Shown: piece by piece, positions 1 to 64,000 of the stretch | Layout: each line of letters begins with the position of its first letter | Position numbering within the stretch: the stretch's first letter is position 1 | DNA from: Anaerolineae bacterium | GTDB lineage: Bacteria > Chloroflexota > Anaerolineae > Aggregatilineales > Phototrophicaceae | Length of the DNA stretch: 64,000 nucleotides | Direction of reading: 5' to 3' | NCBI GenBank assembly: GCA_022823165.1 | Contig: JAJDXR010000068.1 | Location: 1-64,000 of the forward strand | Notes under the pieces: generated by a model | The model's input: only the letters and a program-made list of their open reading frames with translations | Database searches by the model: none | Told to the model about the DNA's origin: nothing | Position numbers and translations under genes: made by a program

Positions 1-975
1 CCGCCCCTCTACATCGAGGTCGATTATCCCGGCGATCCCTATACCGAAGTCTCGCTGGCCTGGGAGGCCGTCAGCGGCGCGTCTGGCTATTCTCTGGAAG
101 TCGTCGGCGGCAATAGCGAAAGCTACGCCTTCCCCTTGGGCGCCGGCGCGACCAGCCAGCGCGTCAATGGGCTGACCCCCGGCGCCGATTACACCGCCTA
201 TCTGACGGCTTACCTGCAAGATGGCGGCAAGCGCAGTGGCGAGGCGCATTTTGGCATGGCTGATCCACCACCGACGAATACGCCCGTCCCGCCCACGGCA
301 ACGCCAATTCCACAACAGTCGTCACAGGACAGCGTGGAGGAACAATCACCGCCGCAATTGCAATACAGCGAGGCGAAATCCGAAGAAGAAGAGCAGCAGC
401 CCAGCGGACCCTACGCCAGCTTGATTCGCACGTTAATCAGCTATGCGCAGGAAGATCATGGCGACGCGCATCAAGAGCGTTGGAAGCGAGCGCTGGCCGC
501 CCTGGGCTGGGGCAGCCATGCCAATCCCATGACCTTGCAAGAAGCCAAGGACATGGCGGATACATTCACCCGCTCGCGCTGGCAGCCGGTGGTCGACGCG
601 CTGACAGCTTTGCAGCCGCCGGCGCCAACGAACACGCCCATTCCGCCGCCAACGGCAACGCCCATTCCACCGACGCCAATTCCGCCAACGCCGGTGCCAC
701 CGACGCCGGTACCACCGACGCCTGTGCCGCCAACGCCAGTTCCGGCCGTCTATAAAGTGCCGCAGAGCTTGATCAACACCTTGGTTGGCTATCAGGGCGA
801 GACGCAGCATGGCGATGCCCATGTCGAGCGCTGGACGCGGGCGCTGGCGGCGCTGGGGCATGGCAGCCATAACAACCCGATGACCTTGTCGGAAGCGGAA
901 GACATGGCTGACAAGTACACCGCCAAGCGCTGGCAGCCGGTGATTGACGCGCTGAAGAAATTGGCTGGGAATTAG
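1..975 (+). CDS. Secreted-type FN3/Thr-Pro protein with two HGDAH-RW modules (5' partial)
   Basis: The reading frame is open at the left edge, so the start and any signal peptide lie outside the window. What remains is an Ig/fibronectin-III-like domain (W-E-A-V-x-G-A-x-G-Y motif near the first 30 codons), a Pro/Thr linker, a module of about 65 residues, a second longer linker rich in PPTP, and a second copy of the module at the C-terminus. The two modules share HGDAH, RW-RALAALG, GSH-NPMTL-EA-DMAD and RWQPV-DAL, so they are a clear internal duplication. Similar modules are known to me from large cell-surface proteins, without an assigned function. FN3 plus Thr-Pro linkers suggests an extracellular or envelope-attached protein. 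Function not assigned. Confidence 0.8.
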   Translation, partial: PPLYIEVDYPGDPYTEVSLAWEAVSGASGYSLEVVGGNSESYAFPLGAGATSQRVNGLTPGADYTAYLTAYLQDGGKRSGEAHFGMADPPPTNTPVPPTATPIPQQSSQDSVEEQSPPQLQYSEAKSEEEEQQPSGPYASLIRTLISYAQEDHGDAHQERWKRALAALGWGSHANPMTLQEAKDMADTFTRSRWQPVVDALTALQPPAPTNTPIPPPTATPIPPTPIPPTPVPPTPVPPTPVPPTPVPAVYKVPQSLINTLVGYQGETQHGDAHVERWTRALAALGHGSHNNPMTLSEAEDMADKYTAKRWQPVIDALKKLAGN

Positions 976-982
976 CCGTTTC

Positions 983-1024
983 TCCCCCACCCCAAACCCC
1001 TCCCCCAAAATGAGGGAGGGGCTT
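983..1024. repeat. Family D intergenic repeat (CCCCAC...GAGGGAGGGG)
   Basis: A C-rich block (CCCCCACCCCAAACCCCTCC) is followed by AAAATGAGGGAGGGGCTT, so CCCCTCCC pairs with GGGAGGGG. The same words recur at 41982-42049 and 51341-51483. It lies eight bases after a stop codon and could end transcription as a hairpin, but there is no convincing U-tract. Confidence 0.55.
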
Positions 1025-1286
1025 TACTTGCGCGATTGCGCGGACGATTTGTCAATTCGCCCAAACTAATATGTGGACTGAGGGCAGCCGCATCGCTAGC
1101 TCTCGTTTCGTTTCTATTCGCGGTCGTTTCCTCTGCGCCTCCTGCGTTCTAGGTGGTGATAAAATCTGCGCCATGTTCGCCAAGAGAATAAAATCCAGAC
1201 TATTCGCCACTTCCGATGGGGCTTCCGCATTGCGCCAAGCGGCCCGATTCGTTTATAGTTCGCTGAAAAATGGGGAGTTGAACCAG
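1025..1286. other. Intergenic stretch with a degenerate repeat end
   Basis: No gene is supported here. Around 1118-1160 the words CCTCTGCGCCTCCTGCG and AGGTGGTGA resemble a decayed right end of the dispersed family B element described at 5667-5836. The ribosome binding site of the next gene (GGGGAG near 1272-1277) lies at the end of the stretch. Confidence 0.4.
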
Positions 1287-2264
1287 ATGACCAAGACAAT
1301 TCTGCTGGCTGATGCGGGCTACGACGCGGCGGCCGCGGCGCTGGCTGCCGATTATCCCGAGCTCAACATCATAGCGCCTGACGCCGGAGATGATGCGAAG
1401 GCGCTCGCTTCCAGCGCTGTCATCGGCTTGATCGCCGATACTGCGACTGTCGATGCCGCGCTGCTGGAGGCCCTGCCCAATTTGCAAGCCGTCCTCAAGC
1501 TGGGGCGCAGTTATTTCAACATTGACGTCGAGGCCGTTCGTCAGCGCGGCCTGAGCTTCGGCTGTGTGCCGCGCAAGGGACCCAACTGCGTGGCCGAGCT
1601 GGCAATGACGCTGATCCTGTCGCTGAGCAAAGACATCATCGTCTCCAACGAAGCCGTGGCTCTGGGCGCCTATCGCTATCGCGGGCTCAAGCCCGAGCTG
1701 ACTGCCGAGCGCAAAATCGCCTTCCACTGGATGCGCAACTCGCGCGTGCATGAGGTGGTCGGCAAGACCCTGGGCATCATCGGCATGGGCGAGATCGGCT
1801 GCGAATTGGCTCGCCGCGCCAGCGTCATGGGCATGCGCAATCTCTATTACAAACGCAGCCGCTTGTCAGCCGAGCTGGAAGGCGTCTTCGACGCCACCTA
1901 TGCTGAGTTGGACGACCTGCTGCGCCAGAGCGACTATGTCTGCATCGCCACGCCGCATACAGCCGCCACCGAGCGCATGATCGGCGCCGAGCAGATCGCC
2001 CTGATGAAAGCAAGCGCCTATATCGTCAATATCGCGCGCGGCGGCATCGTCGATGAAGAAGCGCTGATTGAGGCGCTGCAAACAGACCGCATCGCCGGCG
2101 CCGGGCTGGATGTCTTCACTTATGAGCCGTTGCCGGCCGATAGCCCGCTCTGCAGCCTCGACAATGTGATCCTCTGCCCGCATATCGGCGGCGGCACGGG
2201 CAGCAACCGCAATATCGAATTGGGCGCCGCGCTGGCCGAGATGAGCCGGCTGCTGGCGAATTAG
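1287..2264 (+). CDS. D-2-hydroxyacid dehydrogenase, NAD-binding (PGDH/GyaR-like)
   Basis: A 325-residue D-isomer-specific 2-hydroxyacid dehydrogenase, reducing 2-oxoacids or oxidising D-2-hydroxyacids with NAD(P)H. The Rossmann motif G166-M-G168-E-I-G171 and the catalytic trio Arg251 (NIARGGIVDE), Glu280 (DVFTYEP) and His299 (CPHIGG) are all present. Length is normal for the family. I start at the ATG at 1287 because GGGGAG lies about ten bases upstream; the frame stays open further 5' but that stretch has no family similarity. The gene is single and converges on the SH3b gene, sharing four bases at the stop codons. The exact substrate (phosphoglycerate, glyoxylate or another 2-oxoacid) cannot be told from sequence. 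Confidence 0.9.
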   Translation: MTKTILLADAGYDAAAAALAADYPELNIIAPDAGDDAKALASSAVIGLIADTATVDAALLEALPNLQAVLKLGRSYFNIDVEAVRQRGLSFGCVPRKGPNCVAELAMTLILSLSKDIIVSNEAVALGAYRYRGLKPELTAERKIAFHWMRNSRVHEVVGKTLGIIGMGEIGCELARRASVMGMRNLYYKRSRLSAELEGVFDATYAELDDLLRQSDYVCIATPHTAATERMIGAEQIALMKASAYIVNIARGGIVDEEALIEALQTDRIAGAGLDVFTYEPLPADSPLCSLDNVILCPHIGGGTGSNRNIELGAALAEMSRLLAN

Positions 2265-4012
2265 CTTTCAGGCGCTGTTTTGCTGACCAGGAAGCTGGCG
2301 ATATAGCCGGTTTGCTGGTCGGGCAAATTCAGCCTGTACCAGGCGCCGCTGTCATCGTCCGCGTAAACGGCTTCGCCGGCGAGCGCCGTGGCGACTATCT
2401 CGCAATCGGTCGAGGCGCAGCTGCGGATGTTGGCGCCGCTCTCGGCGATGATGTAATAGCGCGCGCCCCTGCGGGCGGCGCTGCCCACTTCGCCAGTGAG
2501 TTGGTCGAGCCGCCCCGCCAGCCAAGCCATGTCTGCCGCGATGCTGTGTATGTATGGCGAGTCAAGAGCGGGGATGCCGGCTGCTTCCAGCCCAATCAGC
2601 GCGACCAGATCGGCGGCGATGCGGCGCATAACCAGGCCCGCTTCCAGCGTTTCAGCGCAGCGCGGCAGTTCCAGCCACAGCAGGTCGCGCAGGTCGAGCG
2701 AGCGCTCGATCAGCATTGGCAAGCCCTGCGGCGTCCGCAAGCTAAGCGCTGCCAGGCTGAATTCGTCAAATCTCGGCAGCAGATAGTGATGAAGGAAGCT
2801 TATTTCGATTCTGCCGCATGGGAGCAGGCTGGCCGTCGACGCCCTCATGGAGAGTCCGCCGATAGCCTCCAGTCGGCTGGCCAAGCCGTCGATGGCCAGA
2901 GCCAGGCGCGCGCTGTCGTTGGGGAGCGTCTCCTGCAGGGGATGCCGTTCGTTCGCCGCATGGGCCAGGTCTAGCGCCGCCCGCGCGGCCAAGCCGCCCA
3001 GTACTTGGCGCGCATCCCAGCCGATTGCAAATGCTTCGGCGCAGAGCGGTAATTCCACCAGCTGAGCGCTGCGGTAATGCAAATAGGCTTCGCTATAGCG
3101 CTGCAGGCTGCTGATATCGCTCACGTTTGCGGCGCTTTCACGCAGCGTGGCGTACTGCGGACTCAGTATTGCAAAGGCTTGCGCGAGCTCATCGAAGCTG
3201 CAGGCGGGCAAACCGCTGGACGCGATGGTCGCGCCGCTCGGTACGGAATGCGCCGCCTCGGTCGGCGCCTGCCAGTGCCGCAAGCGGATGATGTGCCCGG
3301 CCGTCAGACGGGCAAAGGGATTGGCCGCGCTTTCGACGACAGTGGCCATGGCCTGAGCCGTAGCCGAGTCGGTCGCGGCGGCGCTCAGCGCGGGCAGCAG
3401 CTCGATCCATTCAGCGCAGGCTGGCCGGCTTTGCAGATTTTCTTCGCGCCATAGCAGGCGCGCGTCAATTGCCGGCAGGGCATTGACCAGGTCGCCGCCG
3501 GCTTCGTTGTTTTCGAGCATACTCAATAGCTCGGCGACCAGCTCGTCGAGCGCTGTCAATTCAGCGCTGCCGCATTCCGGCAGGCTGCGTTCCTCAGCTG
3601 CGGGCGCATCGCTACGGTCCAGGCTGAGCATGTCGGTAAGCGAGTTTTCTATCCGCTCCTGCTCGCTGGCGAAGCGCAATCGGTAGGGATTATCGCCCTG
3701 GGGAACGTAAGCCAAATTGAGCGCCTGCCGCGCGATGAAGTCGCCGGTGACTTCAATGGAAAGTCGCTGATATGTCAGGGCATCGGCGCAGAACGGCAGC
3801 GACGATAGCCCATTCCGCCGCTCGGCGATTGCGGATTCGCTGAAGCTGAGCAAGTCGTCGACGCTGTCGAGCGCCGTGTCGAGTTCCAGCTGTCGCTCCG
3901 CCATCAGCTTAAAGATGGACAGGAATTCAGCCGGCGCGCAGGGCGCCTGCGCCAGCGTGGGCGCCGCCGGCAAACATAGGAACAGCAGACAGAATATCAC
4001 AATTCGGGGCAT
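2261..4012 (-). CDS. Secreted protein of unknown function with C-terminal SH3b domain
   Basis: 583 residues. An N-terminal signal peptide (MPRIVIFCLLFLCLPAAPTLAQ) is preceded by AAAGGTGA, which fixes the start. The long middle is alpha-helical in character, Ala/Leu-rich, with recurring segments that begin with a C-G/C-A word and continue ELLP-R or LPLCAEA, so it probably consists of several diverged repeats of about 130 residues, each with conserved Cys. The last 65 residues form a bacterial SH3 domain (YYIIAESGANIRSCAS..DCEIVATALAGE...WYRLNLPDQQTGYI), usually a cell-wall or peptide-binding module. I infer an exported, envelope-associated protein; the repeat region has no function I recognise. 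Confidence 0.8.
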   Translation of the reverse strand: MPRIVIFCLLFLCLPAAPTLAQAPCAPAEFLSIFKLMAERQLELDTALDSVDDLLSFSESAIAERRNGLSSLPFCADALTYQRLSIEVTGDFIARQALNLAYVPQGDNPYRLRFASEQERIENSLTDMLSLDRSDAPAAEERSLPECGSAELTALDELVAELLSMLENNEAGGDLVNALPAIDARLLWREENLQSRPACAEWIELLPALSAAATDSATAQAMATVVESAANPFARLTAGHIIRLRHWQAPTEAAHSVPSGATIASSGLPACSFDELAQAFAILSPQYATLRESAANVSDISSLQRYSEAYLHYRSAQLVELPLCAEAFAIGWDARQVLGGLAARAALDLAHAANERHPLQETLPNDSARLALAIDGLASRLEAIGGLSMRASTASLLPCGRIEISFLHHYLLPRFDEFSLAALSLRTPQGLPMLIERSLDLRDLLWLELPRCAETLEAGLVMRRIAADLVALIGLEAAGIPALDSPYIHSIAADMAWLAGRLDQLTGEVGSAARRGARYYIIAESGANIRSCASTDCEIVATALAGEAVYADDDSGAWYRLNLPDQQTGYIASFLVSKTAPES

Positions 4013-4127
4013 ACAGGTCACCTTTCGCCGCCGCCCATAATCATACATCATTCTGCCGCCGGGACGCGCCCGCCGCCGGGCAATCCTGGATGGTAAGCAG
4101 TGTAATAAAGTTGCGGACGCTGGCAAG

Positions 4128-5126
4128 TCAACCTTGGGCAAAGCGCGGGATGACATCGCGGCCAATCGCTTGAATCGCCGCTGATATGTTGGCGCCCAGC
4201 GGGGGACCAAAACTCAGATGCCTTACGCCCAGGGCTGCCAACTGCTCGAGCCGGTCGATTAAGGCGGCTGTCGTGCCGGCGATGCCGATGCGCATCATGC
4301 GCGGGGTCACCAGCTTGCGCGCCGCCGCCAGATCACGATCGACATGACAGGCGCGGCGAATCGGCTCGAAATCGTCTCGCGTCAGCCCCAGCTGGCGCAG
4401 GATCAGCGGGCTCATGGCGTGGCCGTAATAGGCGATCTTATCCGCCAGTGTCGCTTCCGCCGCTGCCTGATCAGCCGAGACCGCGCACCAGATGCAAGCC
4501 GCCAGGTCGATGTCGGCGAGCGACCGCCCGGATCGCGCCAGCCCGCGCTCAATATGCGGCAATACCGTCGCGTAGTGCTCGGGCGGAAAGAGCAAGGGCA
4601 GCCCGCCATCGGCGATCGCGCCAATTTCTTCCAGCATCAGCGGGCTCATAGCGCCCAGGTATATCGGCACGCGCCGCCTGGATTGGAAGCGCAGCCAGGC
4701 TTCTTCGCTCCAATTCAATACCCGGCCGTCCACCGCCGCGTTCTGGTTGGATGTCAGCTTGTTGATGGCGGCCACGGTTTCGACCACGCGGCTGCGCGGA
4801 TAGCGGAATTCCAGACCCAGCCAGCGCATAAAATCCTCGGCGCCGCTGGACAAGCCCAGGTTGAAGCGCCCGCCGGACAGCTCGTCCAGCGTGGCGGCCA
4901 GCATAGCGATTTCGGCCGGGTGCAGCGTGAACGGATTGAGGATGCAGGTTCCGATTTCGATGCGCTCAGTGGCCTGCGCCACCGCGGACAATATCACGGG
5001 CGCGCTGCGCAAGAAGAGATCGTTGCTGACCCAGAATTGGTCGAAGCCGGCCGCTTCCGCCGCTTGCGCGTAGGTTACGTAATCCTGCACGGGCAAGTCG
5101 TTGTTAAAGCGCAAGCTGAATTTCAT
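4128..5126 (-). CDS. LLM-class flavin-dependent oxidoreductase (luciferase-like)
   Basis: 332 residues with the bacterial luciferase / methylene-tetrahydromethanopterin reductase TIM-barrel fold. The N-terminus reads MKFSLRFNND..YAQAAEAAGFDQFWVSND, followed by TERIEIGTCILNPFTLHPAE and LDELSGGRFNLGLSSG, which are typical of the F420- or FMN-dependent branch. Length fits the family. The gene follows the SH3b gene divergently spaced by about 115 bases and precedes ridA on the same strand, so co-transcription with ridA is possible. Substrate and cofactor (F420 or FMN) are not resolved by sequence alone. Confidence 0.85.
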   Translation of the reverse strand: MKFSLRFNNDLPVQDYVTYAQAAEAAGFDQFWVSNDLFLRSAPVILSAVAQATERIEIGTCILNPFTLHPAEIAMLAATLDELSGGRFNLGLSSGAEDFMRWLGLEFRYPRSRVVETVAAINKLTSNQNAAVDGRVLNWSEEAWLRFQSRRRVPIYLGAMSPLMLEEIGAIADGGLPLLFPPEHYATVLPHIERGLARSGRSLADIDLAACIWCAVSADQAAAEATLADKIAYYGHAMSPLILRQLGLTRDDFEPIRRACHVDRDLAAARKLVTPRMMRIGIAGTTAALIDRLEQLAALGVRHLSFGPPLGANISAAIQAIGRDVIPRFAQG

Positions 5127-5194
5127 TCAGCGCCCCCGACAGCTTTCATAAAGCTTAACACTCTGCCACTCTGCGCGCAGGCCTGCCGGGCAGA

Positions 5195-5587
5195 TTATTC
5201 GCGCGTGATAATGGCTTCGGCTTCCATCTCGACCAGATAGTCCTCGCCGACCAGAGCCTGGATGTAGAGCAGGGTATTGGCCGGCCGAATCTCGCCGAAG
5301 TAGCGGCCATGGACGCGAGCGACCGCTTCCCAGTCGGCGCCTGGCGCCAGATAGATGCGCGTGCGCACGACATCCTTGAGCGAGGCGCCGGCTGCTTCCA
5401 AGGCGCGCTCAATCTTGCGGATGATGAAGTCGGTCTGCGCGCCGGCGTCGCCGCGGCCGATTATCTGGTCCGCGCCTTCGGTGGCTGTTGTGCCGGAGAC
5501 ATGCACAACATTCCCCAGCTTGACCGCGCGCGAGTAACCGGCGATCTTTTCGTATTCCGTGCCCGATGAGATGTTCTGTCGGCTCAT
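5195..5587 (-). CDS. RidA family enamine/imine deaminase
   Basis: 130 residues of the RidA/YjgF/UK114 family, which hydrolyses reactive 2-aminoacrylate and related imines to 2-oxoacids plus ammonia. Visible family features are GYSRAVKLGNVVHVSGTTA near the N-terminus, the conserved Arg in VVRTRIYLAPGADW and the C-terminal VEMEAEAII. I choose the ATG at 5587 because GGAGCT lies six bases upstream; an upstream TTG is less likely. The neighbouring remnant of a D-amino-acid oxidase is suggestive, since imines are the direct product of such oxidases, but that partner is broken here. Confidence 0.9.
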   Translation of the reverse strand: MSRQNISSGTEYEKIAGYSRAVKLGNVVHVSGTTATEGADQIIGRGDAGAQTDFIIRKIERALEAAGASLKDVVRTRIYLAPGADWEAVARVHGRYFGEIRPANTLLYIQALVGEDYLVEMEAEAIITRE

Positions 5588-5666
5588 ATAAGCTCCATTC
5601 GACAAACTTTTTCGCTAGCTAGCAGTGTCGGCGCACTCAGCAATTCCGATTGGATTTGCGACACTT

Positions 5667-5836
5667 TTCCACCGAGTACAGCGAGTGAAGACGAGGGCGC
5701 CGAGTAAAGGTGATTTGCAGTCAAACGGCGGCAATTGCAATTATCGGAAGACAGATTCCGGCAAAGGTTGCGCGACCATCGAAACCATATCAATCCCTCT
5801 GTGCCCTCATTTGCCCTCTGTGTCCTCTGTGGCGAA
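5667..5836. repeat. Family B inverted-repeat element, about 170 bp
   Basis: The left end reads TTCCACCGAGTACAGCGAG; the right end reads CTCTGTGTCCTCTGTGGCGAA, whose reverse complement is TTCGCCACAGAGGACACAGAG. The ends are therefore imperfect terminal inverted repeats around an unrelated centre. Length is 170 bp, matching copies at 28907, 53577 and 59370. No coding capacity. Confidence 0.65.
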
Positions 5837-5872
5837 AACCAGTTTCAACTGCTTCAAACCAATGGCCGCATT

Positions 5873-6437
5873 TCACGCCAAATCGCGCGCCAAGGCGGCG
5901 ACTTCCTCCGCGCAGCCCCAGGACAAGGTATAACCGACGCTGCCGTGCCCGTAGTTGTGGATGATCGCCTTGCCCGAAGGCCGCGCTTCCAGCTCCAGAC
6001 GCACTTGCTCACGCCCCGGGCGCAAGCCTGCGAATTCCCGCCGCACTTTCGCCTGCGCTATGCCGCCTTCTATTTTAGACGCGCGCCTGACGATGTCGGC
6101 TGCGATGGCCGGATCCAGTTGCCGCTTCCAATCGCCGTCCAGTTTGACGCCGCCGATCAGTACGCCGTCCGCGCGCGGAAAGATGTGATCCACGCGCAGG
6201 TTGTCCATATAGCCCAGGGCGATATCGGGCGCGTCAAGCAACATGGTCTGCCCGCGCATGGGATAGACCGCCGCGTCATCCGCCAGCTTTCGCGCGCCGA
6301 CCCCGCTGCAATTGACCAACAAGTCAGCTTCGGCAGCGGCTTTGTCCAGCGAATCAAGTACGCGCTCTTCAATGAGGCCGCCGGCGGCGAGAAACTGATC
6401 CTGCAGCGCTTGCAGGTAGATGGGCGGCGCGATTATG
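5873..6437 (-). pseudogene. D-amino-acid oxidase, C-terminal fragment
   Basis: About 185 residues match the C-terminal half of a glycine/D-amino-acid oxidase (DadA/DAO, FAD-dependent). Visible are LLVNCSGVGARKLADD, VYPMRGQTMLLD, GLRPGREQVRLE and the FAD-closing motif NYGHGSVGYTLSWG. The N-terminal half with the GxGxxG FAD-binding motif and the first substrate residues is absent. Upstream of about 6437 the same frame runs without a break into an FG-GAP-like sequence instead. A protein made from this fusion could not bind FAD normally, so I call it a pseudogene. It sits next to ridA, the usual partner for imine disposal. A chimeric assembly join at 6437 is an alternative explanation. Confidence 0.75.
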
Positions 6438-6712
6438 GGCACATACAAGTCGAGCCAGCCGTCATTGTCGTAATCAGCCCAGACCGCGCCGCCGGTTTCG
6501 GCGTCATCCAGCGCCACCTGCGGCGACAGCCGGGAGACGATAAAAGCGCCCGCGCCATTATTGCGATACAAGACGCTGAGGTCGCGAATGCCAGTGAAGT
6601 AGAGGTCAAGCCAGCCATCGCGGTCATATTCACCCCAGGCTTGGCCGATGCCCAGATAGCCACTGGCGAAGTCAACTTAGAAGAGTTCCCAGTGGCCGTC
6701 ATTTTGGTACGC
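6438..6712 (-). pseudogene. FG-GAP/VCBS (ASPIC-UnbV-like) repeat fragment
   Basis: In the minus frame continuous with the oxidase fragment there are about 90 residues of calcium-binding-type FG-GAP/VCBS repeats: AYQNDGHWELF, then an in-frame TAA at 6677-6679, then GQAWGEYDRDGWLDLYF, SVLYRNNGAG and GAVWADYDNDGWLDLYV. The D-x-D-x-D-G-x-x-D loops are clear. Both ends are cut: downstream it changes abruptly to the oxidase, upstream it meets the end of the Thr-Pro protein gene, whose stop codon it overlaps. The full-length parents are normally large secreted beta-propeller proteins. I read this as debris from recombination or a misjoin. Confidence 0.7.
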
Positions 6713-9038
6713 AGCGAAAGAACACCTCAGCACCTCCAACATACCAGCTCGCAACGCCCGGAGCCTTTGACGACCAGCTTCTACGTACGCTGAAATACCG
6801 TTGATAACCGTCTCTACAGCCTTGCTTACTCTTGGCATCGGCTATTGCACTGTTTTCAGCCTCAATAGGCGACCTTCCTACGCCCTCACCCGTGTGCGTG
6901 AAACTATATTCAGAGCGAGGCGTGTTTGTCGGAACCGGAGTATCCGATGGCGGGACGGGTCTCTTTGTGTTCGTTGGCTTGGGCGTTGGCGTTTTCGTTG
7001 GCTTCTTCGGCGGCTTCTTCGTCGGTGTGAAGGTGAACGTGCTGGTTGGTGTGGAAGTTGCCGTGTAAGTTGCTGTATTAGTAGGCGTGAATGTTGGCGT
7101 ATCGGTAGGGGTGTCGGTCGGCGTAGCCGTGGGTGTAGATGTCGGCGTGATGGTCGGTGTTGCCGTGGGTGTATCCGTTGGGGTGAATGTCGGCGTATGA
7201 GTCGGTGTGTCAGTAGGCGTGAATGTTGGCGTTGGCGTGTCTGTCGGCGTATTGGTAGGCGTAAAAGTCGCCGTGTTTGTTGGCGTGAAGGTTGGTGTAT
7301 CCGTCGGCAGCAGCGTCAACGGCAGCAAATCGCTCCAATCCCCCTCTTGTTCACAGACTTCGCCGTCTCCCAGTGCCTGTGCCTGGATTTCGTAAGGCTC
7401 GCCAACTTGCAATTCGGCAAATTGATAGGCTCTCTGCGAGGCGGAAAGTGTCGTAGACAGCCAGTCGCCACCTTGCAGCCGCCAACGCAGACGGTACCCA
7501 GTCGCGCCCTCAACCGCGTCCCAAGCGACGACAAATTCGGAAATCCGCTGAAGGTTCTCCGGTTTTGGCAGTTCACATAACGGGATAGGCGTATCCGTTG
7601 GTGTTGCTGTTGTACTCGCCGTCGATGTTGGTGTTTCTGATGGGATTTTCGTCGAAGTTGGCGAAGATGTGTATGTGACGGTTGGCGTAGCGGTAGCGGT
7701 CGACGTTGCCGTTGGCGCAGGTGTTTCTGACGGAATGATTGTCGCTGTCGCCGTTGGCGAATGCGTAGAGATTGCGGCTGGCTCCGGTTTCAAATGCAGG
7801 AAGCTCGTCCATGCGCCCCGTCTTTCATATACCACCCCATCGCCAAGCGCGCGCACCTTGACCTTCACTGTCAAGTCTGTCGATATATCAACCAGCGTAT
7901 ATTCGAGCTGGCTTTTCGCCACCGGCACCGTATCGCGCGATCCGTCCGGCAGCTCCCAGCGAACGCGGTAGCTGACCGCGCCTTCCACCGCGTCCCAAGC
8001 GATAGTATGCGGCCCAATTTGCCTCAAGTTCTCAGGCGGAGAAAGTTCAATAAGCCTGGCTGATACAGTCGGCGTCGAAGTCTCGGTGGCTGTCGCTGTT
8101 GCGGTATCGGTCAATGTGGCTGTCGGGCTGTTTGTCGCTGTCGCAGTTGGCGTGATGGTAGCTGTATTCGTCGCTGTAGGTGTTGCCGTGTTGGTTGGCG
8201 CAGGAGTAGCCGTCTCTGTCGCAGTCGGCGTATTGGTCGCTGTATGCGTCGCAGTTGGCCTTGACGTGTTGCTTGGCGCAGGGGTAGCCGTCTCTGTCGG
8301 CTTGCTGGTGGCTGCGCTCGTCGGTTCTGCCGTAACGGTGGAAGCCGCGGTGGCGGGGATGGGAAGCGATATTTCGACGATCCTGCTCCAGCGCCCTCGC
8401 GCTTCGTATATTCGACCATCGCCCAAGGCCAGCGTTTGCGCTCTGTAAGTCTCGCCGGCTTTCAAGCCAGAGAAGCTGTACTCGGTTTGCGGCGCGTCTA
8501 CTGTAATCGAATGAATCTCGCCAGCGCCAGACAGGATTAACGAGTAGCCGATCGCGCCGGCTATTGCGTTCCAAGCGACCGTAGTGCCAGAGACGTGGCG
8601 CAGCTTCGGCGTAGCCAAGCCACGTAGAATCACGCGTGTTGGGGTTGCCGTCGGCGTGTTTGTAGGCGTATTCGTTGGCGTGGCTGTAGGGAAGGGGCGG
8701 GACAACACTGCAAAATTGGTCCAGCGGCTGTCCAAATAGTCAGCGCTGTCGCTGGAAATGGCTTGTACTTTTACGTAGTAAGTCTCGCCGAAATAGAACT
8801 CGCTCATGCTGAATCTGTTATGCGTCACCTCCTCCAGGATGTAGCGCAATCTTGCGGCTGCTCTCACCCATTCGACGCGATAGCCGCTGGCGCCGTCGAC
8901 CGCGTCCCAGACGACCGCGTCATTTTCAATGCGGATATTCTGTGGCCGCGGGAGCTGTTGTTGCGTTTGGGCAATTGAGGAAAACGATACAGACACCAAC
9001 ACCGCTAACAGCGCAACTTGCAGCATCTTGCGAATCAT
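6699..9038 (-). CDS. Secreted protein with four FN3-like domains on Thr-Pro linkers
   Basis: 779 residues. The start at 9038 is set by AGGAG eight bases upstream and by a signal peptide (MIRKMLQVALLAVLVSVSFSSIAQ). Four diverged FN3-like domains follow, each opening with P-x-N-L/I-R and V-x-W-D-A-V-x-G-A-x-G-Y-R, at roughly residues 30-115, 140-225, 320-405 and 465-550. Long low-complexity linkers of repeated TPT, TNTPT and TATPT separate them and extend to about residue 705. The C-terminal 70 residues form a different small domain with two Cys (CRDGYQRYFSV..., FFRCVPK). Such Thr-Pro linkers are characteristic of Chloroflexota exoproteins. Role unknown; probably an extracellular scaffold or binding protein. 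The linker DNA is a long imperfect tandem repeat. Confidence 0.82.
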   Translation of the reverse strand: MIRKMLQVALLAVLVSVSFSSIAQTQQQLPRPQNIRIENDAVVWDAVDGASGYRVEWVRAAARLRYILEEVTHNRFSMSEFYFGETYYVKVQAISSDSADYLDSRWTNFAVLSRPFPTATPTNTPTNTPTATPTRVILRGLATPKLRHVSGTTVAWNAIAGAIGYSLILSGAGEIHSITVDAPQTEYSFSGLKAGETYRAQTLALGDGRIYEARGRWSRIVEISLPIPATAASTVTAEPTSAATSKPTETATPAPSNTSRPTATHTATNTPTATETATPAPTNTATPTATNTATITPTATATNSPTATLTDTATATATETSTPTVSARLIELSPPENLRQIGPHTIAWDAVEGAVSYRVRWELPDGSRDTVPVAKSQLEYTLVDISTDLTVKVKVRALGDGVVYERRGAWTSFLHLKPEPAAISTHSPTATATIIPSETPAPTATSTATATPTVTYTSSPTSTKIPSETPTSTASTTATPTDTPIPLCELPKPENLQRISEFVVAWDAVEGATGYRLRWRLQGGDWLSTTLSASQRAYQFAELQVGEPYEIQAQALGDGEVCEQEGDWSDLLPLTLLPTDTPTFTPTNTATFTPTNTPTDTPTPTFTPTDTPTHTPTFTPTDTPTATPTITPTSTPTATPTDTPTDTPTFTPTNTATYTATSTPTSTFTFTPTKKPPKKPTKTPTPKPTNTKRPVPPSDTPVPTNTPRSEYSFTHTGEGVGRSPIEAENSAIADAKSKQGCRDGYQRYFSVRRSWSSKAPGVASWYVGGAEVFFRCVPK

Positions 9039-9143
9039 ATTGTCGCTCCTGCCGGGAATTGGTGTGCATCGGCAAAGGTAAATCCTGCAAATCGCCAAGA
9101 AAGCGGAAATGTACACAAACGCCTCAGATAATGAAAGGGGCGA

Positions 9144-9545
9144 CTTCGGAGCGGCGGCATGGTCATCTACCTGGCGGGTTTGCAGGCCATCCCGACTGAT
9201 TTGTACGAGGCGGCCGAGATAGACGGCGCCAATTGGTATCAGCGCATATTCCGCATCACCCTGCCCATGTTGAGCCCGACCATCTTCTTCCAGCTGATCA
9301 CCGGCGTCATTTTCACCATGCAAATTTTCACCGAGACCTTCATCATGACTGATGGCGGACCAGCCAACGCTTCCTTGTTTTATTTGCTCTACCTGTATCG
9401 ACAGGCATTCCAGAACTTCAAGATGGGCTACGCGTCGGCGCTGGCTTGGGTGTTCTTCATCGCCATCTTGCTGCTGACCGTGATTCTCTTCGCCACGGCC
9501 AAATTCTGGGTCTTTTACGAAGCCGAATCGGACGAGGACAACTGA
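9144..9545 (+). pseudogene. Carbohydrate ABC permease (MalF/UgpA type), N-terminally truncated
   Basis: The last 130 or so residues of a sugar-importer inner-membrane subunit: MVIYLAGLQAIPTDLYEAAE opens the EAA loop that contacts the ATPase (EAAEIDGANWYQRIFRITLP), followed by the final two membrane helices. Full-length relatives have about 300 residues, so the first three to four helices are missing. Family similarity fades at about 9144 and an in-frame TGA lies at 9132-9134. The next gene begins within its stop codon (TGATG), as in an intact operon, so the loss affects only the 5' side. Translation from the ATG at 9159 would give a 128-residue fragment unlikely to work alone. The cognate binding protein is also absent upstream. 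Confidence 0.75.
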
Positions 9546-10393
9546 TGAGCAGCGAAGGCGTCGGCTTAAACGCGCGGCAAATCATCAGCAAGATTGTCGT
9601 CTACATCGCGCTCGCTTTGGGATCAATCGTCATCCTTTTGCCGCTGCAATGGATGATCTCGACCTCTCTCAAGCCGCTCTCGCACGTCTTCCGTTTTCCA
9701 CCGGAGTTCTTCCCGACGAAAGTTGTCTGGGAAAATTACCCCAACGCGCTGACGCAGTTGCCATTTGACCTCTATTTCGGCAATACCGTCTTCATCGTCG
9801 TCATGTGCTTATTGGGCGAGGTCATCGTCTCGTCGATAGTCGCCTATGCCTTCTCGCGCTTGCGCTGGCGTGGGCGCAACGCGCTCTTCATCATAGTCTT
9901 GGCCACGATGATGCTGCCGCGGCAAGTCACGCTTATACCGGAGTTCATCGTCTTCAGGCAGCTGGGCATGATCGATACCTTCTGGCCGCTGATACTGCCC
10001 TCCTGGTTCGGCAATCCATTTTACATATTTCTCTTGCGGCAATACTTCCTGACGCATTCGCGCGAGCTGGATCAGGCGGCGGTCATCGACGGCTGTTCGC
10101 GCTTTGGCGTCTTTTGGCGCATCACCTTGCCCATGTCCAAACCAGTTCTGGGCGCGGTGGCGATCTTCTCGTTTCAGTTTCACTGGAACGACTTTTTCCG
10201 CCCGCTTATCTTCCTGCTCGACCAGGACAAATATACGCTGGCGCTGGGATTGCGCTTCTTTCAGGGTACCTACGGCACTGAGTGGAATTCGCTGATGGCT
10301 GTGTCACTGGTGGTCATGCTGCCGCTGATTATCGTTTTCTTCTTCGCGCAGCGTTATTTCATTCAGGGTGTTGTTTTTACCGGCTACAAGTAG
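9545..10393 (+). CDS. Carbohydrate ABC transporter permease (MalG/UgpE type)
   Basis: 282 residues, a normal length for a MalG-type inner-membrane subunit of a CUT1 sugar importer, with about six hydrophobic helices. The cytoplasmic EAA loop reads LDQAAVIDGCSRFGVFWRITLP and the C-terminus is a typical FAQRYFIQGVVFTGYK. The ATG overlaps the stop codon of the truncated MalF-type fragment by one base, so the two were translationally coupled. Because the partner permease has lost its N-terminal half and no binding protein or ATPase lies nearby, this gene is probably an orphan at present. Downstream genes are on the other strand. Confidence 0.88.
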   Translation: MSSEGVGLNARQIISKIVVYIALALGSIVILLPLQWMISTSLKPLSHVFRFPPEFFPTKVVWENYPNALTQLPFDLYFGNTVFIVVMCLLGEVIVSSIVAYAFSRLRWRGRNALFIIVLATMMLPRQVTLIPEFIVFRQLGMIDTFWPLILPSWFGNPFYIFLLRQYFLTHSRELDQAAVIDGCSRFGVFWRITLPMSKPVLGAVAIFSFQFHWNDFFRPLIFLLDQDKYTLALGLRFFQGTYGTEWNSLMAVSLVVMLPLIIVFFFAQRYFIQGVVFTGYK

Positions 10394-10528
10394 GCGCGCG
10401 TATTATGGCAACCTGCGCGCTCAACAAGCGGAAGGGAATATCGCCGCGAGATCGTTACTGTTCTAGAGATGAGAGGAGGATACAGTTGGTGAAGCGTACG
10501 AGCCAAATGGACGGCGGAGACTATACAG

Positions 10529-10687
10529 CTAGCCCTTCTTGCCGCGCTTTTTGTCTCCGCTGGCGCGCTTGGATTCATCTTTGGGCTTCTTGCCGGGCAA
10601 CGTAGTGCGTATGTGGCGGATGCCTTTGGAACTCACTTCATACTCTGTGATGGGCGTGTTGCTGGTGATCGTATAGTTTCGCTTCAT
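10529..10687 (-). CDS. Small basic protein of 52 residues, unknown
   Basis: A short frame beginning MKRNYTITSNTPITEY and ending in a Lys/Arg/Gly-rich tail (SKRASGDKKRGKKG). A good ribosome binding site (AAAGGAG, about seven bases from the ATG) supports translation. The N-terminal half has mixed residues including IRHIRTTLPGKKP; the C-terminal third is highly charged, as in nucleic-acid-binding tails. It follows the next upstream gene on the same strand by 24 bases and may be co-transcribed with it. No family recognised; a non-coding explanation is still possible. Confidence 0.5.
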   Translation of the reverse strand: MKRNYTITSNTPITEYEVSSKGIRHIRTTLPGKKPKDESKRASGDKKRGKKG

Positions 10688-10711
10688 GGCTAACGCTCCT
10701 TTATCTCATCA

Positions 10712-11134
10712 TCATTGTACAGAATGGCGTAAGAAAATGCTATTTCGCGATACCAAAGTCCACTCGCCGAATTCTTGAACTTCAATATGTACTTCGTAGA
10801 GCCCGTCTCCAACAAAAATCAGATCGCTGAGATGAAAAATCGTCAAACTGCTCGACGAGGTGAGGAGATCTACCGCAAAGTGCCATTCCGCCAAGATATG
10901 ATTATCTCCGGGCGCAAGTACGCGCAAAATAGCGGGATAACGACTCTGATCCGATTCGGACTCCGAGAAAATAAACGCAACAAGAATCACAGGCGGATTC
11001 AAGGTCACGTGGACAGGTGGAGGACTCGGCAGTGGTATTCCCAGAGCAGTATCCGTAAATACGCGCTCAAGCGTAAGTGTGCCGTCACCATGCCTTTCAA
11101 AGTCATTACAAAGGACAGACCATCCAAGTCTCAT
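10712..11134 (-). CDS. Hypothetical protein, DUF6941-like
   Basis: 140 residues with no signal peptide or membrane segment. The N-terminal words VLCNDFERHGDGTLTLERVF, a central PPVHVTLNPPVILVAFIF and the C-terminal HLSDLIFVGDGLYEVHIEV resemble the all-beta DUF6941 family, whose members open with a C-D-phi word followed by a statement-like strand and end in a G-x-Y-x-phi strand. The family is uncharacterised. The ATG at 11134 has a weak GAGG upstream. It lies 24 bases before the small basic protein gene on the same strand. The family match is my judgement from pattern only. Confidence 0.55.
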   Translation of the reverse strand: MRLGWSVLCNDFERHGDGTLTLERVFTDTALGIPLPSPPPVHVTLNPPVILVAFIFSESESDQSRYPAILRVLAPGDNHILAEWHFAVDLLTSSSSLTIFHLSDLIFVGDGLYEVHIEVQEFGEWTLVSRNSIFLRHSVQ

Positions 11135-11264
11135 TCAGCCTCGCTTTCAATTAAGTGTTTAGAAATTGGAGTTGCTTAGGCAAGAATAGCTAGCTGAAGA
11201 GCGAATATCAATCGCAAAATACGCGATTTCATGAGACGCTAGTGAGAAAGGTCAAAGAGAAACC

Positions 11265-13196
11265 ATGCAAACCAAGTCGATGTATCAAAAGCTTCACCCG
11301 CTCGCGCATGACGCTGTCAGTTGGAGCGACGGCTTCTGGGGCCGTCTGCACAAGCTGTGTCACGAAACTGTGCTGCCCAGCATGCGCAAGGCGCTTGACG
11401 AACCCGCAAACGGCGCCGTCTTTAGCAACTTCTATATCGCCGCCGGCCTGCAAGAAGGCGAGCGCAAAGGCACCATGTGGAGCGATGGCGACTGCTACAA
11501 ATATATGGAAGCCTGGGCGCATATTTACGGCCAGACCAAAGACCCGGCGATCCTCGAGCATTTGGATCCGCTCATCGCCGTCATCGCCGCGGCGCAAGAA
11601 GCCGACGGTTATATCAGCGCGCCGATGCAGCTGAGCCCCAACAAGCAACGCTGGACCAGCGTGAATGACCATGAACTGTACAATATGGGGCATTTGCTAA
11701 CGGCGGCCGCGGTCCATCATCGCATCACGAGCAAAAGTAATTTTCTGGATATCGCGATTAAGCTGGCCGATTATCTCTACGATCTATTTATGCCTCGCCC
11801 GCCGGAGCTGGCGCATTTCGGCTTTAATCCCTCTAATACCATGGGCGCGGTCGACTTGTATCGCGCCACGGGCGACGGTCGCTACCTCGAGCTGGCGCAG
11901 CGCTTCGTCGATATGCGCGGCTCTCAGCCGGGCGGCGGCGACCAAAATCAAGCGCTGGTGCCGCTGCGGGAGGAGACGTGGGCGGTCGGCCACGCCGTAA
12001 CCGCCGGCTACCTGTACTGCGGCGCGACCGATGTCGTGGCCGAAACCGGCGATGAAGCCTTGTTGGCAGGCTTGCATCGTATCTGGGATAACGCTATCCA
12101 CAGCAAAATGTATATCACCGGCGGCACCTCGGCCCAGCATCACGGCGCGTCGCAGCGGCCTGAATTTGGCGGCAGCGCCGGTTCCGTGCACGAAGCTTTC
12201 GGCTACGAATATTCCCTGCCCAACGCCACCGCCTACAACGAGACCTGCGCCAATATCGCCAACGCCATGTGGAATTGGCGCTTGCTCAATCTCAGCGGCG
12301 ACGCCAAATATACCGACATTGTCGAACTCGTCCTCTATAACAGCATGCTCTCTTCCATGAGCCTGGACGGGATCGAGTTCTGTTACACCAATCCCTTGCG
12401 ATGGTACGGCGCCGAGCATCCACTGCTGAGCCAGGACGCTTACGAGCGCTGGTTCATCTCGCGCTGCTACTGCTGCCCGACCAATACCGCTCGAACCATT
12501 GCCCTCCTGCATAATTGGTTCTATGGCGTCTCGGACGAAGGCTTTTGGGTGCATCTCTATGGCAGCAACAGCGTGGACACAACGTTGGCGGACGGGTCGG
12601 CCTTCGCCTTGACGCAGCAAACGGACTACCCCTGGGATGGGCGTATCCGCATCACTGTCGACGCGGCGCCGGCGGACGAAGTCGCTCTGATGCTGCGGAT
12701 ACCGGGCTGGTGTGACGGAGCCGCCCTGCGCATCAACGGCGAAGCGAGCGAGATGCCGCTCGCGCCCGGGACTTATGTTGAGTTGACGCGCGCCTGGAAT
12801 AGGGGCGATGTCATCGAATTGAGCTTGCCGCTGGCGCCGCGAACGATCAAAGCGCACCCTAAAGCCGAAGAGATTCGCAATCACGTAGCGATCATGCGCG
12901 GGCCGATCGTCTACTGTCTGGAAGGTATGGACCTGCCCGACGGCGTCTCTATCCTGGAAGTTTACGCGCCGGACGATATGCCCCTGGAAGCCAAAATGGA
13001 AAGCGAGCTGCTGGGCGGCGTGGTGACGATTGCAGGCCAGGCGCGCCGTCTTTACGAAGAGAACGGCGCAACGGCGCTATACCTGGAGGCGGGCCGGGAG
13101 CAAGAAGAAGCGCTGGATATCCGCCTGATTCCCTACTACGCCTGGAATAATCGCGGCGTCGACGAGATGACGGTCTGGCTGCCGCGCCGCTTTTGA
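11265..13196 (+). CDS. Glycoside hydrolase family 127 (beta-L-arabinofuranosidase-like)
   Basis: 643 residues matching GH127 (formerly DUF1680), an (alpha/alpha)6-barrel enzyme family whose founding member releases beta-L-arabinofuranose with a zinc-bound cysteine nucleophile. Supporting motifs are NGAVFSNFYIAAG, ADGYISAP, DHELYNMGHL, MYITGGTSA and the metal site: Glu371-x-Cys373 followed by Cys403-Cys404 in RCYCCPTNTAR. All four zinc/nucleophile positions appear intact. No signal peptide is visible, so it probably acts on short imported oligosaccharides. It stands alone on the plus strand; the GH51 gene about 6 kb downstream and two sulfatases between them suggest shared use of arabinose-containing, perhaps sulfated, glycans. 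Confidence 0.88.
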   Translation: MQTKSMYQKLHPLAHDAVSWSDGFWGRLHKLCHETVLPSMRKALDEPANGAVFSNFYIAAGLQEGERKGTMWSDGDCYKYMEAWAHIYGQTKDPAILEHLDPLIAVIAAAQEADGYISAPMQLSPNKQRWTSVNDHELYNMGHLLTAAAVHHRITSKSNFLDIAIKLADYLYDLFMPRPPELAHFGFNPSNTMGAVDLYRATGDGRYLELAQRFVDMRGSQPGGGDQNQALVPLREETWAVGHAVTAGYLYCGATDVVAETGDEALLAGLHRIWDNAIHSKMYITGGTSAQHHGASQRPEFGGSAGSVHEAFGYEYSLPNATAYNETCANIANAMWNWRLLNLSGDAKYTDIVELVLYNSMLSSMSLDGIEFCYTNPLRWYGAEHPLLSQDAYERWFISRCYCCPTNTARTIALLHNWFYGVSDEGFWVHLYGSNSVDTTLADGSAFALTQQTDYPWDGRIRITVDAAPADEVALMLRIPGWCDGAALRINGEASEMPLAPGTYVELTRAWNRGDVIELSLPLAPRTIKAHPKAEEIRNHVAIMRGPIVYCLEGMDLPDGVSILEVYAPDDMPLEAKMESELLGGVVTIAGQARRLYEENGATALYLEAGREQEEALDIRLIPYYAWNNRGVDEMTVWLPRRF

Positions 13197-13264
13197 AGCG
13201 TCTAGCGCAGATGGGAGTGGTGAATATCGGGGATATAATCCCTTTGCGAACACGGCACATATAT
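13197..13264. other. Short intergenic spacer
   Basis: No gene or obvious terminator is visible between the GH127 stop codon and the repeat block that follows. Confidence 0.4.
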
Positions 13265-13514
13265 TTCGCCACAGAGACACAGAAGTAATGGCAACAAAAT
13301 AATCAGAAATGGTAGGGGCGTCCCGGTGGGTCGTCCGCATAATAGTCATACGCGGAATGATAGCAGAGGGTCAGCCACCGGCTGACCCCTACAGATTTCG
13401 ACGCGAATAGTAGCCGCGCTTCCGCCATAAGTCTTATGGTAGAAGCCGCTGCCATGGCGCTGCTAAACTGCTTTACTCGGCGTCCTCTATTTTACTCGGC
13501 GCGCTCGGCGGCAA
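13265..13514. repeat. Family B element with a nested family A insertion
   Basis: The left end TTCGCCACAGAGACACAGAAG and the right end CTCGGCGCGCTCGGCGGCAA are the inverted ends of family B. The span is 250 bp, but the stretch 13312-13392 (81 bp), bounded by GTAGGGGCG and CGCCCCTAC-like words, belongs to family A. Removing it leaves about 169 bp, the standard length of the other copies. The segment after it runs into GTGACTTACTTTG, a flank also seen beside other copies. Confidence 0.55.
13312..13392. repeat. Family A palindromes (two), nested
   Basis: Two short palindromes, GTAGGGGCGTCCCGGTGGGT at 13312 and GGGTCAGCCACCGGCTGACC at 13368, are arranged so that GTAGGGG at the left pairs with CCCCTAC at the right end. 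They resemble GTAGGGGCGAGCC/GGCTCGCCCCTAC units found at ten other sites in the window. Confidence 0.55.
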
Positions 13515-13754
13515 AATTGCCGTGACTTACTTTGTTATGCTGCGTCGCAGAGTTTTTTGTTCACCTGACGGAGTTATCACGTCCGCGGAATTATCTACTC
13601 CCCGCGCTGATGAGCAAAGACGATCGGGTCCTCGCCTGGGACATACTCTCGCTTGTTTTGGCTGTTGCGCGGCGCGGCTAGGACAGAAGTAGAGCGGCGA
13701 ATCTCAGCCGGGTCGGCAGCTCCTCGCCAGAGTTTCCGACCAGTGGACAGCTGG
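13515..13754. other. Intergenic stretch after the sulfatase gene
   Basis: About 240 bases between the repeat block and the sulfatase stop codon. No frame here has a family motif and I see no hairpin of note. Confidence 0.35.
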
Positions 13755-15152
13755 CTATGTCGGTTGCGGACGCCAAGCCTCGCTTGGATTATGCCGCGGC
13801 AACTCTCGCGCGCGCAGCCCGCTCTTGTTCTCATCTTGGTAGCGTTCGAAATAGCCTTCAATCGCGGCCGTCAAGGTCTCGACGACCGGCGCATAATCGG
13901 CAGCGCCGAAACAATTGTGAGTTTCGCCCGCATCGCGCGCCAGATCAAAAAGTTCGCAAGGCGCCTGCTCGTAGTAGCGTCTGACCAATTTATGGCGCCG
14001 CGTACGCGCCATGCGCAAATCACCATATTCGCCGAATTGAATTTGCCGCCAATCGGGCAGCGCGGCGGAATTGTCCAGCAGCGGCAGGAAGCTGCGCCCG
14101 GGATAGTTGGCCTCGCTTGGCAGCGCGTCGGCTATGCCGGCGTAATCGGCCAGGGTCTGAAATAGATCCAGGTGATCGACAAATTCCAGCCGTCGTTGCC
14201 GGGCGAATAGCCGGCGCGGATGATTGAAGATCAGCGGTACGCGAATCGACTCCTCAAGCATGTTGAGGGGCAGGGTAGCGTTGCCCTTGCCCCAAAGCCC
14301 GTGCTGCCCGCAGCAGAGGCCGTGATCCGAAGTGAAGACGATTAAGGCGCTGTCGCGCAGTTGCAGCGCATCCAGCTCATCCAGCAGGCGCCCGACTGCC
14401 TCGTCGATGTGCGTGATGGCGGCGTAGTACTGCGCCAGCGCCTCGCGCGGATTCAGTCGTGTCGGCAAGGTGGATTCCAGCGCTTGCGCCCCGAATGGAT
14501 AAGCCGGCTGATTGAGCAGCCCCTCAAAAGCGCTGCCGCGATAGGCGGCCGCCAGGCGCTCCGGCTGCCCGCGCCAGGGATTGTGCGTTCCGAAATAGCC
14601 GATGTGCAGAAAGAACGATGAGCCGGCGTCGCGCTCGCGCAGGAATTCGATCGCCTTGTCGGTGATGACCTGGGTTCGTTGGCCGGGAAGCGTCTGAACT
14701 TCTCCGTTCAGGCTGAAGCGATGGTCACCGCCATGTTCAGCCGGGTAATCGCCCACGCCGCTGAACCAATGCGCGAAACCGGCCTGCGGCTGATCATCAT
14801 TGCCCAGGTGCCACTTGCCGCAGTGCGCCGTCTGGTAACCCGCATCGGAGAGCAGTTGGGCCAGCGTCACCTCGTCCTTGAGCCAGGGGCGGCGGTGAAT
14901 CTCCGGAATCGTTGACGACAGGTAGTCGTGAATGCCATGCTGAGAAGCCAGCCGCCCGGTCAGCAGGCAGGCGCGGGCTGGCGAGCATACCGGCGTGGGC
15001 GTGAAGGCGTTCTGCATCAGCACACCGGTCGCCGCCAGATAATCCAGCGTCGGACTGTGAATTTCGCGGTTGCCGTAACAACCCGGCGCCCACTGCGCCA
15101 AATCGTCGTTGACGATCAGGATGATGTTTTTCTGTTCAGTCTCTGGCATCAT
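13755..15152 (-). CDS. Sulfatase (type I, formylglycine-dependent)
   Basis: 465 residues of the alkaline-phosphatase-like sulfatase family. The N-terminal metal site is IILIVNDDLAQW, and the activation motif C56-S-P-A-R60 carries the cysteine that a maturase converts to formylglycine. GKWHLGN and TSDHGLCCGQHGLWGKG supply the remaining metal- and sulfate-binding residues. Length is usual for arylsulfatases. No signal peptide is seen, so a cytoplasmic role on imported sulfated sugars is likely unless export uses another route. Its first codons overlap the end of the upstream sulfatase gene by 17 bases, so the two are co-translated. The maturase gene is not in this window. Confidence 0.9.
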   Translation of the reverse strand: MMPETEQKNIILIVNDDLAQWAPGCYGNREIHSPTLDYLAATGVLMQNAFTPTPVCSPARACLLTGRLASQHGIHDYLSSTIPEIHRRPWLKDEVTLAQLLSDAGYQTAHCGKWHLGNDDQPQAGFAHWFSGVGDYPAEHGGDHRFSLNGEVQTLPGQRTQVITDKAIEFLRERDAGSSFFLHIGYFGTHNPWRGQPERLAAAYRGSAFEGLLNQPAYPFGAQALESTLPTRLNPREALAQYYAAITHIDEAVGRLLDELDALQLRDSALIVFTSDHGLCCGQHGLWGKGNATLPLNMLEESIRVPLIFNHPRRLFARQRRLEFVDHLDLFQTLADYAGIADALPSEANYPGRSFLPLLDNSAALPDWRQIQFGEYGDLRMARTRRHKLVRRYYEQAPCELFDLARDAGETHNCFGAADYAPVVETLTAAIEGYFERYQDENKSGLRARELPRHNPSEAWRPQPT

Positions 15153-16716
15153 TCACCCGCGTCCGCCGCCGCATCAACTCCTGAAACTTCTGATTGTCCA
15201 GCTTGCGAAAAGCCTCGCTCACCGGCCGCGAGAAATCCTCGTCACCAGTCTTTTCCAGCCAGGCTTGCAGTTGCGCTTCCATGTCGCTGATCGTGTCCCG
15301 GTGCTGAGCGCTGGTGTAGAGATTGATCAATTCGTAGGGATCCGCCTCCAAGTCGTATAATTCGCTCTCGTGGTTTTGATAGGCGATCAACTTGAAGCGA
15401 CCCTTGATCAGCGCCCGACCCGGTTCGATAGTCCCGAAGCCATGCCCGTAAGTCTCCACCAGCAGCGATTCGCGGCCTGCGGCGCCCGCTACGGCCACTT
15501 CGAAGGTCAAGGGCAGCAGACTCTCGCCATCGACCGGCCTCGCGAAACCGAGCCCGGCGGCATCCAGAATAGTCGGCGCGATGTCCGTGCCACAGGCCAG
15601 GGCGTCGCTCGTTTGACCTGGGGCGATGCGGCTCGGATAGCGCAGCGCCAGCGGCACGCGCAGCACCTCTTCCGTGAGGTAGGAGCCTTTGTCAAAGCGC
15701 CCGCCGTGGCTGCCCAGGGCATCGCCGTGATCCGCCGTCCAGATGACCAGCGTATTATCAGCCAGCCCCAATTCCTCCAGCTTGTCCAGTACTAAACCCC
15801 CGGCGGCGTCTACCATGGTGATATGGGCGTAGGCGCGCGCGATGATCCGCTGCCATTCGCCCCAGCCGAGGTTGCTGGGCGTGGCGAAGCGCCCGTTTTC
15901 ATCGGTCAGGCGGTCGTGGGGTTCTTGCCAATAGAGCGCCGGCTTGCCCGCCAGCGAATCGGCGAAGCTGCCATAGACGGGGATGTCTTCCGCATCGTAC
16001 ATATCGGCGAATTCCTGGGTGGGGAAGAAGGGCTGATGCGGTCCCCAGAAATCCAGCCGCAGGTGAAAAGGCTGGTCTCCGTCGTTGGCGGCGGACAGGG
16101 TCTCCAGCTGCTCGCAAGCCATATCCGCCAGGAAAAATGCCTCGTGGCTTTCCTTGGGTGTGGTGGTGATGCCGGTCGCATGTTCGCCGCACCAATAGCG
16201 ATCGCTGCGGTAGGCTGCGCCCGCTTTCAGCGCGGGGAACTCGCGATTCATCACGAAGCTGTCAAATACAAACTCGATCTGATGCTGCGCCGGCGGCAAG
16301 TTTTTCTGGCGCAGATAATCGTGATATTCAGGCGTGATATATGGATTGCCGTAATCTTCCATTGAGAAGCCCTCGCAATCGAAGTCGAGAGCCGTGCCGG
16401 CGCCGGCATGCCACTTGCCGAAGTAGAAATTGCGATAACCGGCGCGCGCCAGATTCGTCAAATAAAGCTCATGCTCGTAGGGCGCGTTGGAGTAATTGTA
16501 ATAATTGTGGTGATTATGCGGATACAGGCCGGTGACCAGCGTACGCCGCGAGGGACCGCACAAAGGCGCAGCGCAGTAGGAACGCTCAAAGCGAACCCCC
16601 TCCGCCGCCAGCCGGTCGAAGTGTGGGGTCAGCGGCCGCGGCCCGTCGTCCCAGCCATGCCGATAATAGGCTTGATGATCGTTAACGATGAGTACGATAT
16701 TCGGTCTCGCGCTCAT
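15136..16716 (-). CDS. Sulfatase (type I), second of pair
   Basis: 526 residues from the ATG at 16716, where the family sequence begins (SARPNIVLIVNDHQAYY). The formylglycine motif is C53-G-P-S-R57. Later motifs are NFYFGKWHAGAG, a WTADHGDALGSHGGRFDKGS metal loop and DLEADPYELINLY near the C-terminus, typical of choline-sulfatase and exo-sulfatase subfamilies. No signal peptide. The stop overlaps the start of the neighbouring sulfatase gene. With GH127 and GH51 close by, a role in desulfating arabinose-rich polysaccharide fragments is an inference. Substrate position and sugar cannot be read from sequence. Confidence 0.9.
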   Translation of the reverse strand: MSARPNIVLIVNDHQAYYRHGWDDGPRPLTPHFDRLAAEGVRFERSYCAAPLCGPSRRTLVTGLYPHNHHNYYNYSNAPYEHELYLTNLARAGYRNFYFGKWHAGAGTALDFDCEGFSMEDYGNPYITPEYHDYLRQKNLPPAQHQIEFVFDSFVMNREFPALKAGAAYRSDRYWCGEHATGITTTPKESHEAFFLADMACEQLETLSAANDGDQPFHLRLDFWGPHQPFFPTQEFADMYDAEDIPVYGSFADSLAGKPALYWQEPHDRLTDENGRFATPSNLGWGEWQRIIARAYAHITMVDAAGGLVLDKLEELGLADNTLVIWTADHGDALGSHGGRFDKGSYLTEEVLRVPLALRYPSRIAPGQTSDALACGTDIAPTILDAAGLGFARPVDGESLLPLTFEVAVAGAAGRESLLVETYGHGFGTIEPGRALIKGRFKLIAYQNHESELYDLEADPYELINLYTSAQHRDTISDMEAQLQAWLEKTGDEDFSRPVSEAFRKLDNQKFQELMRRRTRVNDARD

Positions 16717-17110
16717 AGTATCCGCTACCCTTGGTGAAATTGCCGCGCTGCTGAAAGCGTGATTTTTGCATATTGACGCCAATTTCGCAAAGCGGAGATC
16801 GGCAACCTTGCTGATATATCATCTTCAGGTCTCTGTATCATCAGCAATTCAAATTGATCTGCGCCGGATAAAGGACATTGCAGGGGCGATTCTGTGGCTT
16901 GCCCATGATGCTGTAAATGTCCAATCAATTTTCGCATGGCTGGATTGGTCCTGCTTCTGTGTCTACGCGCCCCTCGGCGGCGCAAATATCCTGTGTCGTC
17001 TTCGCTAAGGGGCATGCATCCGCGCTATTCACCACTCCCCGGGTCACGGATATCGGCTGAAAGGCCATAATCGGGTATCATCAGCGCTCAAACAGTGGAG
17101 CGAGCGGCGA
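16717..17110. other. Divergent intergenic region between sulfatase and pfk-like operons
   Basis: 394 bases without a supported gene. It should carry the promoters of both divergent operons, but I cannot point to convincing -35/-10 boxes. At 16959-16968 it contains GTGTCTACGC, the reverse complement of the 10-mer GCGTAGACAC that marks four other repeat sites, followed by CGCCCCTCGGCGGCGCAA, which resembles a decayed family B right end. Confidence 0.4.
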
Positions 17111-18064
17111 ATGAAAACGGCCATAGTCGTCAATGGCGGCGACGCGCCCGGCATCAATGCGGCTATCGCGGCTTATGCCCGCTTGGCGCAAGAAGGCGGC
17201 GACCAGGTCCTGGGCGCGCAGGATGGCTTCGCCGGCTTGCTCGCCGGTGGGCTGACCGAGCTGGATCGGGCGCTGTTGACGCGGCTATCGGGCAAAGGCG
17301 GCTCGATTTTGCGCTCCAGCCGCGAACCGGTTTTGAGCGAACCCGAGGCCGGCGACAGACTGCGCTCGGTCATGCGCGCCAACGCTATCGACAACCTGCT
17401 GGTCTTCGGCGGCGACGGCAGCTTGAAACATCTGCTGCCGCTACTGAAGCGCTGGGGGACGCCCTGCGTCGCTCTGCCGACCACGATCGACAATGATGTA
17501 GCCGGGACGGACTACACCCTGGGTCATGACTCGGCTTGCAATTTCGCGCTGGCGGCGGTCGAGGGCATCCGCGCCACAGCCGGCGCGCTGCCGGGGCGCA
17601 TCTTCATGCTCGAGACATTGGGCGGCCACACCGGCTATCTGGCGCTGGCCATCGCCTATGCCAGCGGCGCCGACGCGGTCCTGCTGCCGGAGTACGGCTT
17701 CGACCTGGACTGGCTGGCGGGGCGCTTGCGCCGGGTCGTGGAGGACGCGGGGTACGCGCTGGTTGTGCTCTGCGAATTTGTGCCGGGCATTGACCAGCTT
17801 GTGGAAGAAATCCCGCGGCGCAGCGGCATCCGCGTACGCTATTCGGCGCTGGGGCATGCCCAGCGCGGCGCTGAGGCCTCGCACTACGACCGCAGGGTCG
17901 CGCGCGAGATGAGCCGCCTGGCCTGGCGGGCGCTGAAAGACGGCTTGCGGCTGGGCGCGGTGGCGCTGCGCGACGGGCAGCTGAGCTTGCGCCAGGGTGT
18001 GATGCCGCTTGAAGACAAGGCGCCGCCCGACTATAGCCGCTACGCGCGCGTCAACGGCTTATGA
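17111..18064 (+). CDS. 6-phosphofructokinase family kinase (PfkA-like)
   Basis: 317 residues of the ATP-type phosphofructokinase fold. GGDAPGINAAI near the N-terminus is the nucleotide site, GGDGS at 100-104 has the Gly typical of ATP users rather than the Asp of PPi users, and PTTIDNDVAGTDYTLGHD contains the catalytic Asp127. LETLGGHTGYLA and HAQRGAEAS correspond to sugar-phosphate loops. Divergence from bacterial PfkA (PTTIDND rather than PGTIDND or PKTIDND, and a short regulatory half) leaves the acceptor sugar uncertain. It is the first gene of a three-gene operon in which each start codon overlaps the preceding stop (ATGA), ending in a GH51 enzyme, which suggests phosphorylation of a sugar from that pathway. 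Confidence 0.85.
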   Translation: MKTAIVVNGGDAPGINAAIAAYARLAQEGGDQVLGAQDGFAGLLAGGLTELDRALLTRLSGKGGSILRSSREPVLSEPEAGDRLRSVMRANAIDNLLVFGGDGSLKHLLPLLKRWGTPCVALPTTIDNDVAGTDYTLGHDSACNFALAAVEGIRATAGALPGRIFMLETLGGHTGYLALAIAYASGADAVLLPEYGFDLDWLAGRLRRVVEDAGYALVVLCEFVPGIDQLVEEIPRRSGIRVRYSALGHAQRGAEASHYDRRVAREMSRLAWRALKDGLRLGAVALRDGQLSLRQGVMPLEDKAPPDYSRYARVNGL

Positions 18065-19023
18065 ATACGCATCTGGCCATCGACTTCGGCGGGACGCGCA
18101 GCCGCGCCGCGCTCTTCGACAACGACCTGAAGCTGCTGCGGCGGGGGGAGCTGCTGAGCCGCGTCGCCGATGGGCCCGAAATTGTGCTGGGGCGACTGGT
18201 CGACTTGGGCCGGTCGCTGCTGGATGGCGAGGCGGTGCCAGCGTCAATCGGCATCGCCGCGCCCGGACCCCTGGATACAGCCGCCGGTGTAATCATCAAG
18301 GCCGAGACGCTGCCGGGCTGGGCGAACGCGCCCATCGCGCGGACCTTGAGCGAAGCCTTTGGCGGCGCGCCAGCCTTCGTCGAAAATGACGGCAATCTGG
18401 GCGCGCTGGCGGAATTCCGGCTCGGCGCCGGGCGGGGCGCTGATCCCATGCTCTACCTGACCATCAGCACCGGCATCGGCGGCGGCGCTATCATCAATGG
18501 CCAGCTATTCACCGGCGCCAATGCGCTGGCGATTGAGCCCGGCCACATGCGCCTGGCATTGCCCGATGGCGGCGTACGCCGGCTGGAAGAGTTGGCGTCG
18601 GGCACGGCGCTGGGCGCTCTGGGGCGGCGGCGGCTGCGGGACTGCGCCCAACCGTCCAGCTTAAGAGCGCTCGCATGCGTCGACGGCCAGGCGGTGGGCG
18701 AAGCGGCGGCGGCGGGCGATGCGCTGGCTCTGGCGGTGGCGCGTCAGGCGGGCGAATGGCTGGGTTTGGGATTGGTCAACTTGGCGCATCTGTTTAATCC
18801 GGCGGCGATTGTGCTGGGCGGCAGCGCCACAAAATTAGGCGACTTGCTGCTGGAACCGGCGCGCGAGGTCATGCGCGAGCAAGTCTTGCATGAGGGCTTC
18901 CTGCCCCCGAACTTGCTACGCCCGGCGCATTTCAGCGAAGATATGTGTTTGATCGGGGCGGCGCTGCACAGCCGGGACAGGCTGGCGCGCGACAAAAATC
19001 ACCACTCAGGAGCTAACTTATGA
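18061..19023 (+). CDS. ROK-family sugar kinase without the zinc-binding cysteines
   Basis: 320 residues. The ATP site AIDFGGTRSRAALFD opens the protein, followed by GIAAPGPLD, VENDGNLGALAEF and the second phosphate loop TISTGIGGGAIINGQL, all ROK signatures. The catalytic Asp lies in VENDGN. The usual ROK zinc motif (GHxxxxxxxxCxCGxxGCxE) is replaced by GHMRLALPDGGVRRLEELAS, so the His is kept but every Cys is lost. Zinc-free ROK kinases exist, so activity is plausible. Its ATG overlaps the pfk-like stop and its stop overlaps the GH51 start. Likely a glucokinase or other hexose kinase; acceptor unknown. Confidence 0.85.
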   Translation: MNTHLAIDFGGTRSRAALFDNDLKLLRRGELLSRVADGPEIVLGRLVDLGRSLLDGEAVPASIGIAAPGPLDTAAGVIIKAETLPGWANAPIARTLSEAFGGAPAFVENDGNLGALAEFRLGAGRGADPMLYLTISTGIGGGAIINGQLFTGANALAIEPGHMRLALPDGGVRRLEELASGTALGALGRRRLRDCAQPSSLRALACVDGQAVGEAAAAGDALALAVARQAGEWLGLGLVNLAHLFNPAAIVLGGSATKLGDLLLEPAREVMREQVLHEGFLPPNLLRPAHFSEDMCLIGAALHSRDRLARDKNHHSGANL

Positions 19024-21020
19024 GCGAAAAAGCGACCCTCACGATTCAACCGGACCAGATCATCGGCGCGGCTCACGACCATCTCTACGGCGCCAATCTG
19101 GAGCATATCGGGCAGGGCGTCTACGGCAGCCTCTGGGCTGAGATGCTGCGCGACCGCAAATTCGCCGGCAACGACCGGATGTACACCGCGCCCAGCGAAG
19201 GCTTGCACAATGCGCATCCCAGCATCGGCGTCGTCGTGCCCTGGGAGGCGCGGAATCCCGACTATGAAGCCGCGCGTTATGTACACGACAATACCGACTT
19301 CTACACCGGGCGGCAGTCGCAGCGCATCAGCATTCGCATCCCCGACGGCCAGCAGCGCGGCATCAAGCAGGGCAGCCTGTATCTGCAATCCGAGCGCGAT
19401 TATGAACTGCGGCTGGTGCTCAAGGGCGAGGGCCAGGCGCTGTCCGTCCGGCTGGGCGAGGAAGACTGGCGCATTGAGGCTGTCGGCGGCGACTGGAGCA
19501 CCTGGCGGCATACCTTCCGCGCCGCCGGCGAAGATCCCAAGGGCGAATTGAGCTTGACCATCAGCCAGGGCTCGCTGTGGATCGGTTGCGCCTCGCTGAT
19601 GCCAACCGACAACGTACAGGGTTTCCGCGCTGACGTCATCGAAGCCCTGCGCGATTGGTCGCCCACGCAGTTGCGCTGGCCCGGCGGTAACTTCGTCTCG
19701 GCTTATCACTGGCGGCAGGGCCTTGGCGACCGCGACCTGCGCCCCACTTATCTGGACCCGGCCTGGTGGCAGTGGGAATCGAACGATGTTGGCACGGACG
19801 AATTCATCGACCTCTGCCGGCTGATCGGCGCTGAACCAGTGCTGACGGCCAATCTCGGCACGGGCACGGCCGAAGAAGCCGCCGCCTGGGTGGAATACTG
19901 CAATGGCGACGCGGCTAGCGAATATGGCGCGCTGCGCGCTGGGCACGGCTATTCCCAGCCGCACGATGTCCGCGTCTGGTTTGTCGGCAACGAGCAGTAC
20001 GGCAATTGGCAGGTGGGGCATTGCGACCCAGAGACCTACGCGCGGCGCTACCTGGAATTCGCCCGCGCCATGCGCGCCGTCGACGGCGGGCTTTCGCTGA
20101 TTGGCGTTGGCGCGCCTTCCAATCTCTACGCCCACTGGAACGAGCAAGTGCTGGGTATGGCCGCGGACGAGATGGACCAGTACAGCGTCCACTATTATTC
20201 GCTGCGCACCGAAAAGCTTGAGGTCACGCCCGATCGTGAATTAATGTATTTGCCCAAAATTGCCGCCTGGCGCGAGGTCGAGCAGATGCTGGACGCCACC
20301 CTGTCCGTCATGGATCGCTACGGCGGCGGCTCGCTGCCCCTGGCTTTCGACGAGTGGAATACTTACGTTGGCGCAAAGGCGCCCGATTACATTGAAGATT
20401 ACACCTTGGCCGACGCCCTCTACACCGGCGCGTTGATGAACGCCTGCCTGCAGCGGGCTGACCGCATCAAATACAGCGCCATCTATCACCTGACCAATGT
20501 CATGGGCAGCTATGTGGCGGCGCCGCTCTATGAATGGGAGATGGTCTTCCTGGGGCGGCGGGGCGGCTGGGCGCCGATCTCGACGGGCGAAGCGCCCGAT
20601 GCGCCGGCAGTCATCAAGATGCCGGCCACGCTGGTGCTGGAGTTGATGACGCGGCATCGCGGCGCTGATGCTGTGCGCTGCGCGGTGGATTGCGGCAGCT
20701 TCACTAGCCCGGCGGCTGGCAATATGCCGGCTTTTGATGACGTGCCGCTCGTAAGCGCCGCCGCCACCTATGACGCTCAGGCGAAGCTGCTGTATGTCTC
20801 AGTCGTTAATTGCGCCGTCGATTCGACCATGCGGATTGAGCTGGCGGGCGTCGCTGTCGCCGGGGAAGTCACGCTTCACCTGGTCGCGGGCGAGCACCCG
20901 CTGACGACCAATGATTTCGCCGCGCCGCAGCGTGTGGCGATTGAACAGCGCCAAGCGGCCGCGGATGAAATCGAGCTGCCGCCGCATAGTTTCGCTCTGC
21001 TGCGTGTGCCGCTGGCTTGA
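19020..21020 (+). CDS. Alpha-L-arabinofuranosidase, glycoside hydrolase family 51
   Basis: 666 residues with the GH51 layout: an N-terminal beta/CBM4-like segment, a TIM barrel and a C-terminal beta domain. RWPGGNFVSAYHW (219-231) is the family signature. The acid/base Glu325 lies in FVGNEQYGNW and the nucleophile Glu445 in LAFDEWNTY. No signal peptide is present, consistent with intracellular cleavage of arabino-oligosaccharides. It ends a translationally coupled operon after a PFK-like and a ROK kinase. I infer arabinan or arabinoxylan fragment use together with the GH127 enzyme; no arabinose isomerase, ribulokinase or epimerase gene is in the window. Confidence 0.92.
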   Translation: MSEKATLTIQPDQIIGAAHDHLYGANLEHIGQGVYGSLWAEMLRDRKFAGNDRMYTAPSEGLHNAHPSIGVVVPWEARNPDYEAARYVHDNTDFYTGRQSQRISIRIPDGQQRGIKQGSLYLQSERDYELRLVLKGEGQALSVRLGEEDWRIEAVGGDWSTWRHTFRAAGEDPKGELSLTISQGSLWIGCASLMPTDNVQGFRADVIEALRDWSPTQLRWPGGNFVSAYHWRQGLGDRDLRPTYLDPAWWQWESNDVGTDEFIDLCRLIGAEPVLTANLGTGTAEEAAAWVEYCNGDAASEYGALRAGHGYSQPHDVRVWFVGNEQYGNWQVGHCDPETYARRYLEFARAMRAVDGGLSLIGVGAPSNLYAHWNEQVLGMAADEMDQYSVHYYSLRTEKLEVTPDRELMYLPKIAAWREVEQMLDATLSVMDRYGGGSLPLAFDEWNTYVGAKAPDYIEDYTLADALYTGALMNACLQRADRIKYSAIYHLTNVMGSYVAAPLYEWEMVFLGRRGGWAPISTGEAPDAPAVIKMPATLVLELMTRHRGADAVRCAVDCGSFTSPAAGNMPAFDDVPLVSAAATYDAQAKLLYVSVVNCAVDSTMRIELAGVAVAGEVTLHLVAGEHPLTTNDFAAPQRVAIEQRQAAADEIELPPHSFALLRVPLA

Positions 21021-21032
21021 GTTGCCGGTGAT

Positions 21033-21203
21033 TTGCCACCGAGGTTTGAGATTTCGGATCACAAAGGCACGAAGGGCACAAAGACTTTTATTTGCTTAAT
21101 TTTGCTTGCTGGTATCGTGCTGAATGCCATCTGCATTCAGGTCGAATTCGGTAGGGGCGAGCCTTGGCTCGCCCTTTCGTTTCTTTGTGCCCTTTGTGGT
21201 CAT
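21033..21203. repeat. Family B element (decayed) with nested family A palindrome
   Basis: The left end is TTGCCACCGAGGTTTGAG; the right end CTTTGTGCCCTTTGTGGT is an inverted match to CACAAAGGCACGAAGGGCAC near the left. Length is about 171 bp. A family A palindrome (GTAGGGGCGAGCCTTGGCTC at 21151) lies inside the right half. No gene. Confidence 0.5.
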
Positions 21204-21242
21204 AGGCTTGTAGCCGCCGCCGCACAGGGTTAGACTTGACGC

Positions 21243-23024
21243 ATGAAATCCCTCTGGCGCATCTCCCGCTTCATGAAACCTTATGGCTGGTACGTCTTCT
21301 TCGGCTTTTGGACGACGGTCTTGCCGGTGGCCATGGAGCTCAGCGTACCGCGTCTGCTGCAATTTATGATCGACGAAGGCATCCGCCCGCGCCTGCTGGA
21401 CATGATTTTGCTGGGCGCTTTCTGGATGTTCATCGCCGCCATGATCGGCGCGGCCAGCACCCTGGGGCAGGGCTATTGCCGCGCGGTGGTGTCGCAGGGC
21501 GTGGCTTTCGACCTGCGACACGCCTTGTTCCGGCACATACAGTCGCTGTCCTTCGCCAATCTGGATCAGATGCAGACTGGCCGCTTGATGACGCGCGTCT
21601 CAAGCGATGTCGATGTCGTGCACATGTTCGCCAGCGCGGGTTTGGCGCTGCTGCTGCGCGTACTGCTGATGATCATCGGCAGCATGGTCATGCTGCTGCT
21701 GACCGACTGGCAGCTCTCGCTGGTTATGTTCGCCGTGGCGGGTGTATCGGCTGTTTTCATCCGCTTCCTGATGCAGCGCGCCACCAGCCTCTTCACTGTC
21801 GTGCAGCAGAAGTTAGGCGAGCTGAATACACTGGTGCAGGAGAATTTAGCCGGCATCCAGGTGGTGAAAGCCTTTGTGCGCGGCCGCTTTGAGATCGAAC
21901 AATTCTCGGCCAGCAACGACGATTACCGCGAGCGCAATATCGAAGTCGGCGTGCTGATCGCGGTGTCGATGCCGGTATTACAGCTGCTGACCAGCGTGGG
22001 AACAGTAGCTGTGCTTTGGTTCGGCGGCGTCTCCGTGATTGGGGATCGACTGACCATAGGCGAGCTGATCGCCTTCAACAACTACTTGATGATCGGCATG
22101 AGTCCGCTGCTCTTCCTGGGTCATTTGCTGTTGATGGCGGCGCGCGCCGAGTCTTCCGCCGAGCGTGTGCTGGAAGTGCTGGAGACTCAGCCGATTCTGC
22201 AAGTCGCCGCCGATGCGCACAGCGCCGAGCGGATTCGCGGGCGCGTAGTCTTCGAGAATGTGTCCTTCCATTACAGCCGCAACGGCAAGTCCAACGGCGC
22301 TGGCGGCGTCAGCGGCGACGATGTGCTGCACAGCATCAGTTTCGCGGCTGAGCCGGGCCAGCAGGTCGCCCTGCTGGGCGCCACCGGGTCCGGCAAGAGC
22401 ACCCTGGTCAACCTCATCCCGCGCTTCTATGACGTCAGCGGCGGCGCGCTGTCTATCGACGGCGTCAACGTGCGCGATTGGGAACCGGCGGCTTTGCGAG
22501 CGCGGATCGGCATGGTGCTGCAGGAGTCGACGCTATTCAGCGGCAGCGTACGCGAGAATATCGCCTACGGCGCGCCGGACGCGACGCTCGAAGCGGTGAT
22601 TGAGGCGGCGCAGGCCGCGCAAGCTCATGACTTCATCAGCGCCATGCCGCAGGGCTACGACAGCCTGGTCGAGGCGGGCGGCGCCAACCTCTCCGGCGGG
22701 CAGAAGCAGCGCATCGCCATCGCGCGCGCTCTGCTGATCCGGCCCGGCATCCTCATATTCGACGACAGCACCAGCGCCGTCGATATGGAAACCGAGTACA
22801 AGATTCAAGGCGCGCTGGCCGAGCTGGCCGCTGAGACCACGACCTTCATCATCGCGCAGCGCATCACCAGCGTACTCGGCGCCGACCAGATTCTGGTGCT
22901 TGATCACGGGCGCATCGCCGAGCGCGGTACGCATCAGCAATTGCTGGCGAGCGGCCCCATCTACCGCGAAATCTACGAATCGCAACTGGGCGAAGTCGCC
23001 CGCGCCAATGGGAGTACGCCGTGA
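21243..23024 (+). CDS. ABC exporter half-transporter, degenerate-site subunit
   Basis: 593 residues: six membrane helices (ABC transporter type-1 domain) and a C-terminal nucleotide-binding domain. Walker A is LGATGSGKST (about 378-386), the signature is the canonical LSGGQ (about 483-487), but Walker B reads ILIFDDSTSAVD, with Asp where the catalytic Glu normally stands. That substitution marks the degenerate half of heterodimeric exporters such as TM287/288. The partner gene at 23578 has the complementary pattern. The pair are parallel and would be adjacent but for an inserted GxxExxY gene. Cargo could be a drug, lipid or peptide. Confidence 0.92.
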   Translation: MKSLWRISRFMKPYGWYVFFGFWTTVLPVAMELSVPRLLQFMIDEGIRPRLLDMILLGAFWMFIAAMIGAASTLGQGYCRAVVSQGVAFDLRHALFRHIQSLSFANLDQMQTGRLMTRVSSDVDVVHMFASAGLALLLRVLLMIIGSMVMLLLTDWQLSLVMFAVAGVSAVFIRFLMQRATSLFTVVQQKLGELNTLVQENLAGIQVVKAFVRGRFEIEQFSASNDDYRERNIEVGVLIAVSMPVLQLLTSVGTVAVLWFGGVSVIGDRLTIGELIAFNNYLMIGMSPLLFLGHLLLMAARAESSAERVLEVLETQPILQVAADAHSAERIRGRVVFENVSFHYSRNGKSNGAGGVSGDDVLHSISFAAEPGQQVALLGATGSGKSTLVNLIPRFYDVSGGALSIDGVNVRDWEPAALRARIGMVLQESTLFSGSVRENIAYGAPDATLEAVIEAAQAAQAHDFISAMPQGYDSLVEAGGANLSGGQKQRIAIARALLIRPGILIFDDSTSAVDMETEYKIQGALAELAAETTTFIIAQRITSVLGADQILVLDHGRIAERGTHQQLLASGPIYREIYESQLGEVARANGSTP

Positions 23025-23041
23025 CCCGTCAACATGAAATG

Positions 23042-23081
23042 ATTTACCACCGAGTACAAAGAGGATGTTGAGGGCACCGAG
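23042..23081. repeat. Left terminal inverted repeat of the GxxExxY element
   Basis: Forty bases beginning ATTTACCACCGAGTAC. The first 16 bases are an exact inverted match to 23530-23545, and 16 of the next 24 also match the inverted right side. These are the same end sequences as the family B elements. Confidence 0.75.
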
Positions 23082-23085
23082 GAAA

Positions 23086-23499
23086 ATGAATCAGGATTCG
23101 ATAGGTATCGAAGAGTCACAGTCTCATACTTACGTCAAAGATGATTTGACGTATCGAATAATTGGGGCGGCAATGTCGGTGCATAGTGAATTAGGTCCTG
23201 GCCTGTTTGAGGGAGTTTATGAAAACGCGCTTTGTGTTGAGCTTAACAAGCGCGAGATCGGCTACCAACGCCAGAGACGCTTTCGTATACAGTACGACGG
23301 CGAGGATGTCGGTGACATGATCGCCGACCTTGTAGTAGAGGATAAAGTGATAGTGGAACTGAAATCCGTACAAGAGTTATTGCCTGTGCACGAAGCACAA
23401 GTAATTGCATATCTTAGGGCAGCCAATATGAAGACCGGCCTCTTGATCAACTTCAACGTCCGTTCGCTCAAATCAGGAATCAGGCGCATCAGTGTTTAA
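23086..23499 (+). CDS. GxxExxY protein (PD-(D/E)XK nuclease-like)
   Basis: 137 residues. The family-naming motif G-L-F-E-G-V-Y is present (ELGPGLFEGVYENAL), followed by a strand pair ending in IADLVVEDKVIVELKSV, where D...E-x-K fits a PD-(D/E)XK nuclease core (the Pfam family is PDDEXK_3). Tail: AQVIAYLRAANMKTGLLINF..SGIRRI. Biochemical role is unknown to me. The start at 23086 follows GAGGAAA. Base use is clearly more AT-rich than the flanking ABC genes, a sign of foreign origin. It is enclosed by imperfect 40-bp terminal inverted repeats with 16 perfect outer bases, and sits between the two genes of an ABC exporter, which looks like an insertion. Confidence 0.85.
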   Translation: MNQDSIGIEESQSHTYVKDDLTYRIIGAAMSVHSELGPGLFEGVYENALCVELNKREIGYQRQRRFRIQYDGEDVGDMIADLVVEDKVIVELKSVQELLPVHEAQVIAYLRAANMKTGLLINFNVRSLKSGIRRISV

Positions 23500-23505
23500 G
23501 CTTTT

Positions 23506-23545
23506 CTCTGTGTCCTCATCTAACTCGGTGTACTCGGTGGTAAAT
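23506..23545. repeat. Right terminal inverted repeat of the GxxExxY element
   Basis: Reads CTCTGTGTCCTCATCTAACT and ends GTACTCGGTGGTAAAT, the inverted partner of 23042-23057. It begins seven bases after the GxxExxY stop codon, so the gene fills almost the whole interior of the element. Confidence 0.75.
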
Positions 23546-23577
23546 GTGTCGAATGCAACAACAGCCAGGAGCGCGTT

Positions 23578-25404
23578 ATGAGCAACCAGCGCGGTTCAGC
23601 GCAGCGCTCGCGCGGCATCGGCGGGCATGGGCGCCCAACCGGCGAGAAAGCCAAAGACCGGCGCGGCGCTCTGCGGCGGCTGGCGGTTTACCTCAAGCCT
23701 TATCACGGCCGGCTCGTCTTGGTCGCTGTGCTGGTGGTCGTGGCCACGCTCTTCGGGCTGATCGGCCCGGCGCTGCTGGGGCGGGCTATTGACCAATATG
23801 TCGCCCACCACGACCTGGAGGGCTTGCTGCAGATCTCGCTGATTATGCTGGGCGTCTACCTGGCGCAGGGAGTCTTCACGGCGATGCACGGCATCATCAT
23901 GATACGTATTGGCCAGTATTTCGTGGCTGATATCCGTTCGTCGCTCTTCCGGCATTTTCAGGCGCTGTCGATGGATTATCATGACCGGCATCGCACCGGC
24001 GACTTGATGAGCCGCATTTCCAACGACAGCGAGACCATCAATCAGATTCTCTCCAACGGTTTGATCCAATTCACCACCAATATCTTGTCTCTGGGCGGCA
24101 TCATGGTGGCGATGCTGCTGCTGAACCTGCCGCTGGCGGTTGGTACGCTGATCATCTTGCCCATCATGCTCTGGATCACCTCGCAGATTACGGAGCGGAC
24201 GCGCAAGTCCTTCCGCGGCATGCAGAAGAATCTGGGCTGGATGAACGCGGTCATGGAAGAGAATATCACCGGCATCCGCGCCGTGCAGGCTTACGCCCAG
24301 GAAGATGCGGCGATTGAGCAATTCCAGCAAGCCAGTTGGGCTTATCGCAAGTCGGCTATCCGCGCTGTCTTCATCACCGCGGCGCTGGGACCCATGTTCA
24401 CCACCATGATGATCCTCACCGTGGCGGCGACCTCGCTGCTGGGCGGCTGGCTGGCGCTGCAGGACATCGTCACCGTGGGCGTGATCGCGGCATTCGTGGT
24501 CTATATCATGAACTTCTTCCGGCCCATGCGCGGCATCGCCATGGTCTACAATCAGTTGCAATCGGCTCTGGCCGGCGCCGAGCGCATCTTCGCTGTGCTG
24601 GACGCGACGCCGTCCGTCACCGACGCGCCTCATGCTCTGCCGCTGCGGGATATTCGCGGCGCGGTCAGTTTCGAGGCTGTCGGCTTCGCCTATGAGCCGG
24701 GCGAGCCGGTGCTGGAAGACATCAGCCTGGAGGTGGCGCCCGGGCAGACGGTGGCGCTGGTGGGGCCGACCGGCGCCGGCAAGACCACCATCATCAGCCT
24801 GCTCAGCCGCTTTTACGATGTCAGCGCGGGCAGTATCCGCATCGACGGGGTGGACATCCGCAGCGTCATGCAAGATTCCATCCGCGAGCAGCTGGGCATC
24901 GTCTTGCAAGACACCTTCCTGTTCAGCGGCGCCGTCATGGAGAATATCCGTTACGGGCGCTTGGACGCGAGCGATGAAGAAGTGATTGAAGCGGCGAAAC
25001 TGGCCAACGCCGACGATTTTATCCATCTCTTGCCGCGCGGCTACCAAACGCAAGTCTCGGAAAAAGGGCATAACTTCAGCCAGGGCCAACGCCAACTGCT
25101 GGCGATCGCGCGCGCTATCCTGGCTGACCCGCGCATTCTAATCCTGGATGAAGCGACCAGCAGCGTCGACACCCGCACCGAGATCCATATCCAGGAGGCG
25201 CTGCTGCGGCTGCTGGAAGGGCGAACCGCTTTCGTCATCGCCCACCGGCTCAGCACCATCCGCAACGCCGACCAAGTGCTGGTGATTAACGATCATCGCA
25301 TCATTGAGCGCGGCAGCCACGACCAATTGCTGGCGCAGGGCGGCTTTTATCATAAGCTGTATTTGAGCCAGTATCATCGGCTGGCGGAGTTAGCGGCGGT
25401 CTAG
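23578..25404 (+). CDS. ABC exporter half-transporter, catalytically complete subunit
   Basis: 608 residues with a six-helix membrane domain preceded by a basic N-terminal tail. Walker A is VGPTGAGKTT (about 395-403), Walker B is canonical (ILILDEATSSVD) and the H-loop is AHRLST. The signature is FSQGQ instead of LSGGQ. Combined with the neighbour at 21243, one ATP site would join this Walker A/B to the partner's good LSGGQ, and the other would be doubly degenerate, exactly the pattern of heterodimeric exporters. The ATG follows CAGGAG by seven bases. It ends 13 bases before the amidohydrolase gene, which may be read through. Confidence 0.92.
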   Translation: MSNQRGSAQRSRGIGGHGRPTGEKAKDRRGALRRLAVYLKPYHGRLVLVAVLVVVATLFGLIGPALLGRAIDQYVAHHDLEGLLQISLIMLGVYLAQGVFTAMHGIIMIRIGQYFVADIRSSLFRHFQALSMDYHDRHRTGDLMSRISNDSETINQILSNGLIQFTTNILSLGGIMVAMLLLNLPLAVGTLIILPIMLWITSQITERTRKSFRGMQKNLGWMNAVMEENITGIRAVQAYAQEDAAIEQFQQASWAYRKSAIRAVFITAALGPMFTTMMILTVAATSLLGGWLALQDIVTVGVIAAFVVYIMNFFRPMRGIAMVYNQLQSALAGAERIFAVLDATPSVTDAPHALPLRDIRGAVSFEAVGFAYEPGEPVLEDISLEVAPGQTVALVGPTGAGKTTIISLLSRFYDVSAGSIRIDGVDIRSVMQDSIREQLGIVLQDTFLFSGAVMENIRYGRLDASDEEVIEAAKLANADDFIHLLPRGYQTQVSEKGHNFSQGQRQLLAIARAILADPRILILDEATSSVDTRTEIHIQEALLRLLEGRTAFVIAHRLSTIRNADQVLVINDHRIIERGSHDQLLAQGGFYHKLYLSQYHRLAELAAV

Positions 25405-25417
25405 CGCGAGGAAGCTC

Positions 25418-26305
25418 ATGATTATTGATGTGCATACGCATACGCCGCAGTATCGCGCTCCCGTCCCGCCCGAGCGGCGCGTCAGCAATACTGCCTGGCG
25501 CCCCGACCGCGCGGTGGAATCGGTGTATAGCTGGGACGAGTACCTGCAGGCGCAAAGGCCCGCTGATATCAGCATCGTCTTCGGTGTGGCCTGGCATCCG
25601 GGCGACGCGACCGGCGGCGTCGACGACAGGGCTGACGGCTCCGATATGCCGGGCAATGTCAACGACAAGACGGCCGCCTTCGTCAAAGCCTGTCCCGAGC
25701 GGCTGATCGGCTTTATGTCGCTGCACCCGCACGATGCGCGCGCGCTCGATGAACTGGAGCGCTGCCGCGGCGACCTGGGCCTGCGCGGTATTAAGCTGGG
25801 CGCCAATTATCAGATATTCCATCCGCTGGAAGCGCGCGCGCTGGCGATTTACGAGCGGGCGCAGCGCTACGGTCTGCCCCTGCTCTTTCACCAGGGCACA
25901 TCGCCGGTGCGCATGGCGCCGATTCGCTTCGCTCATCCGCTGCTGATGGACGAAGTCGCCATGCGTTACCCCGATCTCAAGATCATCATGGCGCACATGG
26001 GGCACCCCTGGACGGTCGATACCGCCGTGGTCGTGCGCAAGCACCCCAATGTCTACGCCGATATCTCCGGCTTGTTCTATCGCCGTTTCGGCTACTACGA
26101 AGCCATGATTAAAGCGGCTGAGTGGAATGTGCTCGACAAGCTGCTCTTCGGCTCGGATTATCCCGTGACCACGGCCGCGGAGACTTTCGAGGCGCTGAGC
26201 AAGGTCAACGACATTGTAGCCGGCACACAATTGCCGCGCGTACCGGCAGACAAGCTGGAAGCCATCATCTATCGCGATTCTCTCAAACTCCTGGAGCTAA
26301 ACTGA
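25418..26305 (+). CDS. Amidohydrolase_2 family metal-dependent hydrolase
   Basis: 295 residues of the TIM-barrel amidohydrolase-2 (ACMSD-related) family. The N-terminal metal pair IIDVHTHTP, the strand-4 and -5 segments LGANYQIFHPLE and LLFHQGTSP, the HMGHPW histidine and the C-terminal LLFGSDYPVTT aspartate are present in the expected order. Members are decarboxylases or hydrolases of cyclic or aromatic acids. The start follows GAGGAAG. The next gene begins one base after its stop codon, so it forms a pair with the GSAM-like aminotransferase. Substrate unknown. Confidence 0.88.
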   Translation: MIIDVHTHTPQYRAPVPPERRVSNTAWRPDRAVESVYSWDEYLQAQRPADISIVFGVAWHPGDATGGVDDRADGSDMPGNVNDKTAAFVKACPERLIGFMSLHPHDARALDELERCRGDLGLRGIKLGANYQIFHPLEARALAIYERAQRYGLPLLFHQGTSPVRMAPIRFAHPLLMDEVAMRYPDLKIIMAHMGHPWTVDTAVVVRKHPNVYADISGLFYRRFGYYEAMIKAAEWNVLDKLLFGSDYPVTTAAETFEALSKVNDIVAGTQLPRVPADKLEAIIYRDSLKLLELN

Positions 26306-26306
26306 C

Positions 26307-27602
26307 ATGAGCAACGCCTCGCTGTTCCAACGCGCCACCGCGGTCACGCCCGGCGGCGTCAACTCGGGTACACGCGGGCTGCCCGAGCCCATCGTCTGGA
26401 AAGATGCCGAGGGCGCCTATATGGTTGATGCCGAGGGCAAGCGCTATCTGGATTATCATGCCGCCTTCGGGCCCATCGTGCTGGGGCACAACCATCCGGC
26501 AGTGAACGCGGCTGTGGCGCAGGCGATGACGCAGGTCGATCTCACCGGGGCCGGCACCACCGAGCTGGAAATCCGGCTGGCGGAGAAAGTCGTCGAGCAT
26601 CTGCCCTCGGCGGAAATGGCGCTGATCTTCGGCGCGGGCAGCGAGGCGACCTATATGGCGCAGCGGCTGGCGCGGGCGGTTACCGGGCGGGTTAAGCTGG
26701 TGAAATTCCAGGGTTGCTTTCATGGCTGGCACGACTACTTGCTGATGAATGTCATCAGCCCGCCGGAAAAAATCGGACAGAAGGATCCGGCCTCGGCTGG
26801 TATGCTGCCCGAAGCCATCGACAATACCCTGGTGCTGCCTTTTAACGACAGCGACGCGCTGGAGCAATTGGTCACGACGCGGGGCCATGAAATCGCCGCC
26901 ATCATTCTCGAGCCCATCCCCCACAATATCGGCTGCGTGCTGCCAAAAGACGAATTCGTCCAGGCGCTGCGGCGCGTATGCGACGAGCGCGGCATCGTGC
27001 TGATCTTCGACGAGGTCATCACCGGCTTCCGGCACGGGCTGGGCGGCTATCAAGAGACCTTGGGCGTGACGCCCGACCTGACGACCATGGCCAAAGCTAT
27101 CGCCAACGGCTATCCCTGCGCTGTGCTGGCCGGGCGCCGAGACCTGATGATGCGCTTCAGCAGCGCCGGCGGCGATGTCATGGTGGCGGGCACCTACAAC
27201 GGGCATCCGGTGGCGACAGCGGCGGCGCTGGCCACCATCGCCGAGCTGGAAGACGGGACGGTTCACAAGCGTATTTTCCGCTTGGGGGAGAAGGCGCGGC
27301 GCGGCTTGCAAGAGATCGCCGACCGCCTTGATATCAGTATGACGGTCGCCGGCTACGGCTCGGTCTTTGTGCCCTATTTCATGACTGGCGCCATCAACCG
27401 CTATGCCGATCTGCTGCAGAACAACACCGAAGCCGATACCTTCTTCCGCAGCGAGATGACCAGGCGCGGCGTCTTCATGCTGCCCATGGCCATGAAGCGC
27501 AATCATGTCTCGGCGGCGCATACGGACGCCGATATCGATCGGACGCTGAATGTCGCCGAAGATGTGCTGAGGGAGATGATCGCGCGGCAGGGCTTGCGTT
27601 AG
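26307..27602 (+). CDS. Class III aminotransferase, glutamate-1-semialdehyde-mutase-like
   Basis: 431 residues with PLP fold type I, closest in layout to HemL-type aminomutases: SLFQRATAVTPGGVNSG at the start, GSEATYMAQRLARA at 111-124, IFDEVITGFR with the cofactor Asp235, and the Schiff-base Lys263 in TTMAKAIANGYP. HemL usually reads GTEA, so this belongs to a HemL-like paralogous branch that often acts on other amino or keto acids. No heme genes are nearby. Translational coupling to the amidohydrolase suggests a catabolic pathway with a 2-oxo or semialdehyde intermediate. True HemL activity is possible but less likely. Confidence 0.85.
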   Translation: MSNASLFQRATAVTPGGVNSGTRGLPEPIVWKDAEGAYMVDAEGKRYLDYHAAFGPIVLGHNHPAVNAAVAQAMTQVDLTGAGTTELEIRLAEKVVEHLPSAEMALIFGAGSEATYMAQRLARAVTGRVKLVKFQGCFHGWHDYLLMNVISPPEKIGQKDPASAGMLPEAIDNTLVLPFNDSDALEQLVTTRGHEIAAIILEPIPHNIGCVLPKDEFVQALRRVCDERGIVLIFDEVITGFRHGLGGYQETLGVTPDLTTMAKAIANGYPCAVLAGRRDLMMRFSSAGGDVMVAGTYNGHPVATAAALATIAELEDGTVHKRIFRLGEKARRGLQEIADRLDISMTVAGYGSVFVPYFMTGAINRYADLLQNNTEADTFFRSEMTRRGVFMLPMAMKRNHVSAAHTDADIDRTLNVAEDVLREMIARQGLR

Positions 27603-27618
27603 ACGCGAGGGCGCTGTT

Positions 27619-28806
27619 CTAGCCGGCGGCGCAGGGTCGCAGCAAATTGAGTCCGTCGCGATTCAGTTCCAGGCCCCAGCCCGGGCGGTCCGGCAGCATC
27701 AAGTAGCCGTCTTTTGGAAGCGGCTCTTGCACGAAGACATCGCCGAATATCGGCGCGATCTTATCAGCCTCGGGGCTCATCATCAGAAATTCGGCCATGG
27801 GGCAGTTCGTGAAGGCGTATTGCAGGTGGTAGGCGAAGACGCCTGAGCCGTGTGGAATGACCGGGATATCGTAGGCTGAGGCCATGGCTACAATGCGCCG
27901 CGCTTCGGTCAGGCCGCCTACCCAAGTCAAATCCGGCTGCAAGATGTCGAAGCATTTGCGGGCGATCAGCTCGCGGTGGCCGTAGCGCGTGTATTCATGC
28001 TCGCCGCCGGTGAACAGGCAAGATGAAACCGCCGCCTTTAACTCGGCGCAGCCGGCGTAATCATCGGGCGGCAGGCACTCCTCCAGCCAGTAGACATCAT
28101 AGGGCGCCAGGGCGCGCGCCAATTCAATGGCGTAGGGCAGGGTCAGCGCCATGTAGCAATCGAACATGAGGCGGAAATCGGGACCCACCTGCTCGCGCGA
28201 TTGGCGCATCAGCTCGACATTCTTGCGCAAGCCGTCGACGCCGTCGGCGGGTCCATACATCAGCGGCAGCTTGGCGCCGTGAAAGCCCATTCGCTGCGCC
28301 AGGTCGGGCCGGATGGTGGTGGCGTAGACGGGCAGCTTGTCCTTGGTTTTTCCGCCCAGCATGGCGTAGACGGGTTCGCCGCGCAGCTTGCCCAAAACGT
28401 CCCAGAGCGCCAGGTCCACCGCGCTGATGGCGTGGATCGCCAGCCCCTTGCGGCCGTAGGGCAGCGTGGCGCGCCACATCTGATCCCAGATGAGCTCGAG
28501 GTTGTAGGGCGATTGGCCGATCAGAAAGCGCTTTAGGTGCCGCTCGATGATAAAGCAAGCCGGCTCGCCGCCGGTGCTGATGCCGACGCCGGTCTGGCCA
28601 TTGTCCAATTCAACTTCGACGATGACGCTGCCCAGCGCGTTGATGCCCCAGCTGACGCGGGACGATTTGTAGTCGGCGTAGACCGACATGGGGTTGGCGA
28701 TGGGCGTGTCGATGATCCAATGCCCGCGGTCTTGGTCGTGGTAATCGGCGCCGGCGGCGTCGATGATATAGGCGCGGACGTCAGCGATGGTGGCCTTTTG
28801 CATCAT
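27619..28806 (-). CDS. rhmD: L-rhamnonate dehydratase (enolase superfamily)
   Basis: 395 residues. The family-specific words HWIIDTPIANPMSVYADYKS, TLPYGRKGLAIHAISAVDLALWD and TGGEHEYTRYGHREL match L-rhamnonate dehydratase closely. Metal ligands Asp216, Glu242 and Glu269, and the Asp291-His319 catalytic dyad (LQPDLTW, IPHGSGV) are visible. The enzyme converts L-rhamnonate to 2-keto-3-deoxy-L-rhamnonate in non-phosphorylative rhamnose breakdown. It is convergent with the GSAM-like gene and alone on its strand; no rhamnose dehydrogenase, lactonase or aldolase lies directly beside it, although sugar dehydrogenase homologues are present further along. Confidence 0.9.
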   Translation of the reverse strand: MMQKATIADVRAYIIDAAGADYHDQDRGHWIIDTPIANPMSVYADYKSSRVSWGINALGSVIVEVELDNGQTGVGISTGGEPACFIIERHLKRFLIGQSPYNLELIWDQMWRATLPYGRKGLAIHAISAVDLALWDVLGKLRGEPVYAMLGGKTKDKLPVYATTIRPDLAQRMGFHGAKLPLMYGPADGVDGLRKNVELMRQSREQVGPDFRLMFDCYMALTLPYAIELARALAPYDVYWLEECLPPDDYAGCAELKAAVSSCLFTGGEHEYTRYGHRELIARKCFDILQPDLTWVGGLTEARRIVAMASAYDIPVIPHGSGVFAYHLQYAFTNCPMAEFLMMSPEADKIAPIFGDVFVQEPLPKDGYLMLPDRPGWGLELNRDGLNLLRPCAAG

Positions 28807-28826
28807 GGAACCTGTCTATCTGGATT

Positions 28827-28854
28827 GGGCGGGCGAGCCAAGGCTCGCGCCTAC
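28827..28854. repeat. Family A palindrome
   Basis: GGGCGGGCGAGCCAAGGCTC followed by GCGCCTAC: CGAGCC pairs with GGCTCG around a two-base centre. It lies just upstream of rhmD in the opposite sense. Confidence 0.55.
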
Positions 28855-28906
28855 AGGGGTAATCGCAAGCAAGTGGCGCAGATATTGTCCTGAGGTATTC
28901 TCCCTT

Positions 28907-29071
28907 TTGCCACAGAGTATAAAGAGTGTTCTTGAGTACGCAGAGGGTTGCATTATCTTATGCTCGCGCAAGTTGCGCAGCCGGCCAGGAAATGGACATG
29001 GTCGCCGCCAAACAGCGCTTAAATTGCTTTACTCTGTGTCCTCTCTTTTTACTCGGTGTACTCTGTGGCAA
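28907..29071. repeat. Family B inverted-repeat element, 165 bp
   Basis: The outer 13 bases TTGCCACAGAGTA at the left are repeated exactly in inverted form (TACTCTGTGGCAA) at the right. Further in, the right side carries CTCTGTGTCCTCTC and CTCGGTG, as in the other copies. The interior has no gene. The right flank continues TCTTTTGCATGGCTTAC, resembling the flank at 59541. Confidence 0.7.
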
Positions 29072-29130
29072 TCTTTTGCATGGCTTACTCGCATTTGCTA
29101 GTTCGCCCGCGCTGTCGGTACTTTGCGAGA

Positions 29131-29194
29131 GAGCCAAGGCTTGCCCCTACAAGTTTGCCTTAAAATTGCGGGCGACTCACCGAGTCTCCCCTAC
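29131..29194. repeat. Family A palindromes, two in tandem
   Basis: GAGCCAAGGCTTGCCCCTAC at 29131-29150 and a second decayed unit (GCGGGCGACTCACCGAGTCT, then CCCCTAC) at 29168-29194. The whole of 28807-29222 holds only these and the family B element; no gene is supported there. Confidence 0.5.
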
Positions 29195-29222
29195 AAATCC
29201 CTTTGGCGGCCCCTTGCAACTC

Positions 29223-30842
29223 TCAAAAGCTGCTGAAGCGCTGATGCCGGCGTCCAAAGGGGTCGCGCAGGGCGCGGCCGGGTGTAGCGCCGGTGGGCTG
29301 CCCGGCCTCGAGAACCTGTAGGCCGTTGACGATGACATGGCTGACGCCCTCGGCCGGGCTGCGCGGCTGCTCGTAAGTCGCGGTAGCGCGCAGCGTATCC
29401 GGGTCGAAGAGAGTCAGATCGGCTTTGCAGCCGGGGCGGATGAGGCCGCGGTCCAGGCTGCCGATGCGCCGCGCCGGCGCCGAGGTGAGCTTGCGGATGC
29501 CTTCCTCCCAGCTGAGCAGCCCCAGGTCGCGCACATAATGCGACAGAAAACGGGCGTGCGAGCCCCAGCCACGCGGGTGCGGCTGCCCGCCGACCAGGAT
29601 GCCGTCGCTGCCCAGGACATGCGCCGGATGCTGCATGATGGCTTGCACGTGCTCCTCAATGCCGAAAAAAGCCAGCCCCGAAACGCCCAGCCGTGTCTCC
29701 AGCAGCAAATCAGCGAAGAAGTCGAAGGCGGGCTTGCCGGCGCGGGCGGCGGCGGCGGGCAGGCTCATGCCGATGACGGTCGGGTCGTGATCGCCCAGGA
29801 TGCCGCCGATAGTGATCATTTCCCAGCCCAGCGGCACACCCTGCATGCCGTCGGAGCCCAGCACTTCCAGCTCGTGCTGGATTCTGGCGCGGCTTGCCGG
29901 CGCCCGCAGCCGCGCCAGCGTGGCGCCTACGCCGCCCTCGTGCGTCCAACTGGGCAGGAAGGCGTGCAAGTAGGTCTGCCCGGCCAGATAGGGATAGGCG
30001 TCCATCGTCACCTCGACGCCCTCGGCGCGCGCCCGGTCAATCATGCTGATGAGCTCGCCCACGCGGCCCTGGTTGATTTCGAAGCTGAGATGGCAGTGGG
30101 TCAGATGCACCGGTACGTCCGCGCGGCGTCCGATTTCGATTGAGTCATGGTAGCCGGTCAGCGCCTCGCTGCCATAATTGCGATGATGCGGGCAATAGAA
30201 GCCCTGATAAGGCCGGATGACCTGGCAGAGCTCGACCAGTTCATCATCCCCCGCATACATGCAGGGCGCGTAGGTCAAGCCGGTGGACAGGCCGATGGCG
30301 CCCTCGCGCATGCACTGGTCGATGATGGCTTTCATACGCGCCATCTCATCAGCGCTGGGCTCGCGGTTGTCCATGCCCATGACAGCCATGCGCACCGTGC
30401 CCTGCGAGGCGAAGCTGGCCACATTCACGCTTGAGCCGCCGTCGAAATGATCGAGGTATTCGGTCAGCGTGGTCCAGTCGCGGTCGAAATCCGGCAGACC
30501 GTTCCAGGCAGCCAACTGCTCTTGCAGAATTTCGCGCGTTTCCGGCGTGACCGGCGCCAGCCCCAGGCCGTCGTGGCCGATGACATCGGTAGTAACGCCT
30601 TGATAAAGTTTGCACTCATGCGTTGGATTAACCAGCGGCTGCAAGTCGGAATGGGTGTGCATATCGATAAAGCCGGGGCTGAGTATGCGCCCGTCGGCTT
30701 GAATGCTGTGCCGCGCGGCCGCGCCGGAGAGACGGCCGACGGCGCTTATCTGATCGCCGTCCACGGCGACATCAGCCCAAAACCAGGGCGAGCCGCTGCC
30801 GTCGATGACGCGAGCGCCGAGGATCAACAAGTCGTGCATCAA
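29223..30842 (-). CDS. N-acyl-D-amino-acid deacylase (D-aminoacylase family)
   Basis: 539 residues of the amidohydrolase-superfamily D-aminoacylases, which cleave N-acyl-D-amino acids. The N-terminal beta-sandwich strand LLILGARVIDGSGSPWFWAD is followed by the metal motif SPGFIDMHTHSD, GVTTDVIGHDGL, the HHRNYGSEAL and LTHCH segments, the barrel Asp region HVLGSDG and the C-terminal GCKADLTLFDPDT. Length is normal. It is the last gene of a long minus-strand operon and its ATG overlaps the stop of the preceding dehydrogenase. With the D-threonine aldolase/D-serine dehydratase-like neighbour it suggests use of D-amino acid derivatives. Confidence 0.88.
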   Translation of the reverse strand: MMHDLLILGARVIDGSGSPWFWADVAVDGDQISAVGRLSGAAARHSIQADGRILSPGFIDMHTHSDLQPLVNPTHECKLYQGVTTDVIGHDGLGLAPVTPETREILQEQLAAWNGLPDFDRDWTTLTEYLDHFDGGSSVNVASFASQGTVRMAVMGMDNREPSADEMARMKAIIDQCMREGAIGLSTGLTYAPCMYAGDDELVELCQVIRPYQGFYCPHHRNYGSEALTGYHDSIEIGRRADVPVHLTHCHLSFEINQGRVGELISMIDRARAEGVEVTMDAYPYLAGQTYLHAFLPSWTHEGGVGATLARLRAPASRARIQHELEVLGSDGMQGVPLGWEMITIGGILGDHDPTVIGMSLPAAAARAGKPAFDFFADLLLETRLGVSGLAFFGIEEHVQAIMQHPAHVLGSDGILVGGQPHPRGWGSHARFLSHYVRDLGLLSWEEGIRKLTSAPARRIGSLDRGLIRPGCKADLTLFDPDTLRATATYEQPRSPAEGVSHVIVNGLQVLEAGQPTGATPGRALRDPFGRRHQRFSSF

Positions 30843-31867
30843 TTCGCTCCCGTGATTTCAGCGTCGCGATAGGCGTCCAGCGCGACCTTCATTAATTCGC
30901 GCGCCACCGCGCCGTCGGTCTGTGGGCGCGCGCCGCTATCCAGACAGTCGAAGAAATGCCGCGCCTCTTCGGTTAAGTCCAGCCCTTCGTCGCTCTCCAA
31001 AACCACACGCTCGTCTTGGCCCGCTTCGCCGATGGTGATCTTCGACTTAAATTGACAGTTGGCGCCTTCTACCGCCAAGCTGCCCAGCGGCTGGATCTCC
31101 AGCGTGATCACCGCTCGCTGGCAATAGGCGCGCATGGTGTACCAGCGATGCGGCTTGGGCGAGAACCAGGTGTGGCGCGTGGCGCCGACCACGCCGCTCT
31201 TAAACTTGATGACCGAGAGGGCGGTGTCTTCGCCTTCCATCGGCAAGCCGGCCCGCGCGCCAACCATGGACACCGTCCGTACCTCGCCGGCGATCCAGAG
31301 CATGACATCAATCAGATGCGGCGAAGCCGAAAAATAGACGCCGCCGCCCAGCGTGGCTTTCTTGACGAACCAGCCGCCGGTGATGTATTCGCGATTGTCC
31401 TCGTCCATAAAGCCGTCGAGCATGAAGAGCTTGCCGTAGTCGCCGCTTTCGATGATGGCTTTGAAGGCTTGGGTGCTTTTGCGATAGCGATGCGGCAGGG
31501 CGACCATCAGCGTTTTGGCTTGCGCCTGCGCCTCGGCGATCATGTCGTCGGCTTCGTCGAGCGTGAGCGCGAAGGGTTTCTCCAGCAGCACATGACAGCC
31601 GGCTCGCAGCGCCTCCAGCGTGACAGGATGATGCAAGTGATGCGGCACGAGAATCGCCACAGCATCGACGCGGGCGAGACCGTCGCGATAATCGGCCAGG
31701 GCCTCAACTTCGGCGTCGGCCAGCATGGCGGCGATGGCTTCGGCCCGCGCTTGATCGGGGTCGGCAGCCCAGAGCACCTCAACCCGGTCGCGCAGCCGGT
31801 TGAGGGCTTGCGCGTGAAAGGGCGCGATCCAGCCGCAACCGATGATGCCCATTTTGTATTTCTTCAT
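30839..31867 (-). CDS. Gfo/Idh/MocA family oxidoreductase
   Basis: 342 residues. An N-terminal Rossmann domain (MGIIGCGWIAPFHAQAL) precedes the EKPFALTLDEADDM motif, whose Lys is the catalytic residue of this family, and the C-terminal GGWFVKKATLGGGVYFSASPHLID contains the usual substrate-side Asp/His region. Such enzymes oxidise sugars, inositols or amino-sugars with NAD(P). I start at 31867 because the Rossmann strand begins there and AAAGG lies upstream. It is tightly packed between the DSD1-like gene (10 bases) and the D-aminoacylase gene (4-base overlap). Substrate unknown. Confidence 0.88.
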   Translation of the reverse strand: MKKYKMGIIGCGWIAPFHAQALNRLRDRVEVLWAADPDQARAEAIAAMLADAEVEALADYRDGLARVDAVAILVPHHLHHPVTLEALRAGCHVLLEKPFALTLDEADDMIAEAQAQAKTLMVALPHRYRKSTQAFKAIIESGDYGKLFMLDGFMDEDNREYITGGWFVKKATLGGGVYFSASPHLIDVMLWIAGEVRTVSMVGARAGLPMEGEDTALSVIKFKSGVVGATRHTWFSPKPHRWYTMRAYCQRAVITLEIQPLGSLAVEGANCQFKSKITIGEAGQDERVVLESDEGLDLTEEARHFFDCLDSGARPQTDGAVARELMKVALDAYRDAEITGAN

Positions 31868-31877
31868 ATGCCCGCCT

Positions 31878-32987
31878 TTATTGTGATTTGCCGCGCGCCG
31901 CCACCGCCCACTCATCAATGACGCGCTCCCCCTGCGTGATAAACATGCTGTCGAAGAGGTTGACGACCGGGCAGATATGATTGGGGATGATTTCAACACG
32001 CTCGCCGATTGACGCCGGGTCGGCGGCGGCTATGGTTGTGGCGCCGTGCTCTTCGCTCAAGCTGCTGACTTCCCAATCGGGATGGTCGACGACATAACCG
32101 TGCCCGGCCACCGGCGGGGACACCCCGGCGCGGTCGCTGGTCAGCGCTTTTGTGCCGGCATCGAGAATGACGCGCTCGGCGGTCGGGCGGGTCGCTACTG
32201 TGGACAGCACTCGCGCGGCGCAGCGCTCCGGCGGCACGACCTGGTGCAGCATTTCGCTGCGGTCGTAAAAGACGTAGATGCCCGGGCGCGTCTCGGTAAC
32301 GCCGGCGACCGTGGCTGTGATCTTGGCGGTGGCGGTCAAGCCGACTGAAATAATCGGTACTTCCAGCCCCGATCGGCGGATCAGCTCGGCCGTTTCCGCC
32401 ATCATCTGCCCGGCCGATAGCCCGGTAGCGCGGACTTGATCGGGCGCGCCAGCCAGTTGGGCGTGCCCCTCGTGCGTCAGCAAGCCGGCAAAACTCAGTC
32501 CCGGCAAGCGCGCGACTTGTTGCGCCAGCTCGCGGACGGGCGCGCCGGGTTGAACGCCACAGCGGGTCAGCCCGGTGTCTACCTCGACCATGACCGGCAA
32601 TTCCAGCCCGGCCGCGCTCATTGACCGCGAGAGCCCGGCGGCGATGTCCGGATGGTCGACCACTGTGGTGATATTGGCGCGCCGGCAAAGGTCAATCAGG
32701 CGGCGATGCTTCGTCTCGCCCACCAGCGGATAAGCCACCAGAATCTCTTGACAGCCGGCGTCAATGAAGACTTCGGCTTCGCTGAGCTTGGCTACGGTCA
32801 AGCCGATCGCGCCCGCTTCCAGCTGCAGCCTGGCGATCTGCGGCGTCTTGTGCGTCTTGGCGTGCGGCCGCAGCTGAATGCCCTGGGACGCGGCGAATGC
32901 CGCCATGTCCGCGATATTATGTTTGAGCTTGTCGATATCGACTATCAGCGCCGGCGTATCCAGCTCGCTTTTATAGGTCGCCATCAA
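31878..32987 (-). CDS. D-threonine aldolase / D-serine dehydratase-like PLP protein (DSD1 family)
   Basis: 369 residues with the alanine-racemase-like TIM barrel. LDTPALIVDIDKLKHN starts the fold, and LRPHAKTHKTPQIA carries the PLP Lys44. The C-terminal NHICPVVNLFD provides the His and Cys that bind the divalent metal in DSD1-type D-serine dehydratases and D-threonine aldolases. All key residues are present, so an active enzyme on D-Ser, D-Thr or a beta-hydroxy D-amino acid is likely. It overlaps the phosphotriesterase-family gene by four bases. The choice between dehydratase and aldolase is not settled by sequence. Confidence 0.87.
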   Translation of the reverse strand: MMATYKSELDTPALIVDIDKLKHNIADMAAFAASQGIQLRPHAKTHKTPQIARLQLEAGAIGLTVAKLSEAEVFIDAGCQEILVAYPLVGETKHRRLIDLCRRANITTVVDHPDIAAGLSRSMSAAGLELPVMVEVDTGLTRCGVQPGAPVRELAQQVARLPGLSFAGLLTHEGHAQLAGAPDQVRATGLSAGQMMAETAELIRRSGLEVPIISVGLTATAKITATVAGVTETRPGIYVFYDRSEMLHQVVPPERCAARVLSTVATRPTAERVILDAGTKALTSDRAGVSPPVAGHGYVVDHPDWEVSSLSEEHGATTIAAADPASIGERVEIIPNHICPVVNLFDSMFITQGERVIDEWAVAARGKSQ

Positions 32988-33934
32988 AAGGCCAGGACCC
33001 GCTGCGGGTTGGTCACGAACATGGTCTCGATTTGGCTGTCGGTGACGCCATGCGCCCGCTGCAGCTTGGGCACGAATTTGCTGTATACGTAGGTGTAATC
33101 GTCCCAGACATCATCGCCGGAGGCCGCTTCGTAGCCGTGCGCGAATACGGCCGCGTCGTGGCTGAGCATGATCTGGTCGACATAGCCCTTCTTGATGGCG
33201 TTGCCGACGACTTCCAGCCAATGGTCGTCTTCAAAAAACGCGCCCACCATGCCGATGCGATCCATGCTGACGTTGGCGCCGCGTCTCAGCACTGCTTCGG
33301 AGCCGGCAATCGGGTCGGGCTGGCAGCCGATATGGCTGATGATGACCTCCTCGGGCATGACGCCTTCCGACTCGAAGATATCCAGCTGCTCCGGACCCAG
33401 GCCGTCGGTGGTATGGGTGATGATGGGGCAGCCGGTGGCTTTGTGGGCGCGGGAAGAGGCGCGCAGCACTTCCTCTTCTTTGGCTGAGATCTGGCCTTCG
33501 CCGGTAGCGCATTTTATCAAGCCGGCTTTAAGCATGGTGTCACCCATGCCTTCGTTGATCTCGCGCGCGAACAGCGCCGCCATCTGGTCAATGTCCATCA
33601 GTTGGGCGTAAATGTGCATCGGCGTCCAGGCTTCGTGGAAGAAGCCGGTCGAGCAAATCAGCTTGACCTGGCTGCGGCGAGCCACATCGAAATAGAGATC
33701 GAGGTAGCGCCCTGTGCCGATGGGTGTGCACTCGGTCATGGCGCCGATGCCGGATTCGTAGAGCGCGTCCATCTTGGCGACCATGCGCTCAACCATCTCT
33801 TCGCGGTCGAAGTCCTGCACTTTGGGCCTGCCCAGCAAATCGCCCCAATCCACGCACAGGTGCTCGTGAATCAGTGTGCGCCCCAACGTTTGCGGCGGCA
33901 CATCGCCCGTGATCGTCCGTACTTTTTTTGCCAT
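32984..33934 (-). CDS. Phosphotriesterase-family hydrolase (Lys-carbamate type)
   Basis: 316 residues of the PTE amidohydrolase family, which contains lactonases and organophosphate hydrolases. Metal residues are His23 and His25 (LIHEHLCVDW), Lys141 in AGLIKCATGEG (carbamylated bridge), His174 (THTTDG), His201 (ISHIG) and Asp260 (LSHDAA). The set is complete. GGAGGA lies eight bases before the ATG. In a sugar-importer operon with two sugar dehydrogenases, hydrolysis of a lactone formed by a dehydrogenase is the most natural job, but this is inference. Confidence 0.88.
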   Translation of the reverse strand: MAKKVRTITGDVPPQTLGRTLIHEHLCVDWGDLLGRPKVQDFDREEMVERMVAKMDALYESGIGAMTECTPIGTGRYLDLYFDVARRSQVKLICSTGFFHEAWTPMHIYAQLMDIDQMAALFAREINEGMGDTMLKAGLIKCATGEGQISAKEEEVLRASSRAHKATGCPIITHTTDGLGPEQLDIFESEGVMPEEVIISHIGCQPDPIAGSEAVLRRGANVSMDRIGMVGAFFEDDHWLEVVGNAIKKGYVDQIMLSHDAAVFAHGYEAASGDDVWDDYTYVYSKFVPKLQRAHGVTDSQIETMFVTNPQRVLAF

Positions 33935-33950
33935 TGCGCGTTCCTCCGAT

Positions 33951-34931
33951 TTAATCGATCAATGTAACTGGCGCGCCCGTCCGCGCCGATTCGTAGGCGG
34001 CTTGCACACAAGCCAGGCTGCGCCGGCCGTCTTCGCCGGTTACGCAGGGGGCGCGGTCTTCCAGAATGGCGCTGACGAATTCGCCGATTTCTTTCTGGAA
34101 CATATCATCGCGCTGGCGGCGCTGCGCCCAGCTGTGGCGCGCGTTGGAGAACTCGAGCGCCTTCCAGGTGTCGATGCGGATGGCGCCGTCGCTGCCATGA
34201 ATATCCAGGTCGCATTTGAAGGGAAGGCTCGCGTCAGTCACCCAATTGTGCACGGTTGCGCCCATGGCGCCGTTGGCGAAGCGCAGCGCCGCGACGGCGC
34301 TGTCTTCGACTGTTTTGCGGGGGTCGTAGGTATCCGCGTAGGCGAAGACCTCGACGATTTCCGAGCCCATCAGCCAGCGCAGCCGGTCGAAGCTGTGGGC
34401 GCCGTTGACGTGCAGGACGCCGCCGCCGGCTTGCGGCTTTTGCCAGAACCAGTTGGGGATGACGCCGCCGGTGGTCATGACATCAATAGCCAGGGTCAGG
34501 CGTCCCAATTCGCCGGCTTCAATCAGGCGCTTGGCTGTCTGCAGCTCGGAGTGGAAGCGATGGGTGAAGCCCATCATCAGCTTGACGCCGGCCTGCCGCT
34601 GCGCCGCCAGCATGCGATCGGCCTCGGCCAGCGAATTGGCCATCGGTTTTTCCAGCAGAATATGCTTGCCCGCTTTGGCGGCGGCTACCGTGGCTTCTTC
34701 ATGCAGGTGATGAGGCAGGGCGATGTAGAGCGCGTCGATCGAGTCGTCTTGCAGCACGGCTCGGTAATCGGTCGTCCAGTCGCTAGTCAGTGGCTCAGCC
34801 AGGGCGCGGGCCGCGTCCGCGACAATATCGCAGATGACAGCCACCTCCAGTTCAGCGACAGCGGGCGCCGCTTCCATGAAGGACTTGGCGATGATTCCGG
34901 CGCCGAGGATGCCCAGTCGTATCTTTGCCAT
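33951..34931 (-). CDS. Gfo/Idh/MocA family oxidoreductase
   Basis: 326 residues. The Rossmann motif GILGAGIIAKSF begins the protein and EKPMANSLAEADRML holds the catalytic Lys. GGGVLHVNGAHSFDRLRWL is the C-terminal domain signature with the usual Asp/His pair region. It differs clearly from the other Gfo/Idh/MocA protein in the operon, so the two are not a recent duplication. The gene starts two bases after the stop of the MalG-type permease, consistent with a single transcript. Likely oxidises the imported sugar or inositol. Confidence 0.88.
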   Translation of the reverse strand: MAKIRLGILGAGIIAKSFMEAAPAVAELEVAVICDIVADAARALAEPLTSDWTTDYRAVLQDDSIDALYIALPHHLHEEATVAAAKAGKHILLEKPMANSLAEADRMLAAQRQAGVKLMMGFTHRFHSELQTAKRLIEAGELGRLTLAIDVMTTGGVIPNWFWQKPQAGGGVLHVNGAHSFDRLRWLMGSEIVEVFAYADTYDPRKTVEDSAVAALRFANGAMGATVHNWVTDASLPFKCDLDIHGSDGAIRIDTWKALEFSNARHSWAQRRQRDDMFQKEIGEFVSAILEDRAPCVTGEDGRRSLACVQAAYESARTGAPVTLID

Positions 34932-34933
34932 GC

Positions 34934-35818
34934 TTAGCCTTTTACCGCGCCTTCACTCAAACCACGCACCAGATAACGCTGAAAAACGAAGGCGACGGTG
35001 ACCGGCGGCAAAACGCCGACGATGGTCGCCGCCGCCAAGCCATTCCAGTTGACTGTCGCCAGATTGCGATAGGACATCAGCAGCGGCGGATACGTCAGTG
35101 AATTGGTCAGCGTCAAGGCGAAGAAAAACTCGCTCCAGGCTTCCATGAAAGACATGACGCCAACCGCGATAAGCCCCGGTACCGCCAAGGGCGCCACGAC
35201 CATCCAGAATGCTTGCCAGCGCGTGGCCCCGTCAATCAGCGCCATTTCTTCAATATCACGCGCCAAAGTGTCGAAGTATTCGCGCAATATCCAGATCGTG
35301 AGCGGCAGGATAAAAATGGTATACGTGAATATCAAAGCCCAAAGCGTGTTGATCAAACCCGCTTTGCGCAAAATGATGAAGAGCGGCACGATCAGGCTTA
35401 GGGCTGGCAGAACCCGCGTCATCAAGACGCCCAGATAGGCAAATCGAGAGAGGCGAAAGTCAAAGCGCGAAAAGCCGTAAGCCGCCATCCCGCCGATGAG
35501 CAGATTCAGCAGTACAACTGTGAACGAGACGATGGTGCTGTTGAGCAGAGCCGGCATCATGCGGGAGAAGGAGTTCACGCCGCCGGACGAACCGCGCTGG
35601 CGCGCGTCGCCAAATACAACATCGGCGTAGTTATCAAGCGTCGGCTGTTGGGGAATCCAGTGCGGGGGTCTGGCGCCGAGCTCGGGGGACTTCATGAAGC
35701 TGGTGATCATCATATAATAAACCGGGAATCCGACCCAGAATAACAAGCAAAAGAAGGCCAAGTATGTCATCAGCTTGCGGATGATCCCCCGGCCCGGGGT
35801 CCCAAGCTCCGCGGGCAT
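34934..35818 (-). CDS. Carbohydrate ABC permease, MalG type (second copy)
   Basis: 294 residues, about six helices, with the EAA loop EMALIDGATRWQAFWMVVAP and the C-terminus VFQRYLVRGLSEGAVKG. It is very close to the adjacent MalG-type gene; most residues are identical from the FSRMMPALLNS segment to the end, whereas the periplasmic loop after the first helix (residues about 45-90) is more diverged. The start is five bases after the upstream stop. Two MalG subunits beside one MalF is unusual; the copies may alternate or be specialised by the divergent periplasmic loop. Confidence 0.9.
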   Translation of the reverse strand: MPAELGTPGRGIIRKLMTYLAFFCLLFWVGFPVYYMMITSFMKSPELGARPPHWIPQQPTLDNYADVVFGDARQRGSSGGVNSFSRMMPALLNSTIVSFTVVLLNLLIGGMAAYGFSRFDFRLSRFAYLGVLMTRVLPALSLIVPLFIILRKAGLINTLWALIFTYTIFILPLTIWILREYFDTLARDIEEMALIDGATRWQAFWMVVAPLAVPGLIAVGVMSFMEAWSEFFFALTLTNSLTYPPLLMSYRNLATVNWNGLAAATIVGVLPPVTVAFVFQRYLVRGLSEGAVKG

Positions 35819-35823
35819 CGCGC

Positions 35824-36711
35824 CTAGCCCTTCACGGCGCCTTCGCTGAGGCCGCGCACCAGATAGCGTTGGAAGACGAAAGCCACGATCACCGGTGGCA
35901 AGACGCCCAGGGTGGTCGCCGCCGCCAGCGCGTTCCAGTTGACTTGGTGCAGGTTGCGAAATGACATCAGCAGGGGTGGATAAGTCAAAGAGTTGGTCAG
36001 GGTCAGCGCGAAGAAAAATTCGCTCCAGGCTTCCATGAAAGCCATCACGCCCACGGCGATCATGCCGGGCACAGCCAGCGGCGCGACCACCATGCGGAAG
36101 GCTTGCCAGCGCGTGGCGCCGTCAATCAGCGCCATCTCTTCGATATCGCGGGCCAGCGTGTCGAAATATTCGCGCAATATCCAGATGGTCAGGGGCAGGA
36201 TGAAGATCGTATAGGTGATGATTAAAGCCCAGAGCGTATTGATGAGGTTGATGCGGCGCAGGATGATGAAGAGCGGCACAATCAGGCTCAAGGCGGGCAG
36301 CACACGGGTCATCAGCACGCCGACATAGGCGACGCGGCCCAGGCGGAAATCGAAGCGCGAGAAGGCGTAAGCCGCCATGCCGCCGATGATGAGATTAAGC
36401 ACGACCACCGCGAATGAGACAAAGGTGCTGTTGAGCAGGGCGGGCATCATGCGGGAGAACTCGGTGGTGGTGCCATAGTCGCCGCGTTGCCCAGTCTCGC
36501 CGATGATGACTTCGCGATAGTTCTGTATGGTGGGTTGCTGGGGGATCCAGTTGGGTGGTTTGGCGGCCAGCTCGGGCGGATCCATGACGCTGGTGATGAG
36601 CATGTAATAGACCGGGAAACCGACCCAGAAGATCAGGCAGAAGAAAGCCAGATAGATGGCGATTTTACGCAGCGCCCAGCGCCAGAATTTGCTCGTCGAG
36701 AAGCTCATCAC
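35824..36711 (-). CDS. Carbohydrate ABC permease, MalG type (first copy)
   Basis: 295 residues with the same topology and EAA loop (EMALIDGATRWQAFRMVVAP) as the neighbouring copy. Helices and C-terminus are complete, so neither copy is broken. It begins six bases after the MalF-type gene. The DNA of the two copies is also alike over long blocks, which fits tandem duplication in this lineage rather than independent recruitment. Confidence 0.9.
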   Translation of the reverse strand: MMSFSTSKFWRWALRKIAIYLAFFCLIFWVGFPVYYMLITSVMDPPELAAKPPNWIPQQPTIQNYREVIIGETGQRGDYGTTTEFSRMMPALLNSTFVSFAVVVLNLIIGGMAAYAFSRFDFRLGRVAYVGVLMTRVLPALSLIVPLFIILRRINLINTLWALIITYTIFILPLTIWILREYFDTLARDIEEMALIDGATRWQAFRMVVAPLAVPGMIAVGVMAFMEAWSEFFFALTLTNSLTYPPLLMSFRNLHQVNWNALAAATTLGVLPPVIVAFVFQRYLVRGLSEGAVKG

Positions 36712-36717
36712 AGCGCC

Positions 36718-37641
36718 TTATGCGTAAGCCGCCTGGGAGCGGTAGGTCAGGCGGACAAAAAACAAGCCGACGCCCAGGGTAATCAGGCCCAGCACATTGG
36801 AAACCGCCGCGCCCATGCCCAGGTCGAAATTGATGAAAGTTTCGCGATAGAGCAGCACGGACAGGAGCATGGTGGCGTCGCCGGGCCCGCCCTGGGTCAT
36901 GATCCAGACGGCGTCGAATTGCAGGAAGCCCAGGACGATGTTGTAGAGCAGCACGATGGTCAAGGTGGGGCGGATCCAGGCAAAGGTGATGAAGCGGAAG
37001 CGCGCCCTCAAGCCGGCGCCATCGACTTTGGCGGCGTCGTAGAGGTCTTCGGGGATCGTTTGCAGCGCCGCCAGCAGCAGGATGGCGCTGAAAGAGGTCT
37101 GACGCCAGGCGGAGGCCAGGGCGGTGAAGATCAGCGCCCAATCCTCGTCAGCCATGAAGGGGATGTATTTGTCAATCAAGCCCAGGCTGTAGAGCAGGCC
37201 GTTGATGGCGCCAAACTGGGCATTGACCAGCCAGTTCCAGAGCAGGCCGATGACGATCCAGGGCAGCGCCCAGGGCAGGATCAGCAGGGTGCGGCCGATA
37301 CCGCGGCCGATGAAATCTTCCACCAGCAGCAAGGCAAAAAACAAACCCATGAGCGTGGGCACGATGACGACGATGGCGGCGAACTTGAGGTTAATTTCGA
37401 TGGCTTTCCAAAACAGCCGGCTGGTGAACAATTCCTGGTAATTCTCCAAGCCGATGAAGGTGGTGCGGTTGAAGATCAGATCGACGTTGGAGAAGCTGTA
37501 ATAGATGGTCGTCAACAGGGGGCTGATAATGACAATAAGTATGGTGATGAGGGCGGGCGCCAGCAGGGCGTAGGGGATCCATTTGCGATCCCAGTGTTTG
37601 CGCCGCTGCGCCGTCTCCCTATCGATGCGCGCGCTTGCCAC
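36718..37641 (-). CDS. Carbohydrate ABC permease, MalF type
   Basis: 307 residues, six helices. The EAA loop is DLYDAAKVDGAGLRARFRFITFAWIRP, between the helices near residues 205 and 250, and the first periplasmic loop has the usual NYQELFTSRLFWKAIE. The start codon is GTG at 37641, preceded by GGAGATA. It sits between the binding-protein gene (113 bases upstream) and two MalG-type genes. As elsewhere in this cluster no ATP-binding gene follows, so a shared MsmX/MalK-type ATPase encoded elsewhere must energise the importer. Confidence 0.9.
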   Translation of the reverse strand: MASARIDRETAQRRKHWDRKWIPYALLAPALITILIVIISPLLTTIYYSFSNVDLIFNRTTFIGLENYQELFTSRLFWKAIEINLKFAAIVVIVPTLMGLFFALLLVEDFIGRGIGRTLLILPWALPWIVIGLLWNWLVNAQFGAINGLLYSLGLIDKYIPFMADEDWALIFTALASAWRQTSFSAILLLAALQTIPEDLYDAAKVDGAGLRARFRFITFAWIRPTLTIVLLYNIVLGFLQFDAVWIMTQGGPGDATMLLSVLLYRETFINFDLGMGAAVSNVLGLITLGVGLFFVRLTYRSQAAYA

Positions 37642-37754
37642 GGTATCTCCCCGGAATTAAGTCTGCTTGTATTTTAGCAGCGCTGCGTACAGGCCGGGCT
37701 TTAGCATCCCGACCTGTACATGAGAGGCGCCAAACTGCGGATAGGCGCTGCGGC

Positions 37755-39059
37755 TTAGGAATATTGGTCCCGCAGTTCCAGGACCTTGTCCGCCAGGCTG
37801 GTAACGGTTTCGGCCGGCGCCAGGTTGCCCTGCAGCATGCGCTGGATTTCGTCGCCGACATGGGTCTGGAATTCGCTGTACCAAGGCTGATTGCGAGCTT
37901 GCACGACATCGGAGTTGTTCTCGAACATACCTTTGATTTGCTCGAAGTCGTAGAAGTCGCCGTAGTTGGCTTGGACCTCGGGATCGTCGAAGAAATCGGG
38001 ATAAGGCGCGCCGAGCGCGGCGGCGGCCGCCCAGGATTTGTGCACGGAACGTTCGCCGGCGGCATCCTTCCAGGTATAGAATTTGACCAGGTCCCAGGAG
38101 CGGTCGACATTGGGGCCGTCGGACATCTGCACGACTTCGCCCATCTGGAAGGTCATGCCATCGGAGCCGGGCATGCGATCGGCGATGCGCAGGTGCTCGA
38201 CTTCGGGTCCGCCGCCGGCGTTCATCAGCTTCAGGAAATAGTGATGCAGGACGTAGAAGGCGGCGTCGCCATTCTGCATTGCCGTCATCTGTTCGCCGGG
38301 CTGGTCGGTCAGCATCGTGGGCGAGGTCATGCCATCCTGGAACATCGCCTGCCACCATTCGAAGACATCGGCCGTCTTGGCATCGTCGGCGAAGGCGGGT
38401 TCCCCATTGGGCGCGAAGGGAGTGATGCCTTCGGAGAGCAGATAGACCTGGAGATATTCTTCACAGAATTCCTTGACCCAATAAGCCAGGTAGGGCGTAT
38501 CGACGCCGTCAGCTTTGAGCTGGGCGCATTGATCATAGAGATCCTGCTTGGTCTGGGGAGGGGCGTCGAAGCCGGAAGCGCTGAGCATGCGCTCGTTGTA
38601 GTGCAGGGCATGCACGGCGCTGAAGTAGGGCATGCTGATTAGCTGGCCCTCGGGCGTGGTATAGGAGGGCACGGAGCTGGCGAACATTTCGCCCATGGCT
38701 TCTTCGGCGCCGGGCAGGTCGTCCATACGGCGCGCCCAGCCGGCGTTGTAGAAGCGGGTGGAATTGTATTTGAAGTTGTAATAGACATCCATGTGTACGC
38801 CGCCGAGTATCTTGGTCTGGATGCCGGTGGAGTAACCGACGTTGGGGATAATATGCAACTCGACCGGCGTGCCCGATTGCGCCGTGTAATTGTCCAGGTG
38901 CTGGCGAATGGTATCGGGCTGGAAATCCCAGCCATAGAATTGCAGCGGGCCGCCCTGCGCCAGCAAGCTGCCGCTCGAGGCGCCCCCCAGCGCCAGGGAC
39001 GCCAGCCCGGCGCCGGTCCCCTTCAGAAACTGCCGTCTTGAAAGTTGTCTTTTGCTCAT
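37755..39059 (-). CDS. Sugar ABC transporter binding protein with Tat signal
   Basis: 434 residues of the family-1 extracellular solute-binding proteins. The N-terminus carries a twin-arginine signal, S-R-R-Q-F-L-K at 7-13, followed by a hydrophobic stretch ending in SLLAQGG. Export of a folded lipoprotein-like protein through Tat is common for sugar-binding proteins in Chloroflexota. Later segments (YTTPEGQLISMPYFSAVHAL, MQNGDAAFYVLHHYF) match the family. GAGAAGATTGG precedes the ATG. It is the first gene of an operon of nine genes running to the D-aminoacylase gene. The sugar bound is unknown. Confidence 0.88.
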   Translation of the reverse strand: MSKRQLSRRQFLKGTGAGLASLALGGASSGSLLAQGGPLQFYGWDFQPDTIRQHLDNYTAQSGTPVELHIIPNVGYSTGIQTKILGGVHMDVYYNFKYNSTRFYNAGWARRMDDLPGAEEAMGEMFASSVPSYTTPEGQLISMPYFSAVHALHYNERMLSASGFDAPPQTKQDLYDQCAQLKADGVDTPYLAYWVKEFCEEYLQVYLLSEGITPFAPNGEPAFADDAKTADVFEWWQAMFQDGMTSPTMLTDQPGEQMTAMQNGDAAFYVLHHYFLKLMNAGGGPEVEHLRIADRMPGSDGMTFQMGEVVQMSDGPNVDRSWDLVKFYTWKDAAGERSVHKSWAAAAALGAPYPDFFDDPEVQANYGDFYDFEQIKGMFENNSDVVQARNQPWYSEFQTHVGDEIQRMLQGNLAPAETVTSLADKVLELRDQYS

Positions 39060-39381
39060 GCCAATCTTCTCCTCTTCTCAAAATAACCGCTGATAAAACA
39101 ACCATTGCCAACCAGCGCGCCCACTGTAGGGAGGCGCTGCCTTCGATCGCGCGCAGATGGTGGGAATGGGGAATTGGCGACAGCAGCGGCATCAATTTGC
39201 GCGATGCGAAAGTTGAGCGGGAGTATATCACGCGGCAAATGTCCAGGCAAAAATGGCGTAACTAAGCAGTGGTAACTCCGCTGACTTGAGAACTCCGCAG
39301 ACCTAGCAACATATCAGTAAGCGCGAGTAAGTAATGAGAATATAGGCACACCATCACAAAATAACGAATTTTCGTGTTTGT

Positions 39382-39407
39382 GCGGGCGAGCCTTGGCTCG
39401 CCCCTAC
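39382..39407. repeat. Family A palindrome
   Basis: GCGGGCGAGCCTTGGCTCGC followed by CCCTAC. CGAGCC and GGCTCG form the stem. Confidence 0.6.
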
Positions 39408-39433
39408 AACTTTCGACTATATTTTGAACCCGG

Positions 39434-39457
39434 CAGGGGTCAGCCTTGGCTGACCCG
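39434..39457. repeat. Family A palindrome, GTCAGCC variant
   Basis: CAGGGGTCAGCCTTGGCTGA followed by CCCG. GGGTCAGCC pairs with GGCTGACCC, the same variant as at 13368. Confidence 0.55.
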
Positions 39458-39523
39458 ATACTGTGAAATTTGCATGACTTGCTTTGTTCCACTTCTGTGT
39501 CTTTGTGATGAATGAAATTTGAC

Positions 39524-40441
39524 CTACCAGGCCAATACCCGCCGCGGATTCTCTATCGTGATGACATCCAGAGTCTCGTCTTCAATGCCTTGGGCGCGCA
39601 GCAGGTCAAAGAAGGTCGTGAATACGTGCCCGTAACCCAGGCCGCCGAAGGCGCGGAGGTCACTGCGAAAACAGCGGTCGCTCGAAAGCAGCAGTTGGTC
39701 TTTCCAGCCCAGCCGCAGCAGCGCGACGAAGGCCTCGGCCCGCCGCGAATCGGGGTTCATGTGATTGCGGCCCACGGTGTCGAATTGTACGTAAGCCCCG
39801 GCTTCCAGGATAGCAAGATGGTAGGCCTGCGCGAGGTAAGTATCGCAGTGGCCGATGATGACCCGGCTCATATCCACGCCCTCGTCTTGCAAGATATCGA
39901 GCTGCGCCAGCCCGACCGGATACATGGAGGCGTGGGTGGTGAGCGGCGCGCCGGTGGCTTTCTGCGCGCGGGCGGCGGCGCGCAGCACCCGTTCCTCCTG
40001 CGCGGTGGCGTAGTCTAAATCAACGCCGATCTCGCCGATGATGCCGGCGCGGATGCCGCTGCCCGCGACGCCTTCTGTGAGTTCCGCGATGATGATGTCC
40101 GCCAGTTGGTCCGTCGGCAGCTTGTCGATCTCGGGCGGATAGTAAGGCTGGCGATACCAGCCGCTGCCCATAATGATGTGCAGCCCGGTCTCCTCGGCGA
40201 CGCGCCGCAGAGCCGCCGGGTCACGTCCCAGATCAGACGTGGTCACATCGACCAGCGCGCTGCCGCCGGCTTGACGCAATAACTCCAGCTCGGCGGCCGC
40301 CAGCGCCTCGTCGTTCAGCAGCTCATTCAGCCGCCCGGTCACGCGGTACATATCGCAGAAGATATGCTCGTGCATGAGCGCCCGCCCCAGCGTGGCGGGT
40401 TCAATCGCGCCCAGGACGGTATGAATTTTCGCGCCGGCCAT
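39524..40441 (-). CDS. Phosphotriesterase-family hydrolase (Glu-bridged type)
   Basis: 305 residues. The PTE scaffold has His24 and His26 (LMHEHIFCD), His170, His198 (IIGHCDTY) and Asp255 (SSDRC), but the residue bridging the two metals is Glu137 (IIGEIGVD) rather than the carbamylated Lys of the homologue at 32984. Glu-bridged members include E. coli Php-like proteins and some lactonases. The enzyme is therefore probably active but of a different subclass. It follows the DUF3830 gene by seven bases. Confidence 0.87.
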   Translation of the reverse strand: MAGAKIHTVLGAIEPATLGRALMHEHIFCDMYRVTGRLNELLNDEALAAAELELLRQAGGSALVDVTTSDLGRDPAALRRVAEETGLHIIMGSGWYRQPYYPPEIDKLPTDQLADIIIAELTEGVAGSGIRAGIIGEIGVDLDYATAQEERVLRAAARAQKATGAPLTTHASMYPVGLAQLDILQDEGVDMSRVIIGHCDTYLAQAYHLAILEAGAYVQFDTVGRNHMNPDSRRAEAFVALLRLGWKDQLLLSSDRCFRSDLRAFGGLGYGHVFTTFFDLLRAQGIEDETLDVITIENPRRVLAW

Positions 40442-40448
40442 CGGCGAA

Positions 40449-40883
40449 TCAGTCGTCCGCCAGGCTGAATCTGATGATTTCCGCGCCTTCCATCAGTACG
40501 CGCCGGCAGCAAGTCGCCAATTCATCCAGGTCGACATCGATTTGGGCGAAGACGTTGACCGGCTGCTTCATGTCGACCGTTAGCCCGCGCGAGATGAAGA
40601 TGCCGTAGGCGATGTAGATCTCATCCGGCACCAGGACCGGCTCGTCAGCGACCAGGAAGGACAGCGCGCCGGGCGGAATGCCGGCCACGCGCTGGTTCTC
40701 GCGCTCGACGGTCAGGTCGGGCGGCAGGCAGACCAGCGCCTGCCCGGAGACGATGCTGTGATAAAACTGGTATTCAAAGGGCAGCCGCGCCTTAATCACA
40801 GCGCAGGTCTTGGGGGCTTCGTCTTCCAGCAGGCGCGCCCGGAAAACGCCGCCACCGGAAAATTCAATCTTGATGCTGGACAT
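40449..40883 (-). CDS. DUF3830 family protein (cyclophilin-like fold)
   Basis: 144 residues matching the DUF3830 family: IKIEFSGGGVFRARLLEDEAP, a central LPFEYQFYHSIVSGQALVCL, ENQRVAGIPPGALSF and the YGIFISRG segment near the C-terminus. The fold is related to cyclophilin-like domains; no activity is established to my knowledge. A good GGAG lies upstream of the ATG. It precedes the Glu-bridged PTE-family gene by seven bases and follows an aldo/keto reductase, so the three may form an operon with a small catabolic role. DUF3830 genes commonly occur near amidohydrolase-type catabolic genes, an impression from experience. Confidence 0.75.
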   Translation of the reverse strand: MSSIKIEFSGGGVFRARLLEDEAPKTCAVIKARLPFEYQFYHSIVSGQALVCLPPDLTVERENQRVAGIPPGALSFLVADEPVLVPDEIYIAYGIFISRGLTVDMKQPVNVFAQIDVDLDELATCCRRVLMEGAEIIRFSLADD

Positions 40884-40943
40884 AGTCGCAGGACTCCTTC
40901 AACTGTTCATTGAGCCAAACAGGGTAATCAGACCGGCGCTCGC

Positions 40944-41945
40944 TCAGAAAATGCGGTGCTTCATCCAGTCGGCGCTGTTAAAGAAGCTGGCGACCGCGCT
41001 GCCCGGCGGCACGAGTTCATCACAAGCCGCCGCCAACTCAGCGCTGAGCGTCATCTCCAGCACCGGCAGAGCCTGCTCCAGTTGTTCCAGCGTGCGCGGA
41101 CCCACCAAGGGCGCGGTGATGTCCGGCTGATCTTTCACCCAGAGCGTCGCCAACTGCGCCGCGGACAGGCCATGCTGGGCCGCCAGGCTCAGGACTTTAT
41201 TGCCAACGTCGATGCCCATGGGCGTGATGCGTTCGGAATAGATGCCGCCGCGCAGCGCCCCGCGCGAATCAGCCGGCAGGTCCGTGGCGCTGGCGTAACG
41301 CCCGGCCAGCACCCCCTGCGCCAGCGGCGACCAGGTGATCAGCCCCAGCCCCTGCGCCCGGCACATCGGCACGAGTTCATTTTCGATGCGCCGGTCCAAC
41401 AGGTTGTAGGGCGGCTGCTCGCTGATGAAGCGGACGTAGCCTTTCAGCTCGCTGACCATGATGCCTTCCATGACCTTCCAGGCCGGATGGGTCGAGCTGC
41501 CGATGTAGCGCACCTTGCCTTGCCGCACCAGGTCGGTCAGCGCGCTGAGGGTTTCGTCAACCGGTATGGTCGGCGAGGGCCGGTGAATCTGATACAGGTC
41601 GATATGATCCGTCTGCAGCCGCCGCAGCGAGTCTTCACAGGCGCGTATAATATGCAGGCGCGACAAGCCTTCGTCGTTGGGTCCGGGACCGACCCTGTAA
41701 AAGACCTTGGTGGCCAGGAATGCCTCGTGCCGCCGTTTGCCGCCCGCCAGGATGCGCCCGATCATGCGCTCGCTTTCACCGGCCGAATAGGAGTTGCCGG
41801 TGTCAATCAGATTGATGCCGGCGTCCAGCGCGCGCCCAATGATGCGGCCCGCTTCGTCTTCCGGCGTGGGATCGGCGAAGTTGCCCGTTCCCAAACCCAG
41901 CGGGGCGATCTTGACGCCGCTGCGGCCCAATTCACGATACTCCAT
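40944..41945 (-). CDS. Aldo/keto reductase
   Basis: 333 residues of the NADPH-dependent AKR barrel family. [18 protein letters not shown] begins the protein. The catalytic Asp-Tyr pair is in [16 protein letters not shown], the Lys in AFLATKVF and the His in LYQIHRPSP; the cofactor region is [18 protein letters not shown]. Length is normal. GAGGAGACG precedes the ATG at 41945. It is probably the first gene of a unit with the DUF3830 and PTE-family genes, separated by 60 bases. Substrate unknown. Confidence 0.88.
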
Positions 41946-41981
41946 GCAAGCGTCTCCTCATCGGAACAAAGCGCAAATATG

Positions 41982-42049
41982 CCCCAAAAGCCCCTCCCTC
42001 TTTATGGGATGCCCGCCATAGAGATGGCGGGAGGGGTTTGGGGTGGGGG
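41982..42049. repeat. Family D repeat with CCCGCCAT hairpin
   Basis: CCCCAAAAGCCCCTCCCTC at the left is complementary to GAGGGGTTTGGGGTGGGG at the right, and the centre is a hairpin CCCGCCAT-AGAG-ATGGCGGG (42012-42031). It lies between two minus-strand genes and could act as a terminator for the aminopeptidase-like gene's downstream side or simply be a mobile palindrome. Confidence 0.65.
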
Positions 42050-42071
42050 CGAATCGCGTCCAGAACGCGCC

Positions 42072-43073
42072 CTACAACTGGTGGAAGCCGTAACCGTCTT
42101 CCAGCCTGTTGGCAGTGCTCATGAGCTTGCCGTCGAGATAGATATCCGGATTCGCCATCATGATGTCGGCGTGGTAGGGGCTATAGCCCACGGTGCCGCC
42201 AAACTTGGGATCTTGATAACCGAAGCCAAAATCAACCGAGGCCAGTACCCGCTCGTCTTCCATCAAATGGCCCGAGATGCCCGCTTTGGGGTTGAGGCCG
42301 ATGCTGAAATGGCAAATCTTGTAAATGACATCGTCGTTGCGCGTCTCCAGCCAGGTACGCATGGCGTCGCCTTCGCCACCGCCGACGACCTCGGTAATCA
42401 CGCCGTCAACCACGATGAGTTGATAATGGTTGTGCACCAGGCCGCTGACATTGTCGCTGGCGTCAACCACGATCGTACCGTTGATGCTCTCTTCCAGCGG
42501 CGCGATCGACACCTGCGCCCCCGGATAGAAGTCGACCTCGCCATCGTAGGTGAGCGCGCCGTCGCTGACCAAACTCGGGCGCCCGCCCATCTTGAAGCTG
42601 ATGTCCGTGCCATAGGGCGATGTCACACGGCATTCATCGGTCTCTTGCCACAGCTTGGCGATGATATCGGCGTTTTCAAACATCTTGTCCAGATCAACTT
42701 CCAGCAGCGCGGCGATGCAATAATCTTCGATGCCTTCGACCACGCCGGAAAGATGGCGCGTCCCGTTGCGGCGCGCTTCCTGCATGGCTGGCGCGCGTAC
42801 AATGCCGCCGCAGAGCGAGAGCACATACTTGCTGTTCAGGATGGCGTTGGAGACCACCGGACCCGGGTCGCTGACTGTGCCTTCTTCGTACCAGTCCTTA
42901 ATAATCAAGGTGGTTTTCGCGCCGGAGCGAATGCCCGCCGTAAGCAGCGCCTCTGCCAGGTTGCGATCGTTCTTGGGGTCGGCGATGATCAGGAAGGGCT
43001 CGCCCACCCCCGGATTGACCAGGCGATTGACCGAAATATCGGCGAATTGGTCCCAGAATAAATGTGAACGCAT
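42072..43073 (-). CDS. Aminopeptidase M29-like / NicX-like protein
   Basis: 333 residues related to the thermophilic (M29) aminopeptidases and the 2,5-dihydroxypyridine 5,6-dioxygenase NicX, which share a fold. Supporting segments are DPKNDRNLAEALLTAGIRSGAK, DECRVTSPYGTDISFKMGGRPS and YKICHFSIGLNPKAGISGHLMEDERVLASVDFGFG, with Glu, His and Asp residues in the C-terminal metal region. It is the last gene after a dipeptide-type importer (110 bases), which favours processing of an imported peptide-like compound; ring opening is an alternative. AGGAG precedes the ATG. Confidence 0.7.
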   Translation of the reverse strand: MRSHLFWDQFADISVNRLVNPGVGEPFLIIADPKNDRNLAEALLTAGIRSGAKTTLIIKDWYEEGTVSDPGPVVSNAILNSKYVLSLCGGIVRAPAMQEARRNGTRHLSGVVEGIEDYCIAALLEVDLDKMFENADIIAKLWQETDECRVTSPYGTDISFKMGGRPSLVSDGALTYDGEVDFYPGAQVSIAPLEESINGTIVVDASDNVSGLVHNHYQLIVVDGVITEVVGGGEGDAMRTWLETRNDDVIYKICHFSIGLNPKAGISGHLMEDERVLASVDFGFGYQDPKFGGTVGYSPYHADIMMANPDIYLDGKLMSTANRLEDGYGFHQL

Positions 43074-43182
43074 GATGAATCTCCTTTATTGGATAGACGA
43101 TTGGATAGACGATATTCAAGACTGCTTTCAAGCAAATTCGGCTAATCAGCATGCGGTAATGGATGTCATCCTTTCCCCCGCA

Positions 43183-44100
43183 TCAACGCCGCCCGACATT
43201 GCTGGGGTCAAGCCAGTCTCTCACCAGCTCGCCCAGCAGATTGAAGCCAACCACGAACATAAATAAAGCCAGGCCGGGGAAGGTCGACGCCCACCACTGG
43301 TCCAGCAGATAGTCGCGCCCTTCGGCCACCATGCGCCCCCACTCGGGCGTGGGCGGCTCAATGCCCAGGCCCAGAAAGCTCAGGCCGGCGGTGGCCAGGG
43401 CCACGAAGCCCACGTCAATCGTGATATTGACAATGATGGGATCGAAGCCGTTGCGGATGATATGCCGCGTGACGATGCGAAAATGGCTCGCGCCCAGGGC
43501 CTGCGCCGCCAGCACATATTCTTCGTTCTTGACGCTCAGCACCTGCGCGCGCACCAGCCGCGCATACGATGGCCACCAGGAAAAACCGACGGCAAGCATC
43601 GTCTGGAACAAGCCGCGGCCCAGGGCGGCGTTGAGGGCGATGGCCAGCACCAGCGATGGGAAGGCCATCCAGACATCGGTCATGCGCATGAGAATGCTGT
43701 CGACCCGGCCGCCCATATATGCCGCCGTCGAGCCCACCAGAAAACCCAGGCCGGTGGCGATGCTCAGCACGACGAAGACCACCCAGATGGTCGTGCGCGC
43801 GGCGTAAACCACGCGCGAGAAGATGTCCACGCCCATGTGATCCGTTCCGAAGGGATGCTCGGCCGATGGGAAGAGGAATTTGTTGCGCAGGTTGAGCAGG
43901 GTGGCGCTCTGCGAGGTGAAGAGCTCCGGCGCCAGCACCATGACAATCAGCAGCGCCAGAATCAGCAAGCCCAGGATCGACAGCGGGTTATGCCGCACCG
44001 CAAAGGCGAAGCGACTGCTTTTGAAGCGCTGCCAGGCTCCGACATCCTTCCGCAAGTCGAGGGCTGACCAATCCGTTGACACTTGCGATTCTGCGCTCAT
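43183..44100 (-). CDS. Dipeptide/oligopeptide ABC permease (DppC type)
   Basis: 305 residues with an N-terminal cytoplasmic segment, a first helix (LSILGLLILALLIVMVLAPE) and five further helices. The loop HPFGTDHMGVDIFSRVVYAARTT is the DppC/OppC N-terminal signature and VLAAQALGASHFRIVTRHIIRN is the EAA-type loop. It starts nine bases after the DppB-type gene. DppD/DppF-type ATPase genes are not present in this window. Confidence 0.9.
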   Translation of the reverse strand: MSAESQVSTDWSALDLRKDVGAWQRFKSSRFAFAVRHNPLSILGLLILALLIVMVLAPELFTSQSATLLNLRNKFLFPSAEHPFGTDHMGVDIFSRVVYAARTTIWVVFVVLSIATGLGFLVGSTAAYMGGRVDSILMRMTDVWMAFPSLVLAIALNAALGRGLFQTMLAVGFSWWPSYARLVRAQVLSVKNEEYVLAAQALGASHFRIVTRHIIRNGFDPIIVNITIDVGFVALATAGLSFLGLGIEPPTPEWGRMVAEGRDYLLDQWWASTFPGLALFMFVVGFNLLGELVRDWLDPSNVGRR

Positions 44101-44108
44101 AGCTCGTT

Positions 44109-45116
44109 CTAGCTGTAATGGATACGCGGATCGAGAAGGGGATAGAGCAGGTCAATGACCAGGTTAACCAGCATAAAGGTCAAGCTGGCCGTTAGCGTAA
44201 CGCCCATGATGACCGTGATGTCGTTGCGGAAAATGCCGATCCAGGCGTAGGTGCCCAGCCCGCCCCAGGAAAAGATAATCTCGATCAAAAGCGCGCCGTT
44301 AAGCATAAAGGCCACGTAGAGGCCCAGCACTGTGACCACCGGCAGCAGGGCGTTGCGCAGCACATGCGCCCACAAGACCTTGCGCGAGGACAGGCCTTTG
44401 GCGTGCGCCGTACGCACATAATCGCGGTGAATCACGCTCGACATGGCGGAATTGGTCGTGCGCGCCATCGCGCCGATCTGCCCCAGGCTCAGCGTGAAGG
44501 CCGGCAAAATTAAGTGGTGAAGCGCGTCTCTAAACGTGTCCCACTGCCCGGCCAGCACCGAGTCGATCAGGTACATATTGGTCACGCTGGGCGGCGCCGG
44601 CAAGGTCAAGCTGAGGCGGCCCGCCAGCGGCATAATATCCAGCCGCCCGGCGAAAACCAACTGGAATACCAGCCCGGCCCAAAAGACCGGGATGCCCACG
44701 CCAATCAGCGAGCCGGTGATGATGGTTGACTTCAGCCAGCGCGACTTGGTCGAGCCGGCCAGGATGCCCAGGGGCACGCCGACCGTGAGCGTGAAGCAGA
44801 ACGCCACGATCGTCAACTCCAGCGTGGCCGGCAAGAAATCGCCCAGCTCTTTCAAGACTGGCTGACGCGAGGTGATCGACAAGCCCAAATCGCCCGACAG
44901 CAGCCGCTGCATATATTTGATGTACTGGATATGCAGCGGCTGATCCAGGCCGAGCAATTCGCGCGTTTTCGCGATCTGTTCTTTGGTGGCGAACTGGCCC
45001 GCCCTCGAGATCGCTGGATCCCCGGGCAGCATGTTGGATATGAAAAAGGTAACAAAGGTCACCGCGATCAGGACCCAGAGCGCCTGATACAAGCGGCGCA
45101 ACACATAATCACCCAA
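44109..45116 (-). CDS. Dipeptide/oligopeptide ABC permease (DppB type)
   Basis: 335 residues, six helices. The N-terminus MGDYVLRRLYQALWVLIAV with LPGDPA and the long periplasmic loop ending in ITSRQPV are typical of DppB/OppB; the EAA-type loop is YVRTAHAKGLSSRKVLWAHVLRNAL. The start is a TTG at 45116 with GAGGTGA six bases upstream. It lies between the binding-protein gene (71 bases) and the DppC-type gene, completing the membrane part of a family-5 importer. Confidence 0.9.
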   Translation of the reverse strand: MGDYVLRRLYQALWVLIAVTFVTFFISNMLPGDPAISRAGQFATKEQIAKTRELLGLDQPLHIQYIKYMQRLLSGDLGLSITSRQPVLKELGDFLPATLELTIVAFCFTLTVGVPLGILAGSTKSRWLKSTIITGSLIGVGIPVFWAGLVFQLVFAGRLDIMPLAGRLSLTLPAPPSVTNMYLIDSVLAGQWDTFRDALHHLILPAFTLSLGQIGAMARTTNSAMSSVIHRDYVRTAHAKGLSSRKVLWAHVLRNALLPVVTVLGLYVAFMLNGALLIEIIFSWGGLGTYAWIGIFRNDITVIMGVTLTASLTFMLVNLVIDLLYPLLDPRIHYS

Positions 45117-45187
45117 GGCTGGTCACCTCACAGATGGCGCGAGCCGAGCCACCGGCCCGGCTCGCGCGGATGCTGACGATTTAGCGC

Positions 45188-46783
45188 CTACATATCGTCA
45201 AAGTAGATCTGGTAGACATTCTGCGTATAGCTATGCGGCGGCGACCACTGATAACCCATGACGTTGGCGTGCGACGCCGAAAGCGCCATGCCTACCGCAA
45301 CGTTGACGTAGGGCATTTCCGCATCCCAGATCGCCTGCGCCTGCTTGTAAAGTTCGCAGCGCGCTTCGGGATCCAGCTCGGTCTTGCCCGCCGCTATCAA
45401 GGCGTCGTTTTCTTCATTGCTGAACCAGGAGAAGTTGACGCCGCCGCCACCCGCCTGGTCAGACGCGCCCAAGCGGCCGAAGAATTGATCGGGATCGGGC
45501 AGCGAGGGGAACATCCAGACCGTGCCGACATCGGGAACAGTCTCCGCTTGTGAGTATGCCTGGACTTTAGCCGGCCACTCGATTGCCTGCGGCCGAATGG
45601 TAATGCCCAGTTGGGCCGCGCCCGCCTGCATGATCTGCATGGCCGCGGTTTCTTCCGGCGAAGTACCTTGATAGACCATGGTCAATTCGAAGCCGCCGTC
45701 GGCATAGCCGGCCTCAGCCATCAGCGCCTGCGCCGCCTCAACATCCATGTAAGACTCCGGCACGGAAGCGTCAAAGCAGACGATACCCGGCGGCAGCACG
45801 CCTTTCGCGATGGCCGCATAGCCGTTGCGCGCCAGCTCGACATGGCCCTCGTAGTCGTAAACCAGCGACAAAGCCTTACGCACGCGGGCATCGGAGAGGA
45901 TCGGGTGGCGGGTGTTCATGGCGAAGTAGAGCTGGTTGAGCGTGGGATCGGTGTTGATGGTGTATTCCCCGCTCTCGCCGAGCGCGTCCAGCGTCTCCGG
46001 GCTGCCGACCTGAATCCAGTGGGCATCGCCGTTTTCCAGCGCCAGGCGGCGTGTGCTTTCTTCCTTCATCACGACGAAGATGGCGCGGTCGACATGAGGC
46101 CCGTCCCAGCCCTTGAAGTAATCGGGGAAAGCTTCAATGGTGAATTCCTGCTCGGGCGTGAAGGAGGTCAAGACGTAGGGCCCGCTGCCGGCATCGTTGT
46201 TCTGCAGCCAGGTCTGGCCCCAGTCGTCATCGACGGTATTGGCTTGCACCAATTCGGAGTTCAGGATGTACAGGCGCGAGATCGCGCCCAGGAAGCCGGG
46301 GAAGGGCGCCGCAAGATTGATCTTCACGGTGTGAGAGTCGATGACTTCCGCGCCGGTGACGATACCCAGGCTGCGCGCCACGCCGATATTCACCGCGATC
46401 AGGCGGTCAACCGTGTAGGCCACATCTTCGGCCTGGACTTCGCTGCCGTCGTGGAACATCACGCCGGGTTTCAGCGTGAAGGTGTAGCTCATTCCGTCTT
46501 CAGCCTGTTCGTAACTTTCAGCCAGCTCCAACTCCCACTCGGTGACGCCGGGCAGGTACTGCAGCAAGGTGTTGTAGAGATTGATCGAAGGCGTATCCAC
46601 GCGACTGTCGGAAGCGGCCAGGGGATCAAAAGTCGGCGGCGAACCCGCCAGCGCGATCACCAGCGTACTCATGTCCTGCGCGACAACCGCGAAGCCGCCG
46701 CCCACCAGCGACGCGATAAAGAGCAGGGCGATGCTCAAAGATATCAAGCGATTCTTCTTTTGGGTAAACACGGGGGTAAACAT
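45188..46783 (-). CDS. Family 5 ABC transporter substrate-binding protein (peptide-type)
   Basis: 531 residues from the ATG at 46783. A basic N-terminus and a hydrophobic stretch (LISLSIALLFIASLVGGGFAVVAQ) form a signal peptide. Then come family-5 solute-binding protein blocks: SPPTFDPLAASDSRV, YEQAEDGMSYTFTLKPGVMFHDGSEV, and DARVRKALSLVYDYEGHVELA, the usual anchors of DppA/OppA/NikA proteins. AAAGGA lies upstream. The gene leads an operon with DppB- and DppC-type permeases and the M29/NicX-like gene. Peptidase genes in the neighbourhood favour peptides or N-acyl amino acids as cargo. Confidence 0.9.
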   Translation of the reverse strand: MFTPVFTQKKNRLISLSIALLFIASLVGGGFAVVAQDMSTLVIALAGSPPTFDPLAASDSRVDTPSINLYNTLLQYLPGVTEWELELAESYEQAEDGMSYTFTLKPGVMFHDGSEVQAEDVAYTVDRLIAVNIGVARSLGIVTGAEVIDSHTVKINLAAPFPGFLGAISRLYILNSELVQANTVDDDWGQTWLQNNDAGSGPYVLTSFTPEQEFTIEAFPDYFKGWDGPHVDRAIFVVMKEESTRRLALENGDAHWIQVGSPETLDALGESGEYTINTDPTLNQLYFAMNTRHPILSDARVRKALSLVYDYEGHVELARNGYAAIAKGVLPPGIVCFDASVPESYMDVEAAQALMAEAGYADGGFELTMVYQGTSPEETAAMQIMQAGAAQLGITIRPQAIEWPAKVQAYSQAETVPDVGTVWMFPSLPDPDQFFGRLGASDQAGGGGVNFSWFSNEENDALIAAGKTELDPEARCELYKQAQAIWDAEMPYVNVAVGMALSASHANVMGYQWSPPHSYTQNVYQIYFDDM

Positions 46784-46923
46784 GGAAATGCTATCCTTTC
46801 TTTCAGTGGGTGTCTGCCAATATAACGGGAGCCGCCGGCTCATACGGCGCCGACCCTGCTCCAGGTGTTAAGCCTCCTTTCACACGACATTTCAAAGGTT
46901 TATTAGCTGCCCAATGCGAACAA

Positions 46924-48231
46924 CTAGCCACACCAATCGGCCACGATATTCGCGACCACCTCGACCATGTTGATGAAGTCGTCGGCGCTGACCCATTCAT
47001 CTGTGCCGCCGCTTTGGGTGTTGTCGCCAGACAAGGGACCGAAGCCTAATGCCGGAATGCCCCTGAAATGATTGGGAGCGCGGATCTCGCTGCCGGCGTG
47101 CAATGACTGTACGCTGGGCGCGACGCCCTTCACGCGCTGAATGGCGCCGGCCACGGTGCGGAAGATGTCGCTGTCTTCCGCGACTTCGACGCCGCTTGTG
47201 CCTTGCAGCCACTTGACTTGCGCCGGATGGTCGCGCAGCCAGGGGTCGGCATCCGACGCTTGCCGCACGGTGGCTTCGACTTCGCGCTGAACTTCGGCGA
47301 TGTCTTCGCCCGGCGGAAATGTAACCGCGCCCGTCATAACGGCATTGGCCGCCACACGACTCGGTCGCTCGGCATTGCCGGCTGCGATATGCGAAATGTG
47401 CAAATTGGTCGCACGGCCGATGTCGGCGTAGGCCGGGTGCTGAACGCGCAGCGCTCGCGCCTCCGCCAACTCCGCCAGCGCCCGGTACACCAGCCAGGCT
47501 TTGTCAATCGGATTGGTAGCCAGGTGGTAGAAGGGCGTGTGCGTCGGCTCGGATGTATCGGGCGGCTGACCGCTGACTGTGATGCGAAAGGTCATCAAGC
47601 CCGACGCCCGCGCCTTGATGTCGCTCAGCCCGGCGCCGGATTCGGCCGGGTGCAGGTAGATGGCGGCATCGGCTTGATAACCCCGCTCCAGCACGGCATA
47701 GATGCCTTGCGCCCGCCGCTTGCTGACGGCGCTGGCGCAGATGACATCCCCCGCCAGTTGCAGGTCGGCGGCTCGCACGGCGTCGAGCGCGCAGATCATC
47801 GCCGCGACGCCGCTGAGATCATCGGCGATGCCCCAGCCGTAAATGCGGTCGTCTTCGATCTCGCCGGCGAAGGGGTCATGCCGCCACTGCGCCGTGTCAG
47901 CCACGGGTTCGCTGTCGGGATGGGCGAATGCCAGCAGACTGCGTCCGTCGCCCGCGCCCGGCAATACCGCGACCACGCTAAGGCGCTCGGGCTGCGGCTC
48001 TGCGGCTTCCGCGCCGAAATCGGCCGCCAGCACAAAACGATTGGGCGCGCTCTTGATGCTTTCGACTTGGCAGCCCAAGCCCTCAAATCGCTGCGCAATG
48101 GCGCGCTGCAGCGCCTCTTCGCCATTAGCCGACACAGCCAGCAACTCCCGCAGCCAGGCGATGTAGACGCCGCGCTTTGTCGTGATGAGCGATTGCAGAC
48201 CGGGCTTGCGGAGGCTGGCTGCTGAAGTCAT
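46924..48231 (-). CDS. M20-family peptidase homologue with altered catalytic motif
   Basis: About 435 residues of the M20 metallopeptidase/deacylase fold (ArgE, DapE, CPDG2 relatives). The first metal residues are visible: His104 in FAHPDSEPV and Asp137 in YGWGIADDLSG. The Glu-Glu pair expected about 30-35 residues later appears as V-S-K-R-R in ICASAVSKRRAQGIY, and the final metal His near GTDEWVS is a Thr. Lack of these residues argues against normal peptidase activity. The lid domain (SGQPPDTSEPTHTPFYHLATNPID) is present. Start uncertain: ATG at 48231 or GTG at 48276. It is isolated by a long repeat-rich gap upstream. Confidence 0.7.
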   Translation of the reverse strand: MTSAASLRKPGLQSLITTKRGVYIAWLRELLAVSANGEEALQRAIAQRFEGLGCQVESIKSAPNRFVLAADFGAEAAEPQPERLSVVAVLPGAGDGRSLLAFAHPDSEPVADTAQWRHDPFAGEIEDDRIYGWGIADDLSGVAAMICALDAVRAADLQLAGDVICASAVSKRRAQGIYAVLERGYQADAAIYLHPAESGAGLSDIKARASGLMTFRITVSGQPPDTSEPTHTPFYHLATNPIDKAWLVYRALAELAEARALRVQHPAYADIGRATNLHISHIAAGNAERPSRVAANAVMTGAVTFPPGEDIAEVQREVEATVRQASDADPWLRDHPAQVKWLQGTSGVEVAEDSDIFRTVAGAIQRVKGVAPSVQSLHAGSEIRAPNHFRGIPALGFGPLSGDNTQSGGTDEWVSADDFINMVEVVANIVADWCG

Positions 48232-48576
48232 TGAAAAATTCTGTACTCCCAAACTCGCTAACGAGCTTGTTTTCACTCAATGACGCGCCAAATGCCTGGC
48301 CGATAGTCAAGAAATACACAGGTGCTCATACGATCGCGCTGGCGCTAACCATACTATGTATTTGGGCAGTCGATTTAAGGAGAATCGATGCTTATTCGCG
48401 GCGGATCAACTACTGAAGGAGAGTATATCGCTCAGGTTTCAGCATGTCAAAAAATGCGCGCGACCGGGTGTGCCTACCTTGGTGGATATTCCCTGAATTC
48501 CGAGCTTGGCACAGGTTAATTCACCACAGAGGGCACAGAAGTAGTTCCTAGTAAGTCCTGCAACAAAATGAAGTTC

Positions 48577-48602
48577 GTAGGGGCGGCTCGCTGAGCCGCC
48601 CG
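48577..48602. repeat. Family A palindrome, GGCGGCTC variant
   Basis: GTAGGGGCGGCTCGCTGAGC followed by CGCCCG; GGCGGCTC pairs with GAGCCGCC. Confidence 0.55.
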
Positions 48603-48648
48603 TCGGAAAAGCTCCCTGCCCACCGATGTTGCTCAAGCGGCGATTATC

Positions 48649-48695
48649 GGGCGTTTCAACGCTGCGCGTAGACACAGCAGGTCAAACGCCCCTAC
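48649..48695. repeat. Family A-like palindrome interrupted by a GCGTAGACAC cassette
   Basis: Outer arms GGGCGTTT and AAACGCCC, the latter followed by CTAC, enclose about 25 bases including GCGTAGACAC at 48666-48675. The same arrangement is seen at 51258-51305. Confidence 0.55.
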
Positions 48696-48764
48696 AGTTT
48701 TCGATTATTTTGTGTTTGTCCATGTTTCATCGACTCTGTTGCACGACTTACTTGCGTTTACTGA

Positions 48765-48789
48765 GGGGCGCGTAGACACTGCCCGCCGG
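48765..48789. repeat. GCGTAGACAC cassette
   Basis: GGGGCGCGTAGACACTGCCC followed by GCCGG. It is nearly identical to 59379-59403 (GGGGCGCGTAGACACTGCCC then TTCGG). Confidence 0.55.
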
Positions 48790-48975
48790 TACAGAGTTTT
48801 TCTTTGGGTCGAAGGGAAACCGCATCCACTATAATAGACACTCCCGCGCGAGCCGCAGATGGTTATCGGATGTGGTTGAGATTTTGTTGAGCCGAGCTGC
48901 TGCTAATCGCAAAGGCGCTACCGGGCGCCGATCACGATCTGGCGCATACAAATATTGAAACACCGGGTTCACTGT

Positions 48976-49004
48976 GTAGGGGCGAGCCACCGGCTCGCCC
49001 CTAC
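48976..49004. repeat. Family A palindrome, full length
   Basis: GTAGGGGCGAGCC at the left and GGCTCGCCCCTAC at the right are exact inverted copies around a three-base loop. This is the best-preserved unit in the window. Confidence 0.7.
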
Positions 49005-49053
49005 GATATTCGATGTGAATGCAAGTGGGGATACAGCGGGCTGCGCATACAGC

Positions 49054-50037
49054 CTAGCCGACAGCGACTTCCTCGACCAGGTCGCCTACAATGGCGAGTA
49101 TGGCGCCTTCGAGGGGCACGGGCCAGGACGCGCCGGCATGAACCATGACGCCGCCCCGGGGCGCGCGAATCTCTTCCAGGGTTTCGCCGGAGAAGGGATG
49201 GCGCACGATGCCGAGCACATCGCCGGCCGCGACTTCCTGGCCGCGCAAGCGCTTGTCCATGAAGACAAAGCCGCGCTCGCCGGTCGGCTTGATCACCGAA
49301 TGTTCCCGAATGACGCTGACGGCGTCGACATCGGACTCAAGCTCGCCGTCCAGCATGCCCAGATGGCGCATGGCGTTCAAGACGGCGTTGCGCATGCGCC
49401 CCAGGTCTTGATCACGATAATCACGCAGGCCGGGTCCGCCGCCGATGAAAGCCACCGCCACCGTCTTGCCCTCGCGCGCCGCTGCCTGCGCCATCGACCG
49501 ATTCTCGTCTTCGCCCAGCAGCACCTGCGGCAATCCCAGCGCAACCGCCAGCGCTTTCGAGGCGTCAACATCGCCCTCGTTATTGACGCCGACGAATTGG
49601 TGATAGCTCCACTGCGAGCCGGTGCGGATATCCAGCAGGGCGTCGGCGTCAGCGATGGCCGCCTCGTAGTAAGCGTGGATAAGCTGCTCGCTGATGCTGC
49701 CGTCGGCGGCGCCGCGCCCGACCTGGTTAAGGTGCTTGTCGTCGAAGACGCTCTTGATGCTGGCGAACTCAAAGCCGGAGGTGTTCATCAGCGGCGCCAC
49801 GATCAGCGCGCCGCGGACCCGCGCCGGGTCCAGCTCCGCCACTACATGCGGCAGGATCAGCGAGGGCTCGATTTCCAGGCCGCTGGCGCCGGCTTGCGCG
49901 ACCAGGGTCGGTCCCTCAGCGGCGCCGTTGACGATATGCAGCGGAATATGCGCCGGGAAGCGCCCGTGAGTCTCGCCGGCTTGGAAGAATCCATAGGCTT
50001 TTTCACCGGCTGCCGCTTCTATATTTCCGATTTTCAT
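49054..50037 (-). CDS. Degenerate succinylglutamate desuccinylase/aspartoacylase paralogue
   Basis: 327 residues, homologous along its length to the protein encoded at 50201. In the aspartoacylase family zinc is held by H-x-x-E and a later His. Here the first site reads A-S-G-L-E (Ser52 in place of His, Glu55 kept), and the second, D-I-R, has Arg138 in place of His. The substrate Arg in the S-R-L-F-P-G segment of the paralogue is lost too. All framework regions and the C-terminal GEVLGIVRHPFSGE-like barrel-sandwich strand remain, and the frame is intact, so it is a retained pseudoenzyme rather than a decaying gene. AAGGAG precedes the ATG. Possible role: binding the same ligand or pairing with the intact enzyme. 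Confidence 0.82.
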   Translation of the reverse strand: MKIGNIEAAAGEKAYGFFQAGETHGRFPAHIPLHIVNGAAEGPTLVAQAGASGLEIEPSLILPHVVAELDPARVRGALIVAPLMNTSGFEFASIKSVFDDKHLNQVGRGAADGSISEQLIHAYYEAAIADADALLDIRTGSQWSYHQFVGVNNEGDVDASKALAVALGLPQVLLGEDENRSMAQAAAREGKTVAVAFIGGGPGLRDYRDQDLGRMRNAVLNAMRHLGMLDGELESDVDAVSVIREHSVIKPTGERGFVFMDKRLRGQEVAAGDVLGIVRHPFSGETLEEIRAPRGGVMVHAGASWPVPLEGAILAIVGDLVEEVAVG

Positions 50038-50058
50038 GTTCTTGTTTGCTCCTTAGTC

Positions 50059-50165
50059 GCGGGCGACCCGCCGGGTCGCCCCTACCATTTTCGCGTTTGA
50101 CGGGCGATTCACAGGATCGTCCCAACCGTTTTCGTGTCTGCGGGCGAGCCCAGGCTCGCCCCTGC
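50059..50165. repeat. Three family A palindromes in tandem
   Basis: GCGGGCGACCCGCCGGGTCG at 50059 followed by CCCCTAC, a weaker ACGGGCGATTCACAGGATCG at 50100, and GCGGGCGAGCCCAGGCTCGC at 50140. They fill most of the gap between the two aspartoacylase-like genes, which interrupts what would otherwise be an operon. Confidence 0.6.
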
Positions 50166-50200
50166 ATCGTCATACAAATCTTGGGTAGCAATCAGGCGCG

Positions 50201-51238
50201 CTAATCAAAACTGATAGACATATCCATCGTGCGGCGGTCTTCGACGCGGTCAATGGTTCCAAGTATGCCGATGGATGTGGCGCCGACGGTGGGCCATTCC
50301 TGCCCGCTGGGGATGACGATGCCGTCTTTCGGCGTCGGCATCTCGGCCAGCAGTTCGCCGGTATAGGGATCAACCAGGCGGCCGTAACTGTCGCCCGCTT
50401 TCAGCTCGTCCTTGAATTTGCGATCGCGGATGAACAGCCCGTCGACAGCCGGTTTCCAGATAACGACGCCGGCGTTGTACACCGTGCACAGGGGACCGTC
50501 CGACTTCATTTCTCCGTCGAACATATCCATGGCGATCATCACATTCCAGATGCCGCGCTCGGCATCGCGCACATTGTCCTCGCCATTTTTGTACCAGCCT
50601 GTGCCGCCGCCGAATTCCAGCGTAATCTGGCAGGTGTTGGCGTCCTCGATGGCTTTTTTGGCGGTGTTGGCGCCAAAGGTGCCGGGCGGGAAGAAGGCGG
50701 CTTGGTCTAGGCCGAAAGCCACTACCAGCTTGCGCCGTATCTTCTCGATCCGCGTGGGCTTGTTCGGGTCGTCCTCGGCGCTGAATAGCACATAGCGCTC
50801 GTAAGCGGTGCGGGCGCCGGCGTGATAGTCGATCATGACATCAGCCTGGGCGATGGTTTCCTTGAAATAGATGTAGGCCGTCTGATCGGAGACGCTGCCG
50901 TCGGCTTTGCCCGGGAAGAGGCGGCTGATATCCTTGGCGTCCACGCGGCTGCCGCGCTCGCCCAGCTCGAAGCCGGCGCGGTTGACCACCGGCACGGCGA
51001 TGATATTGCCGCGGATGGCGCTGGGGTCGGCTTTGGCCACGAAATCCAGGATGGCGATGGAGCCGATGACTTCCGCGCCGTGGATAGCCCCCTGCAGCAT
51101 CAGCGTTGGTCCCGGCTGAGCGCCAGCGATGAGATGGACGGGGATGTCCAGCCGCATGCCCGAGCGCGATTGGGCTGTTTCCAAATAGCCAAAGACTTTT
51201 TCGCCCGGTTTTGCCGCTAAGTTGCCTACCTTTAACAT
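50201..51238 (-). CDS. Succinylglutamate desuccinylase/aspartoacylase family deacylase
   Basis: 345 residues with the zinc-carboxypeptidase-like fold of AstE and aspartoacylase. The metal residues are complete: His53 and Glu56 in QGAIHGAEVIGS and His139 in MIDYHAGA. Substrate-binding segments VVNRAGFE and DISRLFPGKADG are also intact. The C-terminal domain is a barrel-sandwich-like strand set (YNAGVVIWKPAVDGLFI). Members remove acyl groups from N-acyl amino acids. AAAAGGAG lies upstream of the ATG. It sits between an S9 peptidase and its degenerate paralogue in a peptide-processing neighbourhood. Confidence 0.88.
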   Translation of the reverse strand: MLKVGNLAAKPGEKVFGYLETAQSRSGMRLDIPVHLIAGAQPGPTLMLQGAIHGAEVIGSIAILDFVAKADPSAIRGNIIAVPVVNRAGFELGERGSRVDAKDISRLFPGKADGSVSDQTAYIYFKETIAQADVMIDYHAGARTAYERYVLFSAEDDPNKPTRIEKIRRKLVVAFGLDQAAFFPPGTFGANTAKKAIEDANTCQITLEFGGGTGWYKNGEDNVRDAERGIWNVMIAMDMFDGEMKSDGPLCTVYNAGVVIWKPAVDGLFIRDRKFKDELKAGDSYGRLVDPYTGELLAEMPTPKDGIVIPSGQEWPTVGATSIGILGTIDRVEDRRTMDMSISFD

Positions 51239-51257
51239 AGAGTTTCTCCTTTTTTGT

Positions 51258-51305
51258 GCGGGCGAGCCAAGGGTAGCGTAGACACTAACCTCCGCTCGCC
51301 CCTAC
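51258..51305. repeat. Family A palindrome split by a GCGTAGACAC cassette
   Basis: Outer arms GCGGGCGAGC and GCTCGCCCCTAC enclose AAGGGTAGCGTAGACACTAA and a few more bases. GCGTAGACAC is at 51276-51285. Confidence 0.6.
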
Positions 51306-51340
51306 GGATTACGTTTTGTTTGCGGACGATTCACATTTTG

Positions 51341-51483
51341 CCTCCCATCCCCCGGCCCCTCCTCGACATCTCTATGGCGAGCATCCCCATAAAGTGGGAA
51401 GGGGAGCTAGCGTAAGCGCAAGTCCCTCTCTCATTTTGGGATGCCCGCCATAGTAATGGCGGGAAGGGATTTAGGATGGGGGT
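51341..51483. repeat. Family D repeat, long version
   Basis: Contains CCTCCCATCCCCCGGCCCCT at the left, GGGAAGGGATTTAGGATGGG at the right, and the hairpin CCCGCCAT-AGTA-ATGGCGGG at 51444-51463, the same stem as at 42012. A second hairpin-like word (CTCTATGGCGAGCATCCCCA) lies in the middle. Its right part overlaps the end of the S9 peptidase gene by about a dozen bases. Confidence 0.6.
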
Positions 51484-53492
51484 ATTGTAACGGAATGCGT
51501 CCCCAGATGCCGCTTGAACCAGCCCAGGATGCGGTGGATGCGTTCGATGCGGTTGCCGGGCCGGCCGCCGCGCGACAGCCCGTGATTCTCGCCCTCGAAG
51601 ATGACCAGCTCAACCGGCTTGCCGCGCCAGCGCAGGGCGGCGAACATCTGCTCCGCCTGCTCCAGGGCGCAGCGATGGTCTTCATCGCTGTGGATGATCA
51701 GCAGGGGCGTATTTACCTTGTCGATGTAAGCCACGGGCGATTGCGCCCAACTGCTGTTCAAGTCGCGCCAGGGGTCAGTGCGCGTTTCACCGCCGGTGCA
51801 CTCGGGCCCGATATCGGAGGTGCCGAAGAAACTGATCTGGTTGGTGATTGAGCGCTGCGTCACAGCCGCGGCGAAGCGGTCGGTATGGCCCACGACCCAA
51901 TTGGTCATGAAGCCGCCGCAGCTGCCGCCGGTGACACCCATGCGCGAACTGTCGATATATGGGCGCGCCGCCAGCTCGTCGACGCCCAGCATGATCTCGT
52001 CGTATTCGGCGCCGCCTTGATCGCCTTCGCTGGCTTTGGTCCAGGCTTGGCCGTAACCGGCGGTTGTACCGCGCTGATTAAAATAAGCCACCGAATAACC
52101 GGCGTTGGCGTAGATTTGAAATTCCTGATTGAAATCCCAGCCGAACATCGAGCAGTGCACGTATTGTATGTGCGGGTAGGCTTTGCCCTCCTCGAAGTCC
52201 AGCGGTTTGATCAGCCAGCCGTGAACCTTGGCGCCGTCGACGCCGTCGTACCAATAACCTATCGGCGCCGACAGCCGATGATCGCGCAGCCAGGGGTTGA
52301 GATTGGTCAGCTTGCGCGTTTCGCCCTTGTCCCACAAGTATAGCTCGCCCGGGTTGCTGGGGTTGGCTTGGCCATAGGCGGCGGCGCCGTCCAGCGCCGG
52401 GCTGTACTCGAAGGTGATGCTCTCGCCGCTGACCAGCCGCTGATAGTCGCCGTCGGTGTCGATGCGGTAGAGATTGGTCGCGCCCTGCTCGGTGAGCAAG
52501 AAGTATATCCACTCATCGCCCGGCGCCCACTTCATCGTCACGTTGGACAGGCCCACGCGCTGGTCGGAAACGGCGTAGTTGCCGACTTCGTCGTCGATAC
52601 CCGCGCCCAGCTTCCAGGCTTTGCGCGCTTCCACATCGGCCAGGTGCGGCTGCCAGAAATTGCGGCGGTTGACCGGCGGCGGCAGGTTATGCCCGGCGAA
52701 GGCGATGAATTTGTCGTCCGCGCCCCAAACCGGGCTGAAAGCCGTGCCCCGCCAGTCGGGAAGCAGCAGCTCCGGCCGGCCGTCAGGATAATCGCAAGTC
52801 AGGATTTGGCCGTAGCCCAGGGAGGTATTCTGCTCGCGCGCCATGCCGACGAAAGCCAGCCGCTCGCCTTGATTGCTCCACCGCGGCTGCGAGTAGTCGC
52901 ATTCGCTGTGGGTGACCTGGGCGAAGTCGCCAGTTTCGATCTCCAGCACCCAGATCTGCTTGAACTTGTCGTGCACCCAGCCGACGCCGTCTTGTTTGTA
53001 GCGCAGGCGGCGCACGACCTTGACAGTTGGCGCGGGAATGCCGGGAACCGGACCGCGGTCATCGGCGGCGCGCATGGGCGTCCAGCGCGCGCCCGCCAGC
53101 TTCGAGCCGTCGGCCGACCAGTCAAGCCCGCTCATGGGCATGCCGTCAGTCCTGAAGAAAGCCTCAATGTCATCGTCAACATCCAGGATGCGAACCGAAT
53201 CGCCATCGGCGTCGCTATAGGCGTAAGCCAGCCGGCTGCTGTCGCGATTCCAGGCGATGGAGGACACGTTGCAGTCGCCATCGGTCAAGCGGCTGTCGCT
53301 GTCGCTGCGCAAATCGTAGAGGTAGAGATGTGTAACGTAACCGTTGGCAGGACCATGCGGGCGGCGGACGGTGTAGGCGATCTGCGAGGCGTCCGGGGCG
53401 ATGGCGATTTCAGCCAGCCAACTGAACTTCATCAAGTCTTCCGGGATCAGCCCGCGCCGCCGGTCGACTGCAACAAGGTCATGTTCTGTCAT
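51471..53492 (-). CDS. S9 family peptidase (prolyl oligopeptidase/acylaminoacyl type)
   Basis: 673 residues. The N-terminal two thirds are WD-like beta-propeller repeats (IAPDASQIAY, VSSIAWNRDSSRLAYA, SGLDWSADGSKLAG) without a signal peptide. The catalytic alpha/beta-hydrolase domain begins near 415; Ser524 lies in TGGSCGGFM, Asp605 in HSDEDHRC and His637 in GENHGLSRGG, completing the triad. The enzyme should cleave short peptides or release acyl-amino acids in the cytoplasm. The next genes downstream are the two aspartoacylase-like genes, so a peptide/acyl-amino acid degradation unit is plausible. Confidence 0.92.
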   Translation of the reverse strand: MTEHDLVAVDRRRGLIPEDLMKFSWLAEIAIAPDASQIAYTVRRPHGPANGYVTHLYLYDLRSDSDSRLTDGDCNVSSIAWNRDSSRLAYAYSDADGDSVRILDVDDDIEAFFRTDGMPMSGLDWSADGSKLAGARWTPMRAADDRGPVPGIPAPTVKVVRRLRYKQDGVGWVHDKFKQIWVLEIETGDFAQVTHSECDYSQPRWSNQGERLAFVGMAREQNTSLGYGQILTCDYPDGRPELLLPDWRGTAFSPVWGADDKFIAFAGHNLPPPVNRRNFWQPHLADVEARKAWKLGAGIDDEVGNYAVSDQRVGLSNVTMKWAPGDEWIYFLLTEQGATNLYRIDTDGDYQRLVSGESITFEYSPALDGAAAYGQANPSNPGELYLWDKGETRKLTNLNPWLRDHRLSAPIGYWYDGVDGAKVHGWLIKPLDFEEGKAYPHIQYVHCSMFGWDFNQEFQIYANAGYSVAYFNQRGTTAGYGQAWTKASEGDQGGAEYDEIMLGVDELAARPYIDSSRMGVTGGSCGGFMTNWVVGHTDRFAAAVTQRSITNQISFFGTSDIGPECTGGETRTDPWRDLNSSWAQSPVAYIDKVNTPLLIIHSDEDHRCALEQAEQMFAALRWRGKPVELVIFEGENHGLSRGGRPGNRIERIHRILGWFKRHLGTHSVTIPPS

Positions 53493-53814
53493 CGTAATTT
53501 CCCTTAATAATCAGGTCTGCATTCAGCCTGAGTGTAACCCTGTGGCCACAGTCACTACAATCGCTTTAGAACATTATTACCATCGAGTACACCGAGAAAA
53601 TAGAGTACACCGAGAAAAGCCGATACTGAACGTTAAACAACTGCGACGCTTGTCGCATTCTGTAGACTACAGATATTTGGCTGAGATCGAAATAACATTG
53701 ATACCTCTGTGTCCTCAATGCTACTCGGTGTACTCGGTGGCAAGATGTCGATTGTCTCTTTGTCATTCCATGCGGCATCATACTGCGGCGATTGACGAGG
53801 ATAGGCCTTCGCCC
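53493..53814. other. Intergenic stretch mostly occupied by a family B element
   Basis: 322 bases without a gene. The family B copy takes 53577-53743. The remainder shows nothing I can name. Confidence 0.4.
53577..53743. repeat. Family B inverted-repeat element, 167 bp
   Basis: Left end TTACCATCGAGTACACCGAG, right end CTCGGTGTACTCGGTGGCAA: reversed, the two differ at only two of 20 bases. A second internal GAGTACACCGAGAAAA on the left and CTCTGTGTCCTCAATG on the right are typical of the family. Confidence 0.75.
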
Positions 53815-54882
53815 TCACAAATCACAGCGGACGCCGATATCAGCCGCCAGCTCGCGCAATTGCGCCACGGTCTCGCGCGAAACCGGGATGCCGCCCTCGC
53901 GCCGCTGCTCCATACGTCCGAACTCGACTTCGCCCGGCAGCATGACCGGGCGCGCGCTGTCGATCGGCGGCGCGGATTTGACCTGGCTCACCAGCGCTTC
54001 CAGGCGCCGGTCGAAGTCGGCCTGCGGCATCATGGCGGTCGGGTTGATGGCGACCAGCATGTGGCCGACATCGAAATTCCGCTCGTCCTGGAAGACATCC
54101 AGCCCGAAGAGCGCGCCGGTCATCACACCGGCCAGGACATCGGTGAACAAGCTGAGCCCATAACCCTTGTATTCGCCGATGGGCAGCAGCGGGCCGGTCA
54201 TGGCCGCTGAGGGATCCGTCGTAACTTCGCCCGAGGGCGTCAGCGCCCAGTTATCCGGCATCTCGCGATTCTCGCGTTCGTACCAGCGCATCATGCCTTT
54301 GCCGGACATGGTCAGCGCCATATCCAGCACGATGGCGTGGTCGGCGCCGCGCGGTATCGCCAGGCCCCAGGGGTTGGTGCCCAGCACAACTTTGGCCGAG
54401 CCCCAGGGCGCCATCTCAGCGGAGGCGTTGGTCATCGACCAGCCGATCAAGCCGGCTTTGGCCGCTGTCAGCGCGTGGTATCCCGCTATGCCGAAGTGGT
54501 TGCTGTGGCGTACGCCCACCATGGCGATGCCGCTGGTTCTGGCTTTTTCGACCGCCCGCCGCATGGCTCGCTGAGCGGCCACGTAACCGAAGCCCTTGGC
54601 CGCGTCCAGCAGCGCGTAAGCCGGCCCGTCGCTGAGCCAGGTCATGGGCGCGCCGGGCGCGAGGCCGCCGTTCTTGACGCGCCGCGTATAACGGAAGAGC
54701 TTCTCCAGCCCTTGGCCCTGGCCCGGATGCCACCATTGCGAAGCCGTCATCAAGCCGTCGCTGATGATCGCGGCTTCGTCGGCGGTCGCGCCTAAAGCGC
54801 GCATATAGGCAGTGGCGAAGTCGCGCAGCGTCTCCAGCGGATAATGATTGACCAACGAGGAATCCTGGATTTCGTAGGCCAT
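53815..54882 (-). CDS. Malate/L-lactate dehydrogenase family protein (Ldh_2)
   Basis: 355 residues of the NAD(P)-dependent MDH/LDH-2 family (YlbC, DpkA, allantoin-related relatives), which is unrelated to classical Rossmann malate dehydrogenase. VRHSNHFGIAGYHALTAAK contains the catalytic His region; MTNASAEMAPWG, LGTNPWGLAIP and EYKGYGLSLFTDVLAG are family blocks. The protein may reduce a 2-oxoacid or a cyclic imine such as piperideine-2-carboxylate; DpkA-type imine reduction would suit the D-amino acid theme but is not proven. It follows the SDR gene by nine bases, so the two are likely co-transcribed. Confidence 0.88.
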   Translation of the reverse strand: MAYEIQDSSLVNHYPLETLRDFATAYMRALGATADEAAIISDGLMTASQWWHPGQGQGLEKLFRYTRRVKNGGLAPGAPMTWLSDGPAYALLDAAKGFGYVAAQRAMRRAVEKARTSGIAMVGVRHSNHFGIAGYHALTAAKAGLIGWSMTNASAEMAPWGSAKVVLGTNPWGLAIPRGADHAIVLDMALTMSGKGMMRWYERENREMPDNWALTPSGEVTTDPSAAMTGPLLPIGEYKGYGLSLFTDVLAGVMTGALFGLDVFQDERNFDVGHMLVAINPTAMMPQADFDRRLEALVSQVKSAPPIDSARPVMLPGEVEFGRMEQRREGGIPVSRETVAQLRELAADIGVRCDL

Positions 54883-54891
54883 CGGCAGTCC

Positions 54892-55617
54892 TTACATAAA
54901 TGGATGATTGAGCGGGTTCAGCACGGCTTCGTTTACGACGAACTCAGCTGGCGACGCCGCCAATTGGGCGATCATAGTCGCCACCGCCTGCGGGTCCATC
55001 GACTCGCTGCGAGGCAATTCGCCGATGGGCGCGCCGCGCCAGCCCGTGTCCATGCCGCCCGGATACAGAATGGTCGAGCGGATATTGTGCGCCTTGCCGG
55101 CCTGGGCGATGGCGTGGTTCAAGCCGGTCAAGCCGAATTTGCTGCCGCCGTAGGCTGGGCTGCCGCCGCCGCGCAAACCGGCTGTGCCCGAGATGTTGAT
55201 GACATAAGCCGAGTCGGCGGCGCAGAGGCTGCTCCACAAAGCGCGCGTCAGGTAAAATACACCGGACAAATTGACGGCGATGACCTCGTCCCAGGCGCTG
55301 ATGTCGGTGCCTTCAAAAGTGCGCGGCGCCGGAATGCCAGCGTTGTTGACCAGGATGTCGACTTTGCGGTAGGCGGCTTGAATAGCCGAGGCCGTTTCCA
55401 GCACTTGCGCCGAGTCCGCCACATCGCAGGGGTAGACTGCCGCAGCGCCACCCGCCGCGCGGATGGACTCAGCGGCCTCGTTCAGGGGCTCGTCTCGGCG
55501 GGCGATTAAGACGACCTGCGCGCCGGCCGCAGCCAGCCGCTCGGCTACCGCGCGGCCCAAACCGTGGCTGGCGCCAGTGATGACTGCTACTTTGTTCTTT
55601 AGTGTCTCTTCCTTCAT
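54892..55617 (-). CDS. Short-chain dehydrogenase/reductase
   Basis: 241 residues with a classical SDR layout: cofactor motif TGASHGLG near residue 15, the NNAG motif, catalytic Ser in INISGTAG, and Y-x-x-x-K in AYGGSK. RRDE after the second strand favours NADP(H). The C-terminus is short. It is nine bases upstream of the malate/lactate dehydrogenase-like gene on the same strand. Substrate unknown; a 3-oxoacyl or sugar-alcohol reductase is possible. Confidence 0.9.
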   Translation of the reverse strand: MKEETLKNKVAVITGASHGLGRAVAERLAAAGAQVVLIARRDEPLNEAAESIRAAGGAAAVYPCDVADSAQVLETASAIQAAYRKVDILVNNAGIPAPRTFEGTDISAWDEVIAVNLSGVFYLTRALWSSLCAADSAYVINISGTAGLRGGGSPAYGGSKFGLTGLNHAIAQAGKAHNIRSTILYPGGMDTGWRGAPIGELPRSESMDPQAVATMIAQLAASPAEFVVNEAVLNPLNHPFM

Positions 55618-55638
55618 TGACTCATCCGCAAAATAATC

Positions 55639-58134
55639 TCATGGCCGGTTTATCGCCGCGATCTCCAACTCACGCTCAAATCTTACGCCGGTCTCGTCAA
55701 GCGCGCCAGATACACTTGTTCTGGTATTAAAGTCGTAAAAAATGAGTTTGACCGCGTAATCGCCGGGCTGCAAGGCTGAAATGTCAAGGCGATGACGAGC
55801 GAGCGCTTCCATTCCGATGACAAAGTCCTGATTATGAACCTTGCTGCCATCCCCGTCAAAAAATTGCACGGAAATGGCGTGGCTAGTCAAAGGCAGCGCG
55901 TCCCAGCGCAGTTGGATTTCCAGATGGTCTTCATTCAGCGCGACCAGCGCATTTCCCAGGCGCGCGCCATTGTCATAAAGCGCCTTCAGCGGCGCCGGCG
56001 CGTCGAAGAGCGCGCAGGAGAATTCGCGGCGCAAAAGACGATCGATAGCCCAGCCATCTTCTAAATTTTGGCGTTCGCACGCGTGAAATTGATCCAGGGG
56101 CGGCGCGTATGTAATCCGCAGCGTATTGAGATCGCGTGATGTGTGCAAGACATAGATTGCCTGACTCTGCTTAGCAAAGTTCTCCACATTCAAACGGCTG
56201 TCAGCAGCGGTCTGGAAGTTCGGCTCGCCCTCGTCAAAATGCAGGTGAAGCAAGCCATTCCAATTGGTGGTATTGGCGATGGTGGTGTCAAGGTAAGCGA
56301 ACTGATCGTCATCGAATCGTTCGCGCGGATGGAAACTGAGCAGCGACGTGCCCGGATGCCACTCAGCCAGAGGCGAATTCAGAAAGTGGTCAAAAGCAGC
56401 CAGCTCAGCAGGGAGATCTACGCAGCCCAGACGCATATCGCGCAAGCGATAAATCGCTACCAAGCCGTCGTCATAAGCGGCGGGTACGCGGGCAAAACTG
56501 TGCTGAGCTTGCTCAGTTCCGCCGCTCCAGCGATGCAAGACAATATGCGAAAAGTCGTCCGACAGCAATGCGTCCAATGCCTCATGATATGCTTCCGCGC
56601 GACCGAAACAAGACCCGCTTCGGTCGTAAAGCCATTCGCGCAGCAGCCAGTTTCTGGCTACGTACGCGAAAGTGCTTTCGCTGGTTCGCCATAGGAAGCC
56701 GAAAGCGGTTGGATATCCAGTCAAGGTCTGTCCAAATAGCGCGAAAGAATCAATCGGCTTTGTGCGTGGCAAGTTAATAAGCTTGATCGGATCTTCGGGA
56801 TCGGTCTTCAGCCAATTGATATAAGCCGTCGCCCCTTTTGGCAATGATATTCCTCGAAGCGGAGCGTAGTATTCAATGGAGACGATGAGTATGGCGGCCA
56901 GCGCGGCCAGAGCGCGTACCCTCGCCGGTTTCCCTCGGAGCAGCGTGGCAAAACCGAAGCAGGAGAGCACAGCAAAGGGCGTGATCAAAGCGTACAGGTA
57001 GTAATTTGGGACTCCGACTTGTTGAAATACGATGGGAAATAGTTCCTTCAAGACATGCGCGGGCAAAAGGATGTCCCGATAAGCTACGCTGTTGATGGTG
57101 AGAAAATCACCCAGCCGCATAAGCGCGAAGAAAACGAAGAGCGCCAGCCAGGGCAGCAGGCATTTGTGCCGCGCTTTGCCAAGCAGCGCGCAAGCCAGGA
57201 AAAAGAGGTTGATGTAGCCCAGGTAGATGTTGCGATGAGTTTCACCGGGCGGGACATTGAAAATTGAATGCAGTGTGCTCCCGGTGAAGGGATTGCGTGT
57301 ATGAACGAAGTAATTTAGCAGGTCGGTGCTGCGTATATCGCTCTCATACCGGGTCAAACCCTCCTGGAGGATTGCCGAGTCAACAACCATTGGATAAAGG
57401 CGTCCTGCGCAAATGACCGCGCAAAGCGCCGCAAACACAAGCAGCAGGCGCCAGAACTGGCCTTGCCTCCAGCGCGTCGGCAGTAGAAATACGGTGTATA
57501 TACCCGTGCCCAACAAAATGAATACGAGGATGTACATGCTGATGTAGGCGGTAAGGCCAGCGCAAAAGCCGGCCAGCGCCGCGTATAGACGGCGACCTTC
57601 AAAGATCGCGCGGTGCAAAAAATACAGCGTCAAGGGCATCGTACCGAAACAGATCAATTCGGGGACTGATTTTTTGCTGCTGAAGGAGATGCTCAAGACG
57701 GCGACCGCGGCGCCAAAAAGCGCAACCCACTTGTCCTTGAGGAGATGCAGAATCAGTACATAAACGCTAATGCCGTTGAAAAAAAGAATCAGCAAAAAGA
57801 TCAGATTGTTCGCACTGTCCACAGCCATAATTTGCTTAAGCGCGAGCATCATAAGCGCATGAGGAAGGGTAAAATGCTGGAAGGCCAAGGACGCGCCTCG
57901 CGGATGAAAAGTATCGATGCTGTACCAGAGTTCAGCTTGCCCGGTTAGCACCTGTCCGATATGCCAGCTGTCCCATACCCGATGAAAAATCTCGAAGCTA
58001 TGGTTATGCACCCAAAACTCGTCCGCATCAAACAGGCGGGCGAAGGTTGGCCAGGTCATCACGATGATGACCACGGGCAGAATCAGCAATACATGAATAT
58101 GATTGCGCAGCCGGCCCCAAATATGCGTTCGCAT
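55639..58134 (-). CDS. Large polytopic membrane protein, GT-C/YfhO-like
   Basis: 831 residues. The first 430 residues contain about ten hydrophobic helices (for example VLLILPVVIIVMTWPTFARL, LIFLLILFFNGISVYVLILHLL, LLLVFAALCAVICAG), with an Asp-rich luminal loop after the first helix (FDADEFWVHNHSFEIFHRVWD). The C-terminal half is a soluble domain with strands. This arrangement matches membrane glycosyltransferase-like or YfhO-type proteins that use lipid-linked sugars, frequent in Chloroflexota. No catalytic DxD-like site can be assigned with confidence. It lies alone between the SDR and aminotransferase genes. Confidence 0.65.
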   Translation of the reverse strand: MRTHIWGRLRNHIHVLLILPVVIIVMTWPTFARLFDADEFWVHNHSFEIFHRVWDSWHIGQVLTGQAELWYSIDTFHPRGASLAFQHFTLPHALMMLALKQIMAVDSANNLIFLLILFFNGISVYVLILHLLKDKWVALFGAAVAVLSISFSSKKSVPELICFGTMPLTLYFLHRAIFEGRRLYAALAGFCAGLTAYISMYILVFILLGTGIYTVFLLPTRWRQGQFWRLLLVFAALCAVICAGRLYPMVVDSAILQEGLTRYESDIRSTDLLNYFVHTRNPFTGSTLHSIFNVPPGETHRNIYLGYINLFFLACALLGKARHKCLLPWLALFVFFALMRLGDFLTINSVAYRDILLPAHVLKELFPIVFQQVGVPNYYLYALITPFAVLSCFGFATLLRGKPARVRALAALAAILIVSIEYYAPLRGISLPKGATAYINWLKTDPEDPIKLINLPRTKPIDSFALFGQTLTGYPTAFGFLWRTSESTFAYVARNWLLREWLYDRSGSCFGRAEAYHEALDALLSDDFSHIVLHRWSGGTEQAQHSFARVPAAYDDGLVAIYRLRDMRLGCVDLPAELAAFDHFLNSPLAEWHPGTSLLSFHPRERFDDDQFAYLDTTIANTTNWNGLLHLHFDEGEPNFQTAADSRLNVENFAKQSQAIYVLHTSRDLNTLRITYAPPLDQFHACERQNLEDGWAIDRLLRREFSCALFDAPAPLKALYDNGARLGNALVALNEDHLEIQLRWDALPLTSHAISVQFFDGDGSKVHNQDFVIGMEALARHRLDISALQPGDYAVKLIFYDFNTRTSVSGALDETGVRFERELEIAAINRP

Positions 58135-58143
58135 TCGAGACGC

Positions 58144-59304
58144 CTACCGACCCGCCATGATGCCTTGCATGGCGACTTTCATGCGCTCCAGCCCCTCGAT
58201 TAGCTTGTCTTCCGGCTGCAAGAAGGTCATGCGCAGATAATCTTTGCGATCTTTGGAAAAGGCCGAGCCCGGATACGCCAGCACGTGCTGCTCAGTCAGC
58301 ATGCGCTGCGCCACCTCGGCGCTGTCCAACCCGGTGAAGGCGATATCGGCGAAGACGAATTGCCCGCCCTGGGGCAGGCCGTATTTCATGCCCATCTCGT
58401 CCAGCGCGTCCAGCACCAAACGCCGCCGCCGCCGATACGCCGCCGCCATCATCTCGACCGGCTCTTGCGGTCCCGTCAGCGCGGCGATGCCAGCATATTG
58501 CGAGATGACCGAGGCGCCGCCTGTCGTAGCCGCTTTGAGCTCTGTGACGCGCGCCATTAAATCTGCCGGTCCGGTGATCCAGCCCAGCCGCCAGCCGGTC
58601 ATGGAGTAGGACTTGGACAGGGCGTTCAGCGTGAGTGTGCGTTCCTTGCCGCCCGGCAGCGCGGCCGGGCTGGTATGCGCGAAGTCGTCATAAACGAAGA
58701 GATCGTAAATCTCGTCGGAGAGAATCATCAGGTCGCGCTCGATGGCGATATCCAGCAGTTCGCGCATATCTCCGGGCGAAATGACGCTGGCGCAGGGATT
58801 GTTGGGCGAGACCAGCAGCAGCGCCCGCGTTCTCTCCGTGACGGCGGCGCGCACCAGGGCCGGGTCGGCTCGGAAGTCTTCCTGCGGCCAGGTTTGCACC
58901 TCGACCTTGGTGGCGCCGGCGAAGTCCAGCGAGTCGGCGTAGGTAGTGTAATTGGGCTCGGGCACGATCATCTCATCGCCCGCGCCCACAGTCGCCAGCA
59001 CCATCAAGAAGAGCGCCTCTTGCCCGCCATTGGTGACGACCACTTCGCTAGCCGGGTCGACATCGATATTGTTGACGCGCTTGACTCGCTCGGCGATAGC
59101 TTCGCGCAGGGCGGGCAAGCCGGCCGGCGGACTGTAGTCGGCGTGGTGGTGGATCATGGCTTCTTTGGCGGCGGCCACAATATGCGCCGGCGTATCAAAG
59201 TCGGGGTCGCCGCGCCCCATGACAATCACATCGTCGTAACCGCGCGCTTCGCCGATCAGCTTGTACAGCAGGTTGGTGCCTTGGTCTTCTCTTTTCTTGC
59301 TCAT
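58144..59304 (-). CDS. Class I/II aminotransferase, PLP-dependent
   Basis: 386 residues of fold type I aminotransferases (AAT I). GRGDPDFDTPAHI at the start, NGGQEALFLMVLA, N168 in SPNNPCA, Asp197 in SDEIYD, the Schiff-base Lys231 in LNALSKSYSMTGWRLGW and the tail LRMTF are all as expected. The SD sequence GAAGGA precedes the ATG. A second aminotransferase gene upstream (59574) has lost the Lys. Amino-donor specificity is unknown; AspC- or AlaT-like. Confidence 0.92.
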   Translation of the reverse strand: MSKKREDQGTNLLYKLIGEARGYDDVIVMGRGDPDFDTPAHIVAAAKEAMIHHHADYSPPAGLPALREAIAERVKRVNNIDVDPASEVVVTNGGQEALFLMVLATVGAGDEMIVPEPNYTTYADSLDFAGATKVEVQTWPQEDFRADPALVRAAVTERTRALLLVSPNNPCASVISPGDMRELLDIAIERDLMILSDEIYDLFVYDDFAHTSPAALPGGKERTLTLNALSKSYSMTGWRLGWITGPADLMARVTELKAATTGGASVISQYAGIAALTGPQEPVEMMAAAYRRRRRLVLDALDEMGMKYGLPQGGQFVFADIAFTGLDSAEVAQRMLTEQHVLAYPGSAFSKDRKDYLRMTFLQPEDKLIEGLERMKVAMQGIMAGR

Positions 59305-59573
59305 TCCTTTTCCTTCTCAGTCAGTTCAGGAGAGCGATGCAAATTTCGTCTAAATGACTGCGATATGTTTTGCCACAGAGGGGCGCGTAGACACTGCCCT
59401 TCGGCGCAGAGGTTTCAATTTCGTTTCGATGCTCTCGCTAATTGCGGCGCTATCCGTACTTCTGAAAGCTTTCGCTGCCATAAAGCCACATAAATGCTTT
59501 ACTCTGTGTCCTCATTTTTTCTCGGTGTACTCGGTGGCAAGTTTTTGCATGACTTAGGCGGTCCTGCTGCTGC
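59305..59573. other. Intergenic stretch with a family B element and a cassette
   Basis: No gene. The family B copy at 59370-59540 carries a GCGTAGACAC cassette just inside its left end. The right flank continues GTTTTTGCATGACTTAG. Confidence 0.4.
59370..59540. repeat. Family B inverted-repeat element, 171 bp
   Basis: Left end TTGCCACAGAG, interrupted by a 25-base cassette (GGGGCGCGTAGACACTGCCC followed by TTCGG); right end CTCGGTGTACTCGGTGGCAA with CTCTGTGTCCTC further in. The inner part has no coding capacity. Confidence 0.65.
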
Positions 59574-60665
59574 TTAAGCGAGCGCGCTGGCAGTCGCAGC
59601 GCTGATGGTCAGGCGTATGGTATCGGGCGCGCCGAAGTCGGCTCCATCGGCGCCGACGCCGCGCAATTTCTCCAGCGCGGCTTCCCCACCGGCGCTCGCT
59701 CGCAGCGCCACGATATTGAGGGCGCCGCCGGCCACGACTTCGAGATCAGCGGCGGCCGCGGCTTGCAGCAGCGCCTCCCGCTGCTGGCCCAACTGCGCCA
59801 GGCGCCCGGCTTGGCTCTCGCTGTATAGTTGGCTCGCTTCCAGGGCGGCGTACTGCGAGGCGGTGGCGGTGCAGATAGCCATGATCTGCTTCTGCGATTG
59901 CATCGGCGCCACCCACTCTTCCGGGGCGGCGATGGCGCCCAGGAACCAGCTCGATAGCCCCATGCCCGGCCAGCCGTCGCTGAGGACGGCGATGCGCGTC
60001 GGCGTCGATTCGAGGGCCGTCAGCGAGCTGTAGTCTCCGGCGACCCAGGGCGACAGCCCCTGATCCCAGATGACGGCAGCGTCATGCTCGTTGACGATCT
60101 GGCAGATAGCCGCGACTTCGTCGGCGGCGTAAGCCGCGCCGCTCAAGCGCGAAGGCGACTCCAGATAGAGCAGGCGGCAGCCATCAGCCACGGCCGCGGC
60201 GATGCCGTCGATCGTGGGTAGATAACCGCGCGCGTCATCGACCGGCAAGCTGACCACATGGCGTTTCCGTACGCCCAGCGCCTTTTGTACGCCGGGATGC
60301 GCCACCGCGGGCACCCCAATGCTGTCGAATAGTTCGCCGATCTTCTGAATGGTCAGGAAGCGCGCTTCTTGCACACCGGCGGTGACGATGATGTTGCTCG
60401 CTCCGAACGCGCTGCCGCAGGCGCTGTTGAGGAAATCGGCCAAGGCTGCGCGCAGCGGCGCGATGCCGGGCACGTCCACGTAGTGGGTCTGGCCCGCTTC
60501 CATAGCTTCCGAAGCGCTGGCGATGATGCGCTCATCCAGCGGACTAATCGCTTCGTCCGCGCTGAAGTCCGCGCTGTGCCGCATAGTTTGCGCCGGCAGC
60601 GGCGTATTCAGCGCTCTGTTAGCCTTGTGCCAGTTGAGCAGGTAGGCTTTGCTTGCTGATGACAA
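59574..60665 (-). CDS. Class I aminotransferase homologue lacking the PLP lysine
   Basis: 363 residues aligned along the fold of the neighbour at 58144: VTAGVQEARFLTI matches NGGQEALF, Asp201 in VIWDQGLSPW matches the pyridine-binding Asp, and IRLTISA matches the tail Arg. At the Schiff-base position the text is LSDGWPGMGLSSWFLG: Asp230 replaces Lys. The substrate Asn segment (PNNP) is also changed to SPSRLSG. The frame is intact and of usual length, so the protein is made but cannot be a normal aminotransferase. The start is a TTG at 60665 with AGGAG upstream. It could bind an amino acid or form a complex with the active neighbour. Confidence 0.82.
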   Translation of the reverse strand: MSSASKAYLLNWHKANRALNTPLPAQTMRHSADFSADEAISPLDERIIASASEAMEAGQTHYVDVPGIAPLRAALADFLNSACGSAFGASNIIVTAGVQEARFLTIQKIGELFDSIGVPAVAHPGVQKALGVRKRHVVSLPVDDARGYLPTIDGIAAAVADGCRLLYLESPSRLSGAAYAADEVAAICQIVNEHDAAVIWDQGLSPWVAGDYSSLTALESTPTRIAVLSDGWPGMGLSSWFLGAIAAPEEWVAPMQSQKQIMAICTATASQYAALEASQLYSESQAGRLAQLGQQREALLQAAAAADLEVVAGGALNIVALRASAGGEAALEKLRGVGADGADFGAPDTIRLTISAATASALA

Positions 60666-60979
60666 TGGCTTATCTCCTGTTCTGTCGCCGTCAATTATTG
60701 GCGCTCAAGTAAAAGCGCTCGCCCGCTGGGAGCATTCGCTCCATGTGCTTATTCTGGCGAGCATCAGTATAATAACCATGCTTGTCGACAATGTTGACTG
60801 AATTCGAGAGATTATATTGGGGTGGGCGGGGCCTGTCAAGCAATTCGCCGGCTGCCGCCAGGCGTCGAGTCAGGGCAAATGACTTTTGGAAACCCGCCGT
60901 CCGTTAGCCTTCAAGCCTGCGCCGTAAACGCCGCTATTTTGCCGGCGATGCCAAGCCACGCAAGCCGCGCAAGTCACAA
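60666..60979. other. Divergent intergenic region
   Basis: 314 bases between the lysine-less aminotransferase gene and the MFS gene, which are transcribed away from each other. It contains a 10-bp palindrome (60782-60791) and an AT-rich block on the left; no gene is supported. Confidence 0.4.
60782..60791. promoter_or_regulatory. Perfect palindrome TTGTCGACAA, possible operator
   Basis: A perfect 10-bp palindrome within a small AT-rich patch, about 115 bases upstream of the minus-strand TTG start. The minus strand reads TATTATACT about 20 bases further on, resembling a -10 box. It could bind a dimeric regulator; chance is a realistic alternative. Confidence 0.25.
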
Positions 60980-62245
60980 ATGAAAACGACGCTCGCGGCG
61001 CGCCGGCGTCTTCTCAACCTTGGGCGTGTTCCGGGCTTGAACGGGCAGGTCCTGCTCTTCCTCTGCCACAGCCTGCTCTTCCACATCGCTCTGCTGGGCA
61101 TCGCCGATATCCTGCTGAACTTTTACCTGGTCAGCATCGGCTACGATACGGCTACCATCAGCCTGCTGCAATCCTTGCCGCGGCTGAGCGGATTTCTGGT
61201 TGGCTTGCCTGTCGGTCTGGTCGCCAACCGCGTCGGCAACCGCCGGCTTATCGTGCTGTCGACCGCCGGCATCGCGCTGAGCGTGGCGGCCACCGCCTTG
61301 ACGCAGAGCTTGGTCGTCATCGCGCTCAGCCGCTTCTTTTGGGGCGCTTGCTTCGGCGCCAATCAGGTCGTCAAGTCGCCCTTCATGGTCACGCTGACGC
61401 ACCATAGCGAGCACACGGCGCAATTCTCCTGGCACAATCTCGTTAGCATGTTTTCGGTGGCGGCGGGGAGTGCCCTGGGCGGCGCGCTGCCCATCGTAAT
61501 GAGCCAGACCTTGTCCATTGCAGCAACAGAAGCGCTGCGACCCGAGCAGATGCCGCTGGCTTATCGCGCCTCCATATTGTGCGCGGCGCTGATTCTGTTC
61601 TTGAGCGCCATGCCGCTGCTGCTGCTCAAGCGGCCGCCGGCCGCGGCCAAGCGCAAGAGCGCCATTCTGGGTTTCGGGCGCGCAGTGCCCTGGCGGCCTG
61701 TGCTGCGCCTGGCTTTCCCGCTATTTATCTTCGGCATCTCTGGCGGCTGGACCTTCCCCTTTTTTAATCTCATCTTCCGCGATCTCTTTGACATCAGCGA
61801 CAGCGCCATCGGCGGCGTCATTGGTCTGGGCTGGCTCTTCATGGGATTGCTGCCGCTGCTGAATCCTGTCTGGGAGCGGCGGCTGGGGCGCGCCGGCGCG
61901 CTGACCGCCCTGATGCTCGCCAGCGCCGTGGCCTTCGTCGGCTTCAGCTTGTCGCAGGCGCTCTGGATCGCTGTCGTCTTCTATGTCATGGCCATTGGCA
62001 TTCGCAACACCATGCAGCCGCTGTTTCAGCCGCTGCTGATGGCGTCGCTGGAAGCTGAATATCACAATGTCGCCAGCAGCGTCGGCTTGGCGCTGTGGAA
62101 TATGGGCTGGTTCGTCTCGGCTTTGACCTTCGGCTGGCTGCAGGCGGCTGTCGGCACTCGCGTCATCATGCTGCTGGTGGCCGCTTTCGTCGTGCTGAAC
62201 GGTTTAACGATTCACCTCACGGCGCTGCGCCGATCGGCCAGGTAG
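60980..62245 (+). CDS. MFS family transporter
   Basis: 421 residues with about twelve hydrophobic helices and a basic N-terminus (MKTTLAARRRLLNLGRV). The first half carries the usual GxLADRxGRR-like loop in diverged form (LPVGLVANRVGNRRLIVL). A cytoplasmic stretch near residue 210-230 (KRPPAAAKRKSA) separates the two six-helix halves. Substrate cannot be predicted. It is a single gene in a divergent position to the lysine-less aminotransferase. No signal in the spacer shows how it is regulated. Confidence 0.85.
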   Translation: MKTTLAARRRLLNLGRVPGLNGQVLLFLCHSLLFHIALLGIADILLNFYLVSIGYDTATISLLQSLPRLSGFLVGLPVGLVANRVGNRRLIVLSTAGIALSVAATALTQSLVVIALSRFFWGACFGANQVVKSPFMVTLTHHSEHTAQFSWHNLVSMFSVAAGSALGGALPIVMSQTLSIAATEALRPEQMPLAYRASILCAALILFLSAMPLLLLKRPPAAAKRKSAILGFGRAVPWRPVLRLAFPLFIFGISGGWTFPFFNLIFRDLFDISDSAIGGVIGLGWLFMGLLPLLNPVWERRLGRAGALTALMLASAVAFVGFSLSQALWIAVVFYVMAIGIRNTMQPLFQPLLMASLEAEYHNVASSVGLALWNMGWFVSALTFGWLQAAVGTRVIMLLVAAFVVLNGLTIHLTALRRSAR

Positions 62246-62519
62246 AGAGGCAACGCTGCGGCCGCTTCTAAGGCGCGAAGGCCGTCATCGACTTACGAAT
62301 AGACGACGGGCGATTTTACCCCGACATTCGATTTCGCGGCGGGCTGCCAAGCGATCGGGTATTGGAAGCTATCCCGACAGCGCAAGTAACCCTTTGTGGA
62401 CCCGATCAATGGTTGCTTCGCGGTGGCTACTTGAAAGTATGGCGCGCCGGCGCGCTGCGAGACCAAGCGGGCGGCATACGCTATCTCTACTTTATATCGC
62501 GCCTGAACGCGCGCCAGGA

Positions 62520-63698
62520 TTAAACCAACATCTCGCCCAGCAGCCGCCAGCAAAGCCAGAGCGCGCGCGGGGTGTGAAAGAAGCCCTTCCACATGCCGCC
62601 CTTCAGTGGGGTCGAGATACTGCCGTCGCGGCGCAGATAGCCGTACCAGCCGCCATGCTCCGGGTCGGGGAAATGCGCGAATGTCCAGTCCTGCATCCGC
62701 TCGAACCATTTCGCGTATTTGTCGTCGCCGCTGACATGATAAGCCAGCAGCAGGGCGTAGAGCGCCTCGGCCTGCGGCCACCACAGCTTCATATCCCATT
62801 CCAGGCGCGTCGGCGGTTTGCCCTCGGCATCGACGAAATAGAGCAAGCCGCCGTATTTATCGTCCCAGCCGCGCGCCAGCGAGTAGTCGATCATCTTCAG
62901 CGCCGGCGGGATCAGCGCCTCGTCGCCGCGAGCGATGGCTTCGGTCAAGACAAAGGCCGCAGACTCCATCGTGTGCCCCGGCGTGATGCGGCGTCCGTCA
63001 TCCGTGTCCAGGCGTTCGCCGTCCGCGCCGAGTACTTCGAAGACCGCCCCAGCCTCTTCGTCCAGAAAGTGATTCAGAATTTGATCCAGCGCCTCGTCGA
63101 CGACTTCGACATAGAGCGGATCCGGTGGCGCGGCCAGGCGCAGTTCCTGCGTGGTCGCCAACATGATCATCGACACATTGTGGGCTTTGGCGCGGCGCGT
63201 CTCCGGATAGACCTTGGGCTTGAGCCGCCCCGGATTGCGCAGATGATCGACGACCAGTCGGTAGGTGCCGATTGCGCGTTGCAAGGCGGCCTTGTCGCCG
63301 CTGGCGCGGGCGTATTCCGCCAGGCCGATGACGGCGAAAGTCTCGGTAAAGAGGTAACGCCGCTTGCGCAGGGGGCGCCCCTCGGCCGTGACGGCGAAGA
63401 ACATGCGGCCGTCGCTGTCGAAGCCGCAGCGCATGATGAAGTCGTAGATATGGCGAGCGGCGGCCAGCCAGTCCGGGCACCGCTCAACCTCGTTGTAGAG
63501 CTTGGCGAACATCCAGAGCGCGCGGCCCTGCAGCCACATGGACTTATCCGTATCGAAGACAGAGCCGTCGCGATCCAGCGAATTAAATTGCCCGCCATTG
63601 ACATGATCCAGCGAGTGAGTCAGCCAGAAGGGCAGGACGCTCTCAAAAAGCTCGCGACGATAGACTTCGCGCAGTTCAAGCAGGCGGTCGCGCCTCAT
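62520..63698 (-). CDS. N-acylglucosamine 2-epimerase (AGE) family protein
   Basis: 392 residues with the (alpha/alpha)6 barrel of AGE/cellobiose 2-epimerase/mannose isomerase proteins. HVNGGQFNSLDRDGSVFDTDK near the start, WLQGRALWMFAKL, YLFTETFAVIGLAEYA, the PGHTMESAAFVL histidine motif and the tail WKGFFHTPRALWLCWRLL are family landmarks. The start at 63698 overlaps the stop of the upstream permease gene by four bases (ATGA), so it belongs to that sugar-importer operon and probably epimerises or isomerises the imported sugar. Substrate unknown. Confidence 0.88.
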   Translation of the reverse strand: MRRDRLLELREVYRRELFESVLPFWLTHSLDHVNGGQFNSLDRDGSVFDTDKSMWLQGRALWMFAKLYNEVERCPDWLAAARHIYDFIMRCGFDSDGRMFFAVTAEGRPLRKRRYLFTETFAVIGLAEYARASGDKAALQRAIGTYRLVVDHLRNPGRLKPKVYPETRRAKAHNVSMIMLATTQELRLAAPPDPLYVEVVDEALDQILNHFLDEEAGAVFEVLGADGERLDTDDGRRITPGHTMESAAFVLTEAIARGDEALIPPALKMIDYSLARGWDDKYGGLLYFVDAEGKPPTRLEWDMKLWWPQAEALYALLLAYHVSGDDKYAKWFERMQDWTFAHFPDPEHGGWYGYLRRDGSISTPLKGGMWKGFFHTPRALWLCWRLLGEMLV

Positions 63699-64000
63699 CC
63701 CTTGATGCCGGAGACCATCATGCCTTCGATGAAGTAGCGCTGGAAGAAGAGGAAGAGCAGGGCGACCGGCAGCGTGGCCAGGGTCGACACCGCCATTGAG
63801 GGCCCGATGGACGGCTCGCCGCGATAAGGCTGTGAGAAGACGGTCATGCCGACCGGCAGGGTCCACAGGTTGCGGTCCTGCGCGACCACCAGGGGCCAGA
63901 GGAAGTTGTTCCAACTGCCGAGAAAGAGGATGATGGCCAGGCTGGCGGAGGCCGGCGCCAGCAGCGGCAAGGCGATCGAGATAAAGATGCGAAACTCCGA
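63695..64000 (-). CDS. Carbohydrate ABC permease, MalG type (5' partial)
   Basis: The C-terminal 101 residues of a MalG-type inner-membrane subunit, cut by the right edge of the window. Visible are the end of the EAA loop (ISIALPLLAPASASLAIILF), LGSWNNFLWPLVV, the last helix LATLPVALLFLFFQRYFIEG and the terminus MMVSGIKG. The gene continues beyond base 64000. It is translationally coupled to the AGE-family gene. Confidence 0.88.
   Translation of the reverse strand, partial: SEFRIFISIALPLLAPASASLAIILFLGSWNNFLWPLVVAQDRNLWTLPVGMTVFSQPYRGEPSIGPSMAVSTLATLPVALLFLFFQRYFIEGMMVSGIKG

Follow-up and report, generated by a model that had tools for sequence, protein, structure and literature searches.

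The segment at 23042–23545 of the window, by which we mean the whole 64,000-nucleotide stretch of DNA analyzed here, is probably a member of a widespread two-part selfish unit, composed of a lone gene for a RecB/Cas4-type nuclease and of paired terminal word arrays, and moved by the nuclease itself. The gene belongs to the GxxExxY family, to which, to our knowledge, no role has been assigned. Taken together, nuclease and repeat have the look of a minimal mobile element of a type not yet described.

The source genome, from an Anaerolineae bacterium, is a 4.1-Mb draft in 94 contigs. The sequence ATTTACCACCGAGTAC at 23042–23057 has its perfect inverse at 23530–23545, as the first-pass annotation had read for the outer 16 bases, and the longer ends, which it had matched at 32 of 40 positions, agree at about 35 of 44 aligned positions. 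The 500-bp core (23044–23543) consists of the GxxExxY gene and its inverted ends, TTACCACCGAGTAC.... Rather than simple repeats, these ends are arrays in which the 7-bp word CACCGAG, accompanied by CACAGAG and degenerate variants, recurs at a pitch of about 9 bp. The gene starts within the left terminal repeat and encodes 144 aa from the ATG at 23065; the length of 137 residues first given for it holds from a later ATG. Its assignment to the GxxExxY family was confirmed by profile matches of 150.5 bits to TIGR04256 (cut-off 35) and 148.7 bits to PF13366. With 46.7% GC it is indeed more AT rich than the two ABC genes on either side (62.4% and 61.4%) and than the window (60.7%). The features of the window are the following, with hairpin strength given as a z value.

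23042–23545, plus strand: whole gene-bearing element, with perfectly inverted 16-bp tips
23044–23085, plus strand: left terminal repeat, TTACCACCGAGTACAAAGAGGATGTTGAGGGCACCGAGGAAA, with units at a 9- to 10-bp pitch
23501–23543, minus strand: right terminal repeat, TTACCACCGAGTACACCGAGTTAGATGAGGACACAGAGAAAA (sequence given for the minus strand)
23065–23499, plus strand: GxxExxY gene (TIGR04256/PF13366), 144 aa, predicted RecB/Cas4-type PD-(D/E)XK nuclease
21243–23024, plus strand: upstream ABC half-transporter gene, the host gene of the insertion site
23578–25404, plus strand: downstream ABC half-transporter gene; where the insert is absent, its overlap with the upstream gene is 8 bp
5666–5835, no strand assigned: 170-bp gene-free element whose ends are of the same kind
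28907–29071, no strand assigned: gene-free element, 165 bp, hairpin z −3.6
53577–53743, no strand assigned: gene-free element, 167 bp, hairpin z −5.2; at this position, relatives carry either another element or a remnant
59368–59540, no strand assigned: gene-free element whose left arm is interrupted; two close relatives lack the entire insert
13495–13514, minus strand: single end of a decayed element

The window thus contains gene-free copies that share these ends, although they number about five and not about six as first counted. Hairpin folding is strong in two of the three paired gene-free copies (z −5.2 and −3.6) but not in the third (z −0.5). The 11-mer CCACCGAGTAC occurs five times in the window for 0.02 expected, and the exact 17-mer CCACCGAGTACACCGAG of the right end 55 times genome-wide, for no occurrence of its reversed control. 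All three GxxExxY matches of the source genome, one of them a fragment, lie between such repeats: the copy on contig 39 has its own variant ends, CCACAGAGGCACAGAGACACAGAG, and the one on contig 90 is a decayed fragment between CACAAAG/CACAGAG repeats. Around these sites of the source genome we recovered 32 end pairs, all 120–500 bp apart, and the sole recognized gene between them is GxxExxY; none of these pairs is therefore of transposase size. By eye, no consistent target-site duplication was seen at the 32 paired elements, whose junctions are blurred by interspecies divergence, and neither a transposition event nor an excision product was seen in the genomes compared.

Other repeats are intertwined with these copies. 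A homogeneous 195-bp family of the source genome was considered as proof of GxxExxY activity and dropped: its flanks are also conserved, so the family rides in a larger repeat. It has CACCGAG ends and conserved flanks GCTTCAAAATAATCT and AATTTCAGTTTAGTT (loci L002, L005, L026, L037, L048, and others of G000), and, since it is often found at contig ends, is a probable cause of assembly breaks. In several elements, the middle has given way to a separate dispersed repeat, GTAGGGGCGACC...GGTCGCCC (48521 region of the window; ABC site of G018, G012, and G003).

The packaging of GxxExxY genes between matching inverted repeats extends to at least four bacterial phyla. We collected 141 GxxExxY loci from relatives of the source genome, from samples of the phylum and of Bacteroidota, and from named genomes and plasmids. 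In each, the 300 bp to either side of the gene were searched for inverted repeats and the best one was scored, with 206 positions in the same loci as controls. Scores above 15, taken as strong, were obtained for 98 of the 141 loci (70%) and for a single control (0.5%), with medians of 18.5 and 9.5, respectively; in Bacteroidota alone, 17 of 29 loci and none of 58 controls exceeded the threshold. Many of the roughly 30% of loci below it still show periodic words. The self-identity of the arms peaks at lag 9 (0.43, vs. about 0.24 at distant lags). The words themselves vary with the lineage: CACCGAG, CACAGAG, CACAAAG/CACGAAG, CGCGAAT, CACAGAT/CGCAGAT, GGAATT, and GGATTT. Matching ends were found, for instance, in Gemmatirosa of the Gemmatimonadota (CGCAGAG), in Bacteroides finegoldii and Bernardetia (CACAGAG), in Sphingomonas parapaucimobilis (CGCGAAG), and in Mucilaginibacter (GAATT words). 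Other GxxExxY genes hence do lie inside such ends, and many copies with and without the gene exist in the source genome and in other repeat-rich genomes, as the mobility proposed in the first-pass annotation implied. The surroundings of the gene are unrelated from one locus to another, and genomes carry 1 to 12 copies. Among plasmid records only eight matched GxxExxY, and none of the phage records did.

The end word follows the clade of the GxxExxY protein, even within one genus. End types were given by word to 67 loci, by hand from alignments, which is a weakness of this comparison. On a 76-protein tree they change 17 times, vs. 41 times on average and never fewer than 34 in 1,000 shuffles. 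Within the genus of the window (26 loci) we counted three changes for 12.1 in the shuffled sets (minimum 8), and the three changes persist, for 11.1 (minimum 7), once the three ABC-site orthologues are removed. Two Chloroflexota proteins, L158 and L160, nest in the Bacteroidota clade and have Bacteroidota-like GATT ends, as joint travel of gene and ends would predict.

Repeat-rich genomes carry GxxExxY, and none of the sampled noncarriers is rich in the repeats. Our Chloroflexota sample comprised 151 genomes across the phylum, 33 with GxxExxY and 118 without. At least 10 matches to the pattern CCACVRAGNNCACVRAG were found in 15 of the 33 carriers (12 to 351 each) and in none of the 118 noncarriers, where the maximum was 4 (Fisher P = 5.8e-12); in Bacteroidota, the unchanged pattern reached at least eight matches in 13 of 101 carriers and none of 97 noncarriers (P = 1.7e-4). 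Both P values overstate independence, as the sampled genomes are related; carrier versus noncarrier contrasts nevertheless recur in several families. A second word pattern gave at least 45 matches in 14 of the 151 genomes, all carriers, with a cut that was chosen after the fact, the noncarrier maximum being 41. In one family, five carriers have 232–351 matches and a noncarrier has one. Likewise, in one genus, 268 matches accompany an intact gene, two and four are found without the gene, and none with broken or divergent copies. Abundant copies of the searched patterns are lacking in 18 of the 33 Chloroflexota carriers and 88 of the 101 Bacteroidota carriers.

By its residues and predicted fold, GxxExxY is a putative RecB/Cas4-type PD-(D/E)XK nuclease. 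The G, E, and Y of the motif are invariant in 70 alignment rows. Positions G44, E49, Y52, D88, E98, K100, Q112, Y116, N129, and F130 are invariant or nearly so, with E49, D88, E98, and Q112 invariant and K100 and Y116 near-invariant. D88, E98-x-K100, and Q112-xxx-Y116 supply the catalytic D, ExK, and QxxxY which, together with the E, we take to be the signature of RecB/Cas4-type enzymes. The AlphaFold model (pLDDT 90.9) has as its closest solved fold the Cas4 protein SSO0001 (VIA Z 10.5, with a Foldseek E value of only 1.8e-3), followed by lambda exonuclease, MGME1, Hjc, Dna2, and the AddAB nuclease domains. No solved structure related by sequence was found, the best hit (E 1.2) being unrelated.

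In one Chloroflexota group, the domain occurs in another setting. In locus L258 (1981–3669; G072:C20), it is fused in frame to the N terminus of PurM, right after purD in a pur operon. Similar open frames of 528–571 aa are present in G112, G088, G089, G104, and G198; the frame was read in L258 alone, and the similar lengths suggest that the GxxExxY–PurM fusion is kept in these related genomes.

The junction of the two ABC genes was compared across 30 species of the genus of the window. Six species, forming one clade, have no insert, and their ABC genes overlap by 8 bp, so that the operon is uninterrupted there; the junction is also empty in G042, the most divergent congener. An apparently intact element was found in 12 species, a broken GxxExxY gene in five, and repeat remnants alone in six. 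Judging by these states, the insertion is old and mostly vertically inherited. It was either gained early, to the exclusion of the empty clade, or cleanly lost later in that clade, depending on where the genus tree is rooted. Among the 13 clearly decayed or repeat-only states, 12 are scattered on the tree. The surviving genes are under purifying selection, with dN/dS values of about 0.05–0.15 for the closest pairs. The element has also been exchanged: between G013 and G046, identity is 93% in the flanking genes and 86% in the noncoding linker, vs. only 70% in the element, and the G013 element is closer (81%) to that of a more distant species. This indicates replacement of the cassette between unchanged flanks. 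Away from the ABC site, the gene-free insert at 59368 is missing in two close relatives, which leave gaps of about 8–12 bp. In G047 and G048 (L103 and L101), the gene-bearing element at the ABC site is immediately preceded by a gene-free one, and the site has one or two additional right-end copies with the spacer AAAAGGAAAACATCTCTCTGTGCCCTCGAAAAAACTCGGTG.

The idea of a mobile unit, put forward from the window, is thus upheld by the empty sites, the many copies, and the repeats around other GxxExxY genes, but the ABC site records an old, mostly vertical insertion and no recent jump. Its second part, a small nuclease that moves or is moved with the repeat, agrees with their linkage and co-occurrence; the choice between mover and rider is inferred from that co-occurrence and from the match of end and protein types.

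Gene-free copies take several forms in other genomes. In G150, of the repeat-rich genus g50, they are hairpins of about 60 bp in intergenic gaps (z −4.9). Beside the CACGAAG hairpins of this genome (odd-numbered loci from L193 to L221), we observed a further periodic repeat, ACATAGAGCATAGAACATAG, and its complement, perhaps also a word type akin to those of the GxxExxY ends. G174 contains head-to-tail tandem arrays of a 157-bp unit that resemble clustered REP elements. At L303 (G174:C1:1244000–1245250), palindromic elements of about 157 bp follow one another head to tail with GAAAGAT between copies, and L302 (221–2428; G174:C1:1517520–1519727) consists of 23 tandem copies of a 96-bp unit with CACAGAGAG words at its start and end. 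As part of the repeats of G174 lie within larger units that have CACTGCAAAAA at their ends, more than one process contributes to copy number. Given such composites, the 195-bp family included, other enzymes may amplify part of the repeat count, and the transposases of REPIN/RAYT systems, that is, REP-associated tyrosine transposase systems (PMC3116915, PMC2817692), may contribute to it as well.

That GxxExxY acts on its own ends and spreads them is the simplest account of the linkage, the clade-matched ends, the dependence of abundance on the gene, the empty sites, the conserved active site, and the lack of any other enzyme between the ends. Each terminal inverted repeat has three to four copies of the 7-bp word at a pitch of about 9 bp. 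The nuclease would bind its own word array, probably as several copies along one DNA face or as a hairpin of exposed single strand, and would cut at or near the ends; host repair or replication would then restore the unit and copy it at a new site. Gene-free palindromes of 60–170 bp that retain the ends would be non-autonomous copies moved in trans by the resident nuclease. With one word per protein lineage, several systems could coexist in one genome. The unit at 23042–23545 probably entered the ABC exporter operon, at an intergenic point, in an ancestor that much of the genus shares; it has since been inherited, has decayed in many species, and has been swapped for a different cassette in at least one. 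We propose more tentatively, at slightly less than an even chance, that GxxExxY may be the sole element-encoded mobilizing enzyme of a new class of mobile elements, distinct from DDE, HUH, serine, and tyrosine enzymes and from Cas1, which would recognize arrays of 7-bp words and drive hundreds of gene-free palindromes in several phyla.

The main rival is a passenger or homing role, in which ordinary miniature elements are moved by an unseen transposase and GxxExxY is their cargo, or a homing nuclease landing in the repeats. The nesting of some repeats in larger composites with unrelated outer ends would fit such a role, the cassette replacement at the ABC site looks like an exchange through the ends, and clade-specific ends are also expected under homing. 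However, it predicts repeat-rich genomes without the gene, and there was none among the 118 Chloroflexota and 97 Bacteroidota noncarriers; moreover, the source genome has no end pair of transposase size, and the empty ABC sites hold no repeat awaiting invasion. We regard this role as unlikely, and slightly more so a host function, according to which GxxExxY would be a chromosomal nuclease for DNA processing or defense and the word arrays would serve it as sites of regulation or recognition, having spread through gene conversion and recombination and not through transposition. The ABC-site gene is old and vertically inherited, as a domesticated gene would be, which counts against a selfish unit; strong purifying selection, long retention at one site, the in-frame fusion to PurM, and the predicted Cas4-like fold point the same way. 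Yet frequent decay to remnants at the ABC site, with its scattered states, is typical of selfish DNA, as are the unrelated neighborhoods, the 1 to 12 copies per genome, and the gene-free copies by the hundreds. As for inverted ends produced by chance or by assembly, which a draft in 94 contigs might raise, the pattern recurs in single-contig and complete records of several phyla, and the carrier association and the comparison of the 141 loci with their controls refute an artifact, whose probability we consider negligible.

GxxExxY genes occur in half of the sampled Bacteroidota genomes and in a fifth of the sampled Chloroflexota genomes, and a lineage-matched repeat gives the protein a testable substrate. 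The units described here may be the origin of a large class of short palindromes in intergenic gaps that lack an explanation (words of the CACAGAG, CACGAAG, CGCGAAT, CACAGAT, and GGAATT types). Should the nuclease move the repeats, PD-(D/E)XK enzymes of the Cas4/RecB branch would be among the few enzymes able to found a mobile element on their own; should it only home into them, the partnership of nuclease and repeat is still an undescribed one. In open-access PMC text, GxxExxY is mentioned only in passing, PF13366 likewise as far as titles tell, and the end sequences, among the matches listed, only in unrelated papers. No description of a GxxExxY-repeat system was found in that text, in line with the initial impression of novelty.

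Like insertion sequences and MITEs, these elements place a gene between terminal inverted repeats and have shorter gene-free copies with the same ends as well as empty sites. Unlike insertion sequences, they carry no DDE, HUH, serine, or tyrosine recombinase between their ends and measure 500 bp in all. Inspection of the paired elements by eye showed no consistent target duplication. The predicted fold (Z 10.5 to Cas4 SSO0001, then lambda exonuclease, MGME1, and Dna2) and the E, D, ExK, and QxxxY residues link GxxExxY to the Cas4/RecB/lambda-exonuclease family; in contrast with that family, it is tied to its own terminal repeats and does not neighbor cas genes, and, unlike many Cas4 proteins, it is a stand-alone protein of about 120–140 aa without the iron–sulfur cysteine pattern. 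Precedents for nucleases outside the usual classes acting at element ends are TnsA of Tn7, a PD-(D/E)XK enzyme, and Cas1 of casposons. The element described here contains neither Cas1 nor a DDE partner such as TnsA requires. The REPIN/RAYT systems (PMC3116915, PMC2817692) differ in their enzyme, a Y1 HUH transposase rather than a RecB/Cas4-type PD-(D/E)XK nuclease, and in their ends, a REP hairpin with a tetranucleotide tag rather than 7-bp words at a 9-bp pitch. As the only gene bracketed here is of the PF13366 family, without the defining Y1 HUH transposase, the element is not a REPIN/RAYT member. It shares with these systems a gene that lies between palindromic repeats and is generally present in few copies per genome, the many dispersed gene-free palindromes in intergenic gaps, the tandem clusters, the long vertical persistence, and the match of the repeat type to the lineage of the gene.
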